Assembly (NCBI RefSeq): GCF_008085905.1
Contig: NZ_VSFF01000004.1
Location: forward strand, 1-64,000
DNA length: 64,000 nucleotides
Direction: 5' to 3'
Origin: Actinomadura syzygii
Lineage (GTDB): Bacteria; Actinomycetota; Actinomycetes; Streptosporangiales; Streptosporangiaceae
The notes under the pieces are model-generated. The model saw only the letters and a list, made by a program, of their open reading frames with translations, was not told where the DNA came from and searched no databases. Shown piece by piece: positions 1 through 64,000 of the stretch. Every line of letters begins with the position of its first letter. The first letter of the stretch is position 1. The translations under genes and the position numbers were made by a program.

Positions 1-113
1 GTTACTCACCCGTTCGCCGCTCGAGTACCCCCGAAGGGGCCTTTCCGCTCGACTTGCATGTGTTAAGCACGCCGCCAGCGTTCGTCCTGAGCCAGGATCA
101 AACTCTCCATTAA
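1..113 (-). rRNA. rrs: 16S ribosomal RNA, 5' end only
   Basis: Read on the minus strand, this is the 5' end of 16S rRNA: the universal segment GAGTTTGATCCTGGCTCAG, then the GACGAACGCTGGCGGCGTGC helix region and the V1 loop, ending at GAACGGGTGAGTAAC where the window begins. The gene runs off the left edge, so only about 110 of roughly 1,500 nt are present. The exact mature 5' end is uncertain by a few bases. The V1 hairpin, with its CCCCTTCGGGGG tip, is typical of Actinobacteria. Confidence 0.97.
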
Positions 114-909
114 GGTCAACACGACCACACAGGGGGCGAACCCCGCGCAGCCAAACCTCAGGAAACAATCCCAGCAAGAACACGGCCCCTCGTAGAGGGC
201 CGTGCATTGCCTCAAAGAAATCCCCGCCACCCAATGGGTGGCTACGGGGTGGCCAAACCAGGAGAACAAATCCCCTGCCCGGCCGTATAAAGGCACTGGC
301 TTTTAACACGCTGTTGAGTTCTCAAGAAACGGACACCCACCGCGCCGACCACCCGCTCCCGCGGGCCCCGGCTCCGGGGCAACCCTTCTAACTTACCTGA
401 CTCGCCCCCGTTGTCAAGAAGATCCAGGAAGATCTTTTTGACGGACGAGGGACCTGCCAGAACCCCCACACCACGACACCACCGCAAGCCAAAGAAGACT
501 CGCGAAGATCGTTTCGTGGGGGCGCCCTGCGGGCCGGCCACCTCGCGGCGTCCTGCATCCCGGTTTTGGGCTGTGCGAGCCATCTTACAACAGTCTGGGT
601 GGAACCCGAACCATCTTCAGAGGACCCGGCGTCCTGAGGGCCGTCCGCACTGTGGCGTCCCGCATCCCTTGGCGCACCAGGAGACTAGAGGGCCCCGCCG
701 GTAGAGGCAAATCGACGTACGCGCGGCGCGAGCCGCTCCCCCGCTCCCGGTCACGGGGACGACACCTGCTGACCTCCTTGTTCGCGTGCTAGGTGGCGTG
801 AGTGACGGTGTGGGATACGGTGCGCGGACCGCATGGCCCGCGGAGCCCGATTCGCAGGTCTGCGGCAGCTCCCGCCAGCGCAGTCTTGCCATGGTCTGGA
901 GGACGTCCT
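114..909 (-). promoter_or_regulatory. rrn leader and promoter region (no gene)
   Basis: This 800-bp stretch upstream of 16S holds no convincing gene. On the minus strand it contains a conserved actinobacterial rRNA leader segment, CTTGAGAACTCAACAGCGTG, within positions 301-330. It also contains a strong hairpin at 181-204 (8-bp stem CACGGCCC/GGGCCGTG), probably part of the RNase III processing stalk or an antitermination structure, and a 16-bp palindrome at 365-380 just past the proposed transcription start. A second possible -10 (TAAGAT, 582-587, minus) suggests more than one promoter. The functions are inferred from rrn operons in general. Confidence 0.7.
382..417 (-). promoter_or_regulatory. 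rrn promoter
   Basis: On the minus strand a perfect -35 hexamer TTGACA (412-417) is followed after 16 bp by TAAGTT (390-395), giving a predicted start near 383, about 270 nt upstream of the 16S 5' end. This is the best vegetative promoter in the leader. The assignment rests on consensus matching alone. Confidence 0.7.
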
Positions 910-1668
910 GTGAACGTGTCCGTCGCGATTCGCGCCCCGGTTGAGCGTCTCGTGGTCGCCGCGACGATGGGGCCGACGATCCACCACCTGCACGCCTGGC
1001 GGTTCGCGGTGGCACCCGGTGTGATCGAGCTGCGTGCCGATCCGGTCCGGTTCCGACCGTCCCACGACCCGGTGGGGCGCGGTTTGCGGATCAGCAGCGG
1101 CGCCGCGCTCGTCAACCTGCGTCTAGCCGCCGCCCAACTGGGACATGCGGCTGTGGTCCGGTTGTTGCCGGACGCGGCGCGTCCTTCGGTGCTCGCCTCG
1201 GTGAGGCTCGCCGGGCGTCACCGGACCACCCCTGAGGAACGGCTCCTCTACGCCGCCACTCTCAGGCCCTTCCGCACAGACCGCGCCGAGAATGCGACGG
1301 CGCCGTCCGGTCATGTCCTCAAGGTGCTGGGTGAGGCGGCGCGGCTCGAAGGGGCTGCGCTGCACCCGCTGCCTTCAACCGACGGGGCGTGCGGTCAGCG
1401 TGCGGCGCTGACGACGTTCGGCGATTCGCCCATGGATTGGCTTCGCGTGGGGCAGGCGCTCCAGCGTGTGCTGCTGAGCGGCATCGTGCATGCGGTGTCG
1501 GCGGAGTTCAGCTTCGTGACCCACGGCGTCCACGGCCTAGAGGACACCACCCGACCCGGTGAGGTTCCGCAGGTGGTGCTCGTCCTCACCCAACAGAATG
1601 CGCGCCTACTCAAGCCGCCTGTAGGTGGACAGTACGAACGCCAGGGGCACTGGGAGCGGGTCGGCTAG
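910..1668 (+). CDS. Acg-family nitroreductase-like protein
   Basis: The 252-aa protein resembles the mycobacterial Acg (Rv2032) family, a flavin-binding nitroreductase fold implicated in dormancy and redox stress. The N-terminal AAxxxPTIHHLHAWRF segment and the later ISSGAALVNLRLAAAQLGH segment match the family's flavin-site signature. The GTG start at 910 is preferred because GGAGG lies 7 nt upstream (898-902); a start at 802 would add 36 residues unlike the family. Acg proteins are usually around 320-330 aa, so this one is short, and the final third is hard to align. Its 3' end overlaps the convergent rlmA gene by 63 bp. The substrate is unknown. Confidence 0.75.
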   Translation: MNVSVAIRAPVERLVVAATMGPTIHHLHAWRFAVAPGVIELRADPVRFRPSHDPVGRGLRISSGAALVNLRLAAAQLGHAAVVRLLPDAARPSVLASVRLAGRHRTTPEERLLYAATLRPFRTDRAENATAPSGHVLKVLGEAARLEGAALHPLPSTDGACGQRAALTTFGDSPMDWLRVGQALQRVLLSGIVHAVSAEFSFVTHGVHGLEDTTRPGEVPQVVLVLTQQNARLLKPPVGGQYERQGHWERVG

Positions 1669-2457
1669 CTCTACCAATCGCTCACTGAGCTGTTCCGCGG
1701 GGACGTGATGCGCGCTCGGCCCCATCCCCACCAGCGTGGTGATTTCGTCGTGGGACAGGACGGCTTCGGTCTCCAGCTCCTGGCGTGAGTCCAGCTTGAA
1801 GTATCCGGCGAGGGCGGCGTCCATGCGTTCGGTCTTGCGCTTGTCGATCGACAGCAGGCCCAGAGCGTCCACTAGCGGGCCCAAGTGCCGTTGGGACGGC
1901 GTCACCGTGAACAGCAGCCCGTCGTCGCGGAGTACGCGGTGGAACTCGGCGGCGTTGCGCGGCGCGAAGACGTTCATCACGGCGTCGGCGGCGCCGTCGC
2001 GCACCGGGAGCGGGCGCCACAGGTCGGCGACGACCGCCCCTGCGCGCGGATGGGCCTTGGCGGCGCGGCGCGCGGCGTGCTTGGAGATGTCGAGGGCGAG
2101 GCCGATGGCGTCCGGGGAACGGTCGAGCGTCGCGCTCAGGTAGTGGCCGGTTCCGGCGCCCGCGTCGAGGACGAACGACGGCCCGGCCGTCGAAACGCTC
2201 CAAGCGAGCCGGTCGGCGGGGACGGCGAAGTGCCCGGCGCTCAGGAACTCTTCCCTCGCGCGCACCATTTCGGGGGTGTCGGCCGTCCCCGGACGGGCGT
2301 TGCCGGGCAGGAGGTTCGCGTAGCCCTGCCGCGCGATGTCGAAGGTATGCCCGCCCGGGCAGAGGAGTCGGCGGTCAGCGTGTTCGAGGTCCGCTCCGCA
2401 GACGGGGCACACCAGGTGACGGACGACATCGGCGAGCACCCGTCCATCATCGACCAT
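1606..2457 (-). CDS. rlmA: 23S rRNA (guanine-N1)-methyltransferase, RlmA family
   Basis: The 283-aa protein methylates N1 of a guanine in 23S rRNA hairpin 35. The N-terminal zinc finger is visible as CPVC (Cys17, Cys20) and CPGGH (Cys33, His37). The class I SAM-binding motif VLDAGAGTGHYLS follows near residue 95, and a conserved segment NVFAPRNAAEFHRVL lies downstream. In Gram-positive bacteria the RlmA(II) members methylate G748 and can confer tylosin-type macrolide resistance (TlrB), while RlmA(I) acts at G745. I cannot decide the site specificity from sequence alone, though RlmA(II) is expected in an actinomycete. The gene is convergent with, and overlaps, the Acg-like gene. Confidence 0.9.
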   Translation of the reverse strand: MVDDGRVLADVVRHLVCPVCGADLEHADRRLLCPGGHTFDIARQGYANLLPGNARPGTADTPEMVRAREEFLSAGHFAVPADRLAWSVSTAGPSFVLDAGAGTGHYLSATLDRSPDAIGLALDISKHAARRAAKAHPRAGAVVADLWRPLPVRDGAADAVMNVFAPRNAAEFHRVLRDDGLLFTVTPSQRHLGPLVDALGLLSIDKRKTERMDAALAGYFKLDSRQELETEAVLSHDEITTLVGMGPSAHHVPAEQLSERLVELADPLPVPLAFVLSTYRRLE

Positions 2458-2587
2458 GCTGGACGTCCCGGGGGCCGTACCGCGCGCTTCTTTGCCGTCA
2501 CGCCGTCCCCGCGCCGTCGTCGCGCCGTCCCGCCGTCACGGGCGGGCAACCGGATGATTCGGGCGTTCAGCGCCGTCCGGGCGGGTG

Positions 2588-2941
2588 TCAGCCCTGCGCG
2601 CGGCGCCGGACGTCCTCCATGTCGAGGCCGCGGACCTGCTCGATCACGTTCTCCAGCACCGGCTCCGGCAGCGCCCCCGGCTCGGCGAAGACGATCATGC
2701 CGTCGCGGATCGCCATCAGGGTCGGGATCGACCTGATCCCGAACCGCTCGGACAGCTCCGGCTCGGCGTCGGTGTCCACCTTCGCGAACGTGATGTCGTC
2801 GTGCTTGCCGGCGGACCGCTCGTACACGGGCGCGAAGCGCTTGCACGGGCCGCACCAGTCCGCCCAGAAGTCGACCAGCACGATGCCGTCGGACTGCGCG
2901 ACCTGATCGAAGTTCTCCGCGGTAAGCGTGACCGTCGCCAT
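2588..2941 (-). CDS. trxA: thioredoxin
   Basis: This 117-aa cytoplasmic thioredoxin has the canonical WCGPC active site (Cys30, Cys33) and the cis-proline loop SIPTLM (Pro73). It reduces protein disulphides, with electrons normally supplied by thioredoxin reductase, which is not in the window. The ATG start is preceded by GAGGA-type purines. It is divergent from the sigma-factor gene, and the shared 129-bp intergenic region carries a perfect inverted repeat. Confidence 0.95.
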   Translation of the reverse strand: MATVTLTAENFDQVAQSDGIVLVDFWADWCGPCKRFAPVYERSAGKHDDITFAKVDTDAEPELSERFGIRSIPTLMAIRDGMIVFAEPGALPEPVLENVIEQVRGLDMEDVRRRAQG

Positions 2942-2997
2942 GTCGGTTTCTCCTCAGTCGGGGTATCAGAGCGTAGAGCGGCTAACAGCCTCGCAGT

Positions 2998-3013
2998 ATT
3001 CCCGCCCGGGAAT
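2998..3013. promoter_or_regulatory. inverted repeat between trxA and the sigma-factor gene
   Basis: The perfect dyad ATTCCCG-CC-CGGGAAT lies between the divergent thioredoxin and sigma-factor genes, 57 bp ahead of the sigma-factor start. Its position suits a repressor or activator site controlling one or both genes. No regulator can be named. Confidence 0.4.
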
Positions 3014-3070
3014 CACAGAGCGGTAATTAGCGTTCTCCTCTTAGGGAGATCGCACCGGAGAAGGGTCAGG

Positions 3071-4075
3071 ATGGCTGCAACCCGTACCAAGGGCGACAGG
3101 GTCGAAGTCCCCGACAAGGACCTTGTCGGGGCGTACCTGGACCGGATCGGCCGCACCCCCCTGCTCGACGCGCAGGAGGAGGTCGATCTGTCCAAGGCGA
3201 TCGAGGGGGGCCTGTACGCCGAACAGTTGCTCGACGAGGACCGCGTGCCCGAGGGCGTGTCCCGCGAGGAGCTGGAGGAGGTCGCCGCGGCGGGGCTGCG
3301 CGCCAAGCAGCTCTTCGTCGAGGCGAACCTGCGGCTGGTCGTCTCGATCGCCCGGAAGTACCCAACCGACTCGTTGCCCCTGATAGACCTCATCCAGGAG
3401 GGGAACCTGGGCCTGATGCGCGCGGTGGAGAAGTTCGACTACCGGCGCGGGTTCAAGTTCTCCACGTACGCCACATGGTGGATCAGACAGGCGATCGGCC
3501 GCGGGCTCAGCCACACGGCCCGCACGATCAGGCTGCCCGTCCACGTCGAGGAGGAGCTGTCGCGGCTGCGGCGCGCGGAGCGCCAGCTCAGCCGTGAGCT
3601 GGGCCGGGAGCCGTCGCGGGACGAGCTCGCGGGCGTGCTCGGCGCGGACGTCGAGCACGTGGACGAGCTGCTGCGCTGGCGGCGCGACCCGGCCAGCCTG
3701 GACGCGACGGTCGACGACGCCGGCGAGACGCCGATGGGCGACCTGCTGGAGGATCCGGACGCCGTCACCCCGGAGGCCGAGATCCTCGCGCTGGACGACA
3801 TCGAGGGCCTCGCGCGGCTGCTCGACCGGCTGCCCGAGCGCGAGTCCGCGATCCTGCGGGCCCGGTTCGGGATGGACAGCGGCCAGCCGCTCTCGTACGC
3901 GCAGATCGGCGCGCGGTACGGCCTGAGCCACAACCGGGTCAGGCAGATCACCGACCGGTCGCTGCGGCGGCTGCGGCAGCTGGCGAGCGAGGCCGACCTG
4001 AGCGGCCGCCGGACGCTGGCTGGCGGCGCGGCGCCGGAGCCGGTGCGCGCCACCGCCGGAAGCCGCGCGGCCTGA
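3071..4075 (+). CDS. RNA polymerase sigma factor, sigma-70 family group 2 (SigB/HrdB-like)
   Basis: The 334-aa protein has region 1.2 (residues 15-50), region 2 with NLRLVVSIARKY and FSTYATWWIRQAI (about 85-142), region 3 and a region 4 helix-turn-helix near 260-302. It lacks the long acidic/basic N-terminus of the primary factor, so a group 2 non-essential sigma factor is more likely than RpoD/HrdB itself. The ATG at 3071 follows GGAGAAGG at proper spacing; an in-frame open stretch extends upstream but encodes no sigma-like residues. A 30-residue Ala/Arg-rich tail is lineage-specific. The partner-switching genes at 5.7-9 kb could in principle control a sigma factor, but nothing shows that this is the target. 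Confidence 0.9.
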   Translation: MAATRTKGDRVEVPDKDLVGAYLDRIGRTPLLDAQEEVDLSKAIEGGLYAEQLLDEDRVPEGVSREELEEVAAAGLRAKQLFVEANLRLVVSIARKYPTDSLPLIDLIQEGNLGLMRAVEKFDYRRGFKFSTYATWWIRQAIGRGLSHTARTIRLPVHVEEELSRLRRAERQLSRELGREPSRDELAGVLGADVEHVDELLRWRRDPASLDATVDDAGETPMGDLLEDPDAVTPEAEILALDDIEGLARLLDRLPERESAILRARFGMDSGQPLSYAQIGARYGLSHNRVRQITDRSLRRLRQLASEADLSGRRTLAGGAAPEPVRATAGSRAA

Positions 4076-4197
4076 CGGGCGCGGCGCGGAGTGAGGCGGT
4101 CCGTCCGCGAGCGTGATCGAGTGCGTCCGGAAATGCCGGAGATGACGTTAATTGGCCGGAGAACGAGCTTTCGGCCACTCCGTCCCGTGACCGTTGG

Positions 4198-4229
4198 AAC
4201 GGGCGGCTCCCCCGCTGGGGCCGCCCGTT
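4198..4229. terminator. bidirectional hairpin terminator after the sigma-factor gene
   Basis: A 10-bp perfect stem (AACGGGCGGC / GCCGCCCGTT) encloses a 12-nt loop and ends in GTTT. It lies 122 bp past the sigma-factor stop and about 85 bp before the DAHP synthase start, so it insulates the two genes. Confidence 0.65.
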
Positions 4230-4314
4230 TCGCGCGTCCGGCCCGGAGCTCGACCGCGCTCACCCGGGCCCGCGCGGCGGCGGGCAGGGCCGGGAGTGCC
4301 ATAGCCTTTTCACC

Positions 4315-5661
4315 GTGAGTACCTCCGCCACCGGGGATCTCGACGCCTGGCGCGAGCTCCCCGCCCAGCAGCAGCCCGATTGGGACGACCCGGACGAGCT
4401 CCGGGCCGTCGCCGCCGAACTGGCCGCCCAGCCGCCGCTGGTCTTCGCCGGCGAGTGCGACCAGCTCAAGGCCCAGCTCGCCGACGTCGCACGCGGCGAG
4501 GCGTTCGTCCTGCAGGGCGGCGACTGCGCCGAGACCTTCACCGGCGCGAACGCCGACGCGGTGAAGAACAAGCTGAAGACGCTCCTGCAGATGGCGGTCG
4601 TGCTCACCTACGCCGCCACCGTGCCGGTGGTGAAGATCGGCCGGATGGCCGGCCAGTATGCCAAGCCGCGGTCCAAGCCCGTCGAGGCGCGCGGCGGCCT
4701 GGAGCTGCCCGCCTACCGGGGCGACGCGGTCAACGGCCTCGACTTCGACGCCGAGTCCCGCCGGAACGACCCGCACCGGCTGCTGAAGGCATACCACTGC
4801 TCGGCGGTGACGCTGAACCTGTGCCGGGCCTTCACCAAGGGCGGCTACGCCGACCTGCGGCAGGTCCACGCCTGGAACCAGGACTTCGTGGCCCACAGCA
4901 AGTCCGGCCGCCGCTACGAGCGGCTGGCGGGCGAGATCGACCGGGCCCTGACGTTCATGAAGGCGTGCGGGGTGAGCCCGGACGAGTTCCACGGCGTGGA
5001 GTTCTACTCCAGCCACGAGGCGCTGCTGCTGGAGTACGAGCGGGCGCTGACCCGCATCGACAGCCTCAGCGGCCTGCCGTACGACGTGTCGGCGCACTTC
5101 CTGTGGATCGGCGAGCGCACCCGGCAGCTCGACGGCGCGCACGTGGAGTTCCTGCGGCACATCCGCAACCCGATCGGGGTGAAGCTCGGCCCGGGGACGT
5201 CCGCCGACGACGCGCTCGCGCTGATGAAGCGGCTGAACCCCGAGGAGGAGCCGGGACGGCTGACGTTCATCACCCGGATGGGCGCGGGCAAGATCAGGGA
5301 GGCGCTGCCCCCGCTGATCGAGAAGGTGCACCAGAGCGGCGCCCCGGTGGCGTGGGTGTGCGACCCGATGCACGGCAACACGTTCGAGGCGCCGAGCGGG
5401 CACAAGACGCGGCGGCTGGACGACGTCCTGGACGAGGTCGCCGGCTTCTTCGAGGTCCACCGCGCGCTCGGGACGCACCCCGGCGGCATCCACATCGAGT
5501 TCACCGGCGACGACGTCACCGAGTGCGTCGGCGGCGCGGAGGGCCTCGCCGAGGGCGACCTGCACCAGCGCTACGAGACGGCGTGCGACCCGCGCCTCAA
5601 CCGCGGCCAGTCGCTCGACCTCGCGTTCCTGGTGGCCGAGCTGTACCGCAAGTCGTCCTGA
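4315..5661 (+). CDS. aroG: 3-deoxy-D-arabino-heptulosonate 7-phosphate (DAHP) synthase, class II
   Basis: The 448-aa enzyme condenses phosphoenolpyruvate and erythrose 4-phosphate in the first step of the shikimate pathway. It is the plant/actinobacterial type II form. The metal ligands are recognisable: Cys71 in GGDCAETF, His in DPMHGNTFEA, Glu in IHIEFTGDD and Asp in ACDPRLN. The GTG start at 4315 gives an N-terminus in line with the family (WRELPAQQQPDW). The symbol follows Mycobacterium usage. It is monocistronic between two hairpin terminators. Confidence 0.95.
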   Translation: MSTSATGDLDAWRELPAQQQPDWDDPDELRAVAAELAAQPPLVFAGECDQLKAQLADVARGEAFVLQGGDCAETFTGANADAVKNKLKTLLQMAVVLTYAATVPVVKIGRMAGQYAKPRSKPVEARGGLELPAYRGDAVNGLDFDAESRRNDPHRLLKAYHCSAVTLNLCRAFTKGGYADLRQVHAWNQDFVAHSKSGRRYERLAGEIDRALTFMKACGVSPDEFHGVEFYSSHEALLLEYERALTRIDSLSGLPYDVSAHFLWIGERTRQLDGAHVEFLRHIRNPIGVKLGPGTSADDALALMKRLNPEEEPGRLTFITRMGAGKIREALPPLIEKVHQSGAPVAWVCDPMHGNTFEAPSGHKTRRLDDVLDEVAGFFEVHRALGTHPGGIHIEFTGDDVTECVGGAEGLAEGDLHQRYETACDPRLNRGQSLDLAFLVAELYRKSS

Positions 5662-5671
5662 CCGTCCTCGT

Positions 5672-5696
5672 GGTCCCGGGCCGCGCGCCCGGGACC
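5672..5696. terminator. hairpin between convergent DAHP synthase and RsbW-like genes
   Basis: A 9-bp perfect stem (GGTCCCGGG / CCCGGGACC) with a 7-nt loop begins 10 bp after the DAHP synthase stop. There is no T-run, which is common for actinomycete terminators. It faces the convergent RsbW-like gene, so it may serve both. Confidence 0.55.
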
Positions 5697-5773
5697 GGCG
5701 GGGTGGACGCGCTCCCACAGGAGATCTTCCAAAACGTTACGTTCCACGCGCGCGAAGCGACGTCCGGACCCGG

Positions 5774-6154
5774 TCAGATGTCGACCTCTGCCCAGACGAC
5801 CTTGCCTCCGGTGACCGGGTCGGCGCCCCAGGAGTTGGCGAACCGGTCGACGATGAACAGGCCGCGGTGCGACTCGTCCAGCGGGCCGGGGACGGTCAGC
5901 CGCGGCAGTTGGGCGGCGCGGTCGCGGACCTCTACCCGGATGCGCCCGGCGCCGCGCAGCAGCCGCAGTTCCAGGGCGGTGCCCGCGTGCCGGACGGCGT
6001 TCGCGACCAGCTCGGCCACGATCGCCGTGACGAGCTCCTCGCGGTCCATCAGGGCCCAGGTGCGCATCGTGCGGGCGGCGAGGCGCCGCGCGTACTCGAC
6101 CGCCTCCGTCTGAGGCGCCGCGCGCAGGGTGGTCTCGGTCATGGGGTCGGTCAC
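5774..6154 (-). CDS. RsbW-like ATP-binding protein (anti-sigma serine kinase family)
   Basis: This 126-aa protein is a single HATPase_c_2 (GHKL) domain. The N-box reads ELVANAVRHA (about residues 47-56), followed by a glycine-containing lid (RGLFIVD) and a closing strand GKVVWAEV. Family members bind sigma factors or STAS proteins and phosphorylate the latter on serine. It lies downstream of the STAS and phosphatase genes on the same strand, giving the classical switch module: kinase, antagonist and phosphatase. About 215 bp separate it from the STAS gene, filled by three tandem 81-bp repeats. ATGs for residues 1 and 5 are both possible starts. Confidence 0.85.
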   Translation of the reverse strand: MTDPMTETTLRAAPQTEAVEYARRLAARTMRTWALMDREELVTAIVAELVANAVRHAGTALELRLLRGAGRIRVEVRDRAAQLPRLTVPGPLDESHRGLFIVDRFANSWGADPVTGGKVVWAEVDI

Positions 6155-6173
6155 TCCGCCCGCTCGCCGTTCT

Positions 6174-6254
6174 TCATCGTGCCCTACCTTTCGGAGAGGC
6201 CGTCGCCGGACCGCCGGCCGGGAGGCCCGGTGATCCTCGCTTCGCCGCGGTCAT
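6174..6254 (-). repeat. 81-bp repeat / 26-codon ORF, copy A
   Basis: On the minus strand this copy reads ATG to TGA as 26 codons, beginning MTAAKRGSP and ending KGRAR. Its ATG overlaps the TGA of copy B (ATGA, 6251-6254). A GAAAGG purine run near its 3' end precedes the RsbW-like gene by some 35 nt. The 5' third is nearly identical to copies B, C and D, while the middle diverges without indels. Whether it is translated is unknown; see the finding on this family. Confidence 0.5.
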
Positions 6255-6331
6255 CGGAACCCGCCTTTCCGGCGGGCAACCCCCGGACCCCCGGGCAGGG
6301 CGCCCGGTGATCCTCGCATCGCCGCGGTCAC
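6251..6331 (-). repeat. 81-bp repeat / 26-codon ORF, copy B
   Basis: This second tandem copy starts with GTG and again has exactly 26 sense codons (MTAAMRGSP at the start, KGGFR at the end). Its stop codon overlaps the ATG of copy A by the 4-nt ATGA arrangement, and GGAAAGG sits 9 nt before that ATG as a plausible ribosome-binding site. Together A and B look like translationally coupled units rather than random repeats. Confidence 0.5.
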
Positions 6332-6362
6332 CGGAACACGCTCCTCGCTTCGCTGCGGTCAT
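6332..6362 (-). repeat. 81-bp repeat, truncated copy C
   Basis: Only the 5' end of the repeat is present (MTAAKRGA, then divergence) before copy B begins. Its ATG at 6362 lies 8 nt after the STAS gene's stop codon. By chance it is in frame with copy A, so a 62-codon ORF spans all three copies; I read that as a by-product of the tandem arrangement. Confidence 0.45.
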
Positions 6363-6370
6363 GGGGCGCC

Positions 6371-6706
6371 TCAGCGCCCCTCGGCCGGGGTCTCCTCGGG
6401 ATCGTCGATCAGGAACCGGTCGAGGCCGGTGGTCCGCAGCACGTTCTCGACCCGGCCGTAGGCGCCGGTGACGGTGAGCGTGGCGTTCTGCGCACGCGCG
6501 TGCTTGTACGCCCGGACGAGGACGTTCAGACCGGAGGAGTCGCAGAAGTCGACGGCCGTGAGGTCGACGACGACCGCCCGCTCACCGGCGTCCACCAGCT
6601 CGGTCAACCGGGACCGCAGCTCGTCGGAGGAGTGCAGGTCTATGGAGCCGCGCGCGGCGATCGTCGCGCGGCCGTCCTGTCGTGTCGTGTGCAAGGCAAG
6701 CCCCAC
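6371..6706 (-). CDS. STAS-domain anti-anti-sigma factor (RsbV-like)
   Basis: The 111-aa protein is a single STAS domain with the phosphorylation loop DFCDSSGLNVLV; the serine of DSSG is the expected target of an RsbW-type kinase. Unphosphorylated family members bind the kinase and free a sigma factor. The GTG start at 6706 is chosen because AAGGTGGGG lies just upstream and it removes a 20-residue extension unlike the family; the longer form would begin at 6766 inside the phosphatase gene. It follows the SpoIIE-type phosphatase gene by 31 bp and so is probably cotranscribed with it. Confidence 0.88.
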   Translation of the reverse strand: MGLALHTTRQDGRATIAARGSIDLHSSDELRSRLTELVDAGERAVVVDLTAVDFCDSSGLNVLVRAYKHARAQNATLTVTGAYGRVENVLRTTGLDRFLIDDPEETPAEGR

Positions 6707-6737
6707 GCCACCCCACCTTACCGATTGTTGGTCTCCA

Positions 6738-9023
6738 TCATGACGCCCGCAGAACGATGAGGGCAACGTCGTCGTTTGACGGCTCCGGGCCGAAGTCCCG
6801 CACGGCTCGCTGGATGCGGGCGGCGACGGCCCCCGCGCTCAGCCCGGTGCAGTCGGCCAGAAGGCGTTCGAGGCCGCGCCCGTCGCCGAGCAGCCGGCTG
6901 CCGGAACGCCGCTCGGTGACGCCGTCGGTCACGCACAGCAGGACCTCGCCGCGGCGCAGCTCGACGGTGTCGGTGTGGAACTCGACTCCGTCGAACACGC
7001 CGAGCAGCGGCTGCGGCGACGCGACCTCGCGTACCTCGCCCTCGGGGTCGAGCACCAGCGGGGGCGGGTGGCCCGCACTGGTCAGACTGATCGTCACGCC
7101 GTCGCGGCGGCGCCGGGCCGCGATCTCGCCGTGCAGGAGGGTGAGCAGGCGCCCGCGCTCCCCCTCGCCGAGGATGAGCCGGTTGAGGCGGCCGAGCACG
7201 GCGGGGACGGACATGTCCTCGGCGGCGAGGATGCGGAGCGCGTGCCGGGCGAGGCCGGTCACGGCCGCGGCCTCCGGGCCGGTGCCGCACACGTCGCCGA
7301 TCGCGAACCGCCAGCGGGACGCGGGCGCGGCCCCGCCGGGCCGCTGCCCGCTCTCGAAGACGTCGTAGAAGTCGCCGCCGACCTCGCTGCCCTCCCCCGC
7401 GGGCTCGTAGACGACGGCGACCTCCAGGCCCGGGATCTCGGGGATGGCGGGCGGCAGCAGGCTGCGCTGGAGCGCGCTGCTCATGGCGGTCTGCGCGGAG
7501 AACAGCCGGGCGTTGTCGACGGCGAGGGCGGCGCGGCGGCTGAGCTCCTCGGCCAGCTCGACCGCGCTGCGCGGGAAGCGGTCGCCCGCCGGGCGGCCGA
7601 TGACGATGGTGCCGATGCGGCGGCCGCGGGCGACCAGAGGGAAGGCGTAGACCTGGTCGGCGGCGGTGTCGCCGGCGGCGGCGCGGACGTCGGCCGGGGC
7701 GGCGGCGAACCCGTTCCACGGGCCGGGGACGTCCGCCGGCGGGGCGGCGCCCGCCTGTTCGAGCAGCTCGCGCAGCCCGTCGGCGCGGTTCTCGTCGGCG
7801 TGCCAGACGTAGGCGAGCCGGTCGGGCTCGGCCTCGGTGACGGTGTAGACGGCGCACCAGGTGGCGAGGCGCGGCACGACGAGCTGGGCGACGAGCGCCA
7901 TCGTCCGCTCCTGGTCGAGCGTGCCCGCGAGCAGGTCGCTGGCCTCGGCGACGAAGCTGAGCCAGCCGCGCCAGGACCGTTCCAACTCGCCGACCCTGGC
8001 CTTCTCCAGGGAGAGCGACATCTCGTCCGCCAGGCGGCCAAGCCGGACGCCGTCGGCCTCGGCGAAACGGCCGGATGCGGACGAGACCGCGACGACCAGT
8101 CCGGTGAGGCGGCCCTGCGACTCCAGCGGCGCCGCGGCCAGCGACCGCGCCTTCAGCGCCGCCGCGGCCGGGTCGGACGCGTCGGCGGCGACCCAGGGCG
8201 CGCCGGTGCGGGCCGCGGGGCCGAGCCCGGCGATGGACAGCTCGCCGAGCGGCAGCTCGGCGGCGGTGCCGACGGAGGCGCCCATGATCAGGCGGCCGTC
8301 GCGCTCGGTCAGCAGGACGGCCGCGCCGTCCGCGCCGAGCACCTCGCGGACGGTGACGACGCCGTCCTCCATGGACTCGAGGGCGGCGGGGGAACGAAGG
8401 AGCCGGTCGCCCGCGACGGGGACCTCGCCGACGCCCTCGGCCATCCTGCCGTCCCGCGCGGGGCCCGCGCCGTCGCGTTCGGCCTTCGCGTCGCGTCCCG
8501 CGCGCTCCAGGGCGCGGTCGCGGGCGGCCTCGCGCCGCGCGTCGCCGCGGGCGGCCGGCGACGGGCGCTCGCCCGCGGCCTCCCCCTCGTACGATCCGGG
8601 CGGCGCGGACGGGGTCGCCCCGTTCGACGCGCCGGGCCGGGGCAGCCGGAACCAGACGCCCTTGGTGCGGCGGTCGTAGGACACGCCCCAGGACTCGGCG
8701 AGCCGCGCGATCGACGGCAGCCCGCGCCCGCTGGACGCGGTCACCCCCGGCATCTCGATGCCGCGGGTGGGGTGCCGGTCGCGGACCTCGACCCTGATGT
8801 CGCCCGCCTCCAGGTGGAGGGACACCTCGAAGGACGTCCCGGCGTAGGCGATCGCGTTGGTGGCGAGCTCGCTGGTGGCGAGGACGGCGTCGTCCGCGAC
8901 GTCGTCCAGGCCCCAGTCGGCGAGGACCTTGCGGACGAACCGGCGCGCGTCCGCCACCGCCGCCGCGGCGGACGGGAACGTCGCCGACGCCGTCTGCCGA
9001 TCCAAGAGTCGCCCTTCGCTCAT
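6738..9023 (-). CDS. SpoIIE-family PP2C phosphatase with RsbW-like and GAF domains
   Basis: The 761-aa signalling phosphatase is expected to dephosphorylate a STAS anti-anti-sigma factor. Domains in order: an N-terminal GHKL ATPase (about 10-150; N-box ELATNAIAYA, G-box SGRGLPSIA), a charged Ala/Arg/Glu linker (about 150-205), GAF-like sensor 1 (about 205-345), GAF-like sensor 2 (about 355-500), and the PP2C-type SpoIIE domain (about 520-760). The metal and catalytic motifs GGDFYDVF, IGDVCGTGPEAA, SAGHPPPLV, VTDGVTERR and NDDVALIVL are all present. It therefore carries its own kinase-like domain, so it may both phosphorylate and dephosphorylate partners. The STAS target gene is immediately downstream, supporting a single switch operon. 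Confidence 0.93.
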   Translation of the reverse strand: MSEGRLLDRQTASATFPSAAAAVADARRFVRKVLADWGLDDVADDAVLATSELATNAIAYAGTSFEVSLHLEAGDIRVEVRDRHPTRGIEMPGVTASSGRGLPSIARLAESWGVSYDRRTKGVWFRLPRPGASNGATPSAPPGSYEGEAAGERPSPAARGDARREAARDRALERAGRDAKAERDGAGPARDGRMAEGVGEVPVAGDRLLRSPAALESMEDGVVTVREVLGADGAAVLLTERDGRLIMGASVGTAAELPLGELSIAGLGPAARTGAPWVAADASDPAAAALKARSLAAAPLESQGRLTGLVVAVSSASGRFAEADGVRLGRLADEMSLSLEKARVGELERSWRGWLSFVAEASDLLAGTLDQERTMALVAQLVVPRLATWCAVYTVTEAEPDRLAYVWHADENRADGLRELLEQAGAAPPADVPGPWNGFAAAPADVRAAAGDTAADQVYAFPLVARGRRIGTIVIGRPAGDRFPRSAVELAEELSRRAALAVDNARLFSAQTAMSSALQRSLLPPAIPEIPGLEVAVVYEPAGEGSEVGGDFYDVFESGQRPGGAAPASRWRFAIGDVCGTGPEAAAVTGLARHALRILAAEDMSVPAVLGRLNRLILGEGERGRLLTLLHGEIAARRRRDGVTISLTSAGHPPPLVLDPEGEVREVASPQPLLGVFDGVEFHTDTVELRRGEVLLCVTDGVTERRSGSRLLGDGRGLERLLADCTGLSAGAVAARIQRAVRDFGPEPSNDDVALIVLRAS

Positions 9024-9354
9024 GCTCTTCGTTACCCGGTTCCGGCCATCGTGACAGACCGGGCGTCCCCCCGGCCACGCGAGGCCGCGATCCGGGTGCG
9101 GAAGCCCCGGGCGGGATGCCCCGCCGCGGCACGACAGACCGTAACACGAAGACTACAAGGGCGGATCCACGGTCATGACCGCCCGTTCACAGGCCGGGCC
9201 GGAACGGACTCCACGGCGGCGCGGCGACGTAGAGTTGGGGGCGGCCGGGAGTAGAGGCCAGAGCCAGGAGTCCGCGCCGTCCGGATGCCCCGCCGCCCGG
9301 GACGCCCGGCGGCGGCCGGACCCTCGACGACCGCGGGCCAGGAGGATTGAGAGC

Positions 9355-12300
9355 ATGCCGCGTACCGCGACTCGCGCCCGCCCCGGCGGCGGGTACCGCG
9401 ACACCGCCCCCCGCTACAGCGACGCCGACCTCGAACCGCTGCTGAAGGCGCTGATCGCCGTCCGGGACGGCAAGGCGAGGACGGAGCTGAAGGTGCCGGG
9501 CGAGGGCGCCGTGGCGGAGGCCGCGGCGGTCCTGGAGGAGATCCGGCAGAACGCCGACGAGCTGTCGTCCGGGCTGTCCCGGGTGCGGCGCGAGATCGGC
9601 CGGGAGGGCCAGCTGCGGGGGCGGCTGACGCCGGGCACGCTGCGCGGCACCTGGGCCACGGCCGTGGAGGACTCCAACGCCATCATCGACAAGCTGACCG
9701 ACCTCGCGACCGGCATGAGCCAGGTCGTCGAGGCGGTGGCGGCGGGCGACCTGAGCCAGCGGGTCGAGCTGCGGGTGCGCGGAAGGCCGATGCGCGGCGA
9801 GCTGCTGCGCATGGCGAAGTCGGTGAACGGCATGGTGGAGCTGCTCGACCAGTTCACCTGGGAGGTCACCCAGTTCGCCCGCGAGGTCGGCACCGAGGGG
9901 CGGCTCGGCGGCCAGGCCCCGGCGCGCGGCATGACGGGCCGCTGGCGGGACGTGACCGCGTCGGTGAACGTGATGGCGTCCCGGCTGACGTCCCAGGTCC
10001 GCGACATCGCGGAGGTCACCACGGCGGTCGCGAAGGGCGACCTGACCCGCAAGGTGACGGTGGAGGCGACCGGTGAGCTGCAGGAGCTGAAGCTCACCGT
10101 GAACACGATGGTCGACCAGCTGTCGGCGTTCGCCGACGAGGTCACCCGCGTGGCCCGCGAGGTCGGCACCGAGGGGCAGCTCGGCGGGCAGGCGAACGTC
10201 CCGGGCGTCAGCGGCGTCTGGAAGAACCTGACCGACAACGTCAACGCGATGGCCGACAACCTGACCTACCAGGTGCGCGGCATCGCGCAGGTCACGACGG
10301 CGGTCGCCGAGGGCGACCTGGCCAAGAAGATCACCGTGGACGCGCAGGGCGAGATCGCCCAGCTCAAGGACACGGTGAACACGATGGTCGACACGCTGTC
10401 GGCGTTCGCCGACGAGGTCACCCGCGTCGCCCGCGAGGTCGGCACCGAGGGCCGCCTCGGCGGCCAGGCCCGCGTGCCCGGCGTGAGCGGCGTCTGGAAG
10501 GACCTGACCAACAACGTCAACGGCATGGCGTCCAACCTGACGTTCCAGGTGCGGAACATCGCGCAGGTGACGACGGCGGTCGCCGAGGGCGACCTGGGCA
10601 AGAAGATCACGGTCGACGCGCAGGGCGAGATCCTGGAGCTGAAGGACACCGTGAACGCGATGGTCGACACGCTGTCGGCGTTCGCGTCCGAGGTCACCCG
10701 CGTCGCCCGCGAGGTCGGCACGGAGGGGCGGCTCGGCGGCCAGGCGATCGTGCCCGGCGCGGGCGGTGTCTGGCTCGACCTGACCGACAACGTCAACTCG
10801 ATGGCGAACAACCTGACGTCCCAGGTCCGCGGGATCGCGCAGGTGACGACGGCGGTCGCGAAGGGCGACCTGACCCGCAAGATCGAGGTGGACGCGCAGG
10901 GCGAGATCCTCCAGCTGAAGGACACCCTGAACACCATGGTCGACACGCTGTCGGCCTTCGCGGACGAGGTCAGCCGCGTCGCCCGCGAGGTCGGCACCGA
11001 GGGCCGCCTCGGCGGCCAGGCCCGGGTGCCCGGCGCGGGCGGCATGTGGAAGGACCTGACCGACAACGTCAACGGGATGGCGTCCAACCTGACCTACCAG
11101 GTCCGCAACATCGCCCAGGTCGCGACGGCGGTCGCGCACGGCGACCTGACGCGCCGGATCGACGTCAACGCCCAGGGCGAGATCCTGGAGCTGAAGACGA
11201 CGCTGAACAAGATGGTCGACACGCTGTCGTCGTTCGCGTCCGAGGTGACGCGCGTGGCGCGGGAGGTCGGCATCGAGGGACGGCTCGGCGGCCAGGCCGA
11301 GGTCGAGGGCGTGTCCGGCACCTGGAAGCGGCTGACCGAGAGCGTCAACGAGCTGGCCGGGAACCTCACCACACAGGTCCGCGCGATCGGCGAGGTGGCG
11401 AGCGCGGTCGCCACCGGCGACCTGACCCGGACGATCACCGTGGAGGCGCGCGGCGAGGTCGCGGAGCTGTCCGACAACGTGAACCTGATGGTCGCGACGC
11501 TGCGCGAGACGACCCGCGCCAACGAGGAGCAGGACTGGCTCAAGACCAACCTCGCGCGGATCGGCGGGCTCATGCAGGGCCACCGCGACCTCATGCAGGT
11601 CGCGGAGCTGATCATGCGGGAGCTGACCCCGACGGCGAGCGCGCAGTACGGCGCGTTCTACCTCGCGGAGAGCATCGGCGACGAGACGGAGCTCGCGCTG
11701 ATCGCCGGGTACGGGACGGCGCGCGGCCGGGCGCTCCGCGGCGGCGGGACCGGCGACGTCCGGTTCGCGCTCGGCGAGGGCCTGGTCGGGCAGGCGGCGC
11801 AGGAGCGGCGCCCGCTGCTGATCGCGGACGCGCCCGCCGACTACGTGAAGATCGGGTCGGGCCTCGGCGAGGCGTCCCCGGTCAACATCATCGTGCTGCC
11901 GATCGTGTTCGAGGACGAGGTGCTCGGCGCGATCGAGCTGGCCTCCTTCGGCCGGTTCACCGACGTCCACCTGGCGTTCTTCAGCCAGCTCATCGAGACG
12001 ATCGGGGTGACGCTGAACGCGATCCGCGCGAACACCCGCACCGAGCAGCTGCTCGGCGAGTCGCAGCGGCTCGCGCAGGAGCTCCAGGAGCGGTCGGACG
12101 AGCTGCAGCGCCAGCAGGGCGAGCTGCGGCACTCCAACACCGAACTGGAGGAGAAGGCGGCGCTGCTGGCCCAGCAGAACCGCGCGATCGAGATCCAGAA
12201 CTTCCAGATCGAGCAGGCGAGGCGGACGCTGGAGGAGCGCGCCGAGCAGCTCGCGATCTCGTCCCGGTACAAGTCGGAGTTCCTGGCGAACATGTCGCAC

Positions 12301-13653
12301 GAGCTGCGCACGCCGCTGAACAGCCTGCTCGTGCTGGCGAAGCTGCTGTCGGAGAACCAGGAGGGCAACCTCACCGGCAAGCAGGTGGAGTTCTCCCAGA
12401 CGATCCACGACTCCGGCACCGACCTGCTGGAGCTGATCAACGACATCCTCGACCTGGCGAAGGTCGAGGCCGGGAAGATGGAGGCGCATCCGCAGCGGAT
12501 CGCGGTGTCGGCGCTGGTCGACTACGTCGAGGCGACGTTCCGGCCGCTGTCGGTCGACAAGGGGCTCCACTTCGGCGTGGAGGTCGCGCCGGACGTCCCG
12601 TCCACGCTGCACACCGACGAGCAGCGGCTGCAGCAGGTGCTGCGGAACCTGCTGTCCAACGCGGTGAAGTTCACCGCGGAGGGCGAGGTACGCCTCGTGA
12701 TCGAGCGGGCGGGCGACATCGACTTCGCGCTGCCCGCGCTGTGGAACACCCCGGACGTCATCGCGTTCCGGGTGATCGACACCGGCATCGGGGTCAGCGC
12801 GGACAAGCTGCAGGAGATCTTCGAGCCGTTCCAGCAGGCCGACGGGACGACCAGCCGCCGCTACGGCGGCACCGGGCTCGGCCTGTCGATCAGCCGGAAC
12901 ATCGCGCGGCTGCTCGGCGGCGAGATCCACGCCGAGAGCAGGCCGGGCCAGGGCAGCGTGTTCACGCTGTACCTGCCCGCGCAGTACAGCGAGCGCGACG
13001 GGCGGCGGCGGGCCGCGGCGCCGGACGAGGCGACCGCGCCGGACGGCGTGCCGGGCGTGCCGCCCCTGCCCGGCGCGGGGCAGGGCGGCGGGATGCCGGG
13101 GAACGGCGGCGGGCCGCACGCTTTGTCCGGGGGCGTGTCCGCGCCGTCCGGGGAGAACGGGCTGCCGGCGGAGCAGCGCCCGCCCGGCGGAGAGCGGCCG
13201 GGCGAAGGCGACGCCGCGCTGAACGGCCTGCTCGAGGAGCCGCCCGCGGACTTCCTCGACACCGTCCTGTCGGGCCGCAAGGTGCTGATCGTCGACGACG
13301 ACGTCCGGAACGTGTTCGCGCTGACCAGCGTCCTGGAGGGGTACGGGATGGAGGTCCTGTACGCCGAGGACGGGCAGGCCGGGATCGACGTCCTGCACCG
13401 CAACCCGGACGTCGCGGTCGTCCTGATGGACGTGATGATGCCGGGACTCGACGGCTACGCCACCACGGCCGCGATCCGCGAGATGCCGCAGTTCGCCGAG
13501 CTGCCCATTATCGTGATCACGGCGAAGGTGATGCGGGGCGACCGGGAGCGGAGCCTGGAGTCCGGCGCGTCGGACTACGTGCCGAAGCCGGTCGACGTGG
13601 ACCATCTTCTTGACGTCATGAGGAACTGGCTGCAACCCTCCATCGTCCGCTGA
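9355..13653 (+). CDS. hybrid histidine kinase with seven tandem HAMP units (class III-like)
   Basis: The 1,432-aa soluble sensor kinase has no membrane segment. It contains seven HAMP units (about residues 115-720) with a 92-residue period built around VTTAVAxGDL and REVGTEGxLGGQ. These are followed by a GAF domain (about 735-890), a long coiled coil (about 895-975), HisKA with HELRTPLN (His982), a GHKL ATPase (N-box LLSNAVKF, G-boxes DTGIGV and GGTGLGLS), a Pro/Gly-rich linker and a C-terminal receiver (about 1307-1430, phospho-acceptor Asp1359). This architecture resembles fungal group III osmosensing kinases and their actinobacterial relatives. The ATG at 9355 follows AGGAGG by 9 nt. A separate receiver protein gene follows, so a phosphorelay is likely. 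Confidence 0.95.
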
Positions 13654-13737
13654 GCAGAGGAGTCGCCTGGCAGGCGGGGGCCGCCGTGCGCGCCGGCGCG
13701 GTCGGCGGCGGCGGGGACCGGATCGGAGAGAGGGCGC

Positions 13738-14385
13738 GTGGACGACAAGGCCAAGATCCTGCTCGTGGACGACCGGGAGGAGAACCTGATCGCGCTGGAG
13801 GCGATCCTCAGCTCGCTCGATCAGGATCTCGTCCGGGCCCGGTCCGGTGAGGAGGCGCTGAAGGCGCTGCTCACCGACGAGTACGCGGTCATCCTGCTGG
13901 ACGTCGTCATGCCGGGGATGGACGGGTTCGAGACGGCCCGCGACATCAAGCGCCGCAAGAAGACCCGCGACCTGCCGATCATCTTCCTGACCGCGGTGAA
14001 CAGCGACCCCGACTACGCGTTCCGTGGGTACGCGGCGGGCGCGGTCGACTTCATCTCCAAGCCGTTCGACCCGTGGGTGCTGCGCGCGAAGGTGTCGGTG
14101 TTCGTGGAGCTGCACAACAAGAACAAGCAGCTCCGCGACCAGACGACCCTGCTGCGCGAGCAGGCGGCGCTCCTCCGCGAGCAGGCGACGCTGCTGCGGG
14201 CGCGTCCGCTGGACGACCCGCAGGCCGGCCGGCGGATCACTGACCGGCTGGTCTCGCTGGAGGAGCAGGCGGAGCTGGTCGGCAAGCGTGTCCCCATCAC
14301 GCTGCGCGACGACTTCGCCGAGCTGGACCGCCGCCTGGCCGACCTGCGCCGGGCCCTCGACGGCGAGGACCCGGCGGCGTCCTGA
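13738..14385 (+). CDS. single-receiver response regulator with C-terminal coiled coil
   Basis: The 215-aa protein has an N-terminal receiver domain (phospho-acceptor Asp55, conserved Lys108 in ISKPFD). It then has a heptad-like helix rich in LREQA repeats (about residues 128-155) and a helical tail, with no DNA-binding domain. The GTG start follows GGAGAGAGGG. It lies 84 bp downstream of the hybrid kinase and is the natural partner for that kinase's phosphorelay or a stoichiometric interaction partner. Output is presumably protein-protein contact, possibly feeding the adjacent partner-switching module; this is inference. Confidence 0.88.
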   Translation: MDDKAKILLVDDREENLIALEAILSSLDQDLVRARSGEEALKALLTDEYAVILLDVVMPGMDGFETARDIKRRKKTRDLPIIFLTAVNSDPDYAFRGYAAGAVDFISKPFDPWVLRAKVSVFVELHNKNKQLRDQTTLLREQAALLREQATLLRARPLDDPQAGRRITDRLVSLEEQAELVGKRVPITLRDDFAELDRRLADLRRALDGEDPAAS

Positions 14386-14404
14386 CCAGCTGTTCCGCGC
14401 GAGA

Positions 14405-15805
14405 TCAGTTCTGCTGTGCGAGTCGTGCGCGGGCGGTGGCGATGCGGGCGAGGGTGCGGTCGCGGCCGAGGATCTCCAGCGACTCGAACAGCGGGAGGCC
14501 GACGGTGCGGCCGGTGACGGCCACCCGGACGGGCGCCTGCGTCTTGCCGAGCTTGAGCCCGTGTTCGGCGCCGATGCGCTCCAGCCGATCCTTCAGCTCG
14601 TCGGCGTGCCAGGGGGCGTCCAGGTAGGCGGCCTCGGCGGCGGCGAGGATCTCGGCGGCGGGGCCCTTCATCGCCTTGTTCCAGGACTGCTCGTCGGACG
14701 GCGGCTCGTCCAGGAACACGAAGTCGATCATCGGGACGATCTCCGACAGCAGCGCCACCCGGGTCTGCGCCAGCGGCGCCAGCTCGGCGAACACGGCGAC
14801 GTCGACGTCGAACGGGGCCCGCTCCAGGAACGGCAGGCACTCGGCGATGAACTTCTCCACCGGCAGCGCGCGGATGTACTCGCCGTTGAACGCGCGGAGC
14901 TTCTTCTCGTCGAAGAACGCGGGCGAGGTGTTGACGTCCTCGATGCGGAACTCCTCGACGATCACGTCCCAGGGGACGATCTCGCGGTCGCCCGACGGGG
15001 CCCAGCCGAGCAGCATCAGGTAGTTGCGCATGGCGTCGGCGAGGTAGCCCTCGGCCTGGTAGTCCTCCAGCGCGACCTTGTCGCGGCGCTTGGACAGCTT
15101 CTGCCGCTTCTCGTTGACGACGACGGCGACGTGCGCCCACACGGGCGGCTCCGCGCCGAGCGCCTCCCAGAGCAGCTGCTGCTTGGGCGCGTTCGACAGG
15201 TGCTCCTCGGCGCGCACCACGTGCGTGATGCCCTGGCTCATGTCGTCGACCACGTTGGCCAGCAGGAACGTGACGGACCCGTCCGCGCGGGCGATGACGA
15301 AGTCCTCAAGGACGGCGTTCTCGAACACCGGCTTGCCGCGCAGCAGGTCGACGACGGTGGTCTGCCCCTCGTCCGGCGTGCGGAAGCGGAGGGCGCGGCC
15401 GGGGCCGGGCTCCAGGCCGCGGTCGCGGCAGAAGCCGTCGTAGCCCTTGTGCTGGTCGCCGGTGCGGGCGATGACGGCCTCGCGGGTGCAGTCGCAGTAG
15501 TAGGCGCGGCCCGCGTCCTTGAGCGTCTGGACGGCCTCGGCGTGCCGGTCGGCGTTGGCGGACTGGAAGTAGGGGCCCTCGTACTGCTCGCCGTCGATGC
15601 CGAGCCAGGCGAGGGCGCGGATGATGCCCTCGGTCCATTCGGGGCTGTTGCGGGAGGCGTCGGTGTCCTCGATCCGGAGCACGAGCGTCCCGCCGGACTG
15701 CACGGCCATCACCCAGTTGAACAGCGCCGAGCGGGCGCCGCCGACATGGAACATGCCGGTCGGGGACGGGGCGAACCGGACGCGGATCGAAGAGCTCGAA
15801 GACAT
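14405..15805 (-). CDS. gltX: glutamyl-tRNA synthetase
   Basis: The 466-aa class I aminoacyl-tRNA synthetase attaches glutamate to tRNA-Glu (and, in organisms using GatCAB, also to tRNA-Gln). The HIGH-type motif is FHVGG after RFAPSPTG, and the KMSKS-type motif is KLSKR. A catalytic-core segment [10 protein letters not shown] is intact. The ATG at 15805 gives the usual short N-terminus; an upstream in-frame extension belongs to the neighbouring gene region. The gene is convergent with the response regulator, 19 bp away. Confidence 0.96.
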
Positions 15806-15861
15806 GCCTTCAAGGGTAGAGCGCGCGGGCCCCCGCTCGCGCCGGGACCCGCGCGGGGTCG

Positions 15862-16440
15862 CTACGGCTTCCAGCGCGGGTCGCGGCCCGCCATGCCGAG
15901 GACGCGGTCGAGCAGCGGCGCGTCGGCGGGCACCGGTACCTCGGGCCCGAACACGCCGTACTGGCGGCTCATCTCCGCCGCCGGGACGATCTGCTCCCAC
16001 GCCGCTTCCACGACCGCGGGCGGGAAGGACGGCTCGCGGCCGGTGGCGACGGCGAGGTCCCAGCCGTGCACGACGCACTCCCCGAAGAGGATCCCCGCGA
16101 TGAACGCGGCGGGCATGCCCTCCTTGTTGCCGGTCAGGCTGGTGTCGCCCTCCCACGCCGCCGGGTCCTGCCACGCCTCGGCGGTCCGGCGCGCCTGGTC
16201 GGCGTACCGCTCGGCCCAGCCCGGCGCGGCGGTGAAGTCGTGGTCCTCCCCCGGCCCGGCGGGCGGCTGCCTGCGCGCGGCCGTCTCGCCCCTGGCCGAC
16301 CAGACGATCAGGTGGTTGACCAGGGCGCGCACGTCCCACTCGGCGCACGGGGTCGGCGCGTCCAGCCGGTCCTCCGGCGTCTCCAGGACGATCTTCGCCG
16401 CGGCCTCGGCGGCGGGGACCAGCTGAGTCCGGATATCCAT
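15862..16440 (-). CDS. TIGR03086-type DinB-like metal-binding protein
   Basis: The 192-aa protein belongs to the mycothiol-dependent maleylpyruvate isomerase/DinB-fold group of actinobacteria. Visible are the N-terminal helix with [15 protein letters not shown] (metal-ligand His) and the later [15 protein letters not shown] (second His region). The ATG at 16440 is preferred because GAGG precedes it by 8 nt; longer forms start at 16458 or 16533. Family members are thought to be thiol-dependent transferases, but substrates are mostly unknown. It is 56 bp downstream of... rather, upstream of gltX on the same strand and divergent from the AraC-type regulator. Confidence 0.8.
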
Positions 16441-16553
16441 CACGCTTTCCTCGCTCATCAGTTCGAACACGTCGCCAACGCTAGGCGGGGGCTCGGGCGC
16501 GCGTCTTGCAAAAACGCGACATCCCACCGGCACGGGCCGCTTAGCCTGGGGCG

Positions 16554-17393
16554 ATGGGACGTCCCCTACCCGATGGGACGCGGGGCATCCTGCGCCCGCG
16601 GACGGCCCTCGACAGCTTCCGGGTCGAGCGGATCGCGCCGCCGCCGGAGCTGGCCCCGTTCGTGGCCAACCTGTGGGTGCTGCGCTGGGATCTGCGGGGG
16701 CGTCCGCCGCACCGGCAGCAGGTGCTCACGCGGCCGTCCGTGCACGTGACGTTCACGAGCTACCTGACGTCCGGGACGACGCGGGCCCGCGTCGTCGGCG
16801 TCGTCCGCGACGACTTCGCCGAGGAGATCGCGGGCGAGGGGCGGGTGGTCGGCGCGGCGTTCCGGCCGGGCGGGTTCCGGCCGTTCGCGGGCGGCCCGGT
16901 CGCCGCGCTGACCGGCCGGTTCGCCGGGGTGGACGAGGTGTTCGGCGCGCCGGGCCGGGCGCTCGCCGACGAAGTCTTCGCAACGGCCGACGACGGCGCG
17001 GCCGTCGCGCGGCTGGCGTCGTTCCTGAGCGGGCTGCGGCCGGAGCCCGACCCGTCCATCGAGCGGGCGGCGCAGATCGTGGAGCGGATCGCGGCGTCGC
17101 CGGGCCTGGTCAGGGTGGACCGGCTCGCCGAGGACGCGGGGCTCAGCGCCCGCACCCTGCAACGGCTGTTCCGCGAGTACGTGGGCGTGGGCCCGAAGTG
17201 GGTGATCCGCCGGTTCCGGATGCAGGAGGCCGCCGAGCGGGCCGCGTCCGGGTCGCCGCCCGACTGGGCGGCGCTGGCGGCCGAGCTGGGCTACGCCGAC
17301 CAGGCGCATTTCGTCCGCGACTTCACGGCGGCGGTCGGGACGTCCCCCGCGAAGTACGCGCGCGAAAGCGGCCCTGGCAGTATCGATGCATGA
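16554..17393 (+). CDS. AraC-family transcriptional regulator
   Basis: The 279-aa protein has an N-terminal ligand-type domain with ARVVGVVRDDF and FRPGGFRPF (DUF6597-like), and a C-terminal double helix-turn-helix (about 180-270; LSARTLQRLFREYVGVGPKWVIRRFR and YADQAHFVRDFTAAVGTSPAKY segments). It starts with ATG at 16554 and its TGA overlaps the ATG of the Nudix gene (ATGA), indicating translational coupling. It is divergent from the DinB-like gene, which it may control. Confidence 0.9.
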   Translation: MGRPLPDGTRGILRPRTALDSFRVERIAPPPELAPFVANLWVLRWDLRGRPPHRQQVLTRPSVHVTFTSYLTSGTTRARVVGVVRDDFAEEIAGEGRVVGAAFRPGGFRPFAGGPVAALTGRFAGVDEVFGAPGRALADEVFATADDGAAVARLASFLSGLRPEPDPSIERAAQIVERIAASPGLVRVDRLAEDAGLSARTLQRLFREYVGVGPKWVIRRFRMQEAAERAASGSPPDWAALAAELGYADQAHFVRDFTAAVGTSPAKYARESGPGSIDA

Positions 17394-18046
17394 CGGACGC
17401 CCCCCTCGGCCCCCCGGACTCCCCCGACCCGTTCGACGATCTCACCGCGTTCCGTACGCTCGCCGCCGCGCGGCTCGGCGCGTTCGCGCACACGACCGTC
17501 CCGGACGCGCCCGGGCTGCGCCGCGCCGGTGTCGTGCTGTGCGCGGTCGAGCACGCGGGCGTCCCGTCCGTGATCCTGATCAGGCGCGCGTACCGGGGCC
17601 GGAACGCCGGGCAGTGGGGCCTGCCCGGCGGCGGCCTCGAAGACGGCGAGACGGCCGAGGAGGCCGCGCTTCGGGAACTGCGCGAGGAGATCGGCCTCGC
17701 CGCCGGGCCGGGCGACGTGCTCGGACGGCTCGACGACTTCCCCGCCACGTCCGGCTTCTCGATCACGCCGATCGTGCTGGCGCTGGACGATCCGGGCCCG
17801 CTCGCGCCGAGCCCGGACGAGGTCCACTCCGTCCACCATGTGAGCCTGCGGCGGCTCGCCGCCGACGACACGCCGCGGTGGGCGCCGCAGCCGGACGGCG
17901 GCCGCCTGCTGCAGATGCGGCTCGGTCCGGGCTGGCGCGTCCACGCCCCGACCGGGGCGATGCTGTGGCAGTTCCGCGAGGTGGTGCTGCTCGGCCGGCG
18001 GGCGCGGGTCGCCGACTTCGTCCAGCCCGACTGGACGCGCAACTGA
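17390..18046 (+). CDS. Nudix hydrolase
   Basis: The 218-aa protein carries a complete Nudix box, from GGGLEDGETAEEA through LRELREEIGL (about residues 82-104), so it should hydrolyse a nucleoside diphosphate linked to another moiety with Mg2+. Flanking sequence (VILIRRAYRGRNAGQWGLPGG) is typical. The substrate cannot be predicted. It overlaps the AraC gene by 4 bp and its stop is only 3 bp from the end of the convergent methyltransferase gene. Confidence 0.92.
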   Translation: MTDAPLGPPDSPDPFDDLTAFRTLAAARLGAFAHTTVPDAPGLRRAGVVLCAVEHAGVPSVILIRRAYRGRNAGQWGLPGGGLEDGETAEEAALRELREEIGLAAGPGDVLGRLDDFPATSGFSITPIVLALDDPGPLAPSPDEVHSVHHVSLRRLAADDTPRWAPQPDGGRLLQMRLGPGWRVHAPTGAMLWQFREVVLLGRRARVADFVQPDWTRN

Positions 18047-18049
18047 CGC

Positions 18050-19069
18050 TCACCCGGCGGGGCGCGCCTCGATGACGTGGTATCCGGCGGGCGGCAGGGG
18101 CCCGGTGAGCGCGACGTCCGCGAACCCGGCGCCGTCCAGGAGGGCGCGGAACTCGGCCTCGGTGCGCTCGCGTCCGCCGGTCGAGATGAGCATGTTGAGG
18201 TCGTTCCGCACGACGCCCTGCGTCTCCGCGGTGACGAACTCCGGCATCACCTGCTCCAGGATGAGAAGCCGCGCGTCCGGGCGCATCGCGACGCGGCAGG
18301 TCCGCAGGATCGCGGCGGCCTTCTGGTCGTCCCAGTCGTGGAGCACGCTCTTCATGACGTAGGCGTCCGCGCCCTCGGGGACGGACTCGAAGAAATCGCC
18401 CGCGACGATCTCGGTCCGGTCGGCGGCGTCGCCGAGGTTCCCGACCGCTCCGGCGAGGCCGGGCGGCAGGTCGAACAGGACGCCGCGCAGCCCCGGGTTC
18501 GCGCGCAGGATCTCGGCGATGAGGGTGCCGTCGCCGCCGCCGAGGTCGGCGACCGTCCGGTAGCGGGCGAAGTCGTGGGCCGCGACGATGTCCGGCGCTA
18601 CGGCCCGCGTGTGCTCGGCCATCGCCGCGTTGAACGTCTCGGACAGTTCGCTATTTCTCTGGAAGAACTCGAAAGGCGTCGTTCCGGTGGCGCGTTTCCA
18701 CGCGTATTCGCCGGTGCGCAGGGTCTCGGTCATGCCGCCCCACGCCCGCCACACCTCCGGGCCGCAGAAGAGCCGGATCAGTGAGCGGACCGAGTCGGGG
18801 TCGTCGGCGCGCAGCCGCCGCCCCTCCTCGGTGAGGGCGAACAGGTCGCGCTCCTTCTGCTCGACGACGCCGAACCCGGCGAGCCCGCGCAGCAGCCGGT
18901 ACAGGGACGGCGCGTGGGTTCCGGTGTCCGCCGCCAACTCCGCACTCGAACGCGGCCCGGCGGACAGGGCGTCGGCGACGCCGATCTCGGCGGCGGCGTG
19001 GATCAGCTGCGCCGGCATGTAGCCGAACGCCAGGTCCAGCAGTGGTGATCTCGACGGCGTCCGTGTCAT
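18050..19069 (-). CDS. O-methyltransferase (plant COMT-like, SAM-dependent)
   Basis: The 339-aa enzyme has the N-terminal winged-helix dimerisation domain (ELAADTGTHAPSLYRLLRGLAGFGVV, about 40-70) and the SAM-binding motif VADLGGGDGTLIAEIL near residue 170. The catalytic-His segment SVLHDWDDQKA is near 245. Relatives methylate hydroxyls of secondary metabolites such as polyketides or phenylpropanoids. No biosynthetic cluster surrounds it, so the substrate is open. The ATG at 19069 follows AGGGAGC-type purines. Confidence 0.9.
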   Translation of the reverse strand: MTRTPSRSPLLDLAFGYMPAQLIHAAAEIGVADALSAGPRSSAELAADTGTHAPSLYRLLRGLAGFGVVEQKERDLFALTEEGRRLRADDPDSVRSLIRLFCGPEVWRAWGGMTETLRTGEYAWKRATGTTPFEFFQRNSELSETFNAAMAEHTRAVAPDIVAAHDFARYRTVADLGGGDGTLIAEILRANPGLRGVLFDLPPGLAGAVGNLGDAADRTEIVAGDFFESVPEGADAYVMKSVLHDWDDQKAAAILRTCRVAMRPDARLLILEQVMPEFVTAETQGVVRNDLNMLISTGGRERTEAEFRALLDGAGFADVALTGPLPPAGYHVIEARPAG

Positions 19070-19237
19070 GGACGGCTCCCTTCCTCGGCTTTCGTGAGCA
19101 TCCGCGACGTTACGTGCGGGCCCGAGGGGGTGTCTTGGACGAATGCGACCTGACCCATGACCTGATCATGTTCTTCAATTTAATTCGCCTATTCGAGACT
19201 GACGGCGTTTATGCTCCCGAGCGAAAAGGAGCTTCCC

Positions 19238-19867
19238 GTGAAACGCACGGGGATCACCGTCACCGCCGTCACACTGTTCACCGCGGCCCTGGTCGCGCCC
19301 GCCACCGCCGCCGAGGCCGCGCCGCCGCCACCGCCGGACGCGAGCACGGCGTCCCAGCACCTCGCCGGGCTGACCGTCCAGGCGGAAGGATCGATGGACG
19401 GCTACACCCGCGAGAAATTCCCGCACTGGATCGACCAGGGCAACAACTGCAATACCCGGGAAGTCGTCCTGAAACGGGACGGCGAGAACGTCCAGGTCAA
19501 TTCCGAATGCCAAGCCGTTTCGGGCACGTGGCGAAGCCCCTACGACGGCGCCGTCTGGACGCAGCGCGACGACCTGGACATCGACCACATGGTCCCGCTC
19601 GCGCAGGCGTGGCGGTCCGGCGCCAACACCTGGACGACCGCGCGCCGCCGCCAGTTCGCCAACGACCTGACCAGCTCGCAGCTCTGGGCGGTCACCGACA
19701 ACGTCAACCAGGCCAAGGGCGACAAGGACCCGGCTCAGTGGACGCCGCCGCTGGCATCGTTCCGCTGCATGTACGCCCGGTCGTGGATCGACGTGAAGTA
19801 CCGCTACGAGCTGACCGTCGACTCCGCGGAGAAGACGGCGCTCGGGCGCCTGCTCGACACCTGCTGA
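19238..19867 (+). CDS. secreted HNH-type nuclease (DUF1524 / GmrSD C-terminal-like)
   Basis: The 209-aa protein has a Sec signal peptide (KRTGITVTAVTLFTAALVAP, cleavage near ATAAEA) followed by a His-Me finger nuclease domain. The motif DIDHMVPLAQAW supplies the catalytic His, and LWAVTDNVNQAKGDKDPAQW completes the site. Four cysteines suggest two disulphides. The GTG at 19238 follows AAAAGGAG by 6 nt, which decides the start over ATG 19211. It probably degrades extracellular DNA for nutrients or competition. No immunity gene is evident. Confidence 0.88.
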   Translation: MKRTGITVTAVTLFTAALVAPATAAEAAPPPPPDASTASQHLAGLTVQAEGSMDGYTREKFPHWIDQGNNCNTREVVLKRDGENVQVNSECQAVSGTWRSPYDGAVWTQRDDLDIDHMVPLAQAWRSGANTWTTARRRQFANDLTSSQLWAVTDNVNQAKGDKDPAQWTPPLASFRCMYARSWIDVKYRYELTVDSAEKTALGRLLDTC

Positions 19868-19880
19868 TCCGGGTGCGCAC

Positions 19881-19919
19881 CGGCGGGGCTCACGGCTCGG
19901 AAGGCCGCGAGCCCCGCCG
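19881..19919. terminator. bidirectional hairpin terminator
   Basis: An 11-bp perfect stem (CGGCGGGGCTC / GAGCCCCGCCG) with a 17-nt loop lies between the convergent nuclease and HAD-like genes, 13 bp after one stop and 1 bp before the other. Confidence 0.7.
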
Positions 19920-19920
19920 T

Positions 19921-20421
19921 TCACCGCTGGAGGGCGCTCAGCCAGTCGGCGGCGGTCTCGATGTGCCGTTCGGTCAGGCCGGTGAGCGGGTCGATCTCCA
20001 CGAGGAGATGGTCGGCGACGTCCGGCTCGGCCGCGATGCAGGCGGTCGCGTCGGGCTCGTCCTCGAACCAGACGAACGGGCGGCCCTCCGTCCAGGCGGC
20101 GACGTGCCGGGCCTTCCACGCGCCGAGCGTCCGGCCCTCCTCGACCCCCGGGAACCGCGGGATCGGGACGAACGGCAGCTCCGGCAGCCCGATCCGCGGC
20201 GAGATCCACACGTTGGCGTTGTCGCACCAGTAGCTCGCCCACGCGAGCTCCGCGCCCGACGACTCGGCCAGGCCGAGCAGCGACGGTCCGTGCGCGGCGT
20301 CGAGCCAGAGTTTGAACGTCATGCCGTTCGGCGAGCATCTGTGCCGCTTGTAACCGCGGTGCGGCCTTTCAAATGGATTGAGAACCCCGTCCACGTCGAG
20401 CAGAATCACCGGCGACCCCAT
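19921..20421 (-). CDS. HAD-like hypothetical protein
   Basis: The 166-aa protein begins with VILLDVDGVLNPFERP, a HAD-type motif I in which the two aspartates are present. A segment WASYWCDNANVW and FVWFEDEPD (motif IV-like acidic pair) resemble the family of short HAD-domain proteins found in actinobacteria and phages. A phosphatase or phosphotransferase activity is plausible but unproven. The ATG at 20421 places motif I at the N-terminus; another ATG lies at 20439. Confidence 0.75.
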   Translation of the reverse strand: MGSPVILLDVDGVLNPFERPHRGYKRHRCSPNGMTFKLWLDAAHGPSLLGLAESSGAELAWASYWCDNANVWISPRIGLPELPFVPIPRFPGVEEGRTLGAWKARHVAAWTEGRPFVWFEDEPDATACIAAEPDVADHLLVEIDPLTGLTERHIETAADWLSALQR

Positions 20422-20527
20422 ACCCGGACCGTACGACATCCGGGGCCCGCCGTCGAAGGTCGTTTTTCGCGGAGTCGTTTTTCCGGACGGGAGTATTAGT
20501 CGGCGTCCGCCGGGGCATCGACCGGAC

Positions 20528-21382
20528 ATGTGCCGACTGTTCGGGATGACGACCGGCGGGCCCCGCGTCCACGCGACGTTCTGGCTGGTGGACGCCCCCG
20601 ACAGCCTCAGCGCGCAGAGCCGCCGCATGCCCGACGGGACGGGCCTCGGCTGGTTCTCGCTCGGTGACGAGCCCGTCCGCGACCGCGCTCCCCTGGCGGC
20701 CTACAAGGACGCGGACTTCAATTCCGAGGCGCGCGCGGTCGCGTCGCACACATTCGTCTCGCACGTCCGTTACGCCTCCACGGGAGCGCCCGACGTCCAC
20801 AATTCGCACCCGTTCGTCATGGACGACCGCCTTTTCGCGCACAACGGCGTGGTGCGCGGGCTAGACGTCCTCGATTCCTGGCTGACCGACGTGGACCGCG
20901 CGCCGGTCCGGGGCCAGACCGACTCCGAGCTCGTGTTCGCCTACGTCACGGCGGAGATCCGGCGGCACGGCGACACGACGTCCGGGCTGATCTCGGCCGT
21001 CCGGCGGATCGCGGCCGAGCTTCCGGTGTTCGCGCTGAACGTCCTGCTGGCCGAGGCGGGACGGATCTGGGCGCTGCGCTACCCCGCCGCGCACGAGCTG
21101 TGGGTGCTGCGGCCCGAGCTGCGCGAGCCGGGCGCGGCCCGGCACCTCGGCGAGGGCCGCGAGCCGGGCGTCGTCCAGGTCGCCGCGCACCGGGAGCCGA
21201 CGCCCGCCTGCGTCCTCGCCAGCGAGCGCCTCGACGACGACCCGGGCTGGCGGCTCCTCGACCCCGGCGAGTTGCTCGTCGTGGACGGCCCGGCGACGTC
21301 GTCGCTGCACCCGTTCGACGCGCCCGCGCACCCGCTGACCGTGGCGGACCTGTCGGAGACGGAGTCCACGTCGCAGACGTGA
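20528..21382 (+). CDS. class II glutamine amidotransferase (EgtC/YafJ-like), paralogue 1
   Basis: The 284-aa protein begins MCRLFGMTTGGP; Cys2 is the expected N-terminal nucleophile after Met removal. GLGWFSLGDEP, SHVRYAS, NSHPF and FAHNGVV are the glutaminase-site motifs of N-terminal-nucleophile amidotransferases. Relatives include the ergothioneine enzyme EgtC, a gamma-glutamyl hydrolase, but the egt cluster is absent here, so that function should not be assumed. A close paralogue lies at 36103-37089. It is 77 bp upstream of the PIG-L deacetylase gene, possibly in one transcript. Confidence 0.88.
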   Translation: MCRLFGMTTGGPRVHATFWLVDAPDSLSAQSRRMPDGTGLGWFSLGDEPVRDRAPLAAYKDADFNSEARAVASHTFVSHVRYASTGAPDVHNSHPFVMDDRLFAHNGVVRGLDVLDSWLTDVDRAPVRGQTDSELVFAYVTAEIRRHGDTTSGLISAVRRIAAELPVFALNVLLAEAGRIWALRYPAAHELWVLRPELREPGAARHLGEGREPGVVQVAAHREPTPACVLASERLDDDPGWRLLDPGELLVVDGPATSSLHPFDAPAHPLTVADLSETESTSQT

Positions 21383-21459
21383 TCTCCGTACATGATCGAT
21401 TGTCGGTGCCGCGACGTAGGGTGGATCGCCGGACGAGCAAGCCCCTACCAGGAGCCCGG

Positions 21460-22272
21460 ATGACGCGCGAACGAACTCTGATGGCGGTCCACGCCCACCC
21501 CGACGACGAGGTCCTCGGGACCGGCGGCCTGCTCGCCCGCAGCGCCGCCGAGGGCATCCGCACCGTCCTTGTGACCTGCACGAACGGCGAGCAGGGCGAC
21601 GACTCGGGCGGGTTGAAGCCGGGCGATCCCGGGCATGACGCCGCCGGGGTCGCGGCACGCCGGCTCGCGGAGTTGCGCGAGTCGGTCGGGCTGCTCGACA
21701 TCACCCATCTCGAACTGCTCGGCTACCGCGACTCGGGCATGGTCGGCTGGTCCACCAACGACGACCCGCGGGCGTTCGCGAACATCCCGCTTGACGAGTC
21801 CGCCGGGCGCCTCGCCGAGTTGATGGAGCGTTACCAGCCGCAGGTCGTCGTGACCTATGACGAGAACGGCGGCTACGGGCACCCCGACCACATCCAGGCG
21901 CACCGCATCGCGCTGGCCGCCGCCGAGCGCACCGGTGTCCCCGACAAGCTGTACTACACGGCCATGCCGCGCTCCGGCATCCGGCGGATGTTCGACGCGG
22001 CGACCGCCGCCGGTGTGGAGATCGGCTTCGAGCCGCCGGACGACTTCGGCACTCCCGACGAGCTGGTCACCAGCGTCCTGGACGTGTCCGCGCATGTGGA
22101 GGCCAAGCGCAAGGCGCTGGAGGCGCACGCCAGCCAGGGCGAGAACATCTTCTTTTTGAAGATGTCGGAGGAGCTGCAGCACATGGCGTTCTCGTCGGAG
22201 GCGTTCGTCCGGCACTTCTGCCGCGTCGAGGCCCCCGACCACGAGGACGACCTGTTCGCGGGCCTGCGCTGA
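21460..22272 (+). CDS. PIG-L family deacetylase (MshB/Mca-like)
   Basis: The 270-aa zinc hydrolase has the HAHPDDEVLGTGG metal-binding motif (His13, Asp16) and the third ligand in GYGHPDHIQAH. Family members include MshB (GlcNAc-Ins deacetylase) and Mca (mycothiol S-conjugate amidase). Both act in mycothiol metabolism and both resemble this sequence, so I give no symbol. The ATG at 21460 follows AGGAG by 5 nt. Confidence 0.9.
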   Translation: MTRERTLMAVHAHPDDEVLGTGGLLARSAAEGIRTVLVTCTNGEQGDDSGGLKPGDPGHDAAGVAARRLAELRESVGLLDITHLELLGYRDSGMVGWSTNDDPRAFANIPLDESAGRLAELMERYQPQVVVTYDENGGYGHPDHIQAHRIALAAAERTGVPDKLYYTAMPRSGIRRMFDAATAAGVEIGFEPPDDFGTPDELVTSVLDVSAHVEAKRKALEAHASQGENIFFLKMSEELQHMAFSSEAFVRHFCRVEAPDHEDDLFAGLR

Positions 22273-22357
22273 CCGGCACCGCCTTTACTCATTCGTCCCA
22301 GCATTCCGGGTATGGCTCCGACTACACCAAAAGCACGGTCGTTCATTCGGGGGAACC

Positions 22358-22771
22358 ATGTCCTCAAGGTTGAATCCCTATCTGACCTTCGACGGCGACG
22401 CCCGCCAGGCGATGGAGTTCTACGCCGACGTGTTCGGCGGCGAGCTGGCCGTCAACACCGTCGGCGAGGTCGGCGGCGCCGACTCGCCGGACGCCGACCG
22501 GGTCATGCACGCGATGCTGGAGACCGCCGACGGCTACACGATCATGGCGGGCGACGTCGTCGGCGACATGCCCTACCAGCCCATAGCGGGCTGCTCGGTC
22601 AGCGTCAGCGGCGACGACGGCGATCTGCTGCGCGGTTACTGGACCAGGCTGTCCGAGGGCGGGAGGGTCACCGTCCCCATGGAGAAGCAGGTCTGGGGCG
22701 ACGAGTTCGGCATGTGCGTCGACAGGTTCGGCGTGCCGTGGATGGTCAACATCAGCCCGCCGCAGGGCTGA
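22358..22771 (+). CDS. VOC-superfamily protein (PhnB-like)
   Basis: The 137-aa protein starts LNPYLTFDGDARQAMEFYADVFGGE, the hallmark of the PhnB/glyoxalase-like VOC group, and ends GDEFGMCVDRFGVPWMVNI. It is probably a small metal-binding or ligand-binding dimer. The ATG follows a GGGGG purine run. No substrate can be predicted. Confidence 0.88.
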   Translation: MSSRLNPYLTFDGDARQAMEFYADVFGGELAVNTVGEVGGADSPDADRVMHAMLETADGYTIMAGDVVGDMPYQPIAGCSVSVSGDDGDLLRGYWTRLSEGGRVTVPMEKQVWGDEFGMCVDRFGVPWMVNISPPQG

Positions 22772-22809
22772 TCCCCAGGACTGTCGGTGGCGCTTACTAC
22801 GGTGGCCCC

Positions 22810-23178
22810 GTGACGACGGACGACGCGCGCCGCGACCGGGTGATCGCCGAATGCCTGGCCAAGCGGGGCTCCGCGGAGGACTACCCGTTCGGCGACGGCG
22901 TCGCCGTGTTCAAGGTGGCCGGGCGCATGTTCGCGCTGGTCTCGCTCGGCGACGCGCCGGGGAGCGTCAGCCTCAAGTGCGACCCCGACCTCGCCGACGA
23001 GCTGCGCGCCCGGCACGCCGCGATCACGCCCGGCTACCACCTGAACAAGCGGCACTGGAACACGGTGGTCCTCGACGGCTCGGTTCCCGACGACGAGCTG
23101 CTGGAGCTGATCGACCAGTCCTACGACCTGGTCATGGCCCGGCTGCCCAAGGCCCGGCGCGCCGAGCTGACGGGCTGA
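22810..23178 (+). CDS. MmcQ/YjbR-family protein
   Basis: The 122-aa protein matches the YjbR/CyaY-like fold family: YPFGDGVAVFKVAGRMFALVS, SLKCDPDLADELRARH, PGYHLNKRHWNTVVLDG and a C-terminal helical DELLELIDQSYDLV segment are all characteristic. It is often annotated as DNA-binding on structural grounds; the true role is unknown. GTG at 22810 is the only start that fits; no strong ribosome-binding site precedes it, so leaderless translation is possible. Confidence 0.9.
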   Translation: MTTDDARRDRVIAECLAKRGSAEDYPFGDGVAVFKVAGRMFALVSLGDAPGSVSLKCDPDLADELRARHAAITPGYHLNKRHWNTVVLDGSVPDDELLELIDQSYDLVMARLPKARRAELTG

Positions 23179-23244
23179 CCGGCCGTCCCCGGGCGGCTGT
23201 CGTCGCGGCGGGGCGGCGGATCGCGTGGCCGGACGCCGCCCGGC

Positions 23245-23607
23245 TCAGGGGCGGTAGGTGCCGAAGTACCACTCGTTGCCGTCCAGGTCGCGGGCCGCGT
23301 AGTCGCGGGAGCCGTAGTCCTGGTCGGCGAGTTCGCGGAAGACGTCGGCCCCGGCGGCTCTGGCCTTGTCGTGGTGGGCGTCCGGGTCGTCGACCGCGAC
23401 GTAGACGGCCGACGTGCCGGGCGTGCCCTTGCCGAACATGAGCAGGCCGGTGTCGTACCTCATCTCGGCGTGGACGATCTCCCCGGCGTCGTCCCGGTGC
23501 ACGGCGACCGGCTCGAAGCCGAACGCCTTCTCCATCCATTCCATGGACGCGGCCGGGTCGGCGCAGTTGATCAGCGGGTAGAACGTCCGGCGGATCTCAC
23601 TGGTCAT
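23245..23607 (-). CDS. VOC-superfamily (glyoxalase-like) protein
   Basis: The 120-aa protein opens RRTFYPLINCADPAASMEWMEKAFGF and ends SRDYAARDLDGNEWYFGTYRP, typical of small VOC/glyoxalase-bleomycin-resistance proteins that bind a small molecule or metal. The ATG at 23607 follows GAGGGAGGA by 4 nt, a strong site. It is convergent with yjbR. Confidence 0.88.
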   Translation of the reverse strand: MTSEIRRTFYPLINCADPAASMEWMEKAFGFEPVAVHRDDAGEIVHAEMRYDTGLLMFGKGTPGTSAVYVAVDDPDAHHDKARAAGADVFRELADQDYGSRDYAARDLDGNEWYFGTYRP

Positions 23608-23784
23608 GGTGTCCTCCCTCGTCGTGTGGTCGGCATGCCCAGTCTGGTCGCCCGGACCCCCGCGGGTCTTGGACGAATGTGAACCGCACGCGGCGGGTCG
23701 CGGACGGGTGTCCGCCACCGGCACGGGGAATGGTCCGACTGTTACTGTCCGGTAGTAGGCCGTCTCGAAAGGGAACCTCGCGTC

Positions 23785-24849
23785 GTGCAGCCTGAGCAGA
23801 TCGACCGCGCCCTCGTGGACTTCGAGGTCCTCGCCGGTTGGATGGACGGGCGGGGCCTGCCGGGCGGCCCGTTCGAGGACGTCCGGCCCCTGGCCGGGGG
23901 CACGCAGAACACGCTGATCGGGTTCGCGCGGGGCGGGCGCGACTACGTGCTGCGGCGCGGGCCCGCCCACCTGCGGGCGCGGACGAACGACGTCCTGCGC
24001 CGCGAGGCCCGTGTGCTGGCGGCGCTCGACGGCACCGACGTCCCCGCGCCGCGCCTCATCGCCGCCTGCCCCGACGAGTCCGTCATGAACGGCGCGGTCT
24101 TCTACCTCATGACTTCCGTGGACGGATTCAACCCGACGGTGACCTTGCCCGAATCGCACGCGGGCGACGAGGCGATCCAGCACGAGATGGGATTGAACGC
24201 GGCCCGCGCGTTGGCTGCGTTGGGCGCGGTCGACCACGAGGCGGTCGGGCTCGGCGACTTCGGCAAACCCGAAGGATTCCTCGAACGGCAGGTGAGCCGC
24301 TGGCTGTCGGAGCTCGACTCCTACAGCGCGCTGGACGGCTATCCCGGCCCCGACATCCCCGGCCTGGACGACGTCGCCCGCTGGCTGGAGGAGCACCGCC
24401 CGCACCGGTGGCGTCCGGGCATCCTGCACGGCGACTACCACCTGGCCAACCTCATGTACTCGTTCGAGGGGCCCGAGGTCGCCGCGATCGTCGACTGGGA
24501 GATGTCCACGATCGGCGACCCGTTGCTCGACCTCGGCTGGCTGCTCGCCACCTGGCCGGACCGTGACGGCCCAGGCGCGGCGCTCGCCGGGCCGCTCGGC
24601 GCGAGCGACGCCCTCCCCGCGACGGACGACCTGGTCGCGACCTACGCGGAGCGCCCGGACGCCGTGGCGGGACGCGACCTGTCCTCCATCACTTGGTACG
24701 CAGTACTGGCCTGCTTCAAGCTCGGAATCGTCCTGGAGGGGACGAACGCCCGCGCCCACGCGGGAAAGGCGCCCAGGGAGACGGGCGACCTCCTGCACAC
24801 GATCACGCTGGGCCTGTTCACCCGCGCGCGGGAGTTCATCGGCGGCTGA
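23785..24849 (+). CDS. phosphotransferase-family protein (ACAD10/APH-like)
   Basis: The 354-aa protein has an aminoglycoside-phosphotransferase/kinase-like fold: the ATP-side motif GGTQNTLIGF and YVLRRGP, catalytic loop ILHGDYHLANLMY, and metal-binding IVDWEMSTIGDPLLDLGWLL. The form resembles the kinase domain of ACAD10-type enzymes that phosphorylate hydroxyacyl-CoA or similar hydroxyl substrates, not an antibiotic kinase. The GTG start at 23785 is preceded by GAAAGGGA. It is divergent from the VOC gene. Confidence 0.88.
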   Translation: MQPEQIDRALVDFEVLAGWMDGRGLPGGPFEDVRPLAGGTQNTLIGFARGGRDYVLRRGPAHLRARTNDVLRREARVLAALDGTDVPAPRLIAACPDESVMNGAVFYLMTSVDGFNPTVTLPESHAGDEAIQHEMGLNAARALAALGAVDHEAVGLGDFGKPEGFLERQVSRWLSELDSYSALDGYPGPDIPGLDDVARWLEEHRPHRWRPGILHGDYHLANLMYSFEGPEVAAIVDWEMSTIGDPLLDLGWLLATWPDRDGPGAALAGPLGASDALPATDDLVATYAERPDAVAGRDLSSITWYAVLACFKLGIVLEGTNARAHAGKAPRETGDLLHTITLGLFTRAREFIGG

Positions 24850-25083
24850 GTCCCGAACTCACAGTGACGCGCGGTATTCGGACGGGTTGCATTTCCGGAT
24901 CTCGCGACGCAGCCTGGATGTGACCGGTGAGAGCGGGGCAGTCGGTGACGCCCTTACGCCGCAAGCAGGCGGCGATCGAGCCACTCGCCCCGTTCCACCG
25001 GTCGAAACGCGGCCGGTGGCCCCCGGAACCGGATGTCGGATTCCCGCCAGCGACAAGCCGCCTCAGCCGGGCATGCTCACGCC

Positions 25084-26019
25084 ATGAACAGGAATTTCCG
25101 TTTCGGCGTCGTGGGCGAGTCGATCCGTTCCGGCGCCGGGCTGGCCGATACGGCGCGCCGCGCGGAGGAACTCGGCTACGACGTCCTGGTCCTGCGCGAC
25201 CACTTCGTGGCGGAGCCGTTCGGCGAGCAGCTCGCGCCGCTGGTGGCGCTGGCGTCGGCGGCGTCCGTCACGAGCACGCTGCGGCTGGGGACGATGGTGC
25301 TCGCCAACGACTACCGGCATCCGGTGGTGCTGGCGAAGGAGGCCGCCACGTTCGACCACCTGTCCGGGGGGCGCTTCGAGCTGGGCGTCGGGGCGGGCTG
25401 GCTGCGCGACGAGTACGAGGCCGCCGGGATGCCGTTCGACGCCGCCGGTGTCCGGGTCGGCCGTCTGGAGGAGTCGCTACGGGTCCTGCGGAGCCTGCTC
25501 TCCGGTCAGAAGACGACGTTCACGGGCGACCACTACCGCGTCGACGGCCTGACGGTCTTCCCCGCGCCGGAGCGGCGGCCGCCGCTGGTCGTCGGCGCGG
25601 GCAGCCGCCGCATGCTCGGCATCGCCGGACGGCACGCCGACACGGTCGGCGTCCTGCCCCGCGCCCGCCCCGACGGGACGATCTCCGACGAGATCACCGA
25701 GCGGCTCCCCGAGACCATCGCCCGCAAGGTCGGCTGGGTCCGCGAGGCCGCCGGGGACCGGGACGTCGAGCTGAGCATGATGGTGACGCCCACGTTCGGC
25801 CCCGACCCGCGGCGGACCGCGGCGAAGGTCGCCGTCCTGCGCGGCTGGGGGACGTCGGCCGCCGAACTCGTGCTGGACATGCCGTCCCAGTTCGTCGGCC
25901 CGCCCGAGCACGTCGCCGAGCAGATGCTCGCCCGCCGCGACCGCTACGGGTTCAGCTACTACCAGGTCCCGGACGCGATGATGGAGCAGTTCGCCCCCGT
26001 CATCCCGCTGCTCACCTGA
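25084..26019 (+). CDS. LLM-class F420-dependent oxidoreductase
   Basis: The 311-aa TIM-barrel protein has the luciferase-like signatures RRAEELGYDVLVLRDHF, LRLGTMVLANDYRHPVVLAKEAATFDHLSGGRFELGVGAGW and GRHADTVGVLP. In actinobacteria this subgroup generally uses F420. The ATG at 25084 gives a compact N-terminus. It is followed on the same strand by an SDR and a ThDP enzyme, so a role in the same catabolic route is possible. The 234 bp before it contain nothing I recognise. Confidence 0.88.
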   Translation: MNRNFRFGVVGESIRSGAGLADTARRAEELGYDVLVLRDHFVAEPFGEQLAPLVALASAASVTSTLRLGTMVLANDYRHPVVLAKEAATFDHLSGGRFELGVGAGWLRDEYEAAGMPFDAAGVRVGRLEESLRVLRSLLSGQKTTFTGDHYRVDGLTVFPAPERRPPLVVGAGSRRMLGIAGRHADTVGVLPRARPDGTISDEITERLPETIARKVGWVREAAGDRDVELSMMVTPTFGPDPRRTAAKVAVLRGWGTSAAELVLDMPSQFVGPPEHVAEQMLARRDRYGFSYYQVPDAMMEQFAPVIPLLT

Positions 26020-26139
26020 CGCCGGGAACGGTCGTGCGGGCGGCCATGTGACAGACGCCACGCCCCCATCAGGACGCTGTTCCAATGAATGAAAAAGCCG
26101 TCTTGTCGGGCCCGGCGAACGTGCCGCAGGCTGCAGGCC

Positions 26140-26904
26140 ATGAGCGAGACACCGTCCACGGACGCCCCCACGAACGCGAAGCAGCGGGTCGCACTGGTCA
26201 CCGGTGCGGCGGGCGGGCTCGGGCGGGAGTTCGCGATCGCCCTCGCCCGGCGCGGCCACCTCGTCGCCGGACTCGACCTCGCCGACCAGTCCGGCACCGC
26301 GGAACTGGTCGGCGAGTCCTTCCACCCCGTCCGCGCGGACGTGACCGACCCGGACGAGGTCCAGGCCGCGGTCGAGGAGGCCGCGGCCCGGTTCGGCGGC
26401 CTGCACATCCTCGTCAACAACGCCGGGGTGTACCCGCCGCTGGAGTTCGAGGAGACGACGCTGGAGGACTGGCGCCGCATCATGCGGGTCAACCTCGACG
26501 GGCCGTTCCTCGTGACCCGGGCCGCGCTGCCGCACATGAAGGCCGCCGGCTGGGGACGGGTCGTCAACATCGTCTCGGCGGTCGTGTTCCTCGGGCCGCC
26601 CGACCTGGTCGCGTACACGACGTCCAAGGCGGGGCTCGTAGGGTTCACGCGGGCCCTGTCGAGCGCGGTCGGCGGGCACGGGATCACGGTGAACGCGATC
26701 TCCCCCGGCCTCACCCGCACCGAGACCGCGGCCCGCACGACCGGCGCGGACGGCGGCTTCGAGCGGGTGCGCGACCTGCAGGTGATCCGGGCGGTGGAGG
26801 AGCCGGGCGACCTCGTGTCCACGCTGCTGTACGTGTGCGACGAGGGCAGCGGGTTCCTCACCGGCCAGACGATCAACATCGACGGCGGCTCGGCGAAGCA
26901 CTGA
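26140..26904 (+). CDS. short-chain dehydrogenase/reductase (SDR)
   Basis: The 254-aa classical SDR has the Rossmann motif TGAAGGLG (residues 21-28), NNAG, the catalytic Ser-Tyr-Lys (IVSAVV; YTTSK) and the C-terminal LTGQTINIDGG signature. The ATG at 26140 (MSETPSTDAP) is preferred over one at 26089. It lies 55 bp upstream of the ThDP-enzyme gene and probably oxidises or reduces an alcohol/ketone in the same pathway; for mandelate-like routes it could supply the 2-oxo acid, but this is inference. Confidence 0.9.
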   Translation: MSETPSTDAPTNAKQRVALVTGAAGGLGREFAIALARRGHLVAGLDLADQSGTAELVGESFHPVRADVTDPDEVQAAVEEAAARFGGLHILVNNAGVYPPLEFEETTLEDWRRIMRVNLDGPFLVTRAALPHMKAAGWGRVVNIVSAVVFLGPPDLVAYTTSKAGLVGFTRALSSAVGGHGITVNAISPGLTRTETAARTTGADGGFERVRDLQVIRAVEEPGDLVSTLLYVCDEGSGFLTGQTINIDGGSAKH

Positions 26905-26959
26905 ACCGCCGTCCGGAACACGCGCGAACCGCCCCGGACGGGGCGTGGAAAGGCAGGAC

Positions 26960-28600
26960 ATGAGGCCGATCGAGGCGCTGCTGGAGATCGCCCGGGACGA
27001 GGGCGTGACCCGGATCTTCGGCAACCCCGGCACGACCGAGCTCCCCCTGATGGACGCCCTGGTGGACGCCCCCGACCTGGAGTACGTGCTGGGCCTCCAG
27101 GAATGCTCCGTCGTGGCGATGGCCGACGGGTACGCGCGGGCGACCGGGCGGACGTCCCTCGTCAGCCTGCACGTCGCGGCGGGCGTCGCGAACGGGCTGA
27201 TCGGGATGCTGAACGCGCTGCGCTCCCGCACCCCGATGGTGATCGTCGCCGGGCAGCAGGACAGGCGGCACCTCATCCAGGACCCGATGCTGTCCGGCGA
27301 CCTGGTGGGGCTCGCGGCGGCGGCGACCAAGCAGGCGATCGAGGTGCAGCACGCCTACGACCTGCCGATCGTGCTGCGGCGCGCGTTCGCGCTGGCGGCC
27401 CGGCCGCCCGCCGGACCGGTCCTCGTCTCGGTCCCGATGGACCTGCTGGACGAGGCGACGGACGTCGCCGTCCCGGCGCGGTCCCCGGTGTCCGGCCCCG
27501 GCCCGGCCGACGTCGCGGCGGCGGTGGAGCTGCTCGCGGCGGCCGAGCGTCCGGTGATCATCGCGGGCGACGCGGTCGGCCGCACCGGCGCGGTCGCCGA
27601 CCTCGTCGCCCTCGCCGAGCGGCTCGGCGCCGCCGTCCACCACCAGCCGATGAACGACGGGATCGACTTCCCCACCGGGCATCCGCTGTACGCGGGGATG
27701 CTGGTGCCGCGCAACGCCGCCATCCGCGAGACCCTCTCGCAGTACGACGCGGCGCTGATCGTGGGCTGCCACGCCTTCATGGCGCACCATTACACGCCCG
27801 GGCCCGCCGTGCCCGACGCGCTGCCGATCGTCCAGCTCGACGAGGACCCGGCGGAGATCGGCCGGAACTTCGCCGTCCGCGAGGGCCTGACCGGCGACCT
27901 GCCGGGGACGCTGCGGGCGCTCGCCGACCGGCTGGACGGCCGCGTCCCCGACGCGCGGGAACGCGCCGCGCGGCTCGCCGAGCGGCACGCCCGGCTGCGG
28001 GAGGGGCCCGAGTCGGCCGCGCTGGCGGCGTACGGGCCGTCCCCGATGGACCCGGGGGCCGCCGCGCACGCCGTCGCCGCCGGGCTCCCGGACGACGCGA
28101 TCGTCGTCGAGGAGGCGATCACCACCGGGCTGAAGCTGCGCGCCGTCCTGCGGCAGGACCGTCCCGGGTCGTACGTGCACACGGTCGGCGGCGGGCTCGG
28201 CTGGGGCATCGGCGCGGCGGTCGGCACCCGGCTCGGCAGCGGGGACCGCCCGGTCATCGCCGTCCTCGGCGACGGCTGCGCCATGTTCGGCCTCCAGGGC
28301 CTGTGGAGCGCAGCCCGCTACGGGACGCCCGTCGCGTTCGTCGTCATGAACAACGGCGAATACCGCACGTTGAAGAACACTCTCGACGAAGGCGGCGGCG
28401 CATCGGCCAAACACGGGCAGTATGTGGGCATGGACCTCGCTCCTCCCGCGCTCGACTGGCAGAGCGCCGCGCGGCTGTTCGGCATCCGCTCCGTCCGCCC
28501 CGGCTCGGCGGACGAGCTGCGCGACGCCGTCGCCGCCGTCAAGGACCTGGACGCCCCCCTCCTCATCGAGGCCCCGATCACCGGCCACGAGCCCCGATGA
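26960..28600 (+). CDS. ThDP-dependent enzyme, benzoylformate-decarboxylase-like
   Basis: The 546-aa enzyme has the three-domain ThDP fold: Glu48 in LQECSVVAMADGYARATG activates the cofactor, the ThDP/Mg motif runs from GDG (437-439) to NN (464-465), and the middle domain is intact. Overall spacing follows benzoylformate decarboxylase (MdlC). His71 in LHVAAGVAN corresponds to the catalytic His70, but Thr25 in NPGTTELP replaces Ser26 of the Pseudomonas enzyme. A decarboxylase or carboligase for an aryl or branched 2-oxo acid is likely. The ATG at 26960 follows AAAGGCAGGA. Its TGA overlaps the start of an 81-bp repeat ORF. Confidence 0.85.
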   Translation: MRPIEALLEIARDEGVTRIFGNPGTTELPLMDALVDAPDLEYVLGLQECSVVAMADGYARATGRTSLVSLHVAAGVANGLIGMLNALRSRTPMVIVAGQQDRRHLIQDPMLSGDLVGLAAAATKQAIEVQHAYDLPIVLRRAFALAARPPAGPVLVSVPMDLLDEATDVAVPARSPVSGPGPADVAAAVELLAAAERPVIIAGDAVGRTGAVADLVALAERLGAAVHHQPMNDGIDFPTGHPLYAGMLVPRNAAIRETLSQYDAALIVGCHAFMAHHYTPGPAVPDALPIVQLDEDPAEIGRNFAVREGLTGDLPGTLRALADRLDGRVPDARERAARLAERHARLREGPESAALAAYGPSPMDPGAAAHAVAAGLPDDAIVVEEAITTGLKLRAVLRQDRPGSYVHTVGGGLGWGIGAAVGTRLGSGDRPVIAVLGDGCAMFGLQGLWSAARYGTPVAFVVMNNGEYRTLKNTLDEGGGASAKHGQYVGMDLAPPALDWQSAARLFGIRSVRPGSADELRDAVAAVKDLDAPLLIEAPITGHEPR

Positions 28601-28677
28601 CCGCTGCGAGGCGAGGATCCCCGAGCCCCCTCCGAGGGGGCCCGGGGGTCGTTCTCTGGAGAGGTAGGGCCTGGTGA
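28597..28677 (+). repeat. 81-bp repeat / 26-codon ORF, copy D
   Basis: This copy starts on the stop codon of the ThDP enzyme gene (ATGA, 28597-28600), runs exactly 26 sense codons (MTAARRGSP at the start, RGRAW at the end) and closes TGGTGA. The GTG inside that (28674) is in frame with the IclR gene, and GGAGAGG precedes it by a typical distance. The design is the same as for copies A and B at 6.2 kb, in an unrelated locus. Confidence 0.5.
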
Positions 28678-28739
28678 GGGGCCCGGCGCTCGGATTTCCG
28701 GCCCTTGCCGACGGGCGCGATCACCGCGACCATCGAGAG

Positions 28740-29534
28740 ATGGAACTCCAGGACCCGGACGGCGAGCCGCCGCGCTCGGTGCTCGCCCGCGGCCTCAGCC
28801 TGCTGGACGCGTTCGGGTCCGGCGACACCGAGCTGAACCTGACCGAGCTCGCCGCCCGCACCGGGCTGCCGAAGCCGACCGCGCACCGGCTGCTCAGCGA
28901 GCTGGTGCGGTGGGGCGGCGTCGAGCGGACCCCGACCGGCTACCGGCTGAGCATGCGGCTGTTCGTGCTCGGCCAGCGCGCGCCCCGGCCGCGCGGGCTG
29001 CGCGAGGCCGCCCTCCCCTACCTGGAGGACCTGTACGAGGCGACGCACGAGAACATCCACCTCGCCGTCCTCGACGGGACGGACACGCTCTTCCTGGAGA
29101 AGGTCAGCGGCCGCCGCTCCATGCCCATCGTGTCCCGGGTGGGCGGGCGGCTGCCCGCGTACTGCACGGCGACGGGCAAGCTGTTCCTCGCGCTCGGCCC
29201 GCCGGACCGGCTGCAACGCGTCCTGGACGCCGGGCTCGTCCGGTACACGCCGCACACGATCATCATGCCGGGCCTGCTCCAGCGGGAGCTGGCCCGGACC
29301 GCCGAGCGCGGCTACGCCGTGAACCGGGAGGAGTCGGAGGCCGGGGTGTCCGCCGTGGCGGCCCCGGTCCTCGACCACCGGCGCCGCGCGATCGCCGCGA
29401 TCTCGATCACCGGGAACGTGTGCCGGCTCGACCTCGACCGGCTGGCGCCCGCCGTCCGCACGGCGGCGCTGGCCCTGTCCCGGGAGATCGCGCGGGAGAG
29501 CGCCGCCGAGATGAAAATGGGGATTCCCCGGTGA
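28740..29534 (+). CDS. IclR-family transcriptional regulator
   Basis: The 264-aa regulator has an N-terminal winged helix (SVLARGLSLLDAF through PTAHRLLSELVRWGGVERT, about residues 12-60) and a C-terminal GAF-like effector domain (HENIHLAVLDG, RLPAYCTATGKLFLA, RGYAVNREESEAGVSAVAAPV). It most likely senses an intermediate of the upstream LLM/SDR/ThDP pathway. The ATG at 28740 fits the family; GTG at 28674, overlapping the repeat ORF, is a longer alternative that would add 22 residues. Its stop codon lies inside the terminator stem. Confidence 0.9.
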   Translation: MELQDPDGEPPRSVLARGLSLLDAFGSGDTELNLTELAARTGLPKPTAHRLLSELVRWGGVERTPTGYRLSMRLFVLGQRAPRPRGLREAALPYLEDLYEATHENIHLAVLDGTDTLFLEKVSGRRSMPIVSRVGGRLPAYCTATGKLFLALGPPDRLQRVLDAGLVRYTPHTIIMPGLLQRELARTAERGYAVNREESEAGVSAVAAPVLDHRRRAIAAISITGNVCRLDLDRLAPAVRTAALALSREIARESAAEMKMGIPR

Positions 29535-29559
29535 GGTGACACCGGGGAATCCCCTTTTT
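29519..29559 (+). terminator. strong rho-independent terminator overlapping the iclR stop
   Basis: A perfect 15-bp stem (arms 29519-29533 and 29540-29554, GGGGATTCCCCGGTG on the left) with a 6-nt loop is followed by TTTTT. The iclR stop codon (29532-29534) sits in the left arm and loop, so a ribosome finishing iclR would cover the hairpin. This is the cleanest intrinsic terminator in the window. Confidence 0.95.
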
Positions 29560-29725
29560 CCATGCACCGGCAGCCCTGTGCCGGGTCTAGGCGAGACCTG
29601 GCGGTGCGTCCCCTGGGACGGCGCGGGCTCGGCGATCACGCTCTTTCGTCACGCTCGGTGATCGAGAGCCTCCGCACGGGCTGCTTCACGCCGCCCTCGG
29701 GAACACGTCCGCGTACGGCCTCAGG

Positions 29726-30379
29726 TCATGAGCCGAACGGCTTCGGCGCGCCCTTCTTGCCGGCGCCGGAGCCCCACTTGAGGACCTCCCACTTGACGCC
29801 CTTGATGTGGCCCGCGCTCGTGCCGGCGTTGTACTTGCTGTCGGGCTTCTTGCCGTCGAGCAGGTACCGGAAGGTGTAGGTGTCGAGGTCGAGCATGACG
29901 CCCTTGTGGGACGGCGTGCCCGGACCGCGGTCGCCGACGAAGCCGGTGATGCTGCGGCCCTTGTAGGTGACCTTGACCTTGGTGTGCATCGGCCAGCTCG
30001 GGCTGGCGAACAGGCCCTTCTGCATCGGCTTCCCGCCGGCGGGGGCGCCGGTGTCGCCGTTCACGCCGGACCCGTCGTCCCAGAAGTAGGACGCGGTGGT
30101 CTTGCCGCTCAGCAGGACCCTGGGGTCCTTCTTCGCGCTCTTGGCGTCCGGCGCGGAGTCGCGCTTGGAGTCCGCCTTCGGCAGGCCCAGGTCGGACTTG
30201 CCGAGCGCCTGCTTGTCGGACGTCTTGTGCTGCTGGGAGGCCACCGCCTCCTGGGTCAGGAACTGCTTCTTGCCGGGAGCGGAGTCATCGCTGGCGGCGG
30301 CTACGCCTGCCACGAGCATGCCCGCGAGGGCGGTGCCGGTGACGCCGGTGAGGATGACGTTGATCGCTCGCTGCTGCAT
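29726..30379 (-). CDS. secreted double-psi beta-barrel (RlpA-like) protein
   Basis: The 217-aa protein has a signal peptide (INVILTGVTGTALAGMLVAGVAAA), a basic Lys/Asp/Ala-rich linker (about 32-85) and a C-terminal domain. In that domain ASYFWDDGSGVNGD, KVKVTYKGRSITGFVGDRGPG and GVMLDLDTYTF follow the pattern of RlpA/expansin-type DPBB folds. The DRGPG motif with its Asp is the family's usual active-site segment. It probably binds or cleaves cell-wall glycan. AAAGGA precedes the ATG. Upstream on this strand is a very long non-coding region, so a long regulated leader is possible. Confidence 0.75.
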   Translation of the reverse strand: MQQRAINVILTGVTGTALAGMLVAGVAAASDDSAPGKKQFLTQEAVASQQHKTSDKQALGKSDLGLPKADSKRDSAPDAKSAKKDPRVLLSGKTTASYFWDDGSGVNGDTGAPAGGKPMQKGLFASPSWPMHTKVKVTYKGRSITGFVGDRGPGTPSHKGVMLDLDTYTFRYLLDGKKPDSKYNAGTSAGHIKGVKWEVLKWGSGAGKKGAPKPFGS

Positions 30380-30720
30380 GAAAGTCCTTTGTTCGGGGTA
30401 CAGGGCTGCCGTTCCACACCGGGCGGCCTTGGGAGGCCGGTTATCCGGGCAGGGGGAAACGGCTTCCGAGACTTCGAGACTCGGGATGGACCGCCGCGAG
30501 AAATCCGCTCGAACGACCCGCGGGCATGGCGGACCGCGCTCACGTGCACAGGCACACGGCCGTCATTGGACGTGCGTGTCACGCGAACTTCGATGAAGCG
30601 GAAGGAATGCCGACCGGGGGCTCATTGGCTCGGCCCGGTGCACGGCCGGTGCATGGTGCGACCGTGTTCGGCTGAGTGGATCCCGCCTGGCGGGCGGGAA
30701 GCGACGGTTCTGCGTTCAGC

Positions 30721-30780
30721 CAGGTCAACGGTTCATTGACCCTGACCTGACGTTGACTATATACGGCATTACCGTACTTT
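30721..30780 (+). promoter_or_regulatory. promoter with clustered dyads ahead of the structured non-coding region
   Basis: TTGACT (30753-30758), 16 bp and TACTTT (30775-30780) make a sigma-70-like promoter on the plus strand. Just upstream is the inverted repeat CAGGTCA-N15-TGACCTG (30721-30749), and a second overlapping dyad GTCAACG/CGTTGAC spans 30724-30757, reaching the -35. A further dyad TACGG-N5-CCGTA lies in the spacer. This density of dyads looks like an operator. A minus-strand promoter (TATATA) can also be drawn in the same bases. Confidence 0.45.
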
Positions 30781-31130
30781 CGCCAAACCGGGGTTTTCTT
30801 TACCTTTGACTAGGTAGATCTTTTTCTCCGGTGATGGCCTGAACGCCTTTCCCATAAGGCTTTCGGGCCAGTCGCCGGGTGTCTCCGGCAACGAAAAGGA
30901 TCTTTAAGTCGGCTTGACGAAGGGTGATTCTGGTGTGACCCAGGTCTCGGCTCACCGGGACGTGCTAGGGCGCTATGGCCCACGTCACAAGGTGCTCGGC
31001 ATAAACAGAGCCGGAAACGCTGAGCGGGCCCGCTATAGGTCCGCGAAGGGTCAAGGCCAAGTAAGCCTCAGGGATAGGAACCGGGGCCGGGCGCGGGATG
31101 TTCCCGCGGCGCGGAGCCGGGCCCGATCGG
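30781..31130 (+). ncRNA. candidate structured non-coding RNA (class unknown)
   Basis: No gene fits here, and the DNA is visibly less GC-rich than its surroundings. A 10-bp stem with one G-U pair (GATCTTTTTC 30817-30826 / GAAAAGGATC 30893-30902) encloses a compound hairpin (TGGCC/GGCCA at 30835-30839 and 30866-30870, capped by GCCTT/AAGGC) and a second hairpin (GCCGG/CCGGC, 30874-30889). Further hairpins follow: GACGTG...CACGTC near 30959-30986 and GCGGGA/TCCCGC near 31094-31107. CCGGTGA (30828-30834) could alternatively pair with TCACCGG (30952-30958). The G-U pair favours a plus-strand RNA. No known family signature is visible. Confidence 0.4.
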
Positions 31131-31351
31131 CGCGCGGCTAGGCCCTGTAGGGCACGAGTGGACGCTTGATCCCCAGTGCGCATGGGCCGTCCGCGCGGAA
31201 GGCGGTTACGGGCCGAGGCGCGGTTGAGGGTCGAACCGGGAGCGCGCCAAGGCGGGGGCGCGGGCCGAGGGGCGAGCCAAGAGGGCAGGCCGAGACGAGC
31301 GGGCAGGCCCCCGCGGCGAGGATGCGGGCCGAGGCTGGGCTGCGGGCCGGT
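31131..31351. other. GC-rich spacer with short degenerate repeats
   Basis: This spacer has no gene. It contains several imperfect copies of GGGCCGAGG (near 31212, 31261, 31288 and 31327) in purine-rich context, just downstream of the Tyr/Pro-repeat protein gene on the minus strand. I see no clear terminator. Confidence 0.4.
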
Positions 31352-31954
31352 TCAGTGCGTCGGGTAGACGGACGGCAGGAGCGGCGTGGGGCCCGTCCCG
31401 CCGGGGAAGATCTGGCCGCCCTGCTGCGGCTGGACGAAGGGGGCCTCCGCGTACGGCGCCTGCGCGTACCCGGGCTCGGCGTACGCGGGCTGGCCGTACG
31501 CGGGCTGGCCGTACGCGGGCTCGGCGTAGGCGGCGGACTCGGCGTACCCGGGATCGGCGTACCCAGGCTCGACATAGCCGGGCTCGGCGTAGGTGGGCTG
31601 CCCGAACGGCGACACGGCGGTCACCACGGGACCCTGCGCGGCCGGAACGGCCTGGGCCGTGGGCGGCGGCGGGCTGGACGTGCCGGACGGCGGCACATGC
31701 GTGCCCTCGACCCGGAACGGCTCCGCGGCGGGCGCGGCTCCCCGCTCCATCCGGCGCTCGGCCAGCAGGGCCATGAGCGCGTGGGCGGTGTCGGCGTCCA
31801 TGCGCAAGAGGACGCTGGGCCTTCCCGCCTGGTCGACGAACGGGGAGACCGACGGGGCTGCCGGCAGCTGCGGCAGTGCCGCGCGCATCTCCTCACGGAG
31901 ATCCTGGGCAAGCCTCAGCGCCTGTCGGTCGCTGTCACTCAAGTGTGCGTTCAT
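31352..31954 (-). CDS. hypothetical protein with Tyr/Pro-rich C-terminal repeats
   Basis: The 200-aa protein has an N-terminal helical half (LSDSDRQALRLAQDLREEM, then DADTAHALMALLAERR). Its C-terminal half (about 115-185) is a run of five-residue repeats of the form YAEPG, YVEPG, YADPG, YAEPA and YGQPA, about a dozen units. There is no signal peptide or membrane segment. Such Tyr/Pro/Gly-Glu tails are usually disordered and can mediate multivalent binding or phase separation. GGAG lies 7 nt before the ATG. I recognise no family. Confidence 0.7.
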   Translation of the reverse strand: MNAHLSDSDRQALRLAQDLREEMRAALPQLPAAPSVSPFVDQAGRPSVLLRMDADTAHALMALLAERRMERGAAPAAEPFRVEGTHVPPSGTSSPPPPTAQAVPAAQGPVVTAVSPFGQPTYAEPGYVEPGYADPGYAESAAYAEPAYGQPAYGQPAYAEPGYAQAPYAEAPFVQPQQGGQIFPGGTGPTPLLPSVYPTH

Positions 31955-32258
31955 CGCGATCTCCGCGGGAGTTCACGTGCGGGGGCCGGGCCTCATCCTG
32001 CTAGGAATAGCGTGCAGGTGCAAGAGCTGATGCACGTGCATTTTCACGGATTCGCCCCGTAACCCGGGTAACGATCGATCGTTCCGAGCCGCTCCAGGAC
32101 GCGCCCACCCGGCGTCCACAACGAGTTGACCTGCACGGATCCGCCGCACTCTCCAGCCCGCACCGCACCGCGCGCTTCCCCTGTCGCGCGCTCGCGGCTC
32201 CGACGTGGGCTTCCAGGGCACGGGCGCGGCGCGAGGGCTCCTCCGGCATGCTGGACCC

Positions 32259-33359
32259 GTGACAGAGACCCTGAGCATCCGCGCGCTGAACCGCGCGACG
32301 CTGGCCCGGCAGCTCCTCCTCGCGCGCGAGGCCGTCTCGGTCGCCGAGGCCGTGGGACGGCTGTGCGGCATGCAGGCGCAGGAGCCCAAGCCCCCGTTCC
32401 TGGGTCTGTGGACGCGGCTCGACGGCTTCGCCGCGTCCGACCTCCACGCGGCCCTGCACGACCGGTCGTTGGTCCGCGCGACCATGATGCGCGCCACGCT
32501 GCACCTCATGACCGACGCCGACTACACGGCGTTCCGTACCGCTATGCAGCCGATGCTGGACGGAGCCCTCCGCGTTCTGGGCGACCGCGCGAAGGGCCTG
32601 GATCTGGATGTGGTCGTTCCAGCGGCACGCTCGCTCTTGCAAGAGAGCCCTCGCACGTTCAACGAGGTGCGCGCCCTGCTCCAGGAACAGTTTCCGGACG
32701 TCAACGACCGGGCGCTCGGATACGCCGTCCGCCTCTGCGTGCCCCTCGTGATGGTGCCCACCGAGGACAGGTGGGGCTTCCCACGCGCATCGCAGTTCAC
32801 TCTGGCCGACACCTGGCTGGGCGCACCTCCGGCGGCCGACGCCGCGATGGACGAACTCATGCTCCGCTACCTGGCCGCCTACGGCCCGGCGTCCGCCGCC
32901 GACGCCCAGACGTGGTCCGGACTACCTGGAACGGGCGAGGCACTGGATCGACTCCGTCCGAGCCTCCAGGTCTTCGCCGACGACAAGGGCCGGGAGCTGT
33001 TCGACCTGCCCGACGCGCCGCGGCCAGATGAGGACACCCCGGTCCCGGCTCGCTTCCTGCCCGAGTTCGACAGCCTCGTCCTGGCGCACGCGGACCGAAG
33101 ACGCATCATCGCCGACGAGCACCGGCCGTCCTTGACGACGAAGAACCTTCGCGTCCGGGCCGTGTTCCTCTGGGACGGCTACGCCCAAGGGATATGGGAG
33201 ACCGAGTACAAGCGCAAGGTGGCGACGCTGCGGTTGCGTCCCTTCGAGCCGCTCCCCCAGGACGCCGTCGAGGCGCTCACGGTCGAGGGAGAGGCGCTGC
33301 TTCGGTTCCTCGAACCGGACGCCAAGGAGACGGTCGTCGCGGTCGCCGACGACGGCTGA
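32259..33359 (+). CDS. winged-helix DNA glycosylase-like protein (AlkZ/AlkX, HTH_42 family)
   Basis: The 366-aa protein belongs to the HTH_42 family containing the alkylpurine glycosylases AlkZ (catalytic QxD) and AlkX/YcaQ (QxQ). Here the segment LCGMQAQEPKPPFLGLWTRL carries QAQ, the AlkX-like form. The family core continues with LVRATMMRATLHLM, ARFLPEFDSLVLAH and VFLWDGYAQGIW. It may remove alkylated bases or unhook crosslinks; many actinomycete members protect producers of DNA-damaging metabolites, but none is evident here. The GTG at 32259 is chosen because the upstream extension is unlike the family. Confidence 0.85.
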   Translation: MTETLSIRALNRATLARQLLLAREAVSVAEAVGRLCGMQAQEPKPPFLGLWTRLDGFAASDLHAALHDRSLVRATMMRATLHLMTDADYTAFRTAMQPMLDGALRVLGDRAKGLDLDVVVPAARSLLQESPRTFNEVRALLQEQFPDVNDRALGYAVRLCVPLVMVPTEDRWGFPRASQFTLADTWLGAPPAADAAMDELMLRYLAAYGPASAADAQTWSGLPGTGEALDRLRPSLQVFADDKGRELFDLPDAPRPDEDTPVPARFLPEFDSLVLAHADRRRIIADEHRPSLTTKNLRVRAVFLWDGYAQGIWETEYKRKVATLRLRPFEPLPQDAVEALTVEGEALLRFLEPDAKETVVAVADDG

Positions 33360-33592
33360 CATGCCGGACGGAGGTAACCAGTGGTTGACGCGACCGGGAC
33401 GAGCGCGGATCCTCGTCGAAAGCGACGAATCCTATCCAGCCCGGCACGCGGGATGGAAGGCTCCAAAGCTCACCACATGCACACATGACGCTACGAGCGT
33501 GGACAACTTCGAATAGTGATCCATCCGAGATCTGGACTGATTGAAAGATCCACCAATTGGGTTCAAGCTGTCTCCGACGTCAGGAATGCCCC

Positions 33593-33625
33593 GCCTGTTC
33601 CTAGCCTGTTCCGAGCCCGTTCCCA
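33593..33625 (+). repeat. three 11-bp direct repeats upstream of a small gene
   Basis: GCCTGTTCCTA, GCCTGTTCCGA and GCCCGTTCCCA stand head to tail with an 11-bp period, about one helical turn, ending 32 bp before the start of the 88-aa gene. A CCGA tandem run follows directly. The arrangement looks like an activator or repressor binding array. The remaining bases between 33360 and 33592 show nothing else that I recognise. Confidence 0.5.
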
Positions 33626-33657
33626 CCGACCGACCGACCGCCGACAGGACACGATCA

Positions 33658-33924
33658 ATGTTCGAGATCTGGGAGACCAGTGAGCCGGCCCGGCTCATCA
33701 GCGACGCGGGGAGCCTGAAGGTGGCGCTGGAGAAGGTCGACACGATGTGCCGACTGCGACACGACCAGGCGGTGGCACACGTGGGCGAGGCCCGCGAGGG
33801 CTACCAGTTCGAGATCAGGGACCATCGCGGCAAGGCTCTCGCACGGCTCAGCTACGTCCCCGACACGTCCCGCGCGTATCAGAGCGTGGTGGTCGAAGAG
33901 ATGCGCGGCGAGGACGACGACTAA
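33658..33924 (+). CDS. small hypothetical protein, 88 aa
   Basis: The protein (MFEIWETSEPARLISDAGSL at the start) is mixed alpha/beta with an acidic end (EEMRGEDDD) and no signal peptide or membrane segment. A central YQFEIRDHRGKALARLSYVPD stretch suggests a small beta-sheet domain. The ATG at 33658 follows AGGA by 8 nt. It is flanked by an upstream direct-repeat array and a downstream intrinsic terminator, so it is a discrete, regulated transcription unit. I do not recognise the family. Confidence 0.75.
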   Translation: MFEIWETSEPARLISDAGSLKVALEKVDTMCRLRHDQAVAHVGEAREGYQFEIRDHRGKALARLSYVPDTSRAYQSVVVEEMRGEDDD

Positions 33925-33945
33925 CGCCTCCCCCGCACCCGCGCA

Positions 33946-33975
33946 GCCCCCGGCCTGACCAGCCGGGGGCTTTTT
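33946..33975 (+). terminator. rho-independent terminator
   Basis: A 9-bp perfect stem (GCCCCCGGC / GCCGGGGGC) with a 7-nt loop is followed by TTTTT, 22 bp after the stop of the 88-aa gene. Confidence 0.93.
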
Positions 33976-34097
33976 GCATGCGGGCCGTTGTCCGGCCTTC
34001 CGCGCATGGCGAACCCGTCCCTCCTGATGGAGTGGGTGTCCGTTGGCGATGGCAGGATGCCTCCTGGCCCTGTGACCACTGATGACGGACGGCGGGA

Positions 34098-35366
34098 GTG
34101 ACGGTGCGGGAGGCGGAACGGCTCACGACGGAGGCCGTGCGGTCGCTCTCGCGCGGGGACGCCGCCGCGTTCCGGCGGCTCGTGGCGGAACTGTCCGGAC
34201 GGCCCGATGATCCCGGTCGGACGCTCGCCGCCGACCGCTGCCTGTCCGCACGGCTGCGGGACGGCGTCGCCGCCGCCTGGGAACGGGGATGGGAACCGGC
34301 CGACGTGGTGAGGCACACGTCCAGGCGGCTCACTCCCCGGCACGGACGTCTGGTCACGGACGCCATCGCAAGCGAGATGCGCGCCTATGCCGGCGCGACC
34401 GTGGACCACCGCTGGCGGGAGCAGCTCACCACCCTCGGAGCCAAAGTCTGGTGGGAGGACGACGACGCGCACCCGTCCGCGTGGCGTGAGCGTGAAGAGG
34501 TCGGCCGCACGGCCTATGTCGCTTGCGCGGTCGAAATCGTCCACCTGCTGGAGTTCTTGCCGAGCCTTCCTGGGCTGGGCCCGCGTCCGGGCACCTACGC
34601 TCAAGGTGAGGATGCCTCGACCTCGTTCAGTTCAGCGCGTGCCTGGCGCGAACGGGCTAACGAGGTCGACCAGCGGATGCTGGGCAAGGTCAGGGCACTG
34701 CTCGCCAAGGCGGAGTCGACCGAGTTCCCAGAGGAAGCGGAGGCGCTCAGCGCGCGCGCACAGCAACTCATGGCGCGGCACAGCATCGACCGTGCTTTGC
34801 TCGCCGTAGAGACGGGCGATACGGAAGGGACCTCCGGACGGCGCGTAGCCGTCGACAATCCCTATGACGCGCCCAAGGCGGTCTTGCTGACGGTGGTGTC
34901 CGACGCCAACAGCTGCAGGGCGGTGTGGCATAGGGAGCTGGGGTTCGCCACGGTCCTGGGTTTTTCGGCCGATCTGGCGGCGGTGGAGATGCTGTTCACA
35001 TCGCTTCTGGTTCAGGCGACGTCCGCCATGGTGCACGCGGGTCCCAGGCGCGATGCGCGCGGACGCTCACGGACGCGGTCGTTCAGGCACGCCTTCCTGA
35101 ACGCGTACGCCGCCCGCGTCGGGGAGCGGCTCCGGGAGGCGGCGGACCGGGCGGCCGCGGACGCCGGCGGGAAGGATCTGCTTCCCGTGCTTGCCGCGCG
35201 CGACCGGGCCGTCGAACGGGCCGTCGCCTCGATGTTCCCGAACCTGGCCAAGGGACGGGCAGGTTCGGTGTCCAACCACGAAGGCTGGGTGGCCGGGCGC
35301 GCCGCCGCGGACCTCGCCAGCCTGAACGGGCGCCACGAGGTCACCGGGGCGTTCCGCCGTTCCTAG
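34098..35366 (+). CDS. DUF2786-domain protein
   Basis: The 422-aa protein contains the DUF2786 signature MLGKVRALLAKAESTEFPEEAEALSARAQQ (split: KVRALLAKAEST and EEAEALSARAQQLMARH, about residues 195-230) and a C-terminal region with RSFRHAFLNAYAARVGERL. The N-terminal 150 residues are helical and Arg/Ala-rich. DUF2786 proteins occur in actinobacteria and phages, and their function is unknown. GTG at 34098 is used; a second in-frame GTG lies at 34104. Confidence 0.82.
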   Translation: MTVREAERLTTEAVRSLSRGDAAAFRRLVAELSGRPDDPGRTLAADRCLSARLRDGVAAAWERGWEPADVVRHTSRRLTPRHGRLVTDAIASEMRAYAGATVDHRWREQLTTLGAKVWWEDDDAHPSAWREREEVGRTAYVACAVEIVHLLEFLPSLPGLGPRPGTYAQGEDASTSFSSARAWRERANEVDQRMLGKVRALLAKAESTEFPEEAEALSARAQQLMARHSIDRALLAVETGDTEGTSGRRVAVDNPYDAPKAVLLTVVSDANSCRAVWHRELGFATVLGFSADLAAVEMLFTSLLVQATSAMVHAGPRRDARGRSRTRSFRHAFLNAYAARVGERLREAADRAAADAGGKDLLPVLAARDRAVERAVASMFPNLAKGRAGSVSNHEGWVAGRAAADLASLNGRHEVTGAFRRS

Positions 35367-35443
35367 CGCACGGCGTCCCCCCGGGGGGCGAGGGGGACAT
35401 CCGGTCATTCGCCGTACCTTCCTTCCAGAATCTCGGGAGCGGG

Positions 35444-35656
35444 TCAGGTCCTCTTACGCCGTGTGTTGCCGCCGCGGCCGCGCAGCGGCACGCCCGCCTC
35501 CTTCAGGACGTTGTAGATGAACCCGTAGGAACGGCCGGTCTCGGCGGCCAGGTCGCGGATGCTCTCACCCGACGCGTAGCGCGGGGCCAGTTCCGCGGCC
35601 AGCCGCGTTCTCTCGGCACCGGTGACACGGGTGCCTCTCGACAGTGTTCGGGCCAC
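35444..35656 (-). CDS. small helix-turn-helix protein, 70 aa
   Basis: The protein runs MARTLSRGTRVTGAER, then a helix-turn-helix (LAPRYASGESIRDLAAETGRS and YGFIYNVLKEAGVPL) and a basic RGRGGNTRRKRT tail. Close relatives of this size are widespread and strongly conserved in actinomycetes and are annotated only as helix-turn-helix proteins. It probably binds DNA, with the basic tail contacting the backbone. GGAGG precedes the ATG. Confidence 0.85.
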   Translation of the reverse strand: MARTLSRGTRVTGAERTRLAAELAPRYASGESIRDLAAETGRSYGFIYNVLKEAGVPLRGRGGNTRRKRT

Positions 35657-36102
35657 GAGGACCTCCTGTTCGCAATGCTGGGCGGCGGGGCCCGTCCCCG
35701 CAGCTCACAGCAGTGTTGATCTCCCCAACGTACACATTCCCCTGATTACACCGTCGATGCCGCGCGAATCACCGCGAATTCGGCCGAAGCTGGTCTTTTT
35801 CATGGTGAACGGCGTGTCGCGGCGCTGCGTACAACCCGGAGCGACGCTGCTCCGCGCGTCCCGTGACCTGCGACGGGGGTGGACGTCCGGCGCTCGCGCG
35901 ACCCGGTCTCCTGACGGGTCACACCAGTCAGTCGGCCGACAGGCCGCGCACCGGCCGACCGTCCATTCGAAGACCCTAGCGCCGCCGGAGGGCCGCGTCG
36001 GCCCCGCCGTTGGACGCTGCCGGACGCCGCCGAGCGGCCCGCTCGCGCGAGCGGGCCGCCTGGCATGGTGCGATGGCCGCGGCGAGGCGCGGCGGGGTGT
36101 CC
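35657..36102. other. intergenic region without a gene
   Basis: This 446-bp stretch lies between the small helix-turn-helix gene and the second amidotransferase gene. Its first 150 bp are AT-richer (ACGTACACATTCCCCTGATTA near 35730) and probably contain the promoter of the minus-strand helix-turn-helix gene. The rest is GC-rich with no coding signature, apart from the palindrome at 36034-36059. Confidence 0.5.
36034..36059 (-). terminator. 26-bp perfect palindrome downstream of the amidotransferase gene
   Basis: The arms GCGGCCCGCTCGC and GCGAGCGGGCCGC form a perfect palindrome 44 bp past the stop of the minus-strand amidotransferase gene. It would fold to a long hairpin without a T-run, acting as a terminator or mRNA 3' stabiliser. 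Confidence 0.6.
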
Positions 36103-37089
36103 TCAATGGGGCATCGGTCCGGAATCGGCCATCTCGTCCGGCTGCCGTGGGACCCCGGTGTCTCCAGGGTGGTGATACGCGCCGCTCACGGCCTGCTTGG
36201 TCGCGCTTCCGGTGGACGGGCCACCCTGTGTGGACGGGCCCACCTGCTGGGACGCGGCCTCGCGGAGGGAGAGCTCCGATCGGCGGACCGGATGCCTCAG
36301 GGGTGCGAACGGGAAATGCGACGTCTCCGCCAGCCCTTCGACGACGAGGAGTTCACCCGGGTCGAGGAGCCTCCAGCCCGGACGGTCGTCCATGGGCTCA
36401 CTGGCGACGACGACGGCTGGTAACGAGCCCTCGTTCCCGGACACCGAAGCCCCACCGGTCGCCGCCGCCGTGCCCTGCACGCTCGTCACACCGCCTTCGT
36501 CCGGCGAGAGGACCCAGAGCTCGTTGCTCTCCGGGTAGCGCAACGCCCACAGGCGGCCGGATTCGGCGATGAGGAGGTTGAGGGAGAAGACGGGAAGCTC
36601 CGCACCGATGCGCCGGACCGCTTCAACGAGCCCGGCCGTCGTGTCGCGGTGGCGTCGGATCTCAGCGGTCACATAGGCGAAGACCAGTTCGGAGTCGGTC
36701 TCACCGGCGATGCGGGCACGCTCGACCTCCGTCAGCCATCGCGCGAGCGTGTTGAGGCCCTTGACGACCCCGTTGTGCGCGAACAGGCGGTCGTCCATCA
36801 CGAACGGGTGGCAGTTGCGCACGGTCAGGCCGCCCACCGACGCGTCCCGCACGTGCGCCACGAACGTGTGGGACGGGATGTTGCGGGCGTGCATGTCGAA
36901 GTCCGCGTTCTCGAAGGCGGCCAGGGGCGAGCGGTCGCGGACGGGCTCGCCGCCCAGGGAGAACCAGCCGAGACCGGCCCCGTGCCGCATTCGGTGGCTC
37001 TGGGCGCGAAGACTCCGCGGCGCGTCCAGCAGCCAGTGGGACGCCCGCACCCGCGGACCTCCCGTACTCATACCGAACAGTCGGCACAT
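36103..37089 (-). CDS. class II glutamine amidotransferase, paralogue 2
   Basis: The 328-aa protein begins MCRLFGMSTGGPRV (nucleophile Cys2) and keeps GLGWFSLGGEP, FVAHVRDAS, NCHPFVMDD and FAHNGVVKG. It is clearly homologous along its length to the protein at 20528-21382. It differs by an insertion around residues 200-225 and by a 50-residue Gln/Gly/Thr-rich tail that the other lacks. The usual HVRYAS is HVRDAS here, a possible active-site difference. The substrate is unknown. Confidence 0.87.
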   Translation of the reverse strand: MCRLFGMSTGGPRVRASHWLLDAPRSLRAQSHRMRHGAGLGWFSLGGEPVRDRSPLAAFENADFDMHARNIPSHTFVAHVRDASVGGLTVRNCHPFVMDDRLFAHNGVVKGLNTLARWLTEVERARIAGETDSELVFAYVTAEIRRHRDTTAGLVEAVRRIGAELPVFSLNLLIAESGRLWALRYPESNELWVLSPDEGGVTSVQGTAAATGGASVSGNEGSLPAVVVASEPMDDRPGWRLLDPGELLVVEGLAETSHFPFAPLRHPVRRSELSLREAASQQVGPSTQGGPSTGSATKQAVSGAYHHPGDTGVPRQPDEMADSGPMPH

Positions 37090-37278
37090 GCCGTCACCCT
37101 TCAGGACGTTTTAACTCTACGTGACGACCACATTACCGAAGGTCGCCGACAACGTCCGGAAGATGCCTCCGAACCGGCGCGAGTATCTGCACCAGGCCAT
37201 CCAAAGGGCAGCCCAGGGCAAGACACCGTCTCCCGGGGTCGGGCGTCGGCACGGGCTTCACCAGGCAGAGGAGCGGGC

Positions 37279-37304
37279 TTATCCACAGAATTGAGTTCTA
37301 GTGC
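37279..37304 (+). promoter_or_regulatory. TTATCCACAG element 1
   Basis: TTATCCACAGAATTGAGTTC followed by TAGTGC begins 88 bp upstream of the ATG of the 311-aa gene. It matches element 3 (44940-44965) at 23 of 26 positions and shares TTATCCACAG with element 2. The first nine bases equal the DnaA-box consensus, but the location suggests a promoter-linked regulator site. Confidence 0.6.
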
Positions 37305-37366
37305 GGGGCCCTGCCGCGGCGGAACAAGCTGGCCATGTCCGTTCAGGCAGGGAAGAAGCGGCTCTC

Positions 37367-38302
37367 ATGACCATGATCACGTTCCCGGTTCCGTCCACCA
37401 CGACCTCCCGGTTCGCCGTCGCCGCCGACCACATACCGGACGACCTCGCCGCAGTGCTCCACCGGCTCCCGGCCACCCCCTACCAGGCCCACGTCGCCGG
37501 ACGCCTCGGCTCGCCCCAACTCCAACTCACCCGCGAGGAGCTCCCCACCCTCCGCTGGGACCCGACGCGATTAAAGGCTGCACGTCCCGAACACAGGCGA
37601 GCGGCACTGGCATTCAGCAACGCCACGGAGTTCGCCGTCGTCACCGTGTTCGCTCCGATCATCGACCAGCCCCGCGCCGTCCAGGTGGCCCGCGCGGCGG
37701 CGAACGCCATCGCCCGCGCCGTCGGCGGCGTCGCCGCGGATCTCGTCACCGGCCGCATCTTCCGAACGCACGCCCCGGAAAGGACACGCTTCGTCCTGGC
37801 CGACGACTGGATAGACGACGTCCTGCCACCCTTCCGCGCCAACGGCCGCTGCACCGCCGCAGAGCCCGAGTTAGACCCGGAGGGCGTGAACGGCTGCTCC
37901 TGCGTTCACCTCCGAACCCGCGGCCTCCGCCGCTTCGGACTCCCCGAAGTCCAGATCGGCGACGTGGCCTGTCCCCACGACCTGGCCGCCCTCAACGTCC
38001 TCCGGGCCACCGCCCGCCACCTGCTGACCGACCACTGGTCCTGGCTGGCCACAGGCCCCACCGACCTGGCCCGGACGATCACCCCCGTCGTCGACGTCAC
38101 CCAAGGCGACTTCAACGACTTCTGGGGGACGACCCGCCGCGTCCACCTGACCCCGTCTCCCCCATTCAGACTGCAACTATCTCCCCTGACCCCACACCTC
38201 CTGGCCATCACCCCACCCACCGACTTCGACGGCACCGTCAACGACTGGCTATGGGGCGACACCCTCCCCCTGGGCATGTACGACCTGATCCAAAGATGTT
38301 GA
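37367..38302 (+). CDS. uncharacterised protein, paralogue A1
   Basis: The 311-aa protein has a close-knit paralogue at 50547-51449. Shared features are an N-terminal TTxRFAVAADHxxDDL, FVLADDWIDDVLPPFR, a cysteine pattern GRCTAAE...GCSCVHL...ACPHDLAALN, then DFNDFWG and a terminal FDGTVNDWLWGD. The three Cys-containing motifs, with His, could form a metal site or disulphides. There is no signal peptide or membrane segment. ATG 37367 is followed by an in-frame ATG two codons on. An element TTATCCACAG lies 88 bp upstream. I do not recognise the family. Confidence 0.78.
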   Translation: MTMITFPVPSTTTSRFAVAADHIPDDLAAVLHRLPATPYQAHVAGRLGSPQLQLTREELPTLRWDPTRLKAARPEHRRAALAFSNATEFAVVTVFAPIIDQPRAVQVARAAANAIARAVGGVAADLVTGRIFRTHAPERTRFVLADDWIDDVLPPFRANGRCTAAEPELDPEGVNGCSCVHLRTRGLRRFGLPEVQIGDVACPHDLAALNVLRATARHLLTDHWSWLATGPTDLARTITPVVDVTQGDFNDFWGTTRRVHLTPSPPFRLQLSPLTPHLLAITPPTDFDGTVNDWLWGDTLPLGMYDLIQRC

Positions 38303-39004
38303 CCAAACCCTCGCACCTCCTCCGCCTCTTAAGCCGCCGATAAACACGCAACAAAGGAGCAACCCGCCCACGCCGAGACCAATCTGGACGCACAAAGGGC
38401 TCCGAAACTGGACCAATCCGCAGGCTCACTGGACTCACGCCACCCAGGCAACGGGGCGGGACCACGAGCGTTACATCCTCGCGACTGACACAACACGTTG
38501 GTGTTCTGTGTGCGGATCTTCGAGGCCCACATGGTCGAGAGTCAGCCACGCCCATAATCGATCCAAGCCGCGCCCGCCCATGGACTGAGAGCGACCGGGG
38601 GCTTCCTGCACCGCCTCGACTTGCTCGCCGCGCGCCGGGTATCCCTGGTGATACTTGTAATACCGTCCCGCCAGGGCCAGCGTGCCCAGCCACGGTTCGA
38701 CGAAATGGACCGAATGCATTTGGTTTGCCGATGAATCATGCCACGCAACCGAAGGGGATTTGTACCGGGCAAATTCGCCGCGACCAGCGAGAAGACGGCC
38801 GCGGCACGTCCCTCCACCGCTAAATGCCCGAAATATCCCGCCATTAGGGGGCTGATCTGCATCCACCGGGCGCATCGCTCCGGTCAGTCACGCTCCGGAG
38901 GCGAACGTTCATCTGCACGACTGTGAGCAATGTTCAACGCTGAGTAGCCGGATTGACTACGATCGGCATTCGCACGGTGACCGACGCGATCCCCCGGGGC
39001 GAAG
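38303..39004. other. 702-bp region without a confident gene; possible gene remnant
   Basis: Composition is less GC-biased than in neighbouring genes. On the minus strand an open frame, 38471-38875 (134 codons), includes the protein-like stretch HSVHFVEPWLGTLALAGRYYKYHQGY, but it has no clear ribosome-binding site and its C-terminus looks non-coding. It may be a decayed fragment. A TTGACTACGATCGG stretch near 38952 could be part of the promoter for the membrane protein gene that follows. Confidence 0.35.
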
Positions 39005-40234
39005 ATGATCCGTTTCCTGGCACACCCCACACCCGCCGCCCTGATCGGCGACTTCATCCGCTGCACGTGCGGGCTGTTGGGGTGTACCGCAGTGGCCGGG
39101 GCCATCAGCCTCGGCGCGGTCGCACCCGCCGACGCGGCCGTCTACGGCGACCCCGAGCCGCGCAGATCCCTCCCGCCGGTCTGCCGCTACGCGTTGAGCG
39201 GCGGTGACCGGTACACCGCGCACAAGTGCAAGGAGGCATGGCTGGCGATGACGTCCGAGCGGTCCCGCAAGAGATCGGCACGCGGCCGGGACTTCCCCCG
39301 CTGGATGGAGAGGTTCGACAGGAAGCCCACGGTCAGGGACCGTCCCCCGGCTCCCGACAACCTTGATGAGCCCGCTGCCACGCCCACGACGCAGGGCCCG
39401 CGCAGGCACGTGCGGTCATCGCCGCCGAGCGCGGAGACCGCGACGCCGCGCGATCCGTCCCCGACTCCGGCCCGCACGAGCAAGCGGGCCGACGAGATGG
39501 ACTCCCGCCCGTCCTCGCTCCAGCCCGTCCTTCTCCTCGGCCTGCTCCTGCCCGCCGCCGCGGCGATCTGCTACCCGTTCCGGCACCGCCTGTACGCGGC
39601 CGCCGGTTGGCCCGCGCCCACGGATCCCCCCACGGCGACGCCTCCGCCACTCGTCTACCGGCCCGTGCTCGATCCGTTCACCATTTCAGCCGCGGGCCTG
39701 ACGGGCCCAGGCGCCATAGCCAGCGCGCGCGTCCTGGCACTGACGGCGCTGGACGAGCACGGCGACAGCTCTCTCGTCGTGATCCCGCGTCCCGACGCCA
39801 CCGTCCTCTTCGGCCTCGGCGAGGACGAACTCCTCGACGACGACACCGCCGGACTCTTCATCCCCGGCAACCTCGACGCCGCCCTCGCCTACCTCGAGAC
39901 CGAACTCGCCATCCGCGAGAACACCGGCGCCAACGGACGACGCCTCCTCCTCGTCGCCGATTGCGGCACAGAGGCCGAAAGAATCAAGGCCCTCCTCGTC
40001 CGGCACCCCGGCGCCGTGTCCGCGATCGCCCTCGGCACCTGGACGGACGAGCCCGTCACGGTCGACGACGACGGCCTGGTCGACGCCCCCAAAGCACTGG
40101 CCTCCACACTCCCCAAGCGCCTACCCGCGATGTCCCGCACCGAAGCCCGAGACCGACTCCTCTCCGCGCTGGCCCGCCAACGACAAGACCAGAAACCACC
40201 CCCCAAACGCCGCTCCAACCCCCGCCGCCCCTAA
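39005..40234 (+). CDS. hypothetical membrane-anchored protein
   Basis: The 409-aa protein starts with a hydrophobic segment (LIGDFIRCTCGLLGCTAVAGAISLGAVAPADA, a signal peptide or anchor). It has a Pro/Arg/Ser-rich linker (about 60-165), a transmembrane helix (PVLLLGLLLPAAAAICYPF, about 177-195) and a C-terminal cytoplasmic-type domain with ALTALDEHGDSSLVVIPRPD and RRLLLVADCGTEAERIKALL. The tail is basic (KPPPKRRSNPRRP). The layout recalls membrane proteins near secretion or conjugation loci, but I cannot assign it. A CACCC tandem run follows the stop. Confidence 0.7.
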   Translation: MIRFLAHPTPAALIGDFIRCTCGLLGCTAVAGAISLGAVAPADAAVYGDPEPRRSLPPVCRYALSGGDRYTAHKCKEAWLAMTSERSRKRSARGRDFPRWMERFDRKPTVRDRPPAPDNLDEPAATPTTQGPRRHVRSSPPSAETATPRDPSPTPARTSKRADEMDSRPSSLQPVLLLGLLLPAAAAICYPFRHRLYAAAGWPAPTDPPTATPPPLVYRPVLDPFTISAAGLTGPGAIASARVLALTALDEHGDSSLVVIPRPDATVLFGLGEDELLDDDTAGLFIPGNLDAALAYLETELAIRENTGANGRRLLLVADCGTEAERIKALLVRHPGAVSAIALGTWTDEPVTVDDDGLVDAPKALASTLPKRLPAMSRTEARDRLLSALARQRQDQKPPPKRRSNPRRP

Positions 40235-40235
40235 C

Positions 40236-40265
40236 CACCCACCCCACCCCACCCCACCCCACCCC
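40236..40265. repeat. 5-bp tandem repeat
   Basis: Six near-perfect copies of ACCCC directly follow the stop codon of the membrane protein gene. A simple-sequence tract like this can vary in length by slippage. Confidence 0.85.
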
Positions 40266-40476
40266 GACTAGATCCGCCCAGAACTGGCAAGCGCTCAACC
40301 GCGCGAAAGCGCAAGAAGTTGCCGTACGTGACCGCACCAAGTCCCACCCGATCGCTGTGGCGGACAGTTCCGCCTATGTATCTGCGAGGACCTGGGCACT
40401 CGGCTAGGTGAATTCGATAGTTGCCGCGCTAGGACGTGTCGTTGCGCTTACGGGTTGGCGGTGTTCGGGCGTTGTT

Positions 40477-41436
40477 TCAGTCGGTTGCAGCCATTGCCGC
40501 GAGGCGCGTGGCCAAGGCGGCGGCTGCTTTGCGTAGTTCTGGGGGGTCCAGGATTTCTGCCTCGAAGCCCAGGCGGGCCACGTGGACGGCGAGCCAGTCG
40601 AGGTTCTCACCGCCGACCACGAGTACGCTCCACCCGTCTTGGTCGTCCTCGACGCGTCCCACCTGGGGCGGGATCAGCTCTCGCACTCGATCGGGCGGGG
40701 CATGCAGCCGTACGCGGGCGAGGTGCTGGTACGGCGCCTCGGTCACAGAGCGCTGGACATAGGCGACAGGGTCGGGATGCTCCCGTGCCCGGAAACGCCA
40801 GGTCGTCGCCACCGCTTCATGCATCCGATCCAGCCGGAAGGTGCGCCAGTCGTCACGGTCAACGTCCCAGGCCATCAGGTACCAGCGGCGGCCGGTGGCG
40901 ACCATCCGCACCGGTTCGACCGTGCGCTCCCGCTCGCCGCCGTCGCGGGCCGCGTACCGGAACCGGACCCGCACGGCATCGCGGCAGGCCCGTGCGAGCG
41001 TCACCAGCAGCTCCGCGTCGATCTCGACGCCTGGGTCGGCCATGGTCTCGGTGGCGCCGTGCACCGCTCTCACTTCGGCGCGCAGCCGGGGCGGCATCAC
41101 CTGGTCGAGCTTCGCCAGCGCCCGCAGCGCCGCCTCGCCCGAACCGGCGACCGTGCCGCCCGAGGCAAGCCGCAGGGACACCGCCGTCGCGATCGCCTCC
41201 TCGTCGTCGAGGAGCAGTGGCGGCAACCGCGTGCCCGCGCCGAGCTGGTAGCCGCCGCCGACGCCTGCCGTCGCGTGGACGGGGTAGCCGAGCGCGCGCA
41301 GCCGCTCCACGTCCCGGCGGACCGAACGATCCGTGACGCCCAGCTCGGTGGCGAGTTCGGCGGCCGTCCAGGACGGTCGGCGCTGCAGTAGCGCCAGCAG
41401 CCGCAGCACTCGCTCGGTGGTCGCCTCGACGCTCAC
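40477..41436 (-). CDS. WYL-domain transcriptional regulator
   Basis: The 319-aa regulator has an N-terminal helix-turn-helix (RPSWTAAELATELGVTDRSVRRDVERLRALGYPV), a linker, and a WYL domain with RRWYLMAWDVDRDDWRTFRLDRM, followed by a WCX-like C-terminal domain. WYL domains bind nucleic acid or small ligands and often control DNA-damage or defence genes. Here it is divergent from a DinB-VOC gene pair, a frequent arrangement for this subfamily in actinobacteria, so those two are its probable targets. The start at 41436 is GTG. Confidence 0.93.
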   Translation of the reverse strand: MSVEATTERVLRLLALLQRRPSWTAAELATELGVTDRSVRRDVERLRALGYPVHATAGVGGGYQLGAGTRLPPLLLDDEEAIATAVSLRLASGGTVAGSGEAALRALAKLDQVMPPRLRAEVRAVHGATETMADPGVEIDAELLVTLARACRDAVRVRFRYAARDGGERERTVEPVRMVATGRRWYLMAWDVDRDDWRTFRLDRMHEAVATTWRFRAREHPDPVAYVQRSVTEAPYQHLARVRLHAPPDRVRELIPPQVGRVEDDQDGWSVLVVGGENLDWLAVHVARLGFEAEILDPPELRKAAAALATRLAAMAATD

Positions 41437-41498
41437 GCGAGCATCGTTCCACAGAAACGCGGAACGATCCTGTCCGCTATTCGGGGAAGGCTTGGTCC

Positions 41499-42083
41499 AT
41501 GACCGACCAGACCTGGAACCCTCGGCTCCGAGATCAGCTCACCTGGCACTGGTCTCGGCAGTTGCGCCCTCGGCTCGAAGGACTCACCGACGAGGAGTAC
41601 TTCTGGGAGCCCGTGCCCGGCTGCTGGAGCGTGCGCCCGCGCGGGACAGGCGACGCGCCAGTCCAGGGCGGGTCCGGCGCGATGGCCATCGACTTCTCGG
41701 TGCCTGAGCCGGATCCGCCGCCGTTCACGACGATCGCCTGGCGCCTCGGGCACGTGATCGTGGGTGTCCTCGCGATGCGGAACGCCGCACATTTCGGTCG
41801 CGCGTCTACCGACTACAACTCGTTCGAGTACGTAACGAACGCGTCCACGGCGCTGTCGCAGCTCGACGCGGAGTACGCCGCGTGGCTGGCCGGCGTCGAG
41901 TCCCTCGGCGAGACCGGCCTCGCACGGCCGTGCGGGAAGGCGGAAGGACCGTACGCCGATCGTTCATTGGCGACGTTGGTGCTCCACATCAACCGCGAGC
42001 TGATCCACCATCTGGCTGAGGTGTGCTTGCTCCGCGACCTCTACCTGCACACTCACCGGCAGACCCGACAGGAGACGACCTGA
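41499..42083 (+). CDS. DinB-family protein
   Basis: The 194-aa four-helix protein has the DinB-type metal sites: QLTWHWSRQLRPRL near the N-terminus, IAWRLGHVIVGVLAMRN in the middle and VLHINRELIHHLAEVCLLRDL at the end, giving three histidines. Function is probably thiol-dependent transfer or hydrolysis. It is 1 bp upstream of the VOC gene, so the two form an operon divergent from the WYL regulator. Confidence 0.88.
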   Translation: MTDQTWNPRLRDQLTWHWSRQLRPRLEGLTDEEYFWEPVPGCWSVRPRGTGDAPVQGGSGAMAIDFSVPEPDPPPFTTIAWRLGHVIVGVLAMRNAAHFGRASTDYNSFEYVTNASTALSQLDAEYAAWLAGVESLGETGLARPCGKAEGPYADRSLATLVLHINRELIHHLAEVCLLRDLYLHTHRQTRQETT

Positions 42084-42084
42084 C

Positions 42085-42522
42085 ATGACCCGCGAGATCC
42101 AGATCACCTTCGACTGCGGCGATCCGGCCGCCTTGGCCGCGTTCTGGGCCGATGCACTCGGTTACCGGTTGCAGGCCCCGCCCCAGGGCTTCGAATCGTG
42201 GGAGCAGGCTCTTGACGCCATGGGTGTGCCGCCCGAGAGGCGCAACGACGCTTCAGCAGTGGTCGATCCGGAGGGCTCCGGACCAAGGCTGTTCTTCCAG
42301 CGAGTGCCGGAGGGCAAACAGGCGAAGAACCGCGTGCACCTCGACGTGCGGGCCGCTCCCGGCCTTGCCGGCGATGCGCGGATGGCGGCGCTGGAGGCGG
42401 AGGCCGAGCGGCTGGTTTCGCGTGGCGCCGTCCGGGTCCAGAGGCACGAGCCCGCTCCCCCGCTGGGTGCCGGTCACATCGTGATGACCGACCCCGAGGG
42501 CAACGAGTTCTGCCTCGACTGA
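42085..42522 (+). CDS. VOC-superfamily (glyoxalase-like) protein
   Basis: The 145-aa protein opens EIQITFDCGDPAALAAFWADALGY and ends HIVMTDPEGNEFCLD, the standard pattern of the actinobacterial glyoxalase-like domain (Glyoxalase_6). GGAG lies in front of the ATG, and the gene is coupled to the DinB gene. The substrate is unknown. Confidence 0.9.
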   Translation: MTREIQITFDCGDPAALAAFWADALGYRLQAPPQGFESWEQALDAMGVPPERRNDASAVVDPEGSGPRLFFQRVPEGKQAKNRVHLDVRAAPGLAGDARMAALEAEAERLVSRGAVRVQRHEPAPPLGAGHIVMTDPEGNEFCLD

Positions 42523-42716
42523 CCGCGCGCCTGCCTTGTGGCTCCACGGACAACTGCGCTGGCGTCTTGGTGACATCAAGACATTTGGAATCTCCCATCT
42601 CACAGGTTGCCGGGGCAGGCGGGTTGGCGGGTGGGCGATGGAGCAGGACGGCCGCCATGACTCGCTGTACGGATACTCGCTGGAGGCTTGTGAGTGCGGT
42701 CGTCGGTGGGGCTCCG

Positions 42717-43190
42717 TCACCTTGGGGTGAGGCGGATCACCGGGTATTCGCGGTCGGACTTGCTCTGGTATTTCGCCAGGCGGGGCTGGGCGGCGGCAAT
42801 GCGCTGCCATGCCTCGTCGCGGTCAGCGCCCTCGAGCCGATGTGGCGTTACCCCGACGGCGTCGCGGCCAGGCAACTCGATCGATGCCCGCTCAGGGTGC
42901 GCTATCAGGTTGGCGTACCAGTCCGGGTTCTGGCTCCCGCCGCCCGACGCGACGATCAACCGCGCGTCGTCGGTGTCCGAGAACCACGCCACCGGCGTCT
43001 GCCGGGGCTGTCCGCTTCGGCGCCCTACCGTGTTCAGGATAAGGACGTCCATCCCCATGAACTTGCCGCGGCCGCGGCGGATCTTGCGGTTCATGCGGGC
43101 GTTCATCGTCTGCTGCATCCATCGGGACACCCGTCCGGGCGTACCGGGCTTGCGTGCTCCTCGATCGCCGCTGTGCTGATTCCGCACCAT
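42717..43190 (-). CDS. Ddn-family deazaflavin (F420)-dependent nitroreductase
   Basis: The 157-aa split-barrel protein has FMGMDVLILNTVGRRSGQPRQTPVAWF, LIVASGGGSQNPDWYANLIAHP and EAWQRIAAAQPRLAKYQ, the signature of the Ddn/F420H2-dependent reductase family. Relatives reduce quinones or nitro compounds. The ATG at 43190 follows AGGAGG by 7-8 nt. A second, shorter family member is at 60768. Confidence 0.92.
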   Translation of the reverse strand: MVRNQHSGDRGARKPGTPGRVSRWMQQTMNARMNRKIRRGRGKFMGMDVLILNTVGRRSGQPRQTPVAWFSDTDDARLIVASGGGSQNPDWYANLIAHPERASIELPGRDAVGVTPHRLEGADRDEAWQRIAAAQPRLAKYQSKSDREYPVIRLTPR

Positions 43191-43219
43191 TTGCTTACCT
43201 CCTGATTCTCCGCTGGTCC

Positions 43220-43633
43220 TCAGCGCAGCTCGTTGATGCGGACCATGTTGCCTGCGGGGTCGCGGAAGGCGCAGTCGCGAATCCCGTAGGGCTGCTCGGT
43301 CGGTTCCTGGACGACTTCGGCCGCGTGGCTGGCCTGGAGCCGCTCGAAAGTGCCGTCGAGATCGGCCGTGGCGAGGGTGATGATGCCGTAGGTGCCCTTG
43401 GCCATCATCTCGGCGATCGTTCGGCGCTCCTCTTCGGTGATGCCGGGGTCGGCGGCCGGCGGGTGCAGGACGATGGAGGTCCCGGGCTGGCCCGGAGGTC
43501 CGACTGTGATCCAGCGCATCCCTTCGTATCCGACGTCGTCGCGCACCTCGAACCCGAGCGCGTCGCGGTAGAAGGCCAGGGCCGCTTCCGGGTCGTCGTG
43601 CGGCAGGAAAGTGGAATGAATGGTGACGTCCAT
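43220..43633 (-). CDS. VOC-superfamily (glyoxalase) protein
   Basis: The 137-aa protein reads MDVTIHSTFLPHDDPEAALA at the start, then FYRDALGFEVRDD, and ends GIRDCAFRDPAGNMVRINEL. It is a small VOC dimer of unknown substrate. The ATG at 43633 lacks a clear ribosome-binding site; a GTG three codons upstream (43642) is possible. It lies 29 bp downstream of the Ddn-like gene and probably shares its transcript. Confidence 0.88.
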   Translation of the reverse strand: MDVTIHSTFLPHDDPEAALAFYRDALGFEVRDDVGYEGMRWITVGPPGQPGTSIVLHPPAADPGITEEERRTIAEMMAKGTYGIITLATADLDGTFERLQASHAAEVVQEPTEQPYGIRDCAFRDPAGNMVRINELR

Positions 43634-44080
43634 GGAGGTCACGCTAGCTACGGCTCATCGACCGACGCTTCTCGATTCCTGATCGGTCTGGTCACCTCTT
43701 TCCCACGGAGTCCCGGACGGGGAGATGGCCGGGCCCACGTCGCCCGTCGCCGCGTCGGCCATCGTCACGTCGGCAGCCGCCGCGTCGGCCATGGCTGCGT
43801 CGGCGGACGAATGGGCACCCTCATTGGCCTCAGGAGAGCGGTCGGTCAGGGTGCGGGTCGGTTCTGAAGGCGGCCGTGGGGGTTGCCCCGCCCCGTCGGC
43901 CTCGGTCGGCTTGGTTCGTCGCTCGGCGCACATGTGCTTCGTTGAAGACTGTTGCGGGGTGCCGTCGGCTGGATGTCAGTCCTGTTCGTGAACAGGCGGG
44001 GATCGGGGCAGTCGGCCGACGTGCGGGGAGGTGGGGGGCAGAAATCGAGAGGCGGGTTGGGGCGCGGGGCGGCGCTTCGC
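43634..44080. other. intergenic region with a 30-bp tandem duplication
   Basis: No convincing gene is present. Two copies of CGCCGCGTCGGCCAT (43748-43762 and 43778-43792) repeat with a 30-bp period, flanked by shorter GCGTCGG echoes. Open frames on both strands here reflect this low-complexity Ala/Asp-coding repeat and I do not call them. Confidence 0.4.
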
Positions 44081-44872
44081 CTACGAGACCCTTCGTTCAT
44101 GTTTCGCGAGCTCCGTCCTGATGTTCGTCAGGTTGCGGAGCGCCCGGTTGAGCGGAGCCGGGTCCGGTGCTTCCTCGGCGTCGCGGTCGAGGTAGGCGGA
44201 GCAGCGCAGGATCCAGCCGCGTACGACGTCCTCGACCCTGATCTCGGACCGGCGCGTCTTGGTGAGGGCCAGTTGGCGCTTCTCCTCGTCGACTCCGCGC
44301 ATGAGGTTGTCGTCCGCTCCCAGGGCCTGGACGTCGGCGAGCGCGTACCGGCCGAGCCGGTCCATCGGGAGGTCGCGCTCGCCGGCGACGCGGTCGAACG
44401 TCCTGCGCGGCCAGCCGAGGATCGTCGCCGCGCCGCCGGCGTCCACCGTCTCCATCAGCGGCCCCTTCCGGGCGGCGACGACCGACCGGACGGAGGCCGG
44501 GTCGAGCCGATCCAGGTCTTTCAGGAGGTAGACCGGGTGCCCGCGAAAGGTGCTGATGACGTTGAGCTCGCCTTGGGCAGCGAGCACCTCGACGTCCCGG
44601 TGCTCGACGTCGAGCCCTACTCGCTCCGCCAGCCAGATGGCCGCCTTGGCGGAGCCGATCGGCGGGATCTCGCCGAAGGCGGCGATGACCTGCTCGCCGC
44701 GCCCACGGCCCCGGCACTCGTCGGCGAGGGCCGCCGACCACCGCTCGCCGTCGAGGTCGGGACGCGGAAGGATGCCGTGCTCCTGAGCAACGCGCAGTTG
44801 CCATCGGGCGATTCCGAGGTGACCCGCGAACTGGTGTGCCCCGTATTGGTCACGGACGATCTGGACGGGCAT
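44081..44872 (-). CDS. hypothetical DNA-binding protein with two helix-turn-helix-like segments
   Basis: The 263-aa protein shows two excisionase/MerR-like stretches: HQFAGHLGIARWQLRVAQEH with GILPRPD near residue 15, and DAGGAATILGWPRRTFDRVA with RYALADVQAL near residue 145. Between them is a helical region (AKAAIWLAERVGLDV) and a segment FRGHPVYLLKDLDRL. The C-terminal part is charged and helical. This suggests a DNA-binding regulator, but I recognise no family. AAAGG precedes the ATG, and a TTATCCACAG element lies 93 bp upstream. Confidence 0.7.
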   Translation of the reverse strand: MPVQIVRDQYGAHQFAGHLGIARWQLRVAQEHGILPRPDLDGERWSAALADECRGRGRGEQVIAAFGEIPPIGSAKAAIWLAERVGLDVEHRDVEVLAAQGELNVISTFRGHPVYLLKDLDRLDPASVRSVVAARKGPLMETVDAGGAATILGWPRRTFDRVAGERDLPMDRLGRYALADVQALGADDNLMRGVDEEKRQLALTKTRRSEIRVEDVVRGWILRCSAYLDRDAEEAPDPAPLNRALRNLTNIRTELAKHERRVS

Positions 44873-44939
44873 TGTCGTGCCTTTCTTGCCGCGATGAGAT
44901 GGTGACGCGATTCAGCCTCGCGGACGGGCCCCGACCACG

Positions 44940-44965
44940 GCATTAGAATTCGATTCTGTGGATAA
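44940..44965 (-). promoter_or_regulatory. TTATCCACAG element 3
   Basis: On the minus strand, TTATCCACAGAATCGAATTC is followed by TAATGC, 93 bp upstream of the start of the two-helix-turn-helix protein gene. It nearly duplicates element 1 and includes a small dyad AGAAT-CGA-ATTCT. TCTAAT inside it could double as a -10 hexamer. Confidence 0.6.
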
Positions 44966-45051
44966 CCTGACGAGAATTACCCGGCAATTCAGACAAGTCG
45001 GTCTGGCGTGAGTCGGGTGACGGGCCATGTCAGGCTGGAGGAATGAACGCG

Positions 45052-45981
45052 ATGCAGCGACTTGGGATCGGCCTAGCGGCCCTGGGACGTCCCGCGTACA
45101 TCAACGTGGGCCGTGCGGCCGAGCTACCGAGCAAACGGAGCGTGCCGCAGATGCGTAACGCGACCTGGAACGTCCTGGACGCGGCCTACGCCGCCGGTAT
45201 CCGATGGGTGGACGCGGCTCGATCGTACGGCCGGTCCGAAGAGTTCCTCGGCGGCTGGCTGAGCGCACGTGCCCCTGACGGCGTGACGGTGTCGAGCAAA
45301 TGGGGATACACGTACGTCGGCGAATGGAAGATGGACGCTCCAGTGCACGAGGTCAAGGAGCACAGCCTTGAGCGCTACCAGACCCAGTACAAGGAGACCC
45401 AGGAATTTCTTAACGGCCACCTGTCCGTCTATCAAGTGCATTCGCTCACCGAGGACAGTCCGTTGTTCGAGGACAGGCGGCTCCAAGAAGCCCTAGCGGA
45501 AGCCGCCGCAGAGGGTGTCCGCGTCGGTTTCTCAACATCGGGTCCAGGGCAGGCCGACACGATTCGGCGGGCGGTGGCGCTGGAGGTGTCGGGACAACGA
45601 CTCTTCAGCACTGTTCAATCGACGTGGAACGTCCTCGAGACGTCCGCCGAGACTGCTCTGCGGGAAGCCTATGACGCGGGCCTACATGTGCTGCTCAAGG
45701 AGGTGCTGGCTAACGGACGGCTGGCAACGCGACCACCCGCGGCTGTGCGCTCTGTGGCGTCCCAGAAGGGAGTGGGACCGGACGCTGTCGCGCTGGCCGC
45801 CGCACTCGCCAGGCCGTGGGCGGGCACGGTTCTCATCGGTGCGGTCAGTCCCGCGCAGTTGCAGGCGAACCTGACGGCCGCGCAGGTGGCTCTTGATGAG
45901 GAAGACCTCGCGTTGATGGGCGACCTGAGCGTCCCACCTGACGTCTACTGGGCCGAGCGGAGCGAACTTCCCTGGCTGTGA
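45052..45981 (+). CDS. aldo/keto reductase
   Basis: The 309-aa TIM-barrel NADPH-dependent oxidoreductase has the catalytic Asp-Tyr-Lys-His set: WVDAARSYGRSEEFLG (Asp and Tyr), SSKWGY (Lys) and YQVHS (His). The ATG at 45052 is preferred because GGAGG sits 10 nt upstream; the ATG at 45043 is too close. The physiological carbonyl substrate is unknown. Confidence 0.92.
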   Translation: MQRLGIGLAALGRPAYINVGRAAELPSKRSVPQMRNATWNVLDAAYAAGIRWVDAARSYGRSEEFLGGWLSARAPDGVTVSSKWGYTYVGEWKMDAPVHEVKEHSLERYQTQYKETQEFLNGHLSVYQVHSLTEDSPLFEDRRLQEALAEAAAEGVRVGFSTSGPGQADTIRRAVALEVSGQRLFSTVQSTWNVLETSAETALREAYDAGLHVLLKEVLANGRLATRPPAAVRSVASQKGVGPDAVALAAALARPWAGTVLIGAVSPAQLQANLTAAQVALDEEDLALMGDLSVPPDVYWAERSELPWL

Positions 45982-46052
45982 ACCTTTCCCAGTAAGGAGA
46001 TCAGCCGAGGGCATGGCACGATTAGGCGCGGCCCCACCATGATCGGACACCC

Positions 46053-46961
46053 GTGCCCATGCAGTCAGACCTTCCGCAGATGATCGGCCCGTACCGCGTG
46101 GTCGCACGGCTCGGTTCCGGAGGGATGGGCGAGGTCTTCCTAGGAGCGTCTCCTAGTAGACGTCTTGTGGCCGTGAAGGTCATCCGTCCGGAACTACTGG
46201 ACGACCCCAGGTGGCGTGCCAGATTCCGCCGCGAGGTCACCTCCGCCCAGTCGGTCAGTGGTTTCTACACGGCTCCCGTCGTCGACGCTGACCCCGACGC
46301 AGACCAGCCCTGGCTGGCGACGCAGTACATCCGTGGTGTGAGCCTCTCCAAGGTGGTCCGGGAAAAGGGGCCGCTGCGCGAACAGACCGCGTGCCGACTG
46401 GGCGCGGGACTAGCGGAGGCTCTGCGGGCGATCCATCGCGCGGGGATCGTGCATAGGGATTTGAAGCCGTCGAACGTCCTGCTGGCTTCCGACGGACCGC
46501 GGGTCATCGACTTCGGCATCGCGCGACCGCTGAACGCGCTGCCACTCTCGCGCACGGAGATCCTCGGAACTCCCGCGTACATGTCGCCAGAGCAGGCCCT
46601 GGGTGCGCCCGTCAGTTCGGAGAGCGACGTGTTCTCCCTCGGCGCGACCCTCGTTTTCGCTGCGACCGGGGCGGCGCCCTTCGGGACGGACCACAAGGTC
46701 CGCGCACGAATCGTCCACGGCGCACCTGACCTCACCCGGTTGCCGGATCCCATGCGCGGGCTGGTGACGCGCTGCCTGGTGAAGGAACCCGCTGAACGCC
46801 CGTCCCCTGAGCAGGTTCTGGTGGCGCTGTCCACGCTGCTGGACGCTCACTATGGCGAAGAGTGGCCGCCCGTGGACGTGGAGCATTTGATCGGCGTCCA
46901 AGAGAAGACACTGGTCGAAGTCACCGCGGAGCTGCCGACGCTGCGCGAGCCGCTGCAGTGA
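46053..46961 (+). CDS. soluble Hanks-type serine/threonine protein kinase
   Basis: The 302-aa kinase is essentially only a catalytic domain: glycine loop LGSGGMGEVFLG, VAVKV (Lys42), catalytic loop HRDLKPSN (Asp136), DFG (153-155) and MSPE. There is no transmembrane helix or extracellular sensor, unlike PknB-type kinases, so it is cytosolic and its input must come from protein partners. GTG at 46053 or ATG at 46059 can serve as start; neither has a good ribosome-binding site. It is convergent with the TenA-like gene, 4 bp away. Confidence 0.92.
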   Translation: MPMQSDLPQMIGPYRVVARLGSGGMGEVFLGASPSRRLVAVKVIRPELLDDPRWRARFRREVTSAQSVSGFYTAPVVDADPDADQPWLATQYIRGVSLSKVVREKGPLREQTACRLGAGLAEALRAIHRAGIVHRDLKPSNVLLASDGPRVIDFGIARPLNALPLSRTEILGTPAYMSPEQALGAPVSSESDVFSLGATLVFAATGAAPFGTDHKVRARIVHGAPDLTRLPDPMRGLVTRCLVKEPAERPSPEQVLVALSTLLDAHYGEEWPPVDVEHLIGVQEKTLVEVTAELPTLREPLQ

Positions 46962-46965
46962 AGGG

Positions 46966-47628
46966 CTAAGGGAGTCCTTCGGCAAGGGCGTCCCAGAAGG
47001 CGGTCTCGTAGGCGTGCAGCAGGCGGGCCGCGCGGGCGGCCTCCTCTGGGTCGTCGCCACCCGCGAGACCGGCTTCGATGACGCTCAGCGCCTGCTCCTC
47101 GAAACCGGGCGGCGAGTCGGAGAAGAACGTGAAGAAGCCCACGGCCTCCTCATCGAGGCCGTAGTTGGCTTGGAGGGCCCGTGCCGTGCGGGAGCAGTAC
47201 GATCCCCACTCTTCGAGGTTGGCCAGCATGGCGAGGGCGACTTCACTTGCGGTTCCGAACGCCGCCCTCTGTGCGAGGTAGGCCGGGTATGCCTGAGCGA
47301 ACGGTTTCGGCTCGTACGACCTGAGATTCTTCTCACTCTCGCCGAGTGCGGCTGCGAAGTTGTCGAGGAGTTTCAACGCCTGTCCTTCGCCCTGTGCGAG
47401 TCCCAGGAAGAACTCACCCGCCGGCTCTGCGGGAAAGCGTGCGGCCAGGAGCGCGAAACTCCGCCGGTCGCTGCCGACGATGCGGTACTCCTCGCAGGCC
47501 AACCAGGCAAGGCGTTCTCTCGGGATGTCGCCCGATTCGAGCATGTCGACGAAGCGGTTCGCGGTCGTCGCGCGGGCGAGTTCCCCGCGGACACGTGCGG
47601 CGAGTTCCGCGGCGCTGGGATGGGTCAT
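46966..47628 (-). CDS. TenA/THI-4-like haem-oxygenase-fold protein
   Basis: The 220-aa all-helical protein fits the TenA/PqqC superfamily: ERLAWLACEEYRIVGSDRRSFALLAARFP, FFLGLAQGEGQALKLLDNFAAALG, and a C-terminal EEQALSVIEAGLAGGDDPEEAARAARLLHAYETAFWDAL. True TenA is a thiaminase II for thiamine salvage. No thi genes or thiamine riboswitch are nearby and the active-site cysteine is not evident, so the function may differ. Confidence 0.78.
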   Translation of the reverse strand: MTHPSAAELAARVRGELARATTANRFVDMLESGDIPRERLAWLACEEYRIVGSDRRSFALLAARFPAEPAGEFFLGLAQGEGQALKLLDNFAAALGESEKNLRSYEPKPFAQAYPAYLAQRAAFGTASEVALAMLANLEEWGSYCSRTARALQANYGLDEEAVGFFTFFSDSPPGFEEQALSVIEAGLAGGDDPEEAARAARLLHAYETAFWDALAEGLP

Positions 47629-47756
47629 GACTCCACCGGAGCACCCTCGCCGTCCGTCGTCAACGAGGCAGGCCCAGATCGGCGTCTGTGATCACGTGGA
47701 TACGATGATGAGCGGAACGTCTATGCAGGTGTGGACCCAGTTGGGAGTGAGCGAGT

Positions 47757-49040
47757 ATGTCGGATTTCGAGCTCGGCCACGCGGGCGGCCGGATGCCCCT
47801 AGAAGTGACCGAGTCGACCGAGGGTCCCTCGGGCCTGGTCGTCGGCAGCCTCCTCAAAGAGACAGGGCACGTCACACTCGATCCCGGTTTCACCAACACC
47901 GCGTCCACCACGTCGGCCATCACCTACATCGACGGTGAGGCCGGCATCCTGCGCTACCGGGGTTATCCGATCGAGGAGTTGGCGGAGAAATCGTCCTTCC
48001 TCGAAGTCGCCTACCTCCTGATATACGGCGAGCTCCCGTCGTCCGACCAGCTCTCCGAGTTCACGGGCAGCATCCGTAACCACACTCTGCTGGACGAGAA
48101 GTTCCGCGCGTTCTTCTCCGCCTTCCCGCGTAGGGCGCACCCCATGGCGGTGCTGTCGTCCGCGGTCAGCGCACTGTCGACGTTCTACCAGGACAGCCTT
48201 GACCCGTTCGACCCGGAACAGGTCGACCAGTCCAGCATCCGGCTCATCGCCAAGCTCCCGACCCTCGCGGCGTACGCGTACAAGACGTCCAACGGCCAGC
48301 CTCTGCTCTACCCGGACAACTCTCTCGGGTACGTGGAGAACTTCATGCGCATGACGTTCGGCCTCCCGACCCAGCCTTACGAGATCGACCCGGAGATCGT
48401 GCGCGTCCTGGACATGCTGTTCGTCCTGCACGCCGACCACGAGCAGAACTGTTCGACCTCGACCGTGCGGCTGGTGGGGTCCAGCCAGGCGAACCTGTTC
48501 TCGTCGGTGTCCGCCGGAGTGGACGCCCTGTTCGGCCCTCTGCACGGGGGCGCCAACCAGGCCGTACTGGAGATGCTGGAGCGCATCCACGAGAACGGTG
48601 ACAACGTCGACTCGTTCGTCGAGCGCGTCAAGAACAAGGAGCCCGGCGTCAAGCTGATGGGCTTCGGGCACCGCGTCTACCGCAACTACGACCCGCGCGC
48701 GGCGGTCGTGAAGAAGGCGACGGGCAAGGTCCTGGACGCGCTCGGCAAGTCGGACCCGCTGCTGGACCTGGCGATGCGCCTGGAGGAGGTCGCCCTCAGC
48801 GACGACTACTTCATCGAGCGCAAGCTCTACCCGAACGTCGACTTCTACACCGGCGTCATCTACAAGGCGATGGGCTTCCCCACCAACATGTTCACCGTCC
48901 TGTTCGCCCTGGGCCGGCTCCCGGGGTGGATCGCGCAGTGGCGGGAGATGATGAACGACTCGTCCACCAAGATCGGGCGTCCGCGACAGGTCTACGTGGG
49001 CCCGGTCGAGCGCCACTATGTGGAGCCGACCGCACGCTGA
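47757..49040 (+). CDS. gltA: citrate synthase
   Basis: The 427-aa enzyme condenses acetyl-CoA with oxaloacetate in the TCA cycle. It is a hexameric bacterial type, with the N-terminal beta domain (GHVTLDPGFTNTASTTSAITYIDG). The catalytic His is in FGPLHGGANQ, the second His in MGFGHRVYRNYDPR, and the Asp in NVDFYTG. The ATG at 47757 follows GGGAG. An intrinsic terminator lies 54 bp after the stop, so it is monocistronic. Confidence 0.96.
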   Translation: MSDFELGHAGGRMPLEVTESTEGPSGLVVGSLLKETGHVTLDPGFTNTASTTSAITYIDGEAGILRYRGYPIEELAEKSSFLEVAYLLIYGELPSSDQLSEFTGSIRNHTLLDEKFRAFFSAFPRRAHPMAVLSSAVSALSTFYQDSLDPFDPEQVDQSSIRLIAKLPTLAAYAYKTSNGQPLLYPDNSLGYVENFMRMTFGLPTQPYEIDPEIVRVLDMLFVLHADHEQNCSTSTVRLVGSSQANLFSSVSAGVDALFGPLHGGANQAVLEMLERIHENGDNVDSFVERVKNKEPGVKLMGFGHRVYRNYDPRAAVVKKATGKVLDALGKSDPLLDLAMRLEEVALSDDYFIERKLYPNVDFYTGVIYKAMGFPTNMFTVLFALGRLPGWIAQWREMMNDSSTKIGRPRQVYVGPVERHYVEPTAR

Positions 49041-49093
49041 GCGGTTTTCTTCTTTTCGACGGCTGGAGCAGGCGGAAATAGCGCGCCGGTTAG

Positions 49094-49124
49094 AGCGGGC
49101 GGGTCTCGGTACCCGCCCGCTTTT
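49094..49124 (+). terminator. rho-independent terminator after citrate synthase
   Basis: An 11-bp perfect stem (AGCGGGCGGGT / ACCCGCCCGCT) with a 6-nt loop is followed by TTTT, 54 bp past the citrate synthase stop. Confidence 0.92.
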
Positions 49125-49193
49125 GATCGCGTTCCGTGGACGGTGGAGTTAGCCTGAAGACGGCGACTCCCAACGGAAGGCGGCTCCCCACAC

Positions 49194-50417
49194 ATGCCCT
49201 CCCTTGTAGAGCAGAAGCTGTCGAACCTTGATTTCTGGGCGAAATCACAAGCCGAGCGGGACGAGTTGTTCGCCTCGCTCCGGGCGACCCAGGAGCGCAT
49301 CTTCTGCCCCCTCCCGGACGAACCCGGCTTTTATGCCCTGCCCCGGTACGAGCAGGTAGCCGAGGCCAGCCGCAACCCGGGGGTGTTCAGCTCCCAACCC
49401 ACCGCGGTCAGCCCGCTCGACCCGTCCACGCAAATGGCCGAGTACAGCGGCTCCATGATCAGCATGGACGATCCGCGGCACGCGCGGCTGCGACGGGTCG
49501 TCTCCCGTTCCTTCACCCCGCGTCTGATCGAACGGGTCTCCGGAGACGTCGCGTCCCTCGCACGCCACATCGTGGAGGATCTCGCCGAGCGGGGCCCTTG
49601 CGACTTCGTGGAGCACATCGCCACGCCGATGCCCCTCCAGATCATCTGCTCCATGATGGGCATCCCCGATTCCGAGTTCGACGACGTCATCGACGCCACG
49701 AACCTCATCCTCGCCGTTGGCGACCCTGACCATCTCGACGGGGACGGCAAGAACCGCGTGACGAGCCTGGCCGAGAAGTTCTGCTACTTGCACGAGCTCA
49801 TGGCCGACCTCGGCAGGCTGCGTCGCGAGCAACCGGCCGACGACCTCGTCACCGCGCTGACCCGCGCGAACGTGGACGGTGAGGCCCTTGACGACCGTGA
49901 TCTGGGGCGGTTCTTCTCTCTCCTCGTCATCGCCGGTAACGAGACCACGCGCAACGCGCTCTCGCACGCCCTCGTCCTGCTCACCGAGCACCCCGCCCAG
50001 AGGGAACTGCTCCTGGCCGACTTGGACGCACGGCTGCCCGGCGCCGTTGAAGAGATCGTCCGCTACGCCACACCGGTGACCTGGATGCGCCGCACCCTGA
50101 CCCGCGACTACGAGCTGCAAGGCCAGATGTACCGGACGGGTGATCGCGTCATCCTTTACTACAACTCGGCCAACCGGGACGAGAACGTCTTCAAGGACCC
50201 GTACGTATTCGACATCACGCGCTCCCCTAACCCACACCTCGGTTTCGGAGCACCAGGGCCGCATTTCTGCCTCGGCGCGCACCTCGCTCGCCGTGAGGTG
50301 ACAGTCCTGCTGCGAGAGCTGTACACGCGCCTGCCGAATCTTCACGCGACGGACGCCCCGGTCAGGCAACGCACCAGCTTCATTCACGGCATCCGGTCCG
50401 TGCCCTGCGCGTTCTAA
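49194..50417 (+). CDS. cytochrome P450
   Basis: The 407-aa soluble bacterial P450 has the I-helix motif VIAGNETTRN, the K-helix ExxR in VEEIVRYATP and the haem loop FGAPGPHFCLG with the thiolate Cys359. The closing sequence and HLGFGAPGPHFCLGAHLARRE resemble the CYP123/124/125/142-type group of actinobacteria that hydroxylate sterols or fatty acids, but the substrate cannot be fixed. No ferredoxin gene is adjacent. Confidence 0.95.
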   Translation: MPSLVEQKLSNLDFWAKSQAERDELFASLRATQERIFCPLPDEPGFYALPRYEQVAEASRNPGVFSSQPTAVSPLDPSTQMAEYSGSMISMDDPRHARLRRVVSRSFTPRLIERVSGDVASLARHIVEDLAERGPCDFVEHIATPMPLQIICSMMGIPDSEFDDVIDATNLILAVGDPDHLDGDGKNRVTSLAEKFCYLHELMADLGRLRREQPADDLVTALTRANVDGEALDDRDLGRFFSLLVIAGNETTRNALSHALVLLTEHPAQRELLLADLDARLPGAVEEIVRYATPVTWMRRTLTRDYELQGQMYRTGDRVILYYNSANRDENVFKDPYVFDITRSPNPHLGFGAPGPHFCLGAHLARREVTVLLRELYTRLPNLHATDAPVRQRTSFIHGIRSVPCAF

Positions 50418-50456
50418 TTACCTCAATTCCGACATTAGCCGCCATTTCTCGGACGG

Positions 50457-50465
50457 TTATCCACA
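50457..50465 (+). promoter_or_regulatory. TTATCCACAG element 2
   Basis: TTATCCACA followed by G lies 90 bp upstream of the ATG of the 300-aa paralogue gene, nearly the same spacing as element 1 has to its paralogue. Downstream bases diverge from elements 1 and 3, but a CCACA/TGTGG dyad (50461-50483) surrounds it. Confidence 0.5.
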
Positions 50466-50546
50466 GGCGGTGATTTTGTGGCCGCCGCATGCGGCGCTCC
50501 TCGATGCTTATTGACACCTGCCGGTTCAAGGCCCGAGGAGGCCGCA

Positions 50547-51449
50547 ATGCCCGTCACCATCACGGTTCCCGAGGAGACGACCACCGGCTTCGTCGTCGCC
50601 GCCGACCGCGACCTCGACGACCTGCGCACCACGATCCGGCGTCGGCTTCCCGCGCCGTTCGCCGAGGCGGTCTCGCTGCGCCTCGGCACTCCCGGCCTCG
50701 TCGTGGCCAGCCACCGCGCCGCCGACTCGCCCTGGAACCTCGACGACGTGTCCGCCGAGGAGGACGACGACGCGGAGCGGGCCCAGGCCGCCACGCGGCA
50801 CATCGGCGTGACGTCCGTCCTGCCGGTCGGGGACCTTCCGTCCGGTCCGCACCTCGCCCGCGCCACGGCGACGGTGATCGCCGAATCGGTGTGCGGCGTC
50901 CTGGTGGACCTCGCCTCCAATGACGTCTCGCCGATCGCCCCCTTTGGACGCTTCGACGAGTTCATCTTGGCGGACAACTGGATCGGCGCCTCGTTACCGC
51001 CCTACCGCGACTCCGGCAGGTGCACCGCCGACGAGGACGACATCGACGGCTGCGCCTGCGTCGATCTGACGAGCCGCGGCCTGTACCAATTCGGCCTGCC
51101 CGAACTGGAGATCACAGGAGCGGCCTGCCCGCACGGCATCGCCGCGCTCAACCTCGTCCGGACGACCGCGCAGCGGCTGCTGCCTCTAGCCCGGCATCCG
51201 GGTGTGCACACCGTCCCGGACGAGCTGCTCCTCACGAGCCTGGACTTCGCCGCGTACTGGGGCAGCCTCGATCCGGTCTGGGACGACGGGCCCGTCCTGG
51301 TCCGCCTGACGGAACCCGCGCCGGGGCGGCTGGGCATCGGCCCGCCCGCGGGCTTCCCCGGCACCCTGAACGAGTGGCTCTGGGACGAAGTCCCGCCGAT
51401 CCTGCACGAAGTCCTCACCCACGACCCCGACCAGCCCTTCCCTACCTGA
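50547..51449 (+). CDS. uncharacterised protein, paralogue A2
   Basis: The 300-aa protein is homologous to the protein at 37367-38302: ETTTGFVVAADRDLDDL, FILADNWIGASLPPYR, GRCTADE with DGCACVDL, RGLYQFGLPELEITG, AACPHGIAALNLVR and FPGTLNEWLWDE line up in order. The Cys/His pattern is conserved between the two, suggesting a structural or metal role. An acidic insert (AEEDDDAERAQ) is unique to this copy. GAGGAGG precedes the ATG. Family and function are unknown. Confidence 0.78.
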   Translation: MPVTITVPEETTTGFVVAADRDLDDLRTTIRRRLPAPFAEAVSLRLGTPGLVVASHRAADSPWNLDDVSAEEDDDAERAQAATRHIGVTSVLPVGDLPSGPHLARATATVIAESVCGVLVDLASNDVSPIAPFGRFDEFILADNWIGASLPPYRDSGRCTADEDDIDGCACVDLTSRGLYQFGLPELEITGAACPHGIAALNLVRTTAQRLLPLARHPGVHTVPDELLLTSLDFAAYWGSLDPVWDDGPVLVRLTEPAPGRLGIGPPAGFPGTLNEWLWDEVPPILHEVLTHDPDQPFPT

Positions 51450-51506
51450 CTCACCTCACCCTGGCCCGCATCATCCTGACCCGCCCGCCGACTGGCTGAT
51501 GTCGGG

Positions 51507-52214
51507 TCAGGGGCGGGTTGCGCGGCGGCGGTGGGCCTTCTGGCGGCAGGAGGGGCTGCAGTAGCGGGGTGGGCGGCCGGTGGAGGCGCGGGTGACGGGA
51601 GTCCGGCAGATCTCGCAGTGGGTTTCGTTACGGAGTGCCGACCGAGTTTCGTTTTGTTTCGTTACGGGACGCAAGGCGTCGAAGGCGAGGGAGGTCATGC
51701 GGCCGGGCGGGGAGTCCTGGCGGCGCAGGCGTTCCATGAGCATGGTGCCGACCATGAGGGCTCGTACGTCGCGGACGTCCACGTCGGCGCGTACGGCTCC
51801 GGCCTCCTGGGCACGGCGCAGGAGGACATCTAGGGCCGCTGTGAACTCCTCGTCCAGGTTGTCCACGTTGAAGGTGCCGATGTCGGCCGCTAGGGCGTCG
51901 CAGAGCGCGTGGTTGAACATGGCGCGTTCGACGGCCCACATCAGGAAGCCGTGGAAGGCGTCTGCGGGATCGTCCGCGTCGGCCAGGGCTTGGGCCTCGT
52001 CCACCATCTGTGCGATGCGCTCGGTGATGACGGTGTGGAAGAGGGCTTCCTTGGTCGGGAAGTTGCGGTAGACCGTGCCGGCCCCGACTCCGGCGCGGCG
52101 GGCTATGTCGTCCAGCGGGACAAGGTGTCCGTCGGCGGCGAACGCCTCGAACGCGGCCTGGACGATCCGCTCGCGGTTGCGGCGCGCGTCGGCGCGTCGG
52201 GGCTGTCCGCTCAT
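51507..52214 (-). CDS. TetR-family regulator with C-terminal zinc-ribbon-like tail
   Basis: The 235-aa protein has a TetR DNA-binding domain (RIVQAAFEAFAADGHLVPLDDI, GVGAGTVYRNFPTKEALF) and the usual helical ligand domain to about residue 190. It then has a short extension with CEIC, RYC and SPSCRQKAHRRR: four cysteines in a CxxC...CxxxC arrangement plus a basic end. The tail looks like a small zinc ribbon added to the regulator. It is divergent from the LLM oxidoreductase gene, its likely target. Confidence 0.88.
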   Translation of the reverse strand: MSGQPRRADARRNRERIVQAAFEAFAADGHLVPLDDIARRAGVGAGTVYRNFPTKEALFHTVITERIAQMVDEAQALADADDPADAFHGFLMWAVERAMFNHALCDALAADIGTFNVDNLDEEFTAALDVLLRRAQEAGAVRADVDVRDVRALMVGTMLMERLRRQDSPPGRMTSLAFDALRPVTKQNETRSALRNETHCEICRTPVTRASTGRPPRYCSPSCRQKAHRRRATRP

Positions 52215-52297
52215 CGGGCCTCCTCAGGTTGACAAACGGGGCGATCGTTCCGGTAACGTCGCTAAGCGGGTTATCCGTTCCGAGTATAGGAGGACTG
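52215..52297. promoter_or_regulatory. divergent promoter/operator between tetR and the LLM gene
   Basis: The 83-bp divergent region contains TTGACA (52229-52234) and a nearly symmetrical pair CGGTAAC (52252-52258) and GTTATCCG (52270-52277), each flanked by CGTTCCG. This arrangement is expected of a TetR-type operator. The LLM start is preceded by AGGAGG. Confidence 0.5.
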
Positions 52298-53203
52298 ATG
52301 GCGGTCACGGCGGTTGACGAGATGCGGAGCAGGTTGGGCAGGGTCGGCGCCACGCTCACCACACCGATCGCACCGGCGGAGGAGTGGCGGCGCGCCGCCC
52401 GCCGGGTGGAAGACGCCGGTTACGGATCGATCTGGGTGAACGAGGCGATTGGGGGGCGTGAGGTGTTCACCCAGTTGAGCGTGATGCTGGCAGCGACCGA
52501 CCGCATCGTGCTCGGATCGTCCATCGCGAACTTGTGGGCGCGGCATCCCGCTGCCATGCAGGGCGCCGCCTCCGTGCTGGCCGACGCGTATCCGGGACGG
52601 CTCGCGCTGGGAATCGGCGTCAGCATGGGCGCGCTCGTCGAGCAGAGCGGCCAGGAATGGACGAGCCCGCTCAACCGAATGCGCGACTACCTCGACGGAA
52701 TGGACGCTTCGGTCGACGCGGCACCCGTCCCGGAGACTCCGTTCCCGCGACTGCTGGCGGCACTCGGACCGAAGATGCAGGGACTGGCCAGGGACCGCGC
52801 GGACGGCGCACTGCCCGCCGCCATGCCGGTCGAGCACACCAGGCTGGCGAGAGAAAGGCTCGGGGATGACAAACTTCTGATCGTTCTCCAGGGGGTGATT
52901 CTTGAGACGGATCCGGGGAAGGCGCGCGGGATGGCGCGGCAGACGCGGATGCTCGAAATGCCGGGCTCGCCGTACACCCGCGCGCTCAAGGGTCTCGGTT
53001 ACTCGGAAGAAGCGCTGGCCGACGGCGCTTCGGACGAAGTCATCGACGCCTGCTACGGCTGGGGCGACGAGGCGGCGATCGCCAAGCGGATCCAGGACCA
53101 CCTGGACGCCGGGGCCGACCATGTGTGCCTCAGCGTCTTCGCTCCCGACCCGGCCTCGTCGGCCGAGCAATTCGAGCGCCTCGCCCCGGCTATCCTTTCA
53201 TAG
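52298..53203 (+). CDS. LLM-class oxidoreductase (TIGR03620-type, probably F420-dependent)
   Basis: The 301-aa luciferase-like protein shows AARRVEDAGYGSIWVNEAIGG, IVLGSSIANLWARHPAAMQGAASVLADAYPGRLALGIGVS and the C-terminal KRIQDHLDAGADHVCLSVF. F420 rather than FMN is likely in an actinomycete of this subfamily. AGGAGG at 52288-52293 fixes the ATG. Regulation by the divergent TetR gene is likely. A degenerate tandem repeat begins at its stop codon. Confidence 0.9.
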   Translation: MAVTAVDEMRSRLGRVGATLTTPIAPAEEWRRAARRVEDAGYGSIWVNEAIGGREVFTQLSVMLAATDRIVLGSSIANLWARHPAAMQGAASVLADAYPGRLALGIGVSMGALVEQSGQEWTSPLNRMRDYLDGMDASVDAAPVPETPFPRLLAALGPKMQGLARDRADGALPAAMPVEHTRLARERLGDDKLLIVLQGVILETDPGKARGMARQTRMLEMPGSPYTRALKGLGYSEEALADGASDEVIDACYGWGDEAAIAKRIQDHLDAGADHVCLSVFAPDPASSAEQFERLAPAILS

Positions 53204-53525
53204 CCCGAACCGTTGTCGGCTCTTCACAGTCCGAGCCTCCGACGTCCTTCTTAAAGCTCGAACCCTCGCCGACTTCTCACGGCCCGAGCCTTCGCCCCCA
53301 GCCACGGCCCGCGAGCTTGGCCGTCCCTTCGCGCAGCCCGAACCTGCACCATCTTTCCTCATAACTCGACCTGTCGTCAGCCCTTCACAGGCCAAACCCT
53401 CTCCGACCTCTCACAAGCCAACCTTCGTCCTTCTATCACATGCCAGAATTCACCCCCTCTCACAGGCCAGCTTTTGCTGCCCTCTAGAACCTGAACCTTC
53501 GAAGTCTTTCACGGGTCGCCCTTTC
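53202..53525. repeat. degenerate ~26-bp pyrimidine-rich tandem repeat array
   Basis: Ten or more imperfect units follow one another, each of the form TCACAGCCCGAACCTTCGCC followed by a CT-rich tract, with spacing of about 24-28 bp. Examples begin near 53229, 53279, 53332, 53384, 53412, 53437 and 53459. The array begins at the stop of the LLM gene. No spacers of constant unique sequence exist, so it is not CRISPR. No gene is supported in it on either strand. Confidence 0.7.
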
Positions 53526-53615
53526 TAAGGTTCCGAATCTCCCAGGCCCGCTTCGTCTTTCGCGATCCACCAATCTTTGCCATGGCCTGCGGGCCCGGCG
53601 TTCTTCGTGGCTCAG

Positions 53616-53670
53616 GGCTCTGCCGCCCCTCGAGGGCTCGCCTGTCCCTCGGGGCTCTGCTGGCCCTCGG
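53616..53670. repeat. 18-19-bp tandem repeat, three copies
   Basis: GGCTCTGCCGCCCCTCGAG, GGCTCGCCTGTCCCTCGG and GGCTCTGCTGGCCCTCGG stand in tandem, followed by a partial AGGCT. They lie just beyond the stop of the minus-strand response-regulator gene. The 90 bp between this and the larger array show nothing recognisable. Confidence 0.8.
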
Positions 53671-53688
53671 AGGCTAGTTGTGGGTTTG

Positions 53689-54345
53689 TTACTGGGGGTG
53701 GATGAGGCGGGATTCGTAGGCGGCTATCACCAGTTGGGCGCGGTCGCGGGCCTGGAGTTTGGAGAGGAGGTGGCCGATGTGCGTTTTCACGGTCGCCGGG
53801 CTCAGGTGCAGATGTGCGGCGAGTTCGGTGTTGGAGAGGCCGCGGGCGATGAGCGTGAGGACCTCGCGTTCGCGGTCCGTCAGGGCGTCTAGGTCGGGCG
53901 GGGCGTCCCGCGCTGGGCCGGGGCGCCGGACGAACTCGGCGATCAACCGCCGGGTCACCGAGGGGGCGAGGAGCGACTCGCCGGAGGCGACGACGCGGAC
54001 GGCGGAGAGGAGGTCGGCGGGCGGGGTGTCCTTGAGGAGGAAGCCGCTGGCCCCGGCGCGGAGCGCGGAGTAGACGTAGGCGTCCAGGTCGAAGGTGGTG
54101 AGGATCAGAACGCGGACGCCGGGCACGTCGGAGCAGATGCGCCGGGTCGCCTCGATGCCGTCCATCTCGGGCATGCGGACGTCCATGAGGACGACGTCGG
54201 GTCGTTCGCGTTCGGCGAGCCGGACGGCCTCGGCCCCGGTCCCGGCCTCGCCGACGGTGCGCAGCCCGGGCGCGGTGTCGACGAGGACGCGGAAGCTGCC
54301 CCGCACGAGTGCCTGGTCGTCGGCGACGAGGACACGCAGATCCAC
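53689..54345 (-). CDS. NarL/LuxR-type response regulator
   Basis: The 218-aa regulator has a receiver domain (phospho-acceptor Asp55; FLLKDTPP carries the conserved Lys) and a LuxR-type helix-turn-helix (LTDREREVLTLIARGLSNTELAAHLHLSPATVKTHIGHLL, about 153-195; motifs LTDREREVLTLI and ATVKTHIGHLL). It is the partner of the histidine kinase 7 bp upstream on the same strand. The probable target is the divergent ABC exporter operon. Confidence 0.95.
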   Translation of the reverse strand: MDLRVLVADDQALVRGSFRVLVDTAPGLRTVGEAGTGAEAVRLAERERPDVVLMDVRMPEMDGIEATRRICSDVPGVRVLILTTFDLDAYVYSALRAGASGFLLKDTPPADLLSAVRVVASGESLLAPSVTRRLIAEFVRRPGPARDAPPDLDALTDREREVLTLIARGLSNTELAAHLHLSPATVKTHIGHLLSKLQARDRAQLVIAAYESRLIHPQ

Positions 54346-54352
54346 GGGGCTC

Positions 54353-55483
54353 CTAGGGCTCGTAGGCGAAGGCGGCGGACACAGCGAAGCCTCCTTCGGG
54401 ACGCGGCCCGGCGGTGAAGTCGCCGCCGTACATCATGACGCGCTCGCGCATCCCGATGAGCCCGTGCCCGTCCCCGCCGGGGAGGACGCGGACGCCCGGC
54501 CCGTCGTCGGTCACGTCGATCCGCACGCGGAGTTCGTCCACCCGGATGCGGACGCGGCAGCGGGCGGGGGCGGCGTGCTTGACGACGTTGGTGATCGCCT
54601 CCTGCACGATCCGGTAGGCGGACAGTTCGACGCCTTCGGGTAGGTCGGCCGCGTCCACCTCCAGGTCGACGTGCACACCGGCCATCGCGGCGCGCTCGGC
54701 GAGACCGGGCAGCCCGGACAGGCCCGGGGACGGCGCGAGGTCGGCCTCGCCGGTCCGGAGGACGCCGAGCAGGTGGCGCATCTCGGCGAGGGACGCGCGG
54801 CTCGTCGTCTCGATCACGCGGAGGGCGTCGACGGCCTCCTCCGGGCGGGCCTCCGCGACGTGCACGGCGACCCCGGCCTTGACCGCGATGAGGCTCATGC
54901 TGTGCGCGACGACGTCGTGGAGTTCGCGGGCGATGCGGAGCCGCTCGTCCGAGACGGCCTGGTCGGCGAGCTGGCGAGCGGACCGCGCGGTCTGCGCGCG
55001 GCGCTCGCGGACGACCCGTCCGAGCGTCCAGGACGCGCCGAGCACCGCGAGCCCCATCAGCACCCGGCCGGCGACCTCGGCGTGCCAGTCGGCGGGCCCG
55101 GCGATCCCCCCGGCGAAGATCAGGACGGAGCTGGCGAACCCGATGAGCGGCGTCGGGATCCAGTGCCGCCGGCGGCGGGTGAGCGCGACCGGGTAGAGGG
55201 CGAACCCGGCGGCGACGTAGGAGTCCCACGGCAGGCCGAGCGGCAGCGACGCGGTCGAGGCGGCCAGCACGACGGCGAACACCGGGACGGGCCACACCCG
55301 CCGCGCCGCTAGCGGCAGCCCGATCGCCGCCGCCACCGGAAGGGCGAGGAGCGCCGAGACGCCCGTCTCCCCGGGGAGGACAAGCAGCGCAAAGGTGCAC
55401 AGGACGGCGGCGACCGCGTCCAGGCCGATCAGCCGACGCTCGTCCGGCCACCGGGAAGAGGAGCGCGGGTCGGGTTCGTCCAC
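54353..55483 (-). CDS. sensor histidine kinase (HisKA_3, NarX/DesK type)
   Basis: The 376-aa membrane kinase has four or five N-terminal transmembrane helices (about 20-155) with hardly any extracytoplasmic loop. HisKA_3 follows, with RIARELHDVVAHSMSLI (His189), and a GHKL ATPase (EAITNVVKHA N-box, DDGPGV and GHGLIGMRERV G-boxes). The lack of a large sensor domain suggests it detects an intramembrane cue or works with the transporter, as in BceS/LiaS-like modules. The gene pair is divergent from the ABC genes by 144 bp. Confidence 0.95.
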   Translation of the reverse strand: MDEPDPRSSSRWPDERRLIGLDAVAAVLCTFALLVLPGETGVSALLALPVAAAIGLPLAARRVWPVPVFAVVLAASTASLPLGLPWDSYVAAGFALYPVALTRRRRHWIPTPLIGFASSVLIFAGGIAGPADWHAEVAGRVLMGLAVLGASWTLGRVVRERRAQTARSARQLADQAVSDERLRIARELHDVVAHSMSLIAVKAGVAVHVAEARPEEAVDALRVIETTSRASLAEMRHLLGVLRTGEADLAPSPGLSGLPGLAERAAMAGVHVDLEVDAADLPEGVELSAYRIVQEAITNVVKHAAPARCRVRIRVDELRVRIDVTDDGPGVRVLPGGDGHGLIGMRERVMMYGGDFTAGPRPEGGFAVSAAFAYEP

Positions 55484-55627
55484 GTCACGACGTTATCCGG
55501 ACGCCCCGAACCGCCGCCTCATACCAGGGTCCGAGGCGGGCGGGACGGTCTCGGAGCACGCTCCGACGGACGAGTCCCGCCCCCGATCCGATGTGCGGCG
55601 AAGGCGTCCCGTACGAGGGTCGACCGC

Positions 55628-56602
55628 ATGATCGAAGTACGCGAGCTGACCAAGCGCTACGGCGCGACGACGGCGGTGGACCGGCTGTCCTTCGCCGTCA
55701 GGCCCGGGACGGTGACCGGCTTCCTCGGCCCGAACGGCGCGGGGAAGTCGACGACGATGCGCGTGCTGCTCGGGCTGGACGCGGCGACGTCCGGCGAGGC
55801 GCTGGTGAACGGCGGCCGGTACGCGGCGCTGCGGCGGCCGATGCGGGAGGTCGGCGCACTGCTGGACGCCGGCGCGGTGCACGGCGGGCGCCGGGCGTTC
55901 GACCATCTCGGCTGGCTGGCGCGCGGCAACGGCATCCCGGCGCGGCGGGTGACGGAGGTCCTCGAACAGGTGGGCCTGGCGGGCGTGGCGCGCAAGCGGG
56001 TCGCCGGGTTCTCGCTCGGCATGCGGCAGCGCCTCGGGATCGCGGCGGCCCTGCTCGGCGACCCCGGCGTGCTCATGTTCGACGAGCCGGTGAACGGCCT
56101 CGACCCGGACGGCGTCCGCTGGATCCGGGAGCTGATGCGGGCGCTCGCCGCCGAGGGCCGGACCGTGCTGATCTCCAGCCATCTGATGAGCGAGATGGAA
56201 CTGACCGCCGACAGGCTGATCGTCATCGGCCGCGGACGGCTGATCGCGGACACGTCCGTGCGCGAGTTGGCGCAGCGGTTCGGGCGCGGGGTGCTCGTCC
56301 GGACGCCGCGTCCGGCAGAACTGACCGAAGTGCTGGAGGCGGCGGGCGGCAGCGTCGAGCCCGCCCCCGGCGGCCCGGCGACGGACGGCAGGCTGGCGGA
56401 CGGCAGGCTGGCGGTCGGCGGGCTGGACGTCGAGGCCATCGGCGACATGGCCGCCGCGAAGGGCATCCCGCTGCACGAGGTGACGCCGCACAGCGCCTCG
56501 CTGGAGGAGGCGTACATGGCGCTCACCTCCGGCAACGCCGAGTTCACCGCCGACGCCAAAACGCAGCCCACCACCGAGGCCACCGCGAGGAGGACGTCAT
56601 GA
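55628..56602 (+). CDS. ABC transporter ATP-binding protein
   Basis: The 324-aa ATPase has Walker A (GPNGAGKST), a signature loop FSLGMRQRLGIAAAL, Walker B (VLMFDEPVNGLDP) and the H-loop (ISSHLMSEME). It belongs to the drug/lantibiotic exporter group. The C-terminal 100 residues form the accessory domain, with a DGRLADGRLAVGG repeat. It overlaps the first permease gene by 4 bp (ATGA). Confidence 0.94.
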   Translation: MIEVRELTKRYGATTAVDRLSFAVRPGTVTGFLGPNGAGKSTTMRVLLGLDAATSGEALVNGGRYAALRRPMREVGALLDAGAVHGGRRAFDHLGWLARGNGIPARRVTEVLEQVGLAGVARKRVAGFSLGMRQRLGIAAALLGDPGVLMFDEPVNGLDPDGVRWIRELMRALAAEGRTVLISSHLMSEMELTADRLIVIGRGRLIADTSVRELAQRFGRGVLVRTPRPAELTEVLEAAGGSVEPAPGGPATDGRLADGRLAVGGLDVEAIGDMAAAKGIPLHEVTPHSASLEEAYMALTSGNAEFTADAKTQPTTEATARRTS

Positions 56603-57375
56603 TCGATGCGTTCGCGGCTGAGTGGTACAAGCTCCGCACGATCCGTTCGACCGCGGCCGTCTTCGGCGCGGTCGGGGTCTTCATGCTGCTCTGCGTCCTC
56701 TACTCCTGGTACGTGGGCCACTACTGGGACGGCCTGTCGGCGGCCGAGCGGTCGCGGACCGAGGCGTCTCCCCCGGACCAACTGCTGGCCGTGACCCTGC
56801 CGGTGTGCGCGGTGGTCCTCGGAGCGCTGACGCTGACTTCGGAGTACGCGACCGGCATGCACCGGACGAGCCTCACCGCACTGCCGCGCCGACTGACCCT
56901 GTTCACCGCGAAGGCGGGGGTGGCCGGAGGCGCAATGCTCGCGGCGGCGCTGGCGAGCCTCGCCGCCGGGTTCCTCGGCGGGAAGGCGGTCGTGGGCGAC
57001 CGGGCGCTGCCCACGTTCCACGGCCCGGCGGGCGCGACGGCGGCGCATCTGCTGTGGGTCGGACTGGCGGCGGCGGCGCTGACGCTGATCACCTACGGGG
57101 TGGGCGCGGTGCTCCGGTCGACCGCGGCGACGATCACGTCCATGCTGGGGCTGCTGATCGTGGTGCCGGTGCTGACGCGGCTGCTGCCGTCGCCGTGGGA
57201 CGACCGGGCCTGGTCGCTGCTGCCGGAGGCGCTGCCCGGCCAGATCGCGGCGGCGCCCGGGACGTCCGGCGGCGAGGGCGTCCTGCCCGCGCCGGTCGCG
57301 GCCGTGCTGATGGCGGTGTACGTGGCGATCGCGCTGGCGGTGGGCGCGTTCTCGTTCGTCCGCAGGGACGCTTGA
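56599..57375 (+). CDS. ABC-2-type transporter permease 1
   Basis: The 258-aa protein has about six transmembrane segments and begins AAEWYKLRTIRSTAAVFG, the typical amphipathic start of ABC-2 permeases. It contains TSEYATGMHRTSLTALPRR, the family's conserved loop. It is translationally coupled at both ends (ATGA upstream, TTGA downstream). With permease 2 it probably forms a heterodimeric exporter channel. Confidence 0.92.
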   Translation: MIDAFAAEWYKLRTIRSTAAVFGAVGVFMLLCVLYSWYVGHYWDGLSAAERSRTEASPPDQLLAVTLPVCAVVLGALTLTSEYATGMHRTSLTALPRRLTLFTAKAGVAGGAMLAAALASLAAGFLGGKAVVGDRALPTFHGPAGATAAHLLWVGLAAAALTLITYGVGAVLRSTAATITSMLGLLIVVPVLTRLLPSPWDDRAWSLLPEALPGQIAAAPGTSGGEGVLPAPVAAVLMAVYVAIALAVGAFSFVRRDA

Positions 57376-58166
57376 ACGGGCGCGGGGCGGCGGACGCCGT
57401 CGCGGCCGAATGGTGGAAGCTGCGTTCGGTCCGGTCGACGTACTGGGTGCTGACGGCGACGGCCCTGACGCTCGGGCTCGTCCTGCTGCTGGGCGTCCAG
57501 GTGGCGCGGGCGTGGGACGGCCTGTCCGCCGCGGACCGGACGAAGTTCGAGCTGCGTCCGCTGCAGGAGATCGGCGGCTGGGCGGCGGGGCTGTGCGTCG
57601 GCGTCCTCGGCGTGCTGGCGATCACGCCCGAGTACCGGACCGGCATGATCCGCACGACGTTCACGGCGGTGCCGCGGCGCGGCGTGCTCCTCGCCGCCAA
57701 GGCGGCCGTCGTCGGGACGGTCGCGCTGGTCGCGGGCGAGGCGGTGACCGTCGGCTCGCTCGTCGGGACGCGGCTCGTCGTCGGCGACCGGCGGTTCGCG
57801 GACCAGGGCGCGTCCCTCGCGCACGAGCTGCCCGGCTTCGCCGTCGCCGGCGCGACACCGGCGGTGTACGCGCTCATCGGCCTCGCGCTCGGCGCGCTGC
57901 TGCGGTCGACGGCGGGCTCGATCGTCTCGCTGGTGTTCGCGTGGCACGTCCTGCCGCTGCTGGTGTACCACCTGCCGGGGCCGTGGAACGAGCGGGTCGG
58001 CTCGGTGATGATCGGCGGCCTGCCCGCGCAGATCGCCGGACGCGACGCGGAGAACTCCATCTACGGCGACCTGCTCCCGCCGGGCGCGGCGGCGGCGTTG
58101 CTCGCGGCGTACGCGATCGTGCCGCTCGGCTTCGCGGCCGCCGTCCTGCGCCGCCGCGACGCCTGA
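57372..58166 (+). CDS. ABC-2-type transporter permease 2
   Basis: The 264-aa protein is a paralogue of permease 1 (AAEWWKLRSVRSTYWVL, ITPEYRTGMIRTTFTAVPRR, LGALLRSTAGSIVSLVF). No ATG or GTG is suitably placed; TTG at 57372 overlaps the stop of permease 1 (TTGA), so a coupled TTG start is inferred. The operon ends in the bidirectional terminator at 58226. Confidence 0.9.
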   Translation: MNGRGAADAVAAEWWKLRSVRSTYWVLTATALTLGLVLLLGVQVARAWDGLSAADRTKFELRPLQEIGGWAAGLCVGVLGVLAITPEYRTGMIRTTFTAVPRRGVLLAAKAAVVGTVALVAGEAVTVGSLVGTRLVVGDRRFADQGASLAHELPGFAVAGATPAVYALIGLALGALLRSTAGSIVSLVFAWHVLPLLVYHLPGPWNERVGSVMIGGLPAQIAGRDAENSIYGDLLPPGAAAALLAAYAIVPLGFAAAVLRRRDA

Positions 58167-58225
58167 GCCTGCCCTGGAACGTGAGCCCCGACCGCGCTGG
58201 GTGTGAGACTTGCCCTGGAACGGAA

Positions 58226-58258
58226 GACGGCGGCGCCCCGACCCGGGGCGCCGCCGTC
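58226..58258. terminator. bidirectional terminator hairpin
   Basis: A 14-bp perfect stem (GACGGCGGCGCCCC / GGGGCGCCGCCGTC) with a 5-nt loop lies between the convergent permease 2 and HPF-like genes. Just upstream, TGCCCTGGAACG occurs twice (58171 and 58211). Confidence 0.8.
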
Positions 58259-58275
58259 GGACGTGTCGTGCCGGG

Positions 58276-58584
58276 TCAGCCGGTGCGCAGGGCGTACGTC
58301 CGGATCGCCAGGCGTTCGCGGAGCATGTCGATGGCCTCGTCGATGCGCCGGGCGGCGGCCTGGGCGCGGACGCGGCGGCCGTCGAGGTCGACGACGGCCT
58401 GGGCGAGCGCCGGGCGCGGCAGCGACGGGTCGGCCACGACGCTGAGCGTGACCTTGACGGACGTGACGTGCTGCGCTCCGGCGAGCGCGTCCCGGACGGC
58501 GCGCTCCGCCGCCCCGCGCTCGTGCGCCGTGACGTCCCCCGAGGTGAGGAACCGGATCTCCGGTCGCTCTCGGGTCGCGTTCAT
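58276..58584 (-). CDS. HPF/RaiA-like ribosome-associated protein (short form)
   Basis: The 102-aa protein resembles the N-terminal S30AE domain of ribosome hibernation factors: DVTAHERGAAERAVRDALAG, a central VTSVKVTLSVVADPSLPRPA strand pair, [28 protein letters not shown] and a short tail. It lacks the C-terminal dimerisation domain of long HPF, so it may bind ribosomes as a monomer, if at all. The ATG at 58584 follows a GGGGGG run. Confidence 0.7.
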   Translation of the reverse strand: MNATRERPEIRFLTSGDVTAHERGAAERAVRDALAGAQHVTSVKVTLSVVADPSLPRPALAQAVVDLDGRRVRAQAAARRIDEAIDMLRERLAIRTYALRTG

Positions 58585-59190
58585 GATCCCCCCAGTGCTG
58601 TTCGCTTCGTTGCGTGAGCGGCTGCGGCGGCCGGTCGCCGACGCGGCGGCGGCCCGCCGCCGATCACCCCTCTGCCTTAACAACGCCACGCGCGTCTCAA
58701 ACATCACCCTTCTCGGACGAGAGCTTCGTCACGAAGATCCCCGGACAACCCGGCGGCGCCGAACCGCGAATTCACCGGAATGCCCGGCGGCGGTCATTCG
58801 CGGGCCATACCGACCGGCGGGAATGTTCCGTCCGATTGGCCGCGCCGGCGCGGCGGAACCGTCCCCAATTGGCCTGGCAACGGCGGTGCGGCCGGGCCCG
58901 GAATTGACGCCCGGCGGTACTCACGCATAGTGACCGAACCACGCTGCGGAGCCATTGCGCCACCGACAGCACTGGTCATCGGCCGTCTCCGCGACCTTCT
59001 CGCCGCCCTTCGCCCGGGAACGGCCGACGATCATCACGCGATCACCGCGCGAACCTCACCCGGCCGACCCGTACCGGATGTTTTCATGCGGAAGCATTTT
59101 CCGCGCTTCCCAAAAACGGTGTGGGATCCTCTAACATGGGTCGGTGCCTCTCCGTCCCACGAGCAGACCCTTCGACTGGCTGGTGACCCC
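58585..59190. other. 606-bp divergent intergenic region
   Basis: No gene is supported here. It must hold the promoters of the minus-strand HPF-like gene and of the Scr1-type regulator. The stretch around 58675-58720 is AT-richer. Close to the regulator are overlapping dyads (59088-59110) and a -10-like TAACAT (59132-59137). Confidence 0.5.
59088..59110. promoter_or_regulatory. overlapping dyads upstream of the Scr1-type regulator
   Basis: GCGGAA-N5-TTCCGC (59088-59104) overlaps GGAAGC-N9-GCTTCC (59090-59110), about 80-100 bp before the regulator start and just ahead of the TAACAT -10. The position suits autoregulation. Confidence 0.4.
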
Positions 59191-60114
59191 TTGGCCCAGG
59201 ATTCAGCTGCCCCAACACCTCCGTCCGAAGGTGATCCGGCCGGACGGCTGATCGATTATCCCCGGCGCGGCGGACCGACCGTCCTGCGCATTCTGCTCGG
59301 CGCCCAGTTGCGCCGGCTGCGCGAGGCGCGCGGCATCTCCACCGAGCAGGCCGGCTACGAGATCCGCGGCTCGCACTCCAAGATCAGCCGCATGGAGCTC
59401 GGCCGGGTCGGCTTCAAGGAGCGCGACGTCTCCGACCTCCTCACGCTGTACGGGGTGTCCGACCCCGCCGAGCGGGCGCCGCTACTCCAGCTCGCGAAGG
59501 AGGCCAACACCCCCGGCTGGTGGCACCGGTACGGCGACGTGCTGCCGAGCTGGTTCGAGGTCTACCTCGGCTTGGAGGAGGCGGCGTCCCTGCTGCGCAC
59601 CTACGAGCTGCAGTTCGTCCCCGGGCTGCTCCAGACCGAGGACTACGCCCGCGCCGTCGTGCGGCTGGGCTTCCCGGACGCCTCCGAGGAGGAGGTCGAG
59701 CGGCGCGTCCTGCTCCGCCGGACCCGGCAGGAGCGGTTCACCTCCCCCGGCGCGCCGACGCTGTGGGCCGTCGTGGACGAGGCCGTCATCCGCCGCCCCC
59801 TCGGCGGACGGGCCGTGCTGCGCCGCCAGATCGAGCACCTCATCGAGGTGTCGGAGCTGCCCAACGTGACGCTGCAGATCGTGCCGTTCGGCGCGGGCGG
59901 GCACGCCGCGGCGGGCGGGCCGTTCACGATCCTGCGCTTCGCCGAGCCGGGCCTGTCCGACGTCGTGTACCTGGAGCAGCTCACCAGCGCGCTCTACCTC
60001 GACAAGCCGACCGACGTCGACACCTACATGCGCGCCATGAACAACCTGTGCGTCACGGCCGCGCGCCCCGACGGCACGGCCGACCACCTGACCCGCGCCC
60101 TCCGCGACCTCTGA
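59191..60114 (+). CDS. Scr1-family helix-turn-helix regulator (DUF5753)
   Basis: The 307-aa protein has an N-terminal XRE helix-turn-helix (LLGAQLRRLREARGISTEQAG, SHSKISRMELGRVGFKERDV, about 30-85) and a DUF5753 C-terminal domain (WFEVYLGLEEAASLLRTYELQFVPGLLQTEDYARAVV, VTLQIVPFGAGGHAAAGGPFTILRF; motifs QFVPGLLQTEDYA and LQIVPFG). Such regulators are numerous in actinomycetes and are usually paired with a small DUF397 protein, antitoxin-like; none is adjacent. The start is uncertain: TTG 59191, GTG 59119 and ATG 59086 are all in frame, and only the region from about 59270 is conserved. Confidence 0.85.
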   Translation: MAQDSAAPTPPSEGDPAGRLIDYPRRGGPTVLRILLGAQLRRLREARGISTEQAGYEIRGSHSKISRMELGRVGFKERDVSDLLTLYGVSDPAERAPLLQLAKEANTPGWWHRYGDVLPSWFEVYLGLEEAASLLRTYELQFVPGLLQTEDYARAVVRLGFPDASEEEVERRVLLRRTRQERFTSPGAPTLWAVVDEAVIRRPLGGRAVLRRQIEHLIEVSELPNVTLQIVPFGAGGHAAAGGPFTILRFAEPGLSDVVYLEQLTSALYLDKPTDVDTYMRAMNNLCVTAARPDGTADHLTRALRDL

Positions 60115-60126
60115 CCCGCCGCCCGC

Positions 60127-60154
60127 GCCGTCCGGCCGGGCCCGCCCGGACGGC
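60127..60154. terminator. hairpin between Scr1-type and paaI genes
   Basis: A 9-bp perfect stem (GCCGTCCGG / CCGGACGGC) with GCCC/GGGC extension lies between the convergent genes, 12 bp after the regulator stop. There is no T-run. Confidence 0.6.
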
Positions 60155-60183
60155 GGGCGTCAATCTCGCCTGAGGGTGAGGCG

Positions 60184-60630
60184 TCAGTCTCGCGTGGGCG
60201 CCGGGTCGTCGAGGACGCGCTGGTCGCGGCTGCGGCCGCCGCCGCGGAACTCCGCGATGACCGCGCCGTCCGGGACGCGCCGCACCGTCACGTCGTAGAT
60301 CCCGCTGCGCCCGTAGCGGGTGCGCTCGACGGCGGTCGCCTCCAGGACGTCCCCGGCGCGGGCTGGCGCGACGAACACGATGTCGGCGGACGCGGCGACC
60401 GTCACGCTGTCATGGGTGTTGCACGCGTAGGCGAACGCGGAGTCGGCCAGCAGGAACACGTACCCGCCGTGCGCGATGTCGTGGCCGTTCACCATGGTGT
60501 CGCCGACCGTCATCCGCAGGGACGCCCGTCCGGGCGCTATCTCGGTCACCCGCATGGACAGGTCCTGCGCCACCTTGTCCCGCGCGTACATCGTCTCGGC
60601 GCATCGCCGCGCCGTCTCAGCCGCGTCCAC
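60184..60630 (-). CDS. paaI: PaaI-family acyl-CoA thioesterase
   Basis: The 148-aa HotDog-fold thioesterase has RRCAETMYARDKVAQDLSM, MVNGHDIAHGGYVFLLADSAFAYACN (catalytic region) and SADIVFVAPARAGDVLEATA, closely following PaaI, which hydrolyses stalled hydroxyphenylacetyl-CoA-type thioesters. No phenylacetate operon is present here. The GTG at 60630 gives the family's usual N-terminus; an ATG at 60690 would add 20 residues. Confidence 0.87.
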   Translation of the reverse strand: MDAAETARRCAETMYARDKVAQDLSMRVTEIAPGRASLRMTVGDTMVNGHDIAHGGYVFLLADSAFAYACNTHDSVTVAASADIVFVAPARAGDVLEATAVERTRYGRSGIYDVTVRRVPDGAVIAEFRGGGRSRDQRVLDDPAPTRD

Positions 60631-60767
60631 GCGCCCAGGGTAATGACGGTTCGGAATCAGCGGCGCGCGGCGGGGAAGGTCATCGGGCATCCGGAGGTTA
60701 TGCGGACGGCCGCCGCGCCGTGCGGCGGATCCAGAGCCGGGACAACGCCAACGCCGAGGAGAGACCG

Positions 60768-61169
60768 ATGCTGTACGGGAAAGAACACGTCGCGCGCTAC
60801 CAGGAGACCGACGGCGCGGAGGGGCACGACTGGAATGGGACGGTGACGCTGCTGCTCACCACCAAGGGACGCCGCACCGGCCAGGAGCACACGACCCCGC
60901 TCATCTACCAGCCGGACGGCGACGCCTTCGTCATCGTGGCGTCCAAGGGCGGCGCCGAGGACGACCCGCTCTGGTTCAAGAACATCGAGGCCGACCCGCA
61001 GGTGAAGGTCCAGGTGAAGGACGACCGGTTCACGGCCCACGCGCGGGTCGCCGGACCGGACGAGAAGCCCGCGCTGTGGCGGAAGATGGCCGCGGTCTGG
61101 CCCGACTACGACGAATACCAGAAGAAGACGGACCGGCAGATTCCCGTGGTCATCCTCGAACGGGCCTGA
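60768..61169 (+). CDS. Ddn-family deazaflavin-dependent oxidoreductase
   Basis: The 133-aa protein shows TVTLLLTTKGRRTGQEHTTPLIYQ, FVIVASKGGAEDDPLWFKNIEADPQVKVQV and LWRKMAAVWPDYDEYQKKT, the Ddn/FDOR-B family pattern (F420H2-binding). It is a shorter relative of the protein at 42717. GAGGAGAG lies 5 nt before the ATG. Confidence 0.93.
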   Translation: MLYGKEHVARYQETDGAEGHDWNGTVTLLLTTKGRRTGQEHTTPLIYQPDGDAFVIVASKGGAEDDPLWFKNIEADPQVKVQVKDDRFTAHARVAGPDEKPALWRKMAAVWPDYDEYQKKTDRQIPVVILERA

Positions 61170-61293
61170 AACTCGCGCCTGAGGGGCACGGGCCCCTTTC
61201 GCGATTCCCTTTTGCGGTGCGGGACGGGACGTGTAGCGTCGACGTAGAACATCCTTTCGACCATCGTCCGTCCGACGCAGCCGAGGTGCCGAG

Positions 61294-62391
61294 GTGCCGA
61301 CGTCACACAGCGCCGAAGAGCGGGGCGCGGAGCAGAGCGCCGACACCGGTCCGCCGCCGCGGCTGCTCGGGCGCTGGGAGATCGGCGCGGCCGGCGGCGC
61401 GGACCCGCTGCACGGCGGGTCCGGCCGCCGGTCCTGGCGCGTCCGGACGGCGGCCGGGGAGTACTTCCTGCGCGAGCACGACCGGCCCGACCGCCGCCGC
61501 GTCCTGTTCCAGCACGCCGTCACGACGGCGCTGGACGAGGAGGGCCTGCCCGTCCTCGCGCCGCTGCCCGCGCGCGCAGGCCGGACGCTGGTCACCTCCG
61601 CGGGGCGCGGCTACGTCCTGTACCCGTGGGTCGGCGGGCGCGGGCGCGGCGGCCTGGAGCTGACGTTCGGCCAGTGCGAGGCGCTCGGCGAGCTGCTCGG
61701 CCGCCTGCACGAGGCCCTCGACCGGCTGACGCCGCCGGTGCAGCAGAGCCTGCTCGTGCCGACGCCGCGCGCCGCGGCCGCGTCCGCCGCCGTCGAGGAG
61801 ATGCTGCGGGACGTCCCCGGCGACGGCGACGGCACCGACTTCGACGCGCTCACCGGGCGGCGGCTGCGGGAGCGGCGCGCCCTGCTCGCCGAGTTCGCCG
61901 GGCACCAGCCGCCGGAGATCGAGGTCAGCACAGTCGGGCATTTGCACGGCGCGTTCGACGCGGGGCATCTGCGCTACGGCGGGTCCGGCAACGTGACGGC
62001 CGTCCTCGGCTGGGACGGGCTGACCACCGGCCCGGTCGCGGGCGAGGTGGTGCGGTCGGCGGCGCGGCTGTTCGCGTGCGACGACGAGCGGGGCCTCGAC
62101 CTCGACCGCGTGGCGGCGTTCGTCCGCGGGCACCGGTCGGCGTTCCCACTGGACGCCGGGCAGATCCAGGCGGCGGTGCACCGCGAGTGGTGGGAGCGGC
62201 TCTGCGACGTGGCGGCGCTGCGGAACCGCTACCTCGGGGACGGCGGCGAGCACGGCGACGACGGCGACCGCGGTTCCGCCGCCCTCGTCGCGTGGTGGTC
62301 GGCGAACCTCGACCGCACCCTCGACGCGTTCGCCGCGCCCTACACGGCCGCGTTCACCGACGCCCCCGGCGACAACCCCGCCTACGGCTAG
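61294..62391 (+). CDS. phosphotransferase (APH/homoserine-kinase-II fold) family protein
   Basis: The 365-aa protein has a kinase-like N-lobe (GGSGRRSWRVRTAAGEYFLREH) and a hinge YVLYPWVGGRG. In the C-lobe the catalytic-loop region reads VGHLHGAFDAGHLRYG, followed by VTAVLGWDGLTTGPVAGEV. The usual HGDxxxxN is HGAFDAGH here, so the catalytic Asp and metal-binding Asn appear displaced or missing; it may be a pseudokinase or use a shifted Asp. GTG at 61294 is used. Substrate unknown. Confidence 0.75.
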   Translation: MPTSHSAEERGAEQSADTGPPPRLLGRWEIGAAGGADPLHGGSGRRSWRVRTAAGEYFLREHDRPDRRRVLFQHAVTTALDEEGLPVLAPLPARAGRTLVTSAGRGYVLYPWVGGRGRGGLELTFGQCEALGELLGRLHEALDRLTPPVQQSLLVPTPRAAAASAAVEEMLRDVPGDGDGTDFDALTGRRLRERRALLAEFAGHQPPEIEVSTVGHLHGAFDAGHLRYGGSGNVTAVLGWDGLTTGPVAGEVVRSAARLFACDDERGLDLDRVAAFVRGHRSAFPLDAGQIQAAVHREWWERLCDVAALRNRYLGDGGEHGDDGDRGSAALVAWWSANLDRTLDAFAAPYTAAFTDAPGDNPAYG

Positions 62392-62492
62392 AGCGCTTTC
62401 CGGCGCGTCCGGAGGCGAGGAGGACACGTTCGCTGGGTAGGCGTTCAGGGGCGGCATGTTTCTGTACCATGCGATCCAAAAGGAGGGCGATC

Positions 62493-63359
62493 ATGACGGA
62501 AGTGGCGGTGCTCGGCACCGGGATCATGGGCGCGGCGATGGCCCGCAACCTGCTCAAGCACGGGAACCAGGTGACGGTGTGGAACCGCACGCGGTCGCGG
62601 GCCGAGCCCCTGGCCGCCGACGGCGCGGCGGTGGCGGACTCCCCCGGCGAGGCGGTCGTCGACGCCGACGTCGTCATCACGATGCTGAACGACGGCGACA
62701 CGGCGCTGTCCGTCCTCAAGGACGCGGCGGGGGCGCTGCGCCGCGGGCAGGTCTGGGCGCAGATGGGGACGGTCGCCGTCGCGTCCGTGCCGGTGCTCGC
62801 CGGGTTCGCCGCCGAGCACGGGGTGGTGTTCGTCGACGCGCCCGTCCAGGGGACGCGGCAGCCCGCCGAGCAGGGGAAGCTGATGGTCCTCGCGGCCGGG
62901 CCGCTGGACGCGCGGACCGTCCTCGACCCGCTGTTCGACGCGGTCGGCTCCCGGACCCTCTGGCTGGACGGCGACGGCGCGTCCGGCGCGGGCACCCGGC
63001 TGAAGCTCGCCGCGGTGAGCTACGCGATCTCGCTGACCGCCGTGGTGGCCGAGTCGGTCGCGCTGGCGAAGGGCCTAGGGCTCGACCCGTCGCTGCTCGG
63101 GGACGTCCTCACCGGCGGCCCGCTCGACAGCGTCTACCTGCAGATGAAGATGAAGGCGATGCTCGCCGAGGACTTCTCGCCGAGCTTCGCCGTCGACAAC
63201 GCGGAGAAGAACACGCGGCTGATCCACGACGCGGCCGAGGGCGCGGGCATCCGGGTGGACGTCAACGACGCGGCGGGCGAGCGGTTCCGGCGCGTCATCG
63301 GGCAGGGGCACGGCGACGAGGACATGGCCGCCACCTACCGCGCGAGCTTCCCCTCGTGA
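62493..63359 (+). CDS. NAD(P)-dependent beta-hydroxyacid dehydrogenase (6PGDH fold)
   Basis: The 288-aa protein has the N-terminal Rossmann motif VAVLGTGIMGAAMARNLLKHG and VWNRT, the substrate loop DAPVQGTRQPAEQGKL, the catalytic Lys in GTRLKLAAVSYA, and KDxxx-like DNAEKNTRL. It is related to 3-hydroxyisobutyrate and tartronate-semialdehyde reductases and to imine reductases, so the substrate is open. AAAAGGAGGG lies 5 nt before the ATG. Confidence 0.92.
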   Translation: MTEVAVLGTGIMGAAMARNLLKHGNQVTVWNRTRSRAEPLAADGAAVADSPGEAVVDADVVITMLNDGDTALSVLKDAAGALRRGQVWAQMGTVAVASVPVLAGFAAEHGVVFVDAPVQGTRQPAEQGKLMVLAAGPLDARTVLDPLFDAVGSRTLWLDGDGASGAGTRLKLAAVSYAISLTAVVAESVALAKGLGLDPSLLGDVLTGGPLDSVYLQMKMKAMLAEDFSPSFAVDNAEKNTRLIHDAAEGAGIRVDVNDAAGERFRRVIGQGHGDEDMAATYRASFPS

Positions 63360-63408
63360 CCGGCACGCGCGGCACGGCCGTCCGGCAGCGCATGCGAGGG
63401 TGGCGGGC

Positions 63409-63798
63409 ATGGACGTTTTGAGCAGCCGCATCCTGCTGCGTCCCGCCGACGCGGCGCGCACGCAGCGCTTCTACCGCGACGTGCTGGGCCTCGCGGTGCA
63501 CCGCGAGTTCGGCCCGGCCGACTCGCCCGGCCTCGTGTTCTTCCTCGGGCCCGGGTTCCTGGAGGTGTCGGGGCACGGCGCGGGCGAGACGGGATCGTCC
63601 CCGATGATCTGGTTGCAGGTCAGGGACGTCCGCGCGGAGCACGGGCGGCTCGCCGCGGCGGGGGCGCGCGTCACGCGGGAGCCGAGGCAGGAGCCGTGGG
63701 GGCTCGTCGAGATGTGGATCGAGGACCCGGACGGCGTGCGCATCGTTATCGTGGAGGTTCCGGACGACCATCCCATGCGTCGCGATCCACGCTCCTGA
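63409..63798 (+). CDS. VOC-superfamily (glyoxalase) protein
   Basis: The 129-aa protein opens SSRILLRPADAARTQRFYRDVLGLAVHREFG and closes WGLVEMWIEDPDGVRIVIVEVP, with metal-ligand candidates His/Glu in the usual strands. The ATG at 63409 follows GAGGGTGG; GTG 63400 is an alternative. Substrate unknown. Confidence 0.9.
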   Translation: MDVLSSRILLRPADAARTQRFYRDVLGLAVHREFGPADSPGLVFFLGPGFLEVSGHGAGETGSSPMIWLQVRDVRAEHGRLAAAGARVTREPRQEPWGLVEMWIEDPDGVRIVIVEVPDDHPMRRDPRS

Positions 63799-63811
63799 GC
63801 CGGCGGAGACG

Positions 63812-64000
63812 ATGACCGACTACTGGAACCACAACACCCACTACCACGGCATAGTCCTGCGCGGCATGCCGCGCGGCTGCGGCGAGGCGCTGGACGTCGG
63901 CTGCGGCGACGGCCTGCTCGTCCGCCGGATGGCGCCGCGCGCCGCGCACGTCACCGGCATCGACCGGTCGCCGGACATGATCCTCAAGGCGAAGACGCTG
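63812..64000 (+). CDS. SAM-dependent methyltransferase, 5' end only
   Basis: The first 63 codons are present before the window ends: MTDYWNHNTHYHGIVLRGM, then ALDVGCGDGLLVRRMA (motif I of class I methyltransferases) and VTGIDRSPDMI (acidic motif II residue). GGAG sits 5 nt before the ATG at 63812, 14 bp after the VOC gene stop. The substrate cannot be inferred from this fragment. Confidence 0.88.
   Translation, partial: MTDYWNHNTHYHGIVLRGMPRGCGEALDVGCGDGLLVRRMAPRAAHVTGIDRSPDMILKAKTL

Follow-up and report, generated by a model that had tools for sequence, protein, structure and literature searches.

A MIRU-like interspersed repeat with target-matched hairpin stems at operon stop/start junctions of Actinomadura syzygii

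The window, i.e., the 64,000-nucleotide stretch of Actinomadura syzygii contig NZ_VSFF01000004.1 (assembly GCF_008085905.1) analyzed here, harbours on its minus strand an ORF coding for a STAS-domain protein (6371–6766; PF01740, 1.1e-19; stop codon TGA at 6373–6371) and, downstream of it, a gene for an RsbW-like ATPase (5774–6154; PF13581, 7.2e-10). Three units of a repeat, all on the minus strand and recognized from the sequence, are located between both genes: truncated copy C (6332–6362), which matches the head motif and consists of head and loop only (31 nt up to the start of copy B), the 77-nt copy B (6255–6331) with a GTGA head and a tail ATGA that is at the same time the head of copy A, and the likewise 77-nt copy A (6178–6254) with an ATGA head, its tail ATGA at 6177–6174 and a GAAAGG placed 9 nt ahead of this tail ATG; repeat spacing and motif additionally delimit copies A and B. 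RNAfold predicts a first hairpin for copy B (6304–6334, minus strand), formed by CCGGTGACC and GGATCACCGG flanking the loop, in agreement with covariation in other host copies. A diverged member of the family, copy D, is found on the plus strand (28597–28673; tail GTGA at 28674–28677; locus L070) with two mismatches to the head motif and a 26-codon mini-ORF. Ahead of the array, a perfect 7-bp hairpin, GGGGCGC TGAG GCGCCCC (6363–6380, minus strand; RNAfold), holds the STAS stop codon itself in its loop, and the contig starts inside a 16S rRNA gene (1–113, minus strand; Rfam RF00177).

A first-pass annotation of this DNA had described copies A and B as 26-codon ORFs overlapping by ATGA, and both were seen again on the minus strand, one with a GTG start (6331–6251; 26 aa, MTAAMRGSPGALPGGPGVARRKGGFR), the other with an ATG start (6254–6174; 26 aa, MTAAKRGSPGLPAGGPATASPKGRAR) and also contained in a 62-aa ORF starting at copy C. 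The 81 bp given there for the unit holds as ORF length; since the direct repeats are spaced by 77 nt, the true unit measures 77 nt, the shared ATGA having been counted twice. Further details were recovered as described, namely the start of truncated copy C (6362) 8 nt past the STAS stop (TGA 6373–6371), the GGAAAGG ending 9 nt upstream of the copy A ATG, and GCT at codon 3 of copy D (28597, plus strand).

Copy A sits at the start codon of an 8-codon leader ORF (MKNGERAE*; 6151–6177, minus strand) between the STAS and kinase genes, the TGA of which overlaps the GTG of the kinase gene. Searching 40 genomes of the genus for this region yielded 30 loci (host plus 29 relatives), of which 25 contain the leader at up to four mismatches; this conserved ORF is possibly a genuine coupling leader. 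The repeat is restricted to the host (three units) and genome G010 (one unit), 28 of the 29 relatives lacking it (the 25 loci with leader were scanned by script, the other five by eye), and the STAS–kinase gap of several relatives is occupied by other, unrelated sequence. Because only two of the 30 loci carry the repeat, the array represents a recent addition. A proposed role in setting the kinase:antagonist stoichiometry is not borne out: the site is one of about 60, G010 is the sole carrier among the 29 relatives, and no special role of this kind is therefore indicated.

Overall, the family comprises about 70 copies in the host genome and is patchily distributed in related genomes. The head motif (up to two mismatches) occurs at 68 places in the host versus none for the reversed control pattern, a loop pattern not demanding RTG at 66 places versus two for its reversed control, and BLAST yielded at least 42 matches (40 of 253 first-look candidates scored). 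Within the window, a looser motif (three mismatches) matched six times versus a shuffled mean of 1.82, three of these matches being copies A, B and C, each with no mismatch. For family-wide tests, a set of 163 copies was compiled; at least one of them (L152, a Y1 locus) is a chance match, and varieties located off RTGA are also included. The frame test was run on the 148 copies with a tail, the arm test on 133 first and 22 tandem copies. Head-to-tail length is 77 nt in 90 of the 148 copies, several of the other tail lengths (47, 104–108) probably being mis-called tails, and arrays consist of 2–4 units.

To follow the family across genomes, covariance model R1 was built from an alignment of 47 host copies, which contains none of copies A, B and C and omits 22 of 69 host contexts (14 without recognized tail, 8 second in an array or odd). 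R1 also reports weak matches outside the family, and genome counts at E 1e-4 are upper bounds because about half of 30 inspected loci have no clear loop. At this threshold, matches were obtained in at most 45 of 60 genomes of the genus (host included; none in 15), numbering 72 in the host (G000), 49 in G010 and 0 to 72 across the genus; the best match reached 1e-9 or better in 17 of the 60. Genome G003 has 21 matches, and both that were inspected (L094, L245) belong to a variety not at RTGA. In the order, matches are spread over at most 23 of 150 genomes and 8 of 39 genera, and in the class over at most 7 of 296 genomes (host counted in each case), only one of the latter outside the host's family. 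The loop segment CAGCGGAGCG is duplicated at two loci of other genomes of the genus (L088 and L089, around 1516). In G315, from another family, the loop motif lies within extended, almost perfect stems whose sequence is unrelated (L246, 1490–1560, plus strand; L247, around 1516, minus strand), both without second hairpin; this arrangement is perhaps a simpler ancestral form.

Although the loop pattern does not demand RTG, 65 of its 66 host places are at RTGA, the remaining one at AAGA (L039). First copies have TGA at the head in 62 of 63 cases, preceded by at least 60 open codons in 51 of 63, and last copies begin an ORF of at least 60 codons in 51 of 55, these open-frame counts being without control in a G+C-rich genome where other frames are often open too; the tail reads RTGA in 50 of 55. 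Neighbouring genes could be named at 10 of 39 eligible sites, and the majority resemble partners in an operon (e.g., permease/permease, OppC/OppD-type, CbiC/methylase).

In 5′ to 3′ direction, the final codons of the upstream gene are followed by RTGA, CC and the conserved loop GSRGCGRAGCGA; then come GG, a bulged A and the complements first of RTGA and next of those final codons. Behind a linker there is a G/C hairpin closed by CTGGGGG/CCCCCAG, after which GAAAGGNAGG and some 5 nt lead to the RTG of the next gene. Hairpin 1 spans the upstream stop codon, and the second, G/C hairpin precedes GAAAGG. In the 47-row alignment, 90.2 % of cells are paired versus 81.3 % in shuffles, and 91 cells display two-sided changes versus 35.1 in shuffles, none of 500 shuffles being as high and slid-structure controls falling to 14–31; as the structure was drawn by hand from the same 47 rows, the score is favoured, above all for the cells paired. 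Complementarity to the anti-Shine-Dalgarno (anti-SD) sequence, for which the generally known sequence was used because the host assembly yielded no 16S 3′ end, extends over at least 5 nt in 41 of 55 tails versus 4.7 % of random positions, with GAAAGG 9 nt ahead of the start in 31 of 55. Heads show such complementarity in 35 of 63 cases and GGAGG in 27 of 63, consistent with a displaced native SD. Identity with a described RNA family was rejected, no Rfam match at the repeat attaining the gathering score: the window gave only the 16S fragment at that score, and six copy-bearing loci gave three sub-gathering matches only, one of them at the repeat of L013 (mir-512, E 0.21).

Eight host sites (S1–S8) were traced in relatives by joining the flanks at RTGA, searching 30 relatives and aligning 20 fetched stretches. 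G010, with 92–95 % identity at the compared flanks (contiguous match), is empty at five sites (S3, S5–S8), filled at two (S1, S2) and retains a relic at one (S4). Since a close relative lacks the element at five of eight tested sites, such comparisons indicate that the element is very probably mobile, with precise loss in G010 instead of gain in the host possible at individual sites. The relic (L137) is truncated at its 5′ end and consists of the second hairpin and SD alone before the start codon. At S2, S5 and S6, gcgtc-RTGA is found in an empty relative, and gcgtc flanks the element on either side in the filled site; other empty relatives have gcctg or gcctc at S2 and S6, and the pre-start duplication is clean at only these three of the eight aligned sites. 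Head and tail of S3 differ from each other and from G010, the head of S7 is unlike the one aligned empty relative (which the tail resembles), and S8 has cccg at both head and tail versus cgag or cgcg in three empty relatives. From these mismatches, head-side nucleotides may come partly with the element. A copy at the S8 gene pair in G033 (L077, around 1516, minus strand) has a tail that keeps the gcgcg of empty relatives and a cccg head. Across nucleotides −5 to −1, head and tail agree at 196 of 290 positions in the host (126.7 permuted, sd 8.4), 151 of 200 in G010 (96.0, sd 6.4) and 133 of 195 in other genomes (115.9, sd 4.0; highest of 2000 permutations also 133).

The 3′ arm of hairpin 1 matches the local upstream gene. 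In the 133 first copies, arm and upstream flank (−1 to −9) form 919 of 1197 possible Watson–Crick pairs versus 628.8 (sd 14.5) after permuting the arms between copies, and the excess stops near −8. Among the 22 host copies with a host-unique arm, seven match perfectly, five at five of six positions and ten at four or fewer. The 22 second copies in tandem arrays match the flank chiefly at −1 to −4 and are hardly re-templated at −5 to −9, and outside RTGA stems of arbitrary sequence enclose the same loop (L083, L087, L246, L247). Non-Watson–Crick cells comprise 49 G–U and 17 A–C versus 59.9 and 40.2 permuted. Over 33 ortholog pairs, which are interdependent (the same host copy may be paired with more than one genome) and among which separate insertions at one site may occur, one-sided stem changes break pairing in 46 cases, keep it in 20 and are unpaired throughout in five; two-sided changes keep it in nine, several of these at sites that were probably entered independently, and leave one of the two partners unpaired in five. 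As one-sided changes mostly break pairing, functional upkeep of hairpin 1 is not apparent, and its stem would rather have formed at insertion and decayed since.

Whether the mini-ORF is itself a gene bears on the first explanation to be weighed, according to which the repeat is a translated coupling module, i.e., a 26-codon peptide unit selected to ferry ribosomes over the intergenic gap and to set stoichiometry. The prevalence of the 77-nt length, the ORF ending exactly at the tail TGA in 98 of 148 copies, the SD-like sequences ahead of head and tail, and the description of MIRUs (mycobacterial interspersed repetitive units) as coupled by −4 overlaps in a 2025 review (PMC12548453) all speak for it. 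However, the 58 copies of other length distribute 31/8/19 over length modulo 3 (0/1/2), so that only 19 are in frame where chance predicts one third, and ten equal-length ortholog pairs reveal no third-position excess (25/22/24 substitutions over the codon positions), with 18 of the changed codons synonymous and 40 of the 58 non-synonymous. Neither 26-aa peptide gave a Pfam match, and empty relatives manage without the unit. A coding mini-gene was rejected on frame test and substitutions, which also do not uphold the suggestion that the synonymous variation seen between copies is a sign of translation; ribosomes could cross by way of the −4 overlaps, as the review says of MIRUs, but selection on the mini-ORF is not apparent, and the coupling module as a whole appears improbable. 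Of what the first-pass annotation would have taken as refutation, the frameshifts and the missing synonymous bias were largely observed, but the positions are strongly tied to gene ends, so the repeat is not an ordinary non-coding one either. The alternative offered there, a mobile family using stop-start overlap, is supported by its dispersal and agrees with the RTGA positions as well as with the empty and filled sites in relatives. A selected cis-regulatory RNA, whose two hairpins, the first at the stop and the second at the ribosome-binding site, act as translational switch, would explain the stem covariation (91 versus 35.1) and the predominance of G–U over A–C; its 3′ arm might pair with the stop region or a like-sequenced next start, and is predicted to pair with the tail in some folds (L042, L059), a promoter in the repeat being a further option by analogy to the MIRU-bearing senX3-regX3 spacer, which drives independent regX3 expression according to PMC4213456. 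Copy numbers from 0 to 72 across species of one genus, unrelated neighbouring genes between sites, ortholog stems in which breaks (46) outnumber both the one-sided (20) and the two-sided (9) changes that preserve pairing, the limited flank match of tandem second copies and the missing Rfam family render such a switch unlikely.

The flank match itself could also have arisen after insertion by quasi-palindrome correction, with template switching during replication perfecting the arm and the arm having no part in insertion. Arms that match arbitrary flanks, also off RTGA elsewhere (L083, L087, L246, L247), are in line with this, but the tandem second copies, though maybe too young, have hardly been re-templated at −5 to −9, and we give this explanation a rather small chance. 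As to the mobilizing enzyme, Pfam searches were confined to PF01797 (Y1 transposase) and PF00078 (reverse transcriptase), the comparison with copy number being made by inspection. PF01797 is absent from the host, G010, G026 and G013, the source of most RTGA-type copies inspected, and its 16 of 60 genomes of the genus have at most nine R1 matches each. The small hairpin repeats, their burst-like copy number and their arrays would suit a REP-type palindrome moved by RAYT (Y1 tyrosine transposase); given the absence of PF01797 from these four genomes, on which RAYT was rejected, the strict RTGA site and the flank-matched stem, this origin is highly improbable. PF00078 is present in 22 of 60 genomes (one each in G013 and G026) and absent from the two richest genomes, the host and G010, on which retromobility by a host-encoded reverse transcriptase was rejected. 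A phage or plasmid origin was rejected as well: phages and plasmids contained nothing matching one copy (from L045), and viral contigs did not contain one exact pattern.

Dispersal, site specificity, empty sites, stem covariation and SD-like tails, all obtained by sequence comparison, make it likely that the family is a mobile, non-coding short repeat of MIRU type inserting at operon stop/start RTGA; how it inserts and affects expression, and that an enzyme acts on it in trans, is what we infer. The element would insert in gene orientation at an RTGA where the stop of one operon gene overlaps the start of the next. The upstream gene would still terminate at the TGA of the element head, and the downstream gene would begin at the second RTG, in the element tail, served by the element's own GAAAGG SD after the strong hairpin 2, leaving both neighbouring genes apparently intact. 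Hairpin 1 would hold the upstream stop codon, its 3′ arm complementing the final codons of the gene ahead; this pairing would be made at insertion, the arm either being copied from the target or guiding the element to a matching one, and the stem would decay thereafter. The 26-codon frame, which ribosomes may still cross, would then arise incidentally from a length of 77 nt with RTGA at either end. More tentatively, and with the odds rather against it, the element may represent an undescribed insertion mode, writing or reading its target by pairing; every new copy would then hold a 3′ arm complementing about 8 nt plus RTGA of the gene entered, and the element would in this way reach ribosome-binding/start sites of operons at little apparent cost to either gene and with an enzyme outside the known mobile-element classes.

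Several known systems share individual traits with this family. In the guide pairing of IS200/IS605 and the EBS–IBS pairing of group II introns, part of the element base-pairs with target sequence immediately 5′ of where it inserts; here, in contrast, about 8 nt and RTGA pair, pre-start nucleotides are partly duplicated, and the two genomes of highest copy number have neither Y1 transposase nor reverse transcriptase. MITEs, BOX and RUP are non-autonomous short repeats, from which the present family differs by its coding-frame junctions and its own SD-like tail; no autonomous partner was identified in the searches for Y1 and reverse transcriptase. REP/REPIN elements with RAYT are likewise small palindromic repeats of uneven spread that tolerate G–T in stems (PMC3733652), but lack the RTGA site in gene orientation and the locally matched stem, and no Y1 transposase occurs in the host or G010; at the stem foot, some heads of the inspected loci read gcgtc-ATGA and others not (REP tags are GTAG or CGTC).

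The closest likeness is to MIRUs (Supply et al. 1997, as cited in PMC12548453), described in that review as apparently mobile elements that enter start codons, place an ORF of their own at a spacing of −4 and probably affect the target gene little, so that the claim of no described family like this does not hold. Shared are a size of about 50–100 bp (here 77 nt in 90 of 148), dispersed and tandem occurrence (here arrays of 2–4), start-codon insertion with −4 overlap on both sides (here RTGA at 65 of 66 heads and 50 of 55 tails), and mobility, which the empty and filled sites in relatives suggest here too. MIRUs are also described with an internal ORF coupled to the neighbours; in the present family, an ORF ends at the tail TGA in 98 of 148 copies, without coding constraint. 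In contrast, MIRU arms look constant, whereas the 3′ arm here varies and matches the local upstream gene. The hosts also differ: the tuberculosis senX3-regX3 spacer contains MIRU units of 77 and 53 bp (PMC4213456, PMC2453075), limited to M. leprae and the tuberculosis complex according to PMC4213456. These senX3-regX3 MIRUs were compared from their published description, an exact-primer scan for the tuberculosis spacer retrieving only two unrelated records. The MIRU292 sequence, as printed in PMC7977185, resembles the family consensus weakly (local score 21, a value also attained in 36 of 1000 dinucleotide shuffles), so the element is likened to MIRU by how it works and not by descent. The MIRU292 core (up to one mismatch) is present in 13–20 copies in each of three genomes (G361, G473, G507) of genus g6, which we infer to be mycobacterial. 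MIRU-like units lie around 1500 at L281, L286 and L290 of three g6 genomes, directly upstream of a gene reading MIEEALFDAEEKMEKAV, presumably frr; the copy at the frr start of L290, a MIRU292-core copy, lies between ATGATC repeats, which are clear only there among the three loci. Literature on MIRU-like, intercistronic or interspersed repeats contained no such element in other actinobacteria among the matches listed, and GCGAAGCGAGGATCA was not found verbatim in print. By analogy, the element is MIRU-like in behaviour and a new variety with target-matched stems, for which descent from MIRU is not claimed; start-codon insertion with −4 overlap is already known from MIRUs, and the target-matched hairpin stem is what sets the present variety apart.

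MIRUs form the basis of tuberculosis strain typing, and no mobilizing enzyme is named for them in the available text of PMC12548453, PMC4213456, PMC2453075 and PMC7977185. Mini-ORFs that look conserved at operon junctions can be by-products of insertion, which calls for caution in their annotation. With sites polymorphic between two species 5–8 % apart at the compared flanks, the present family would be an active relative of MIRUs, and its empty/filled pairs together with a readable target rule would make the insertion mechanism testable.
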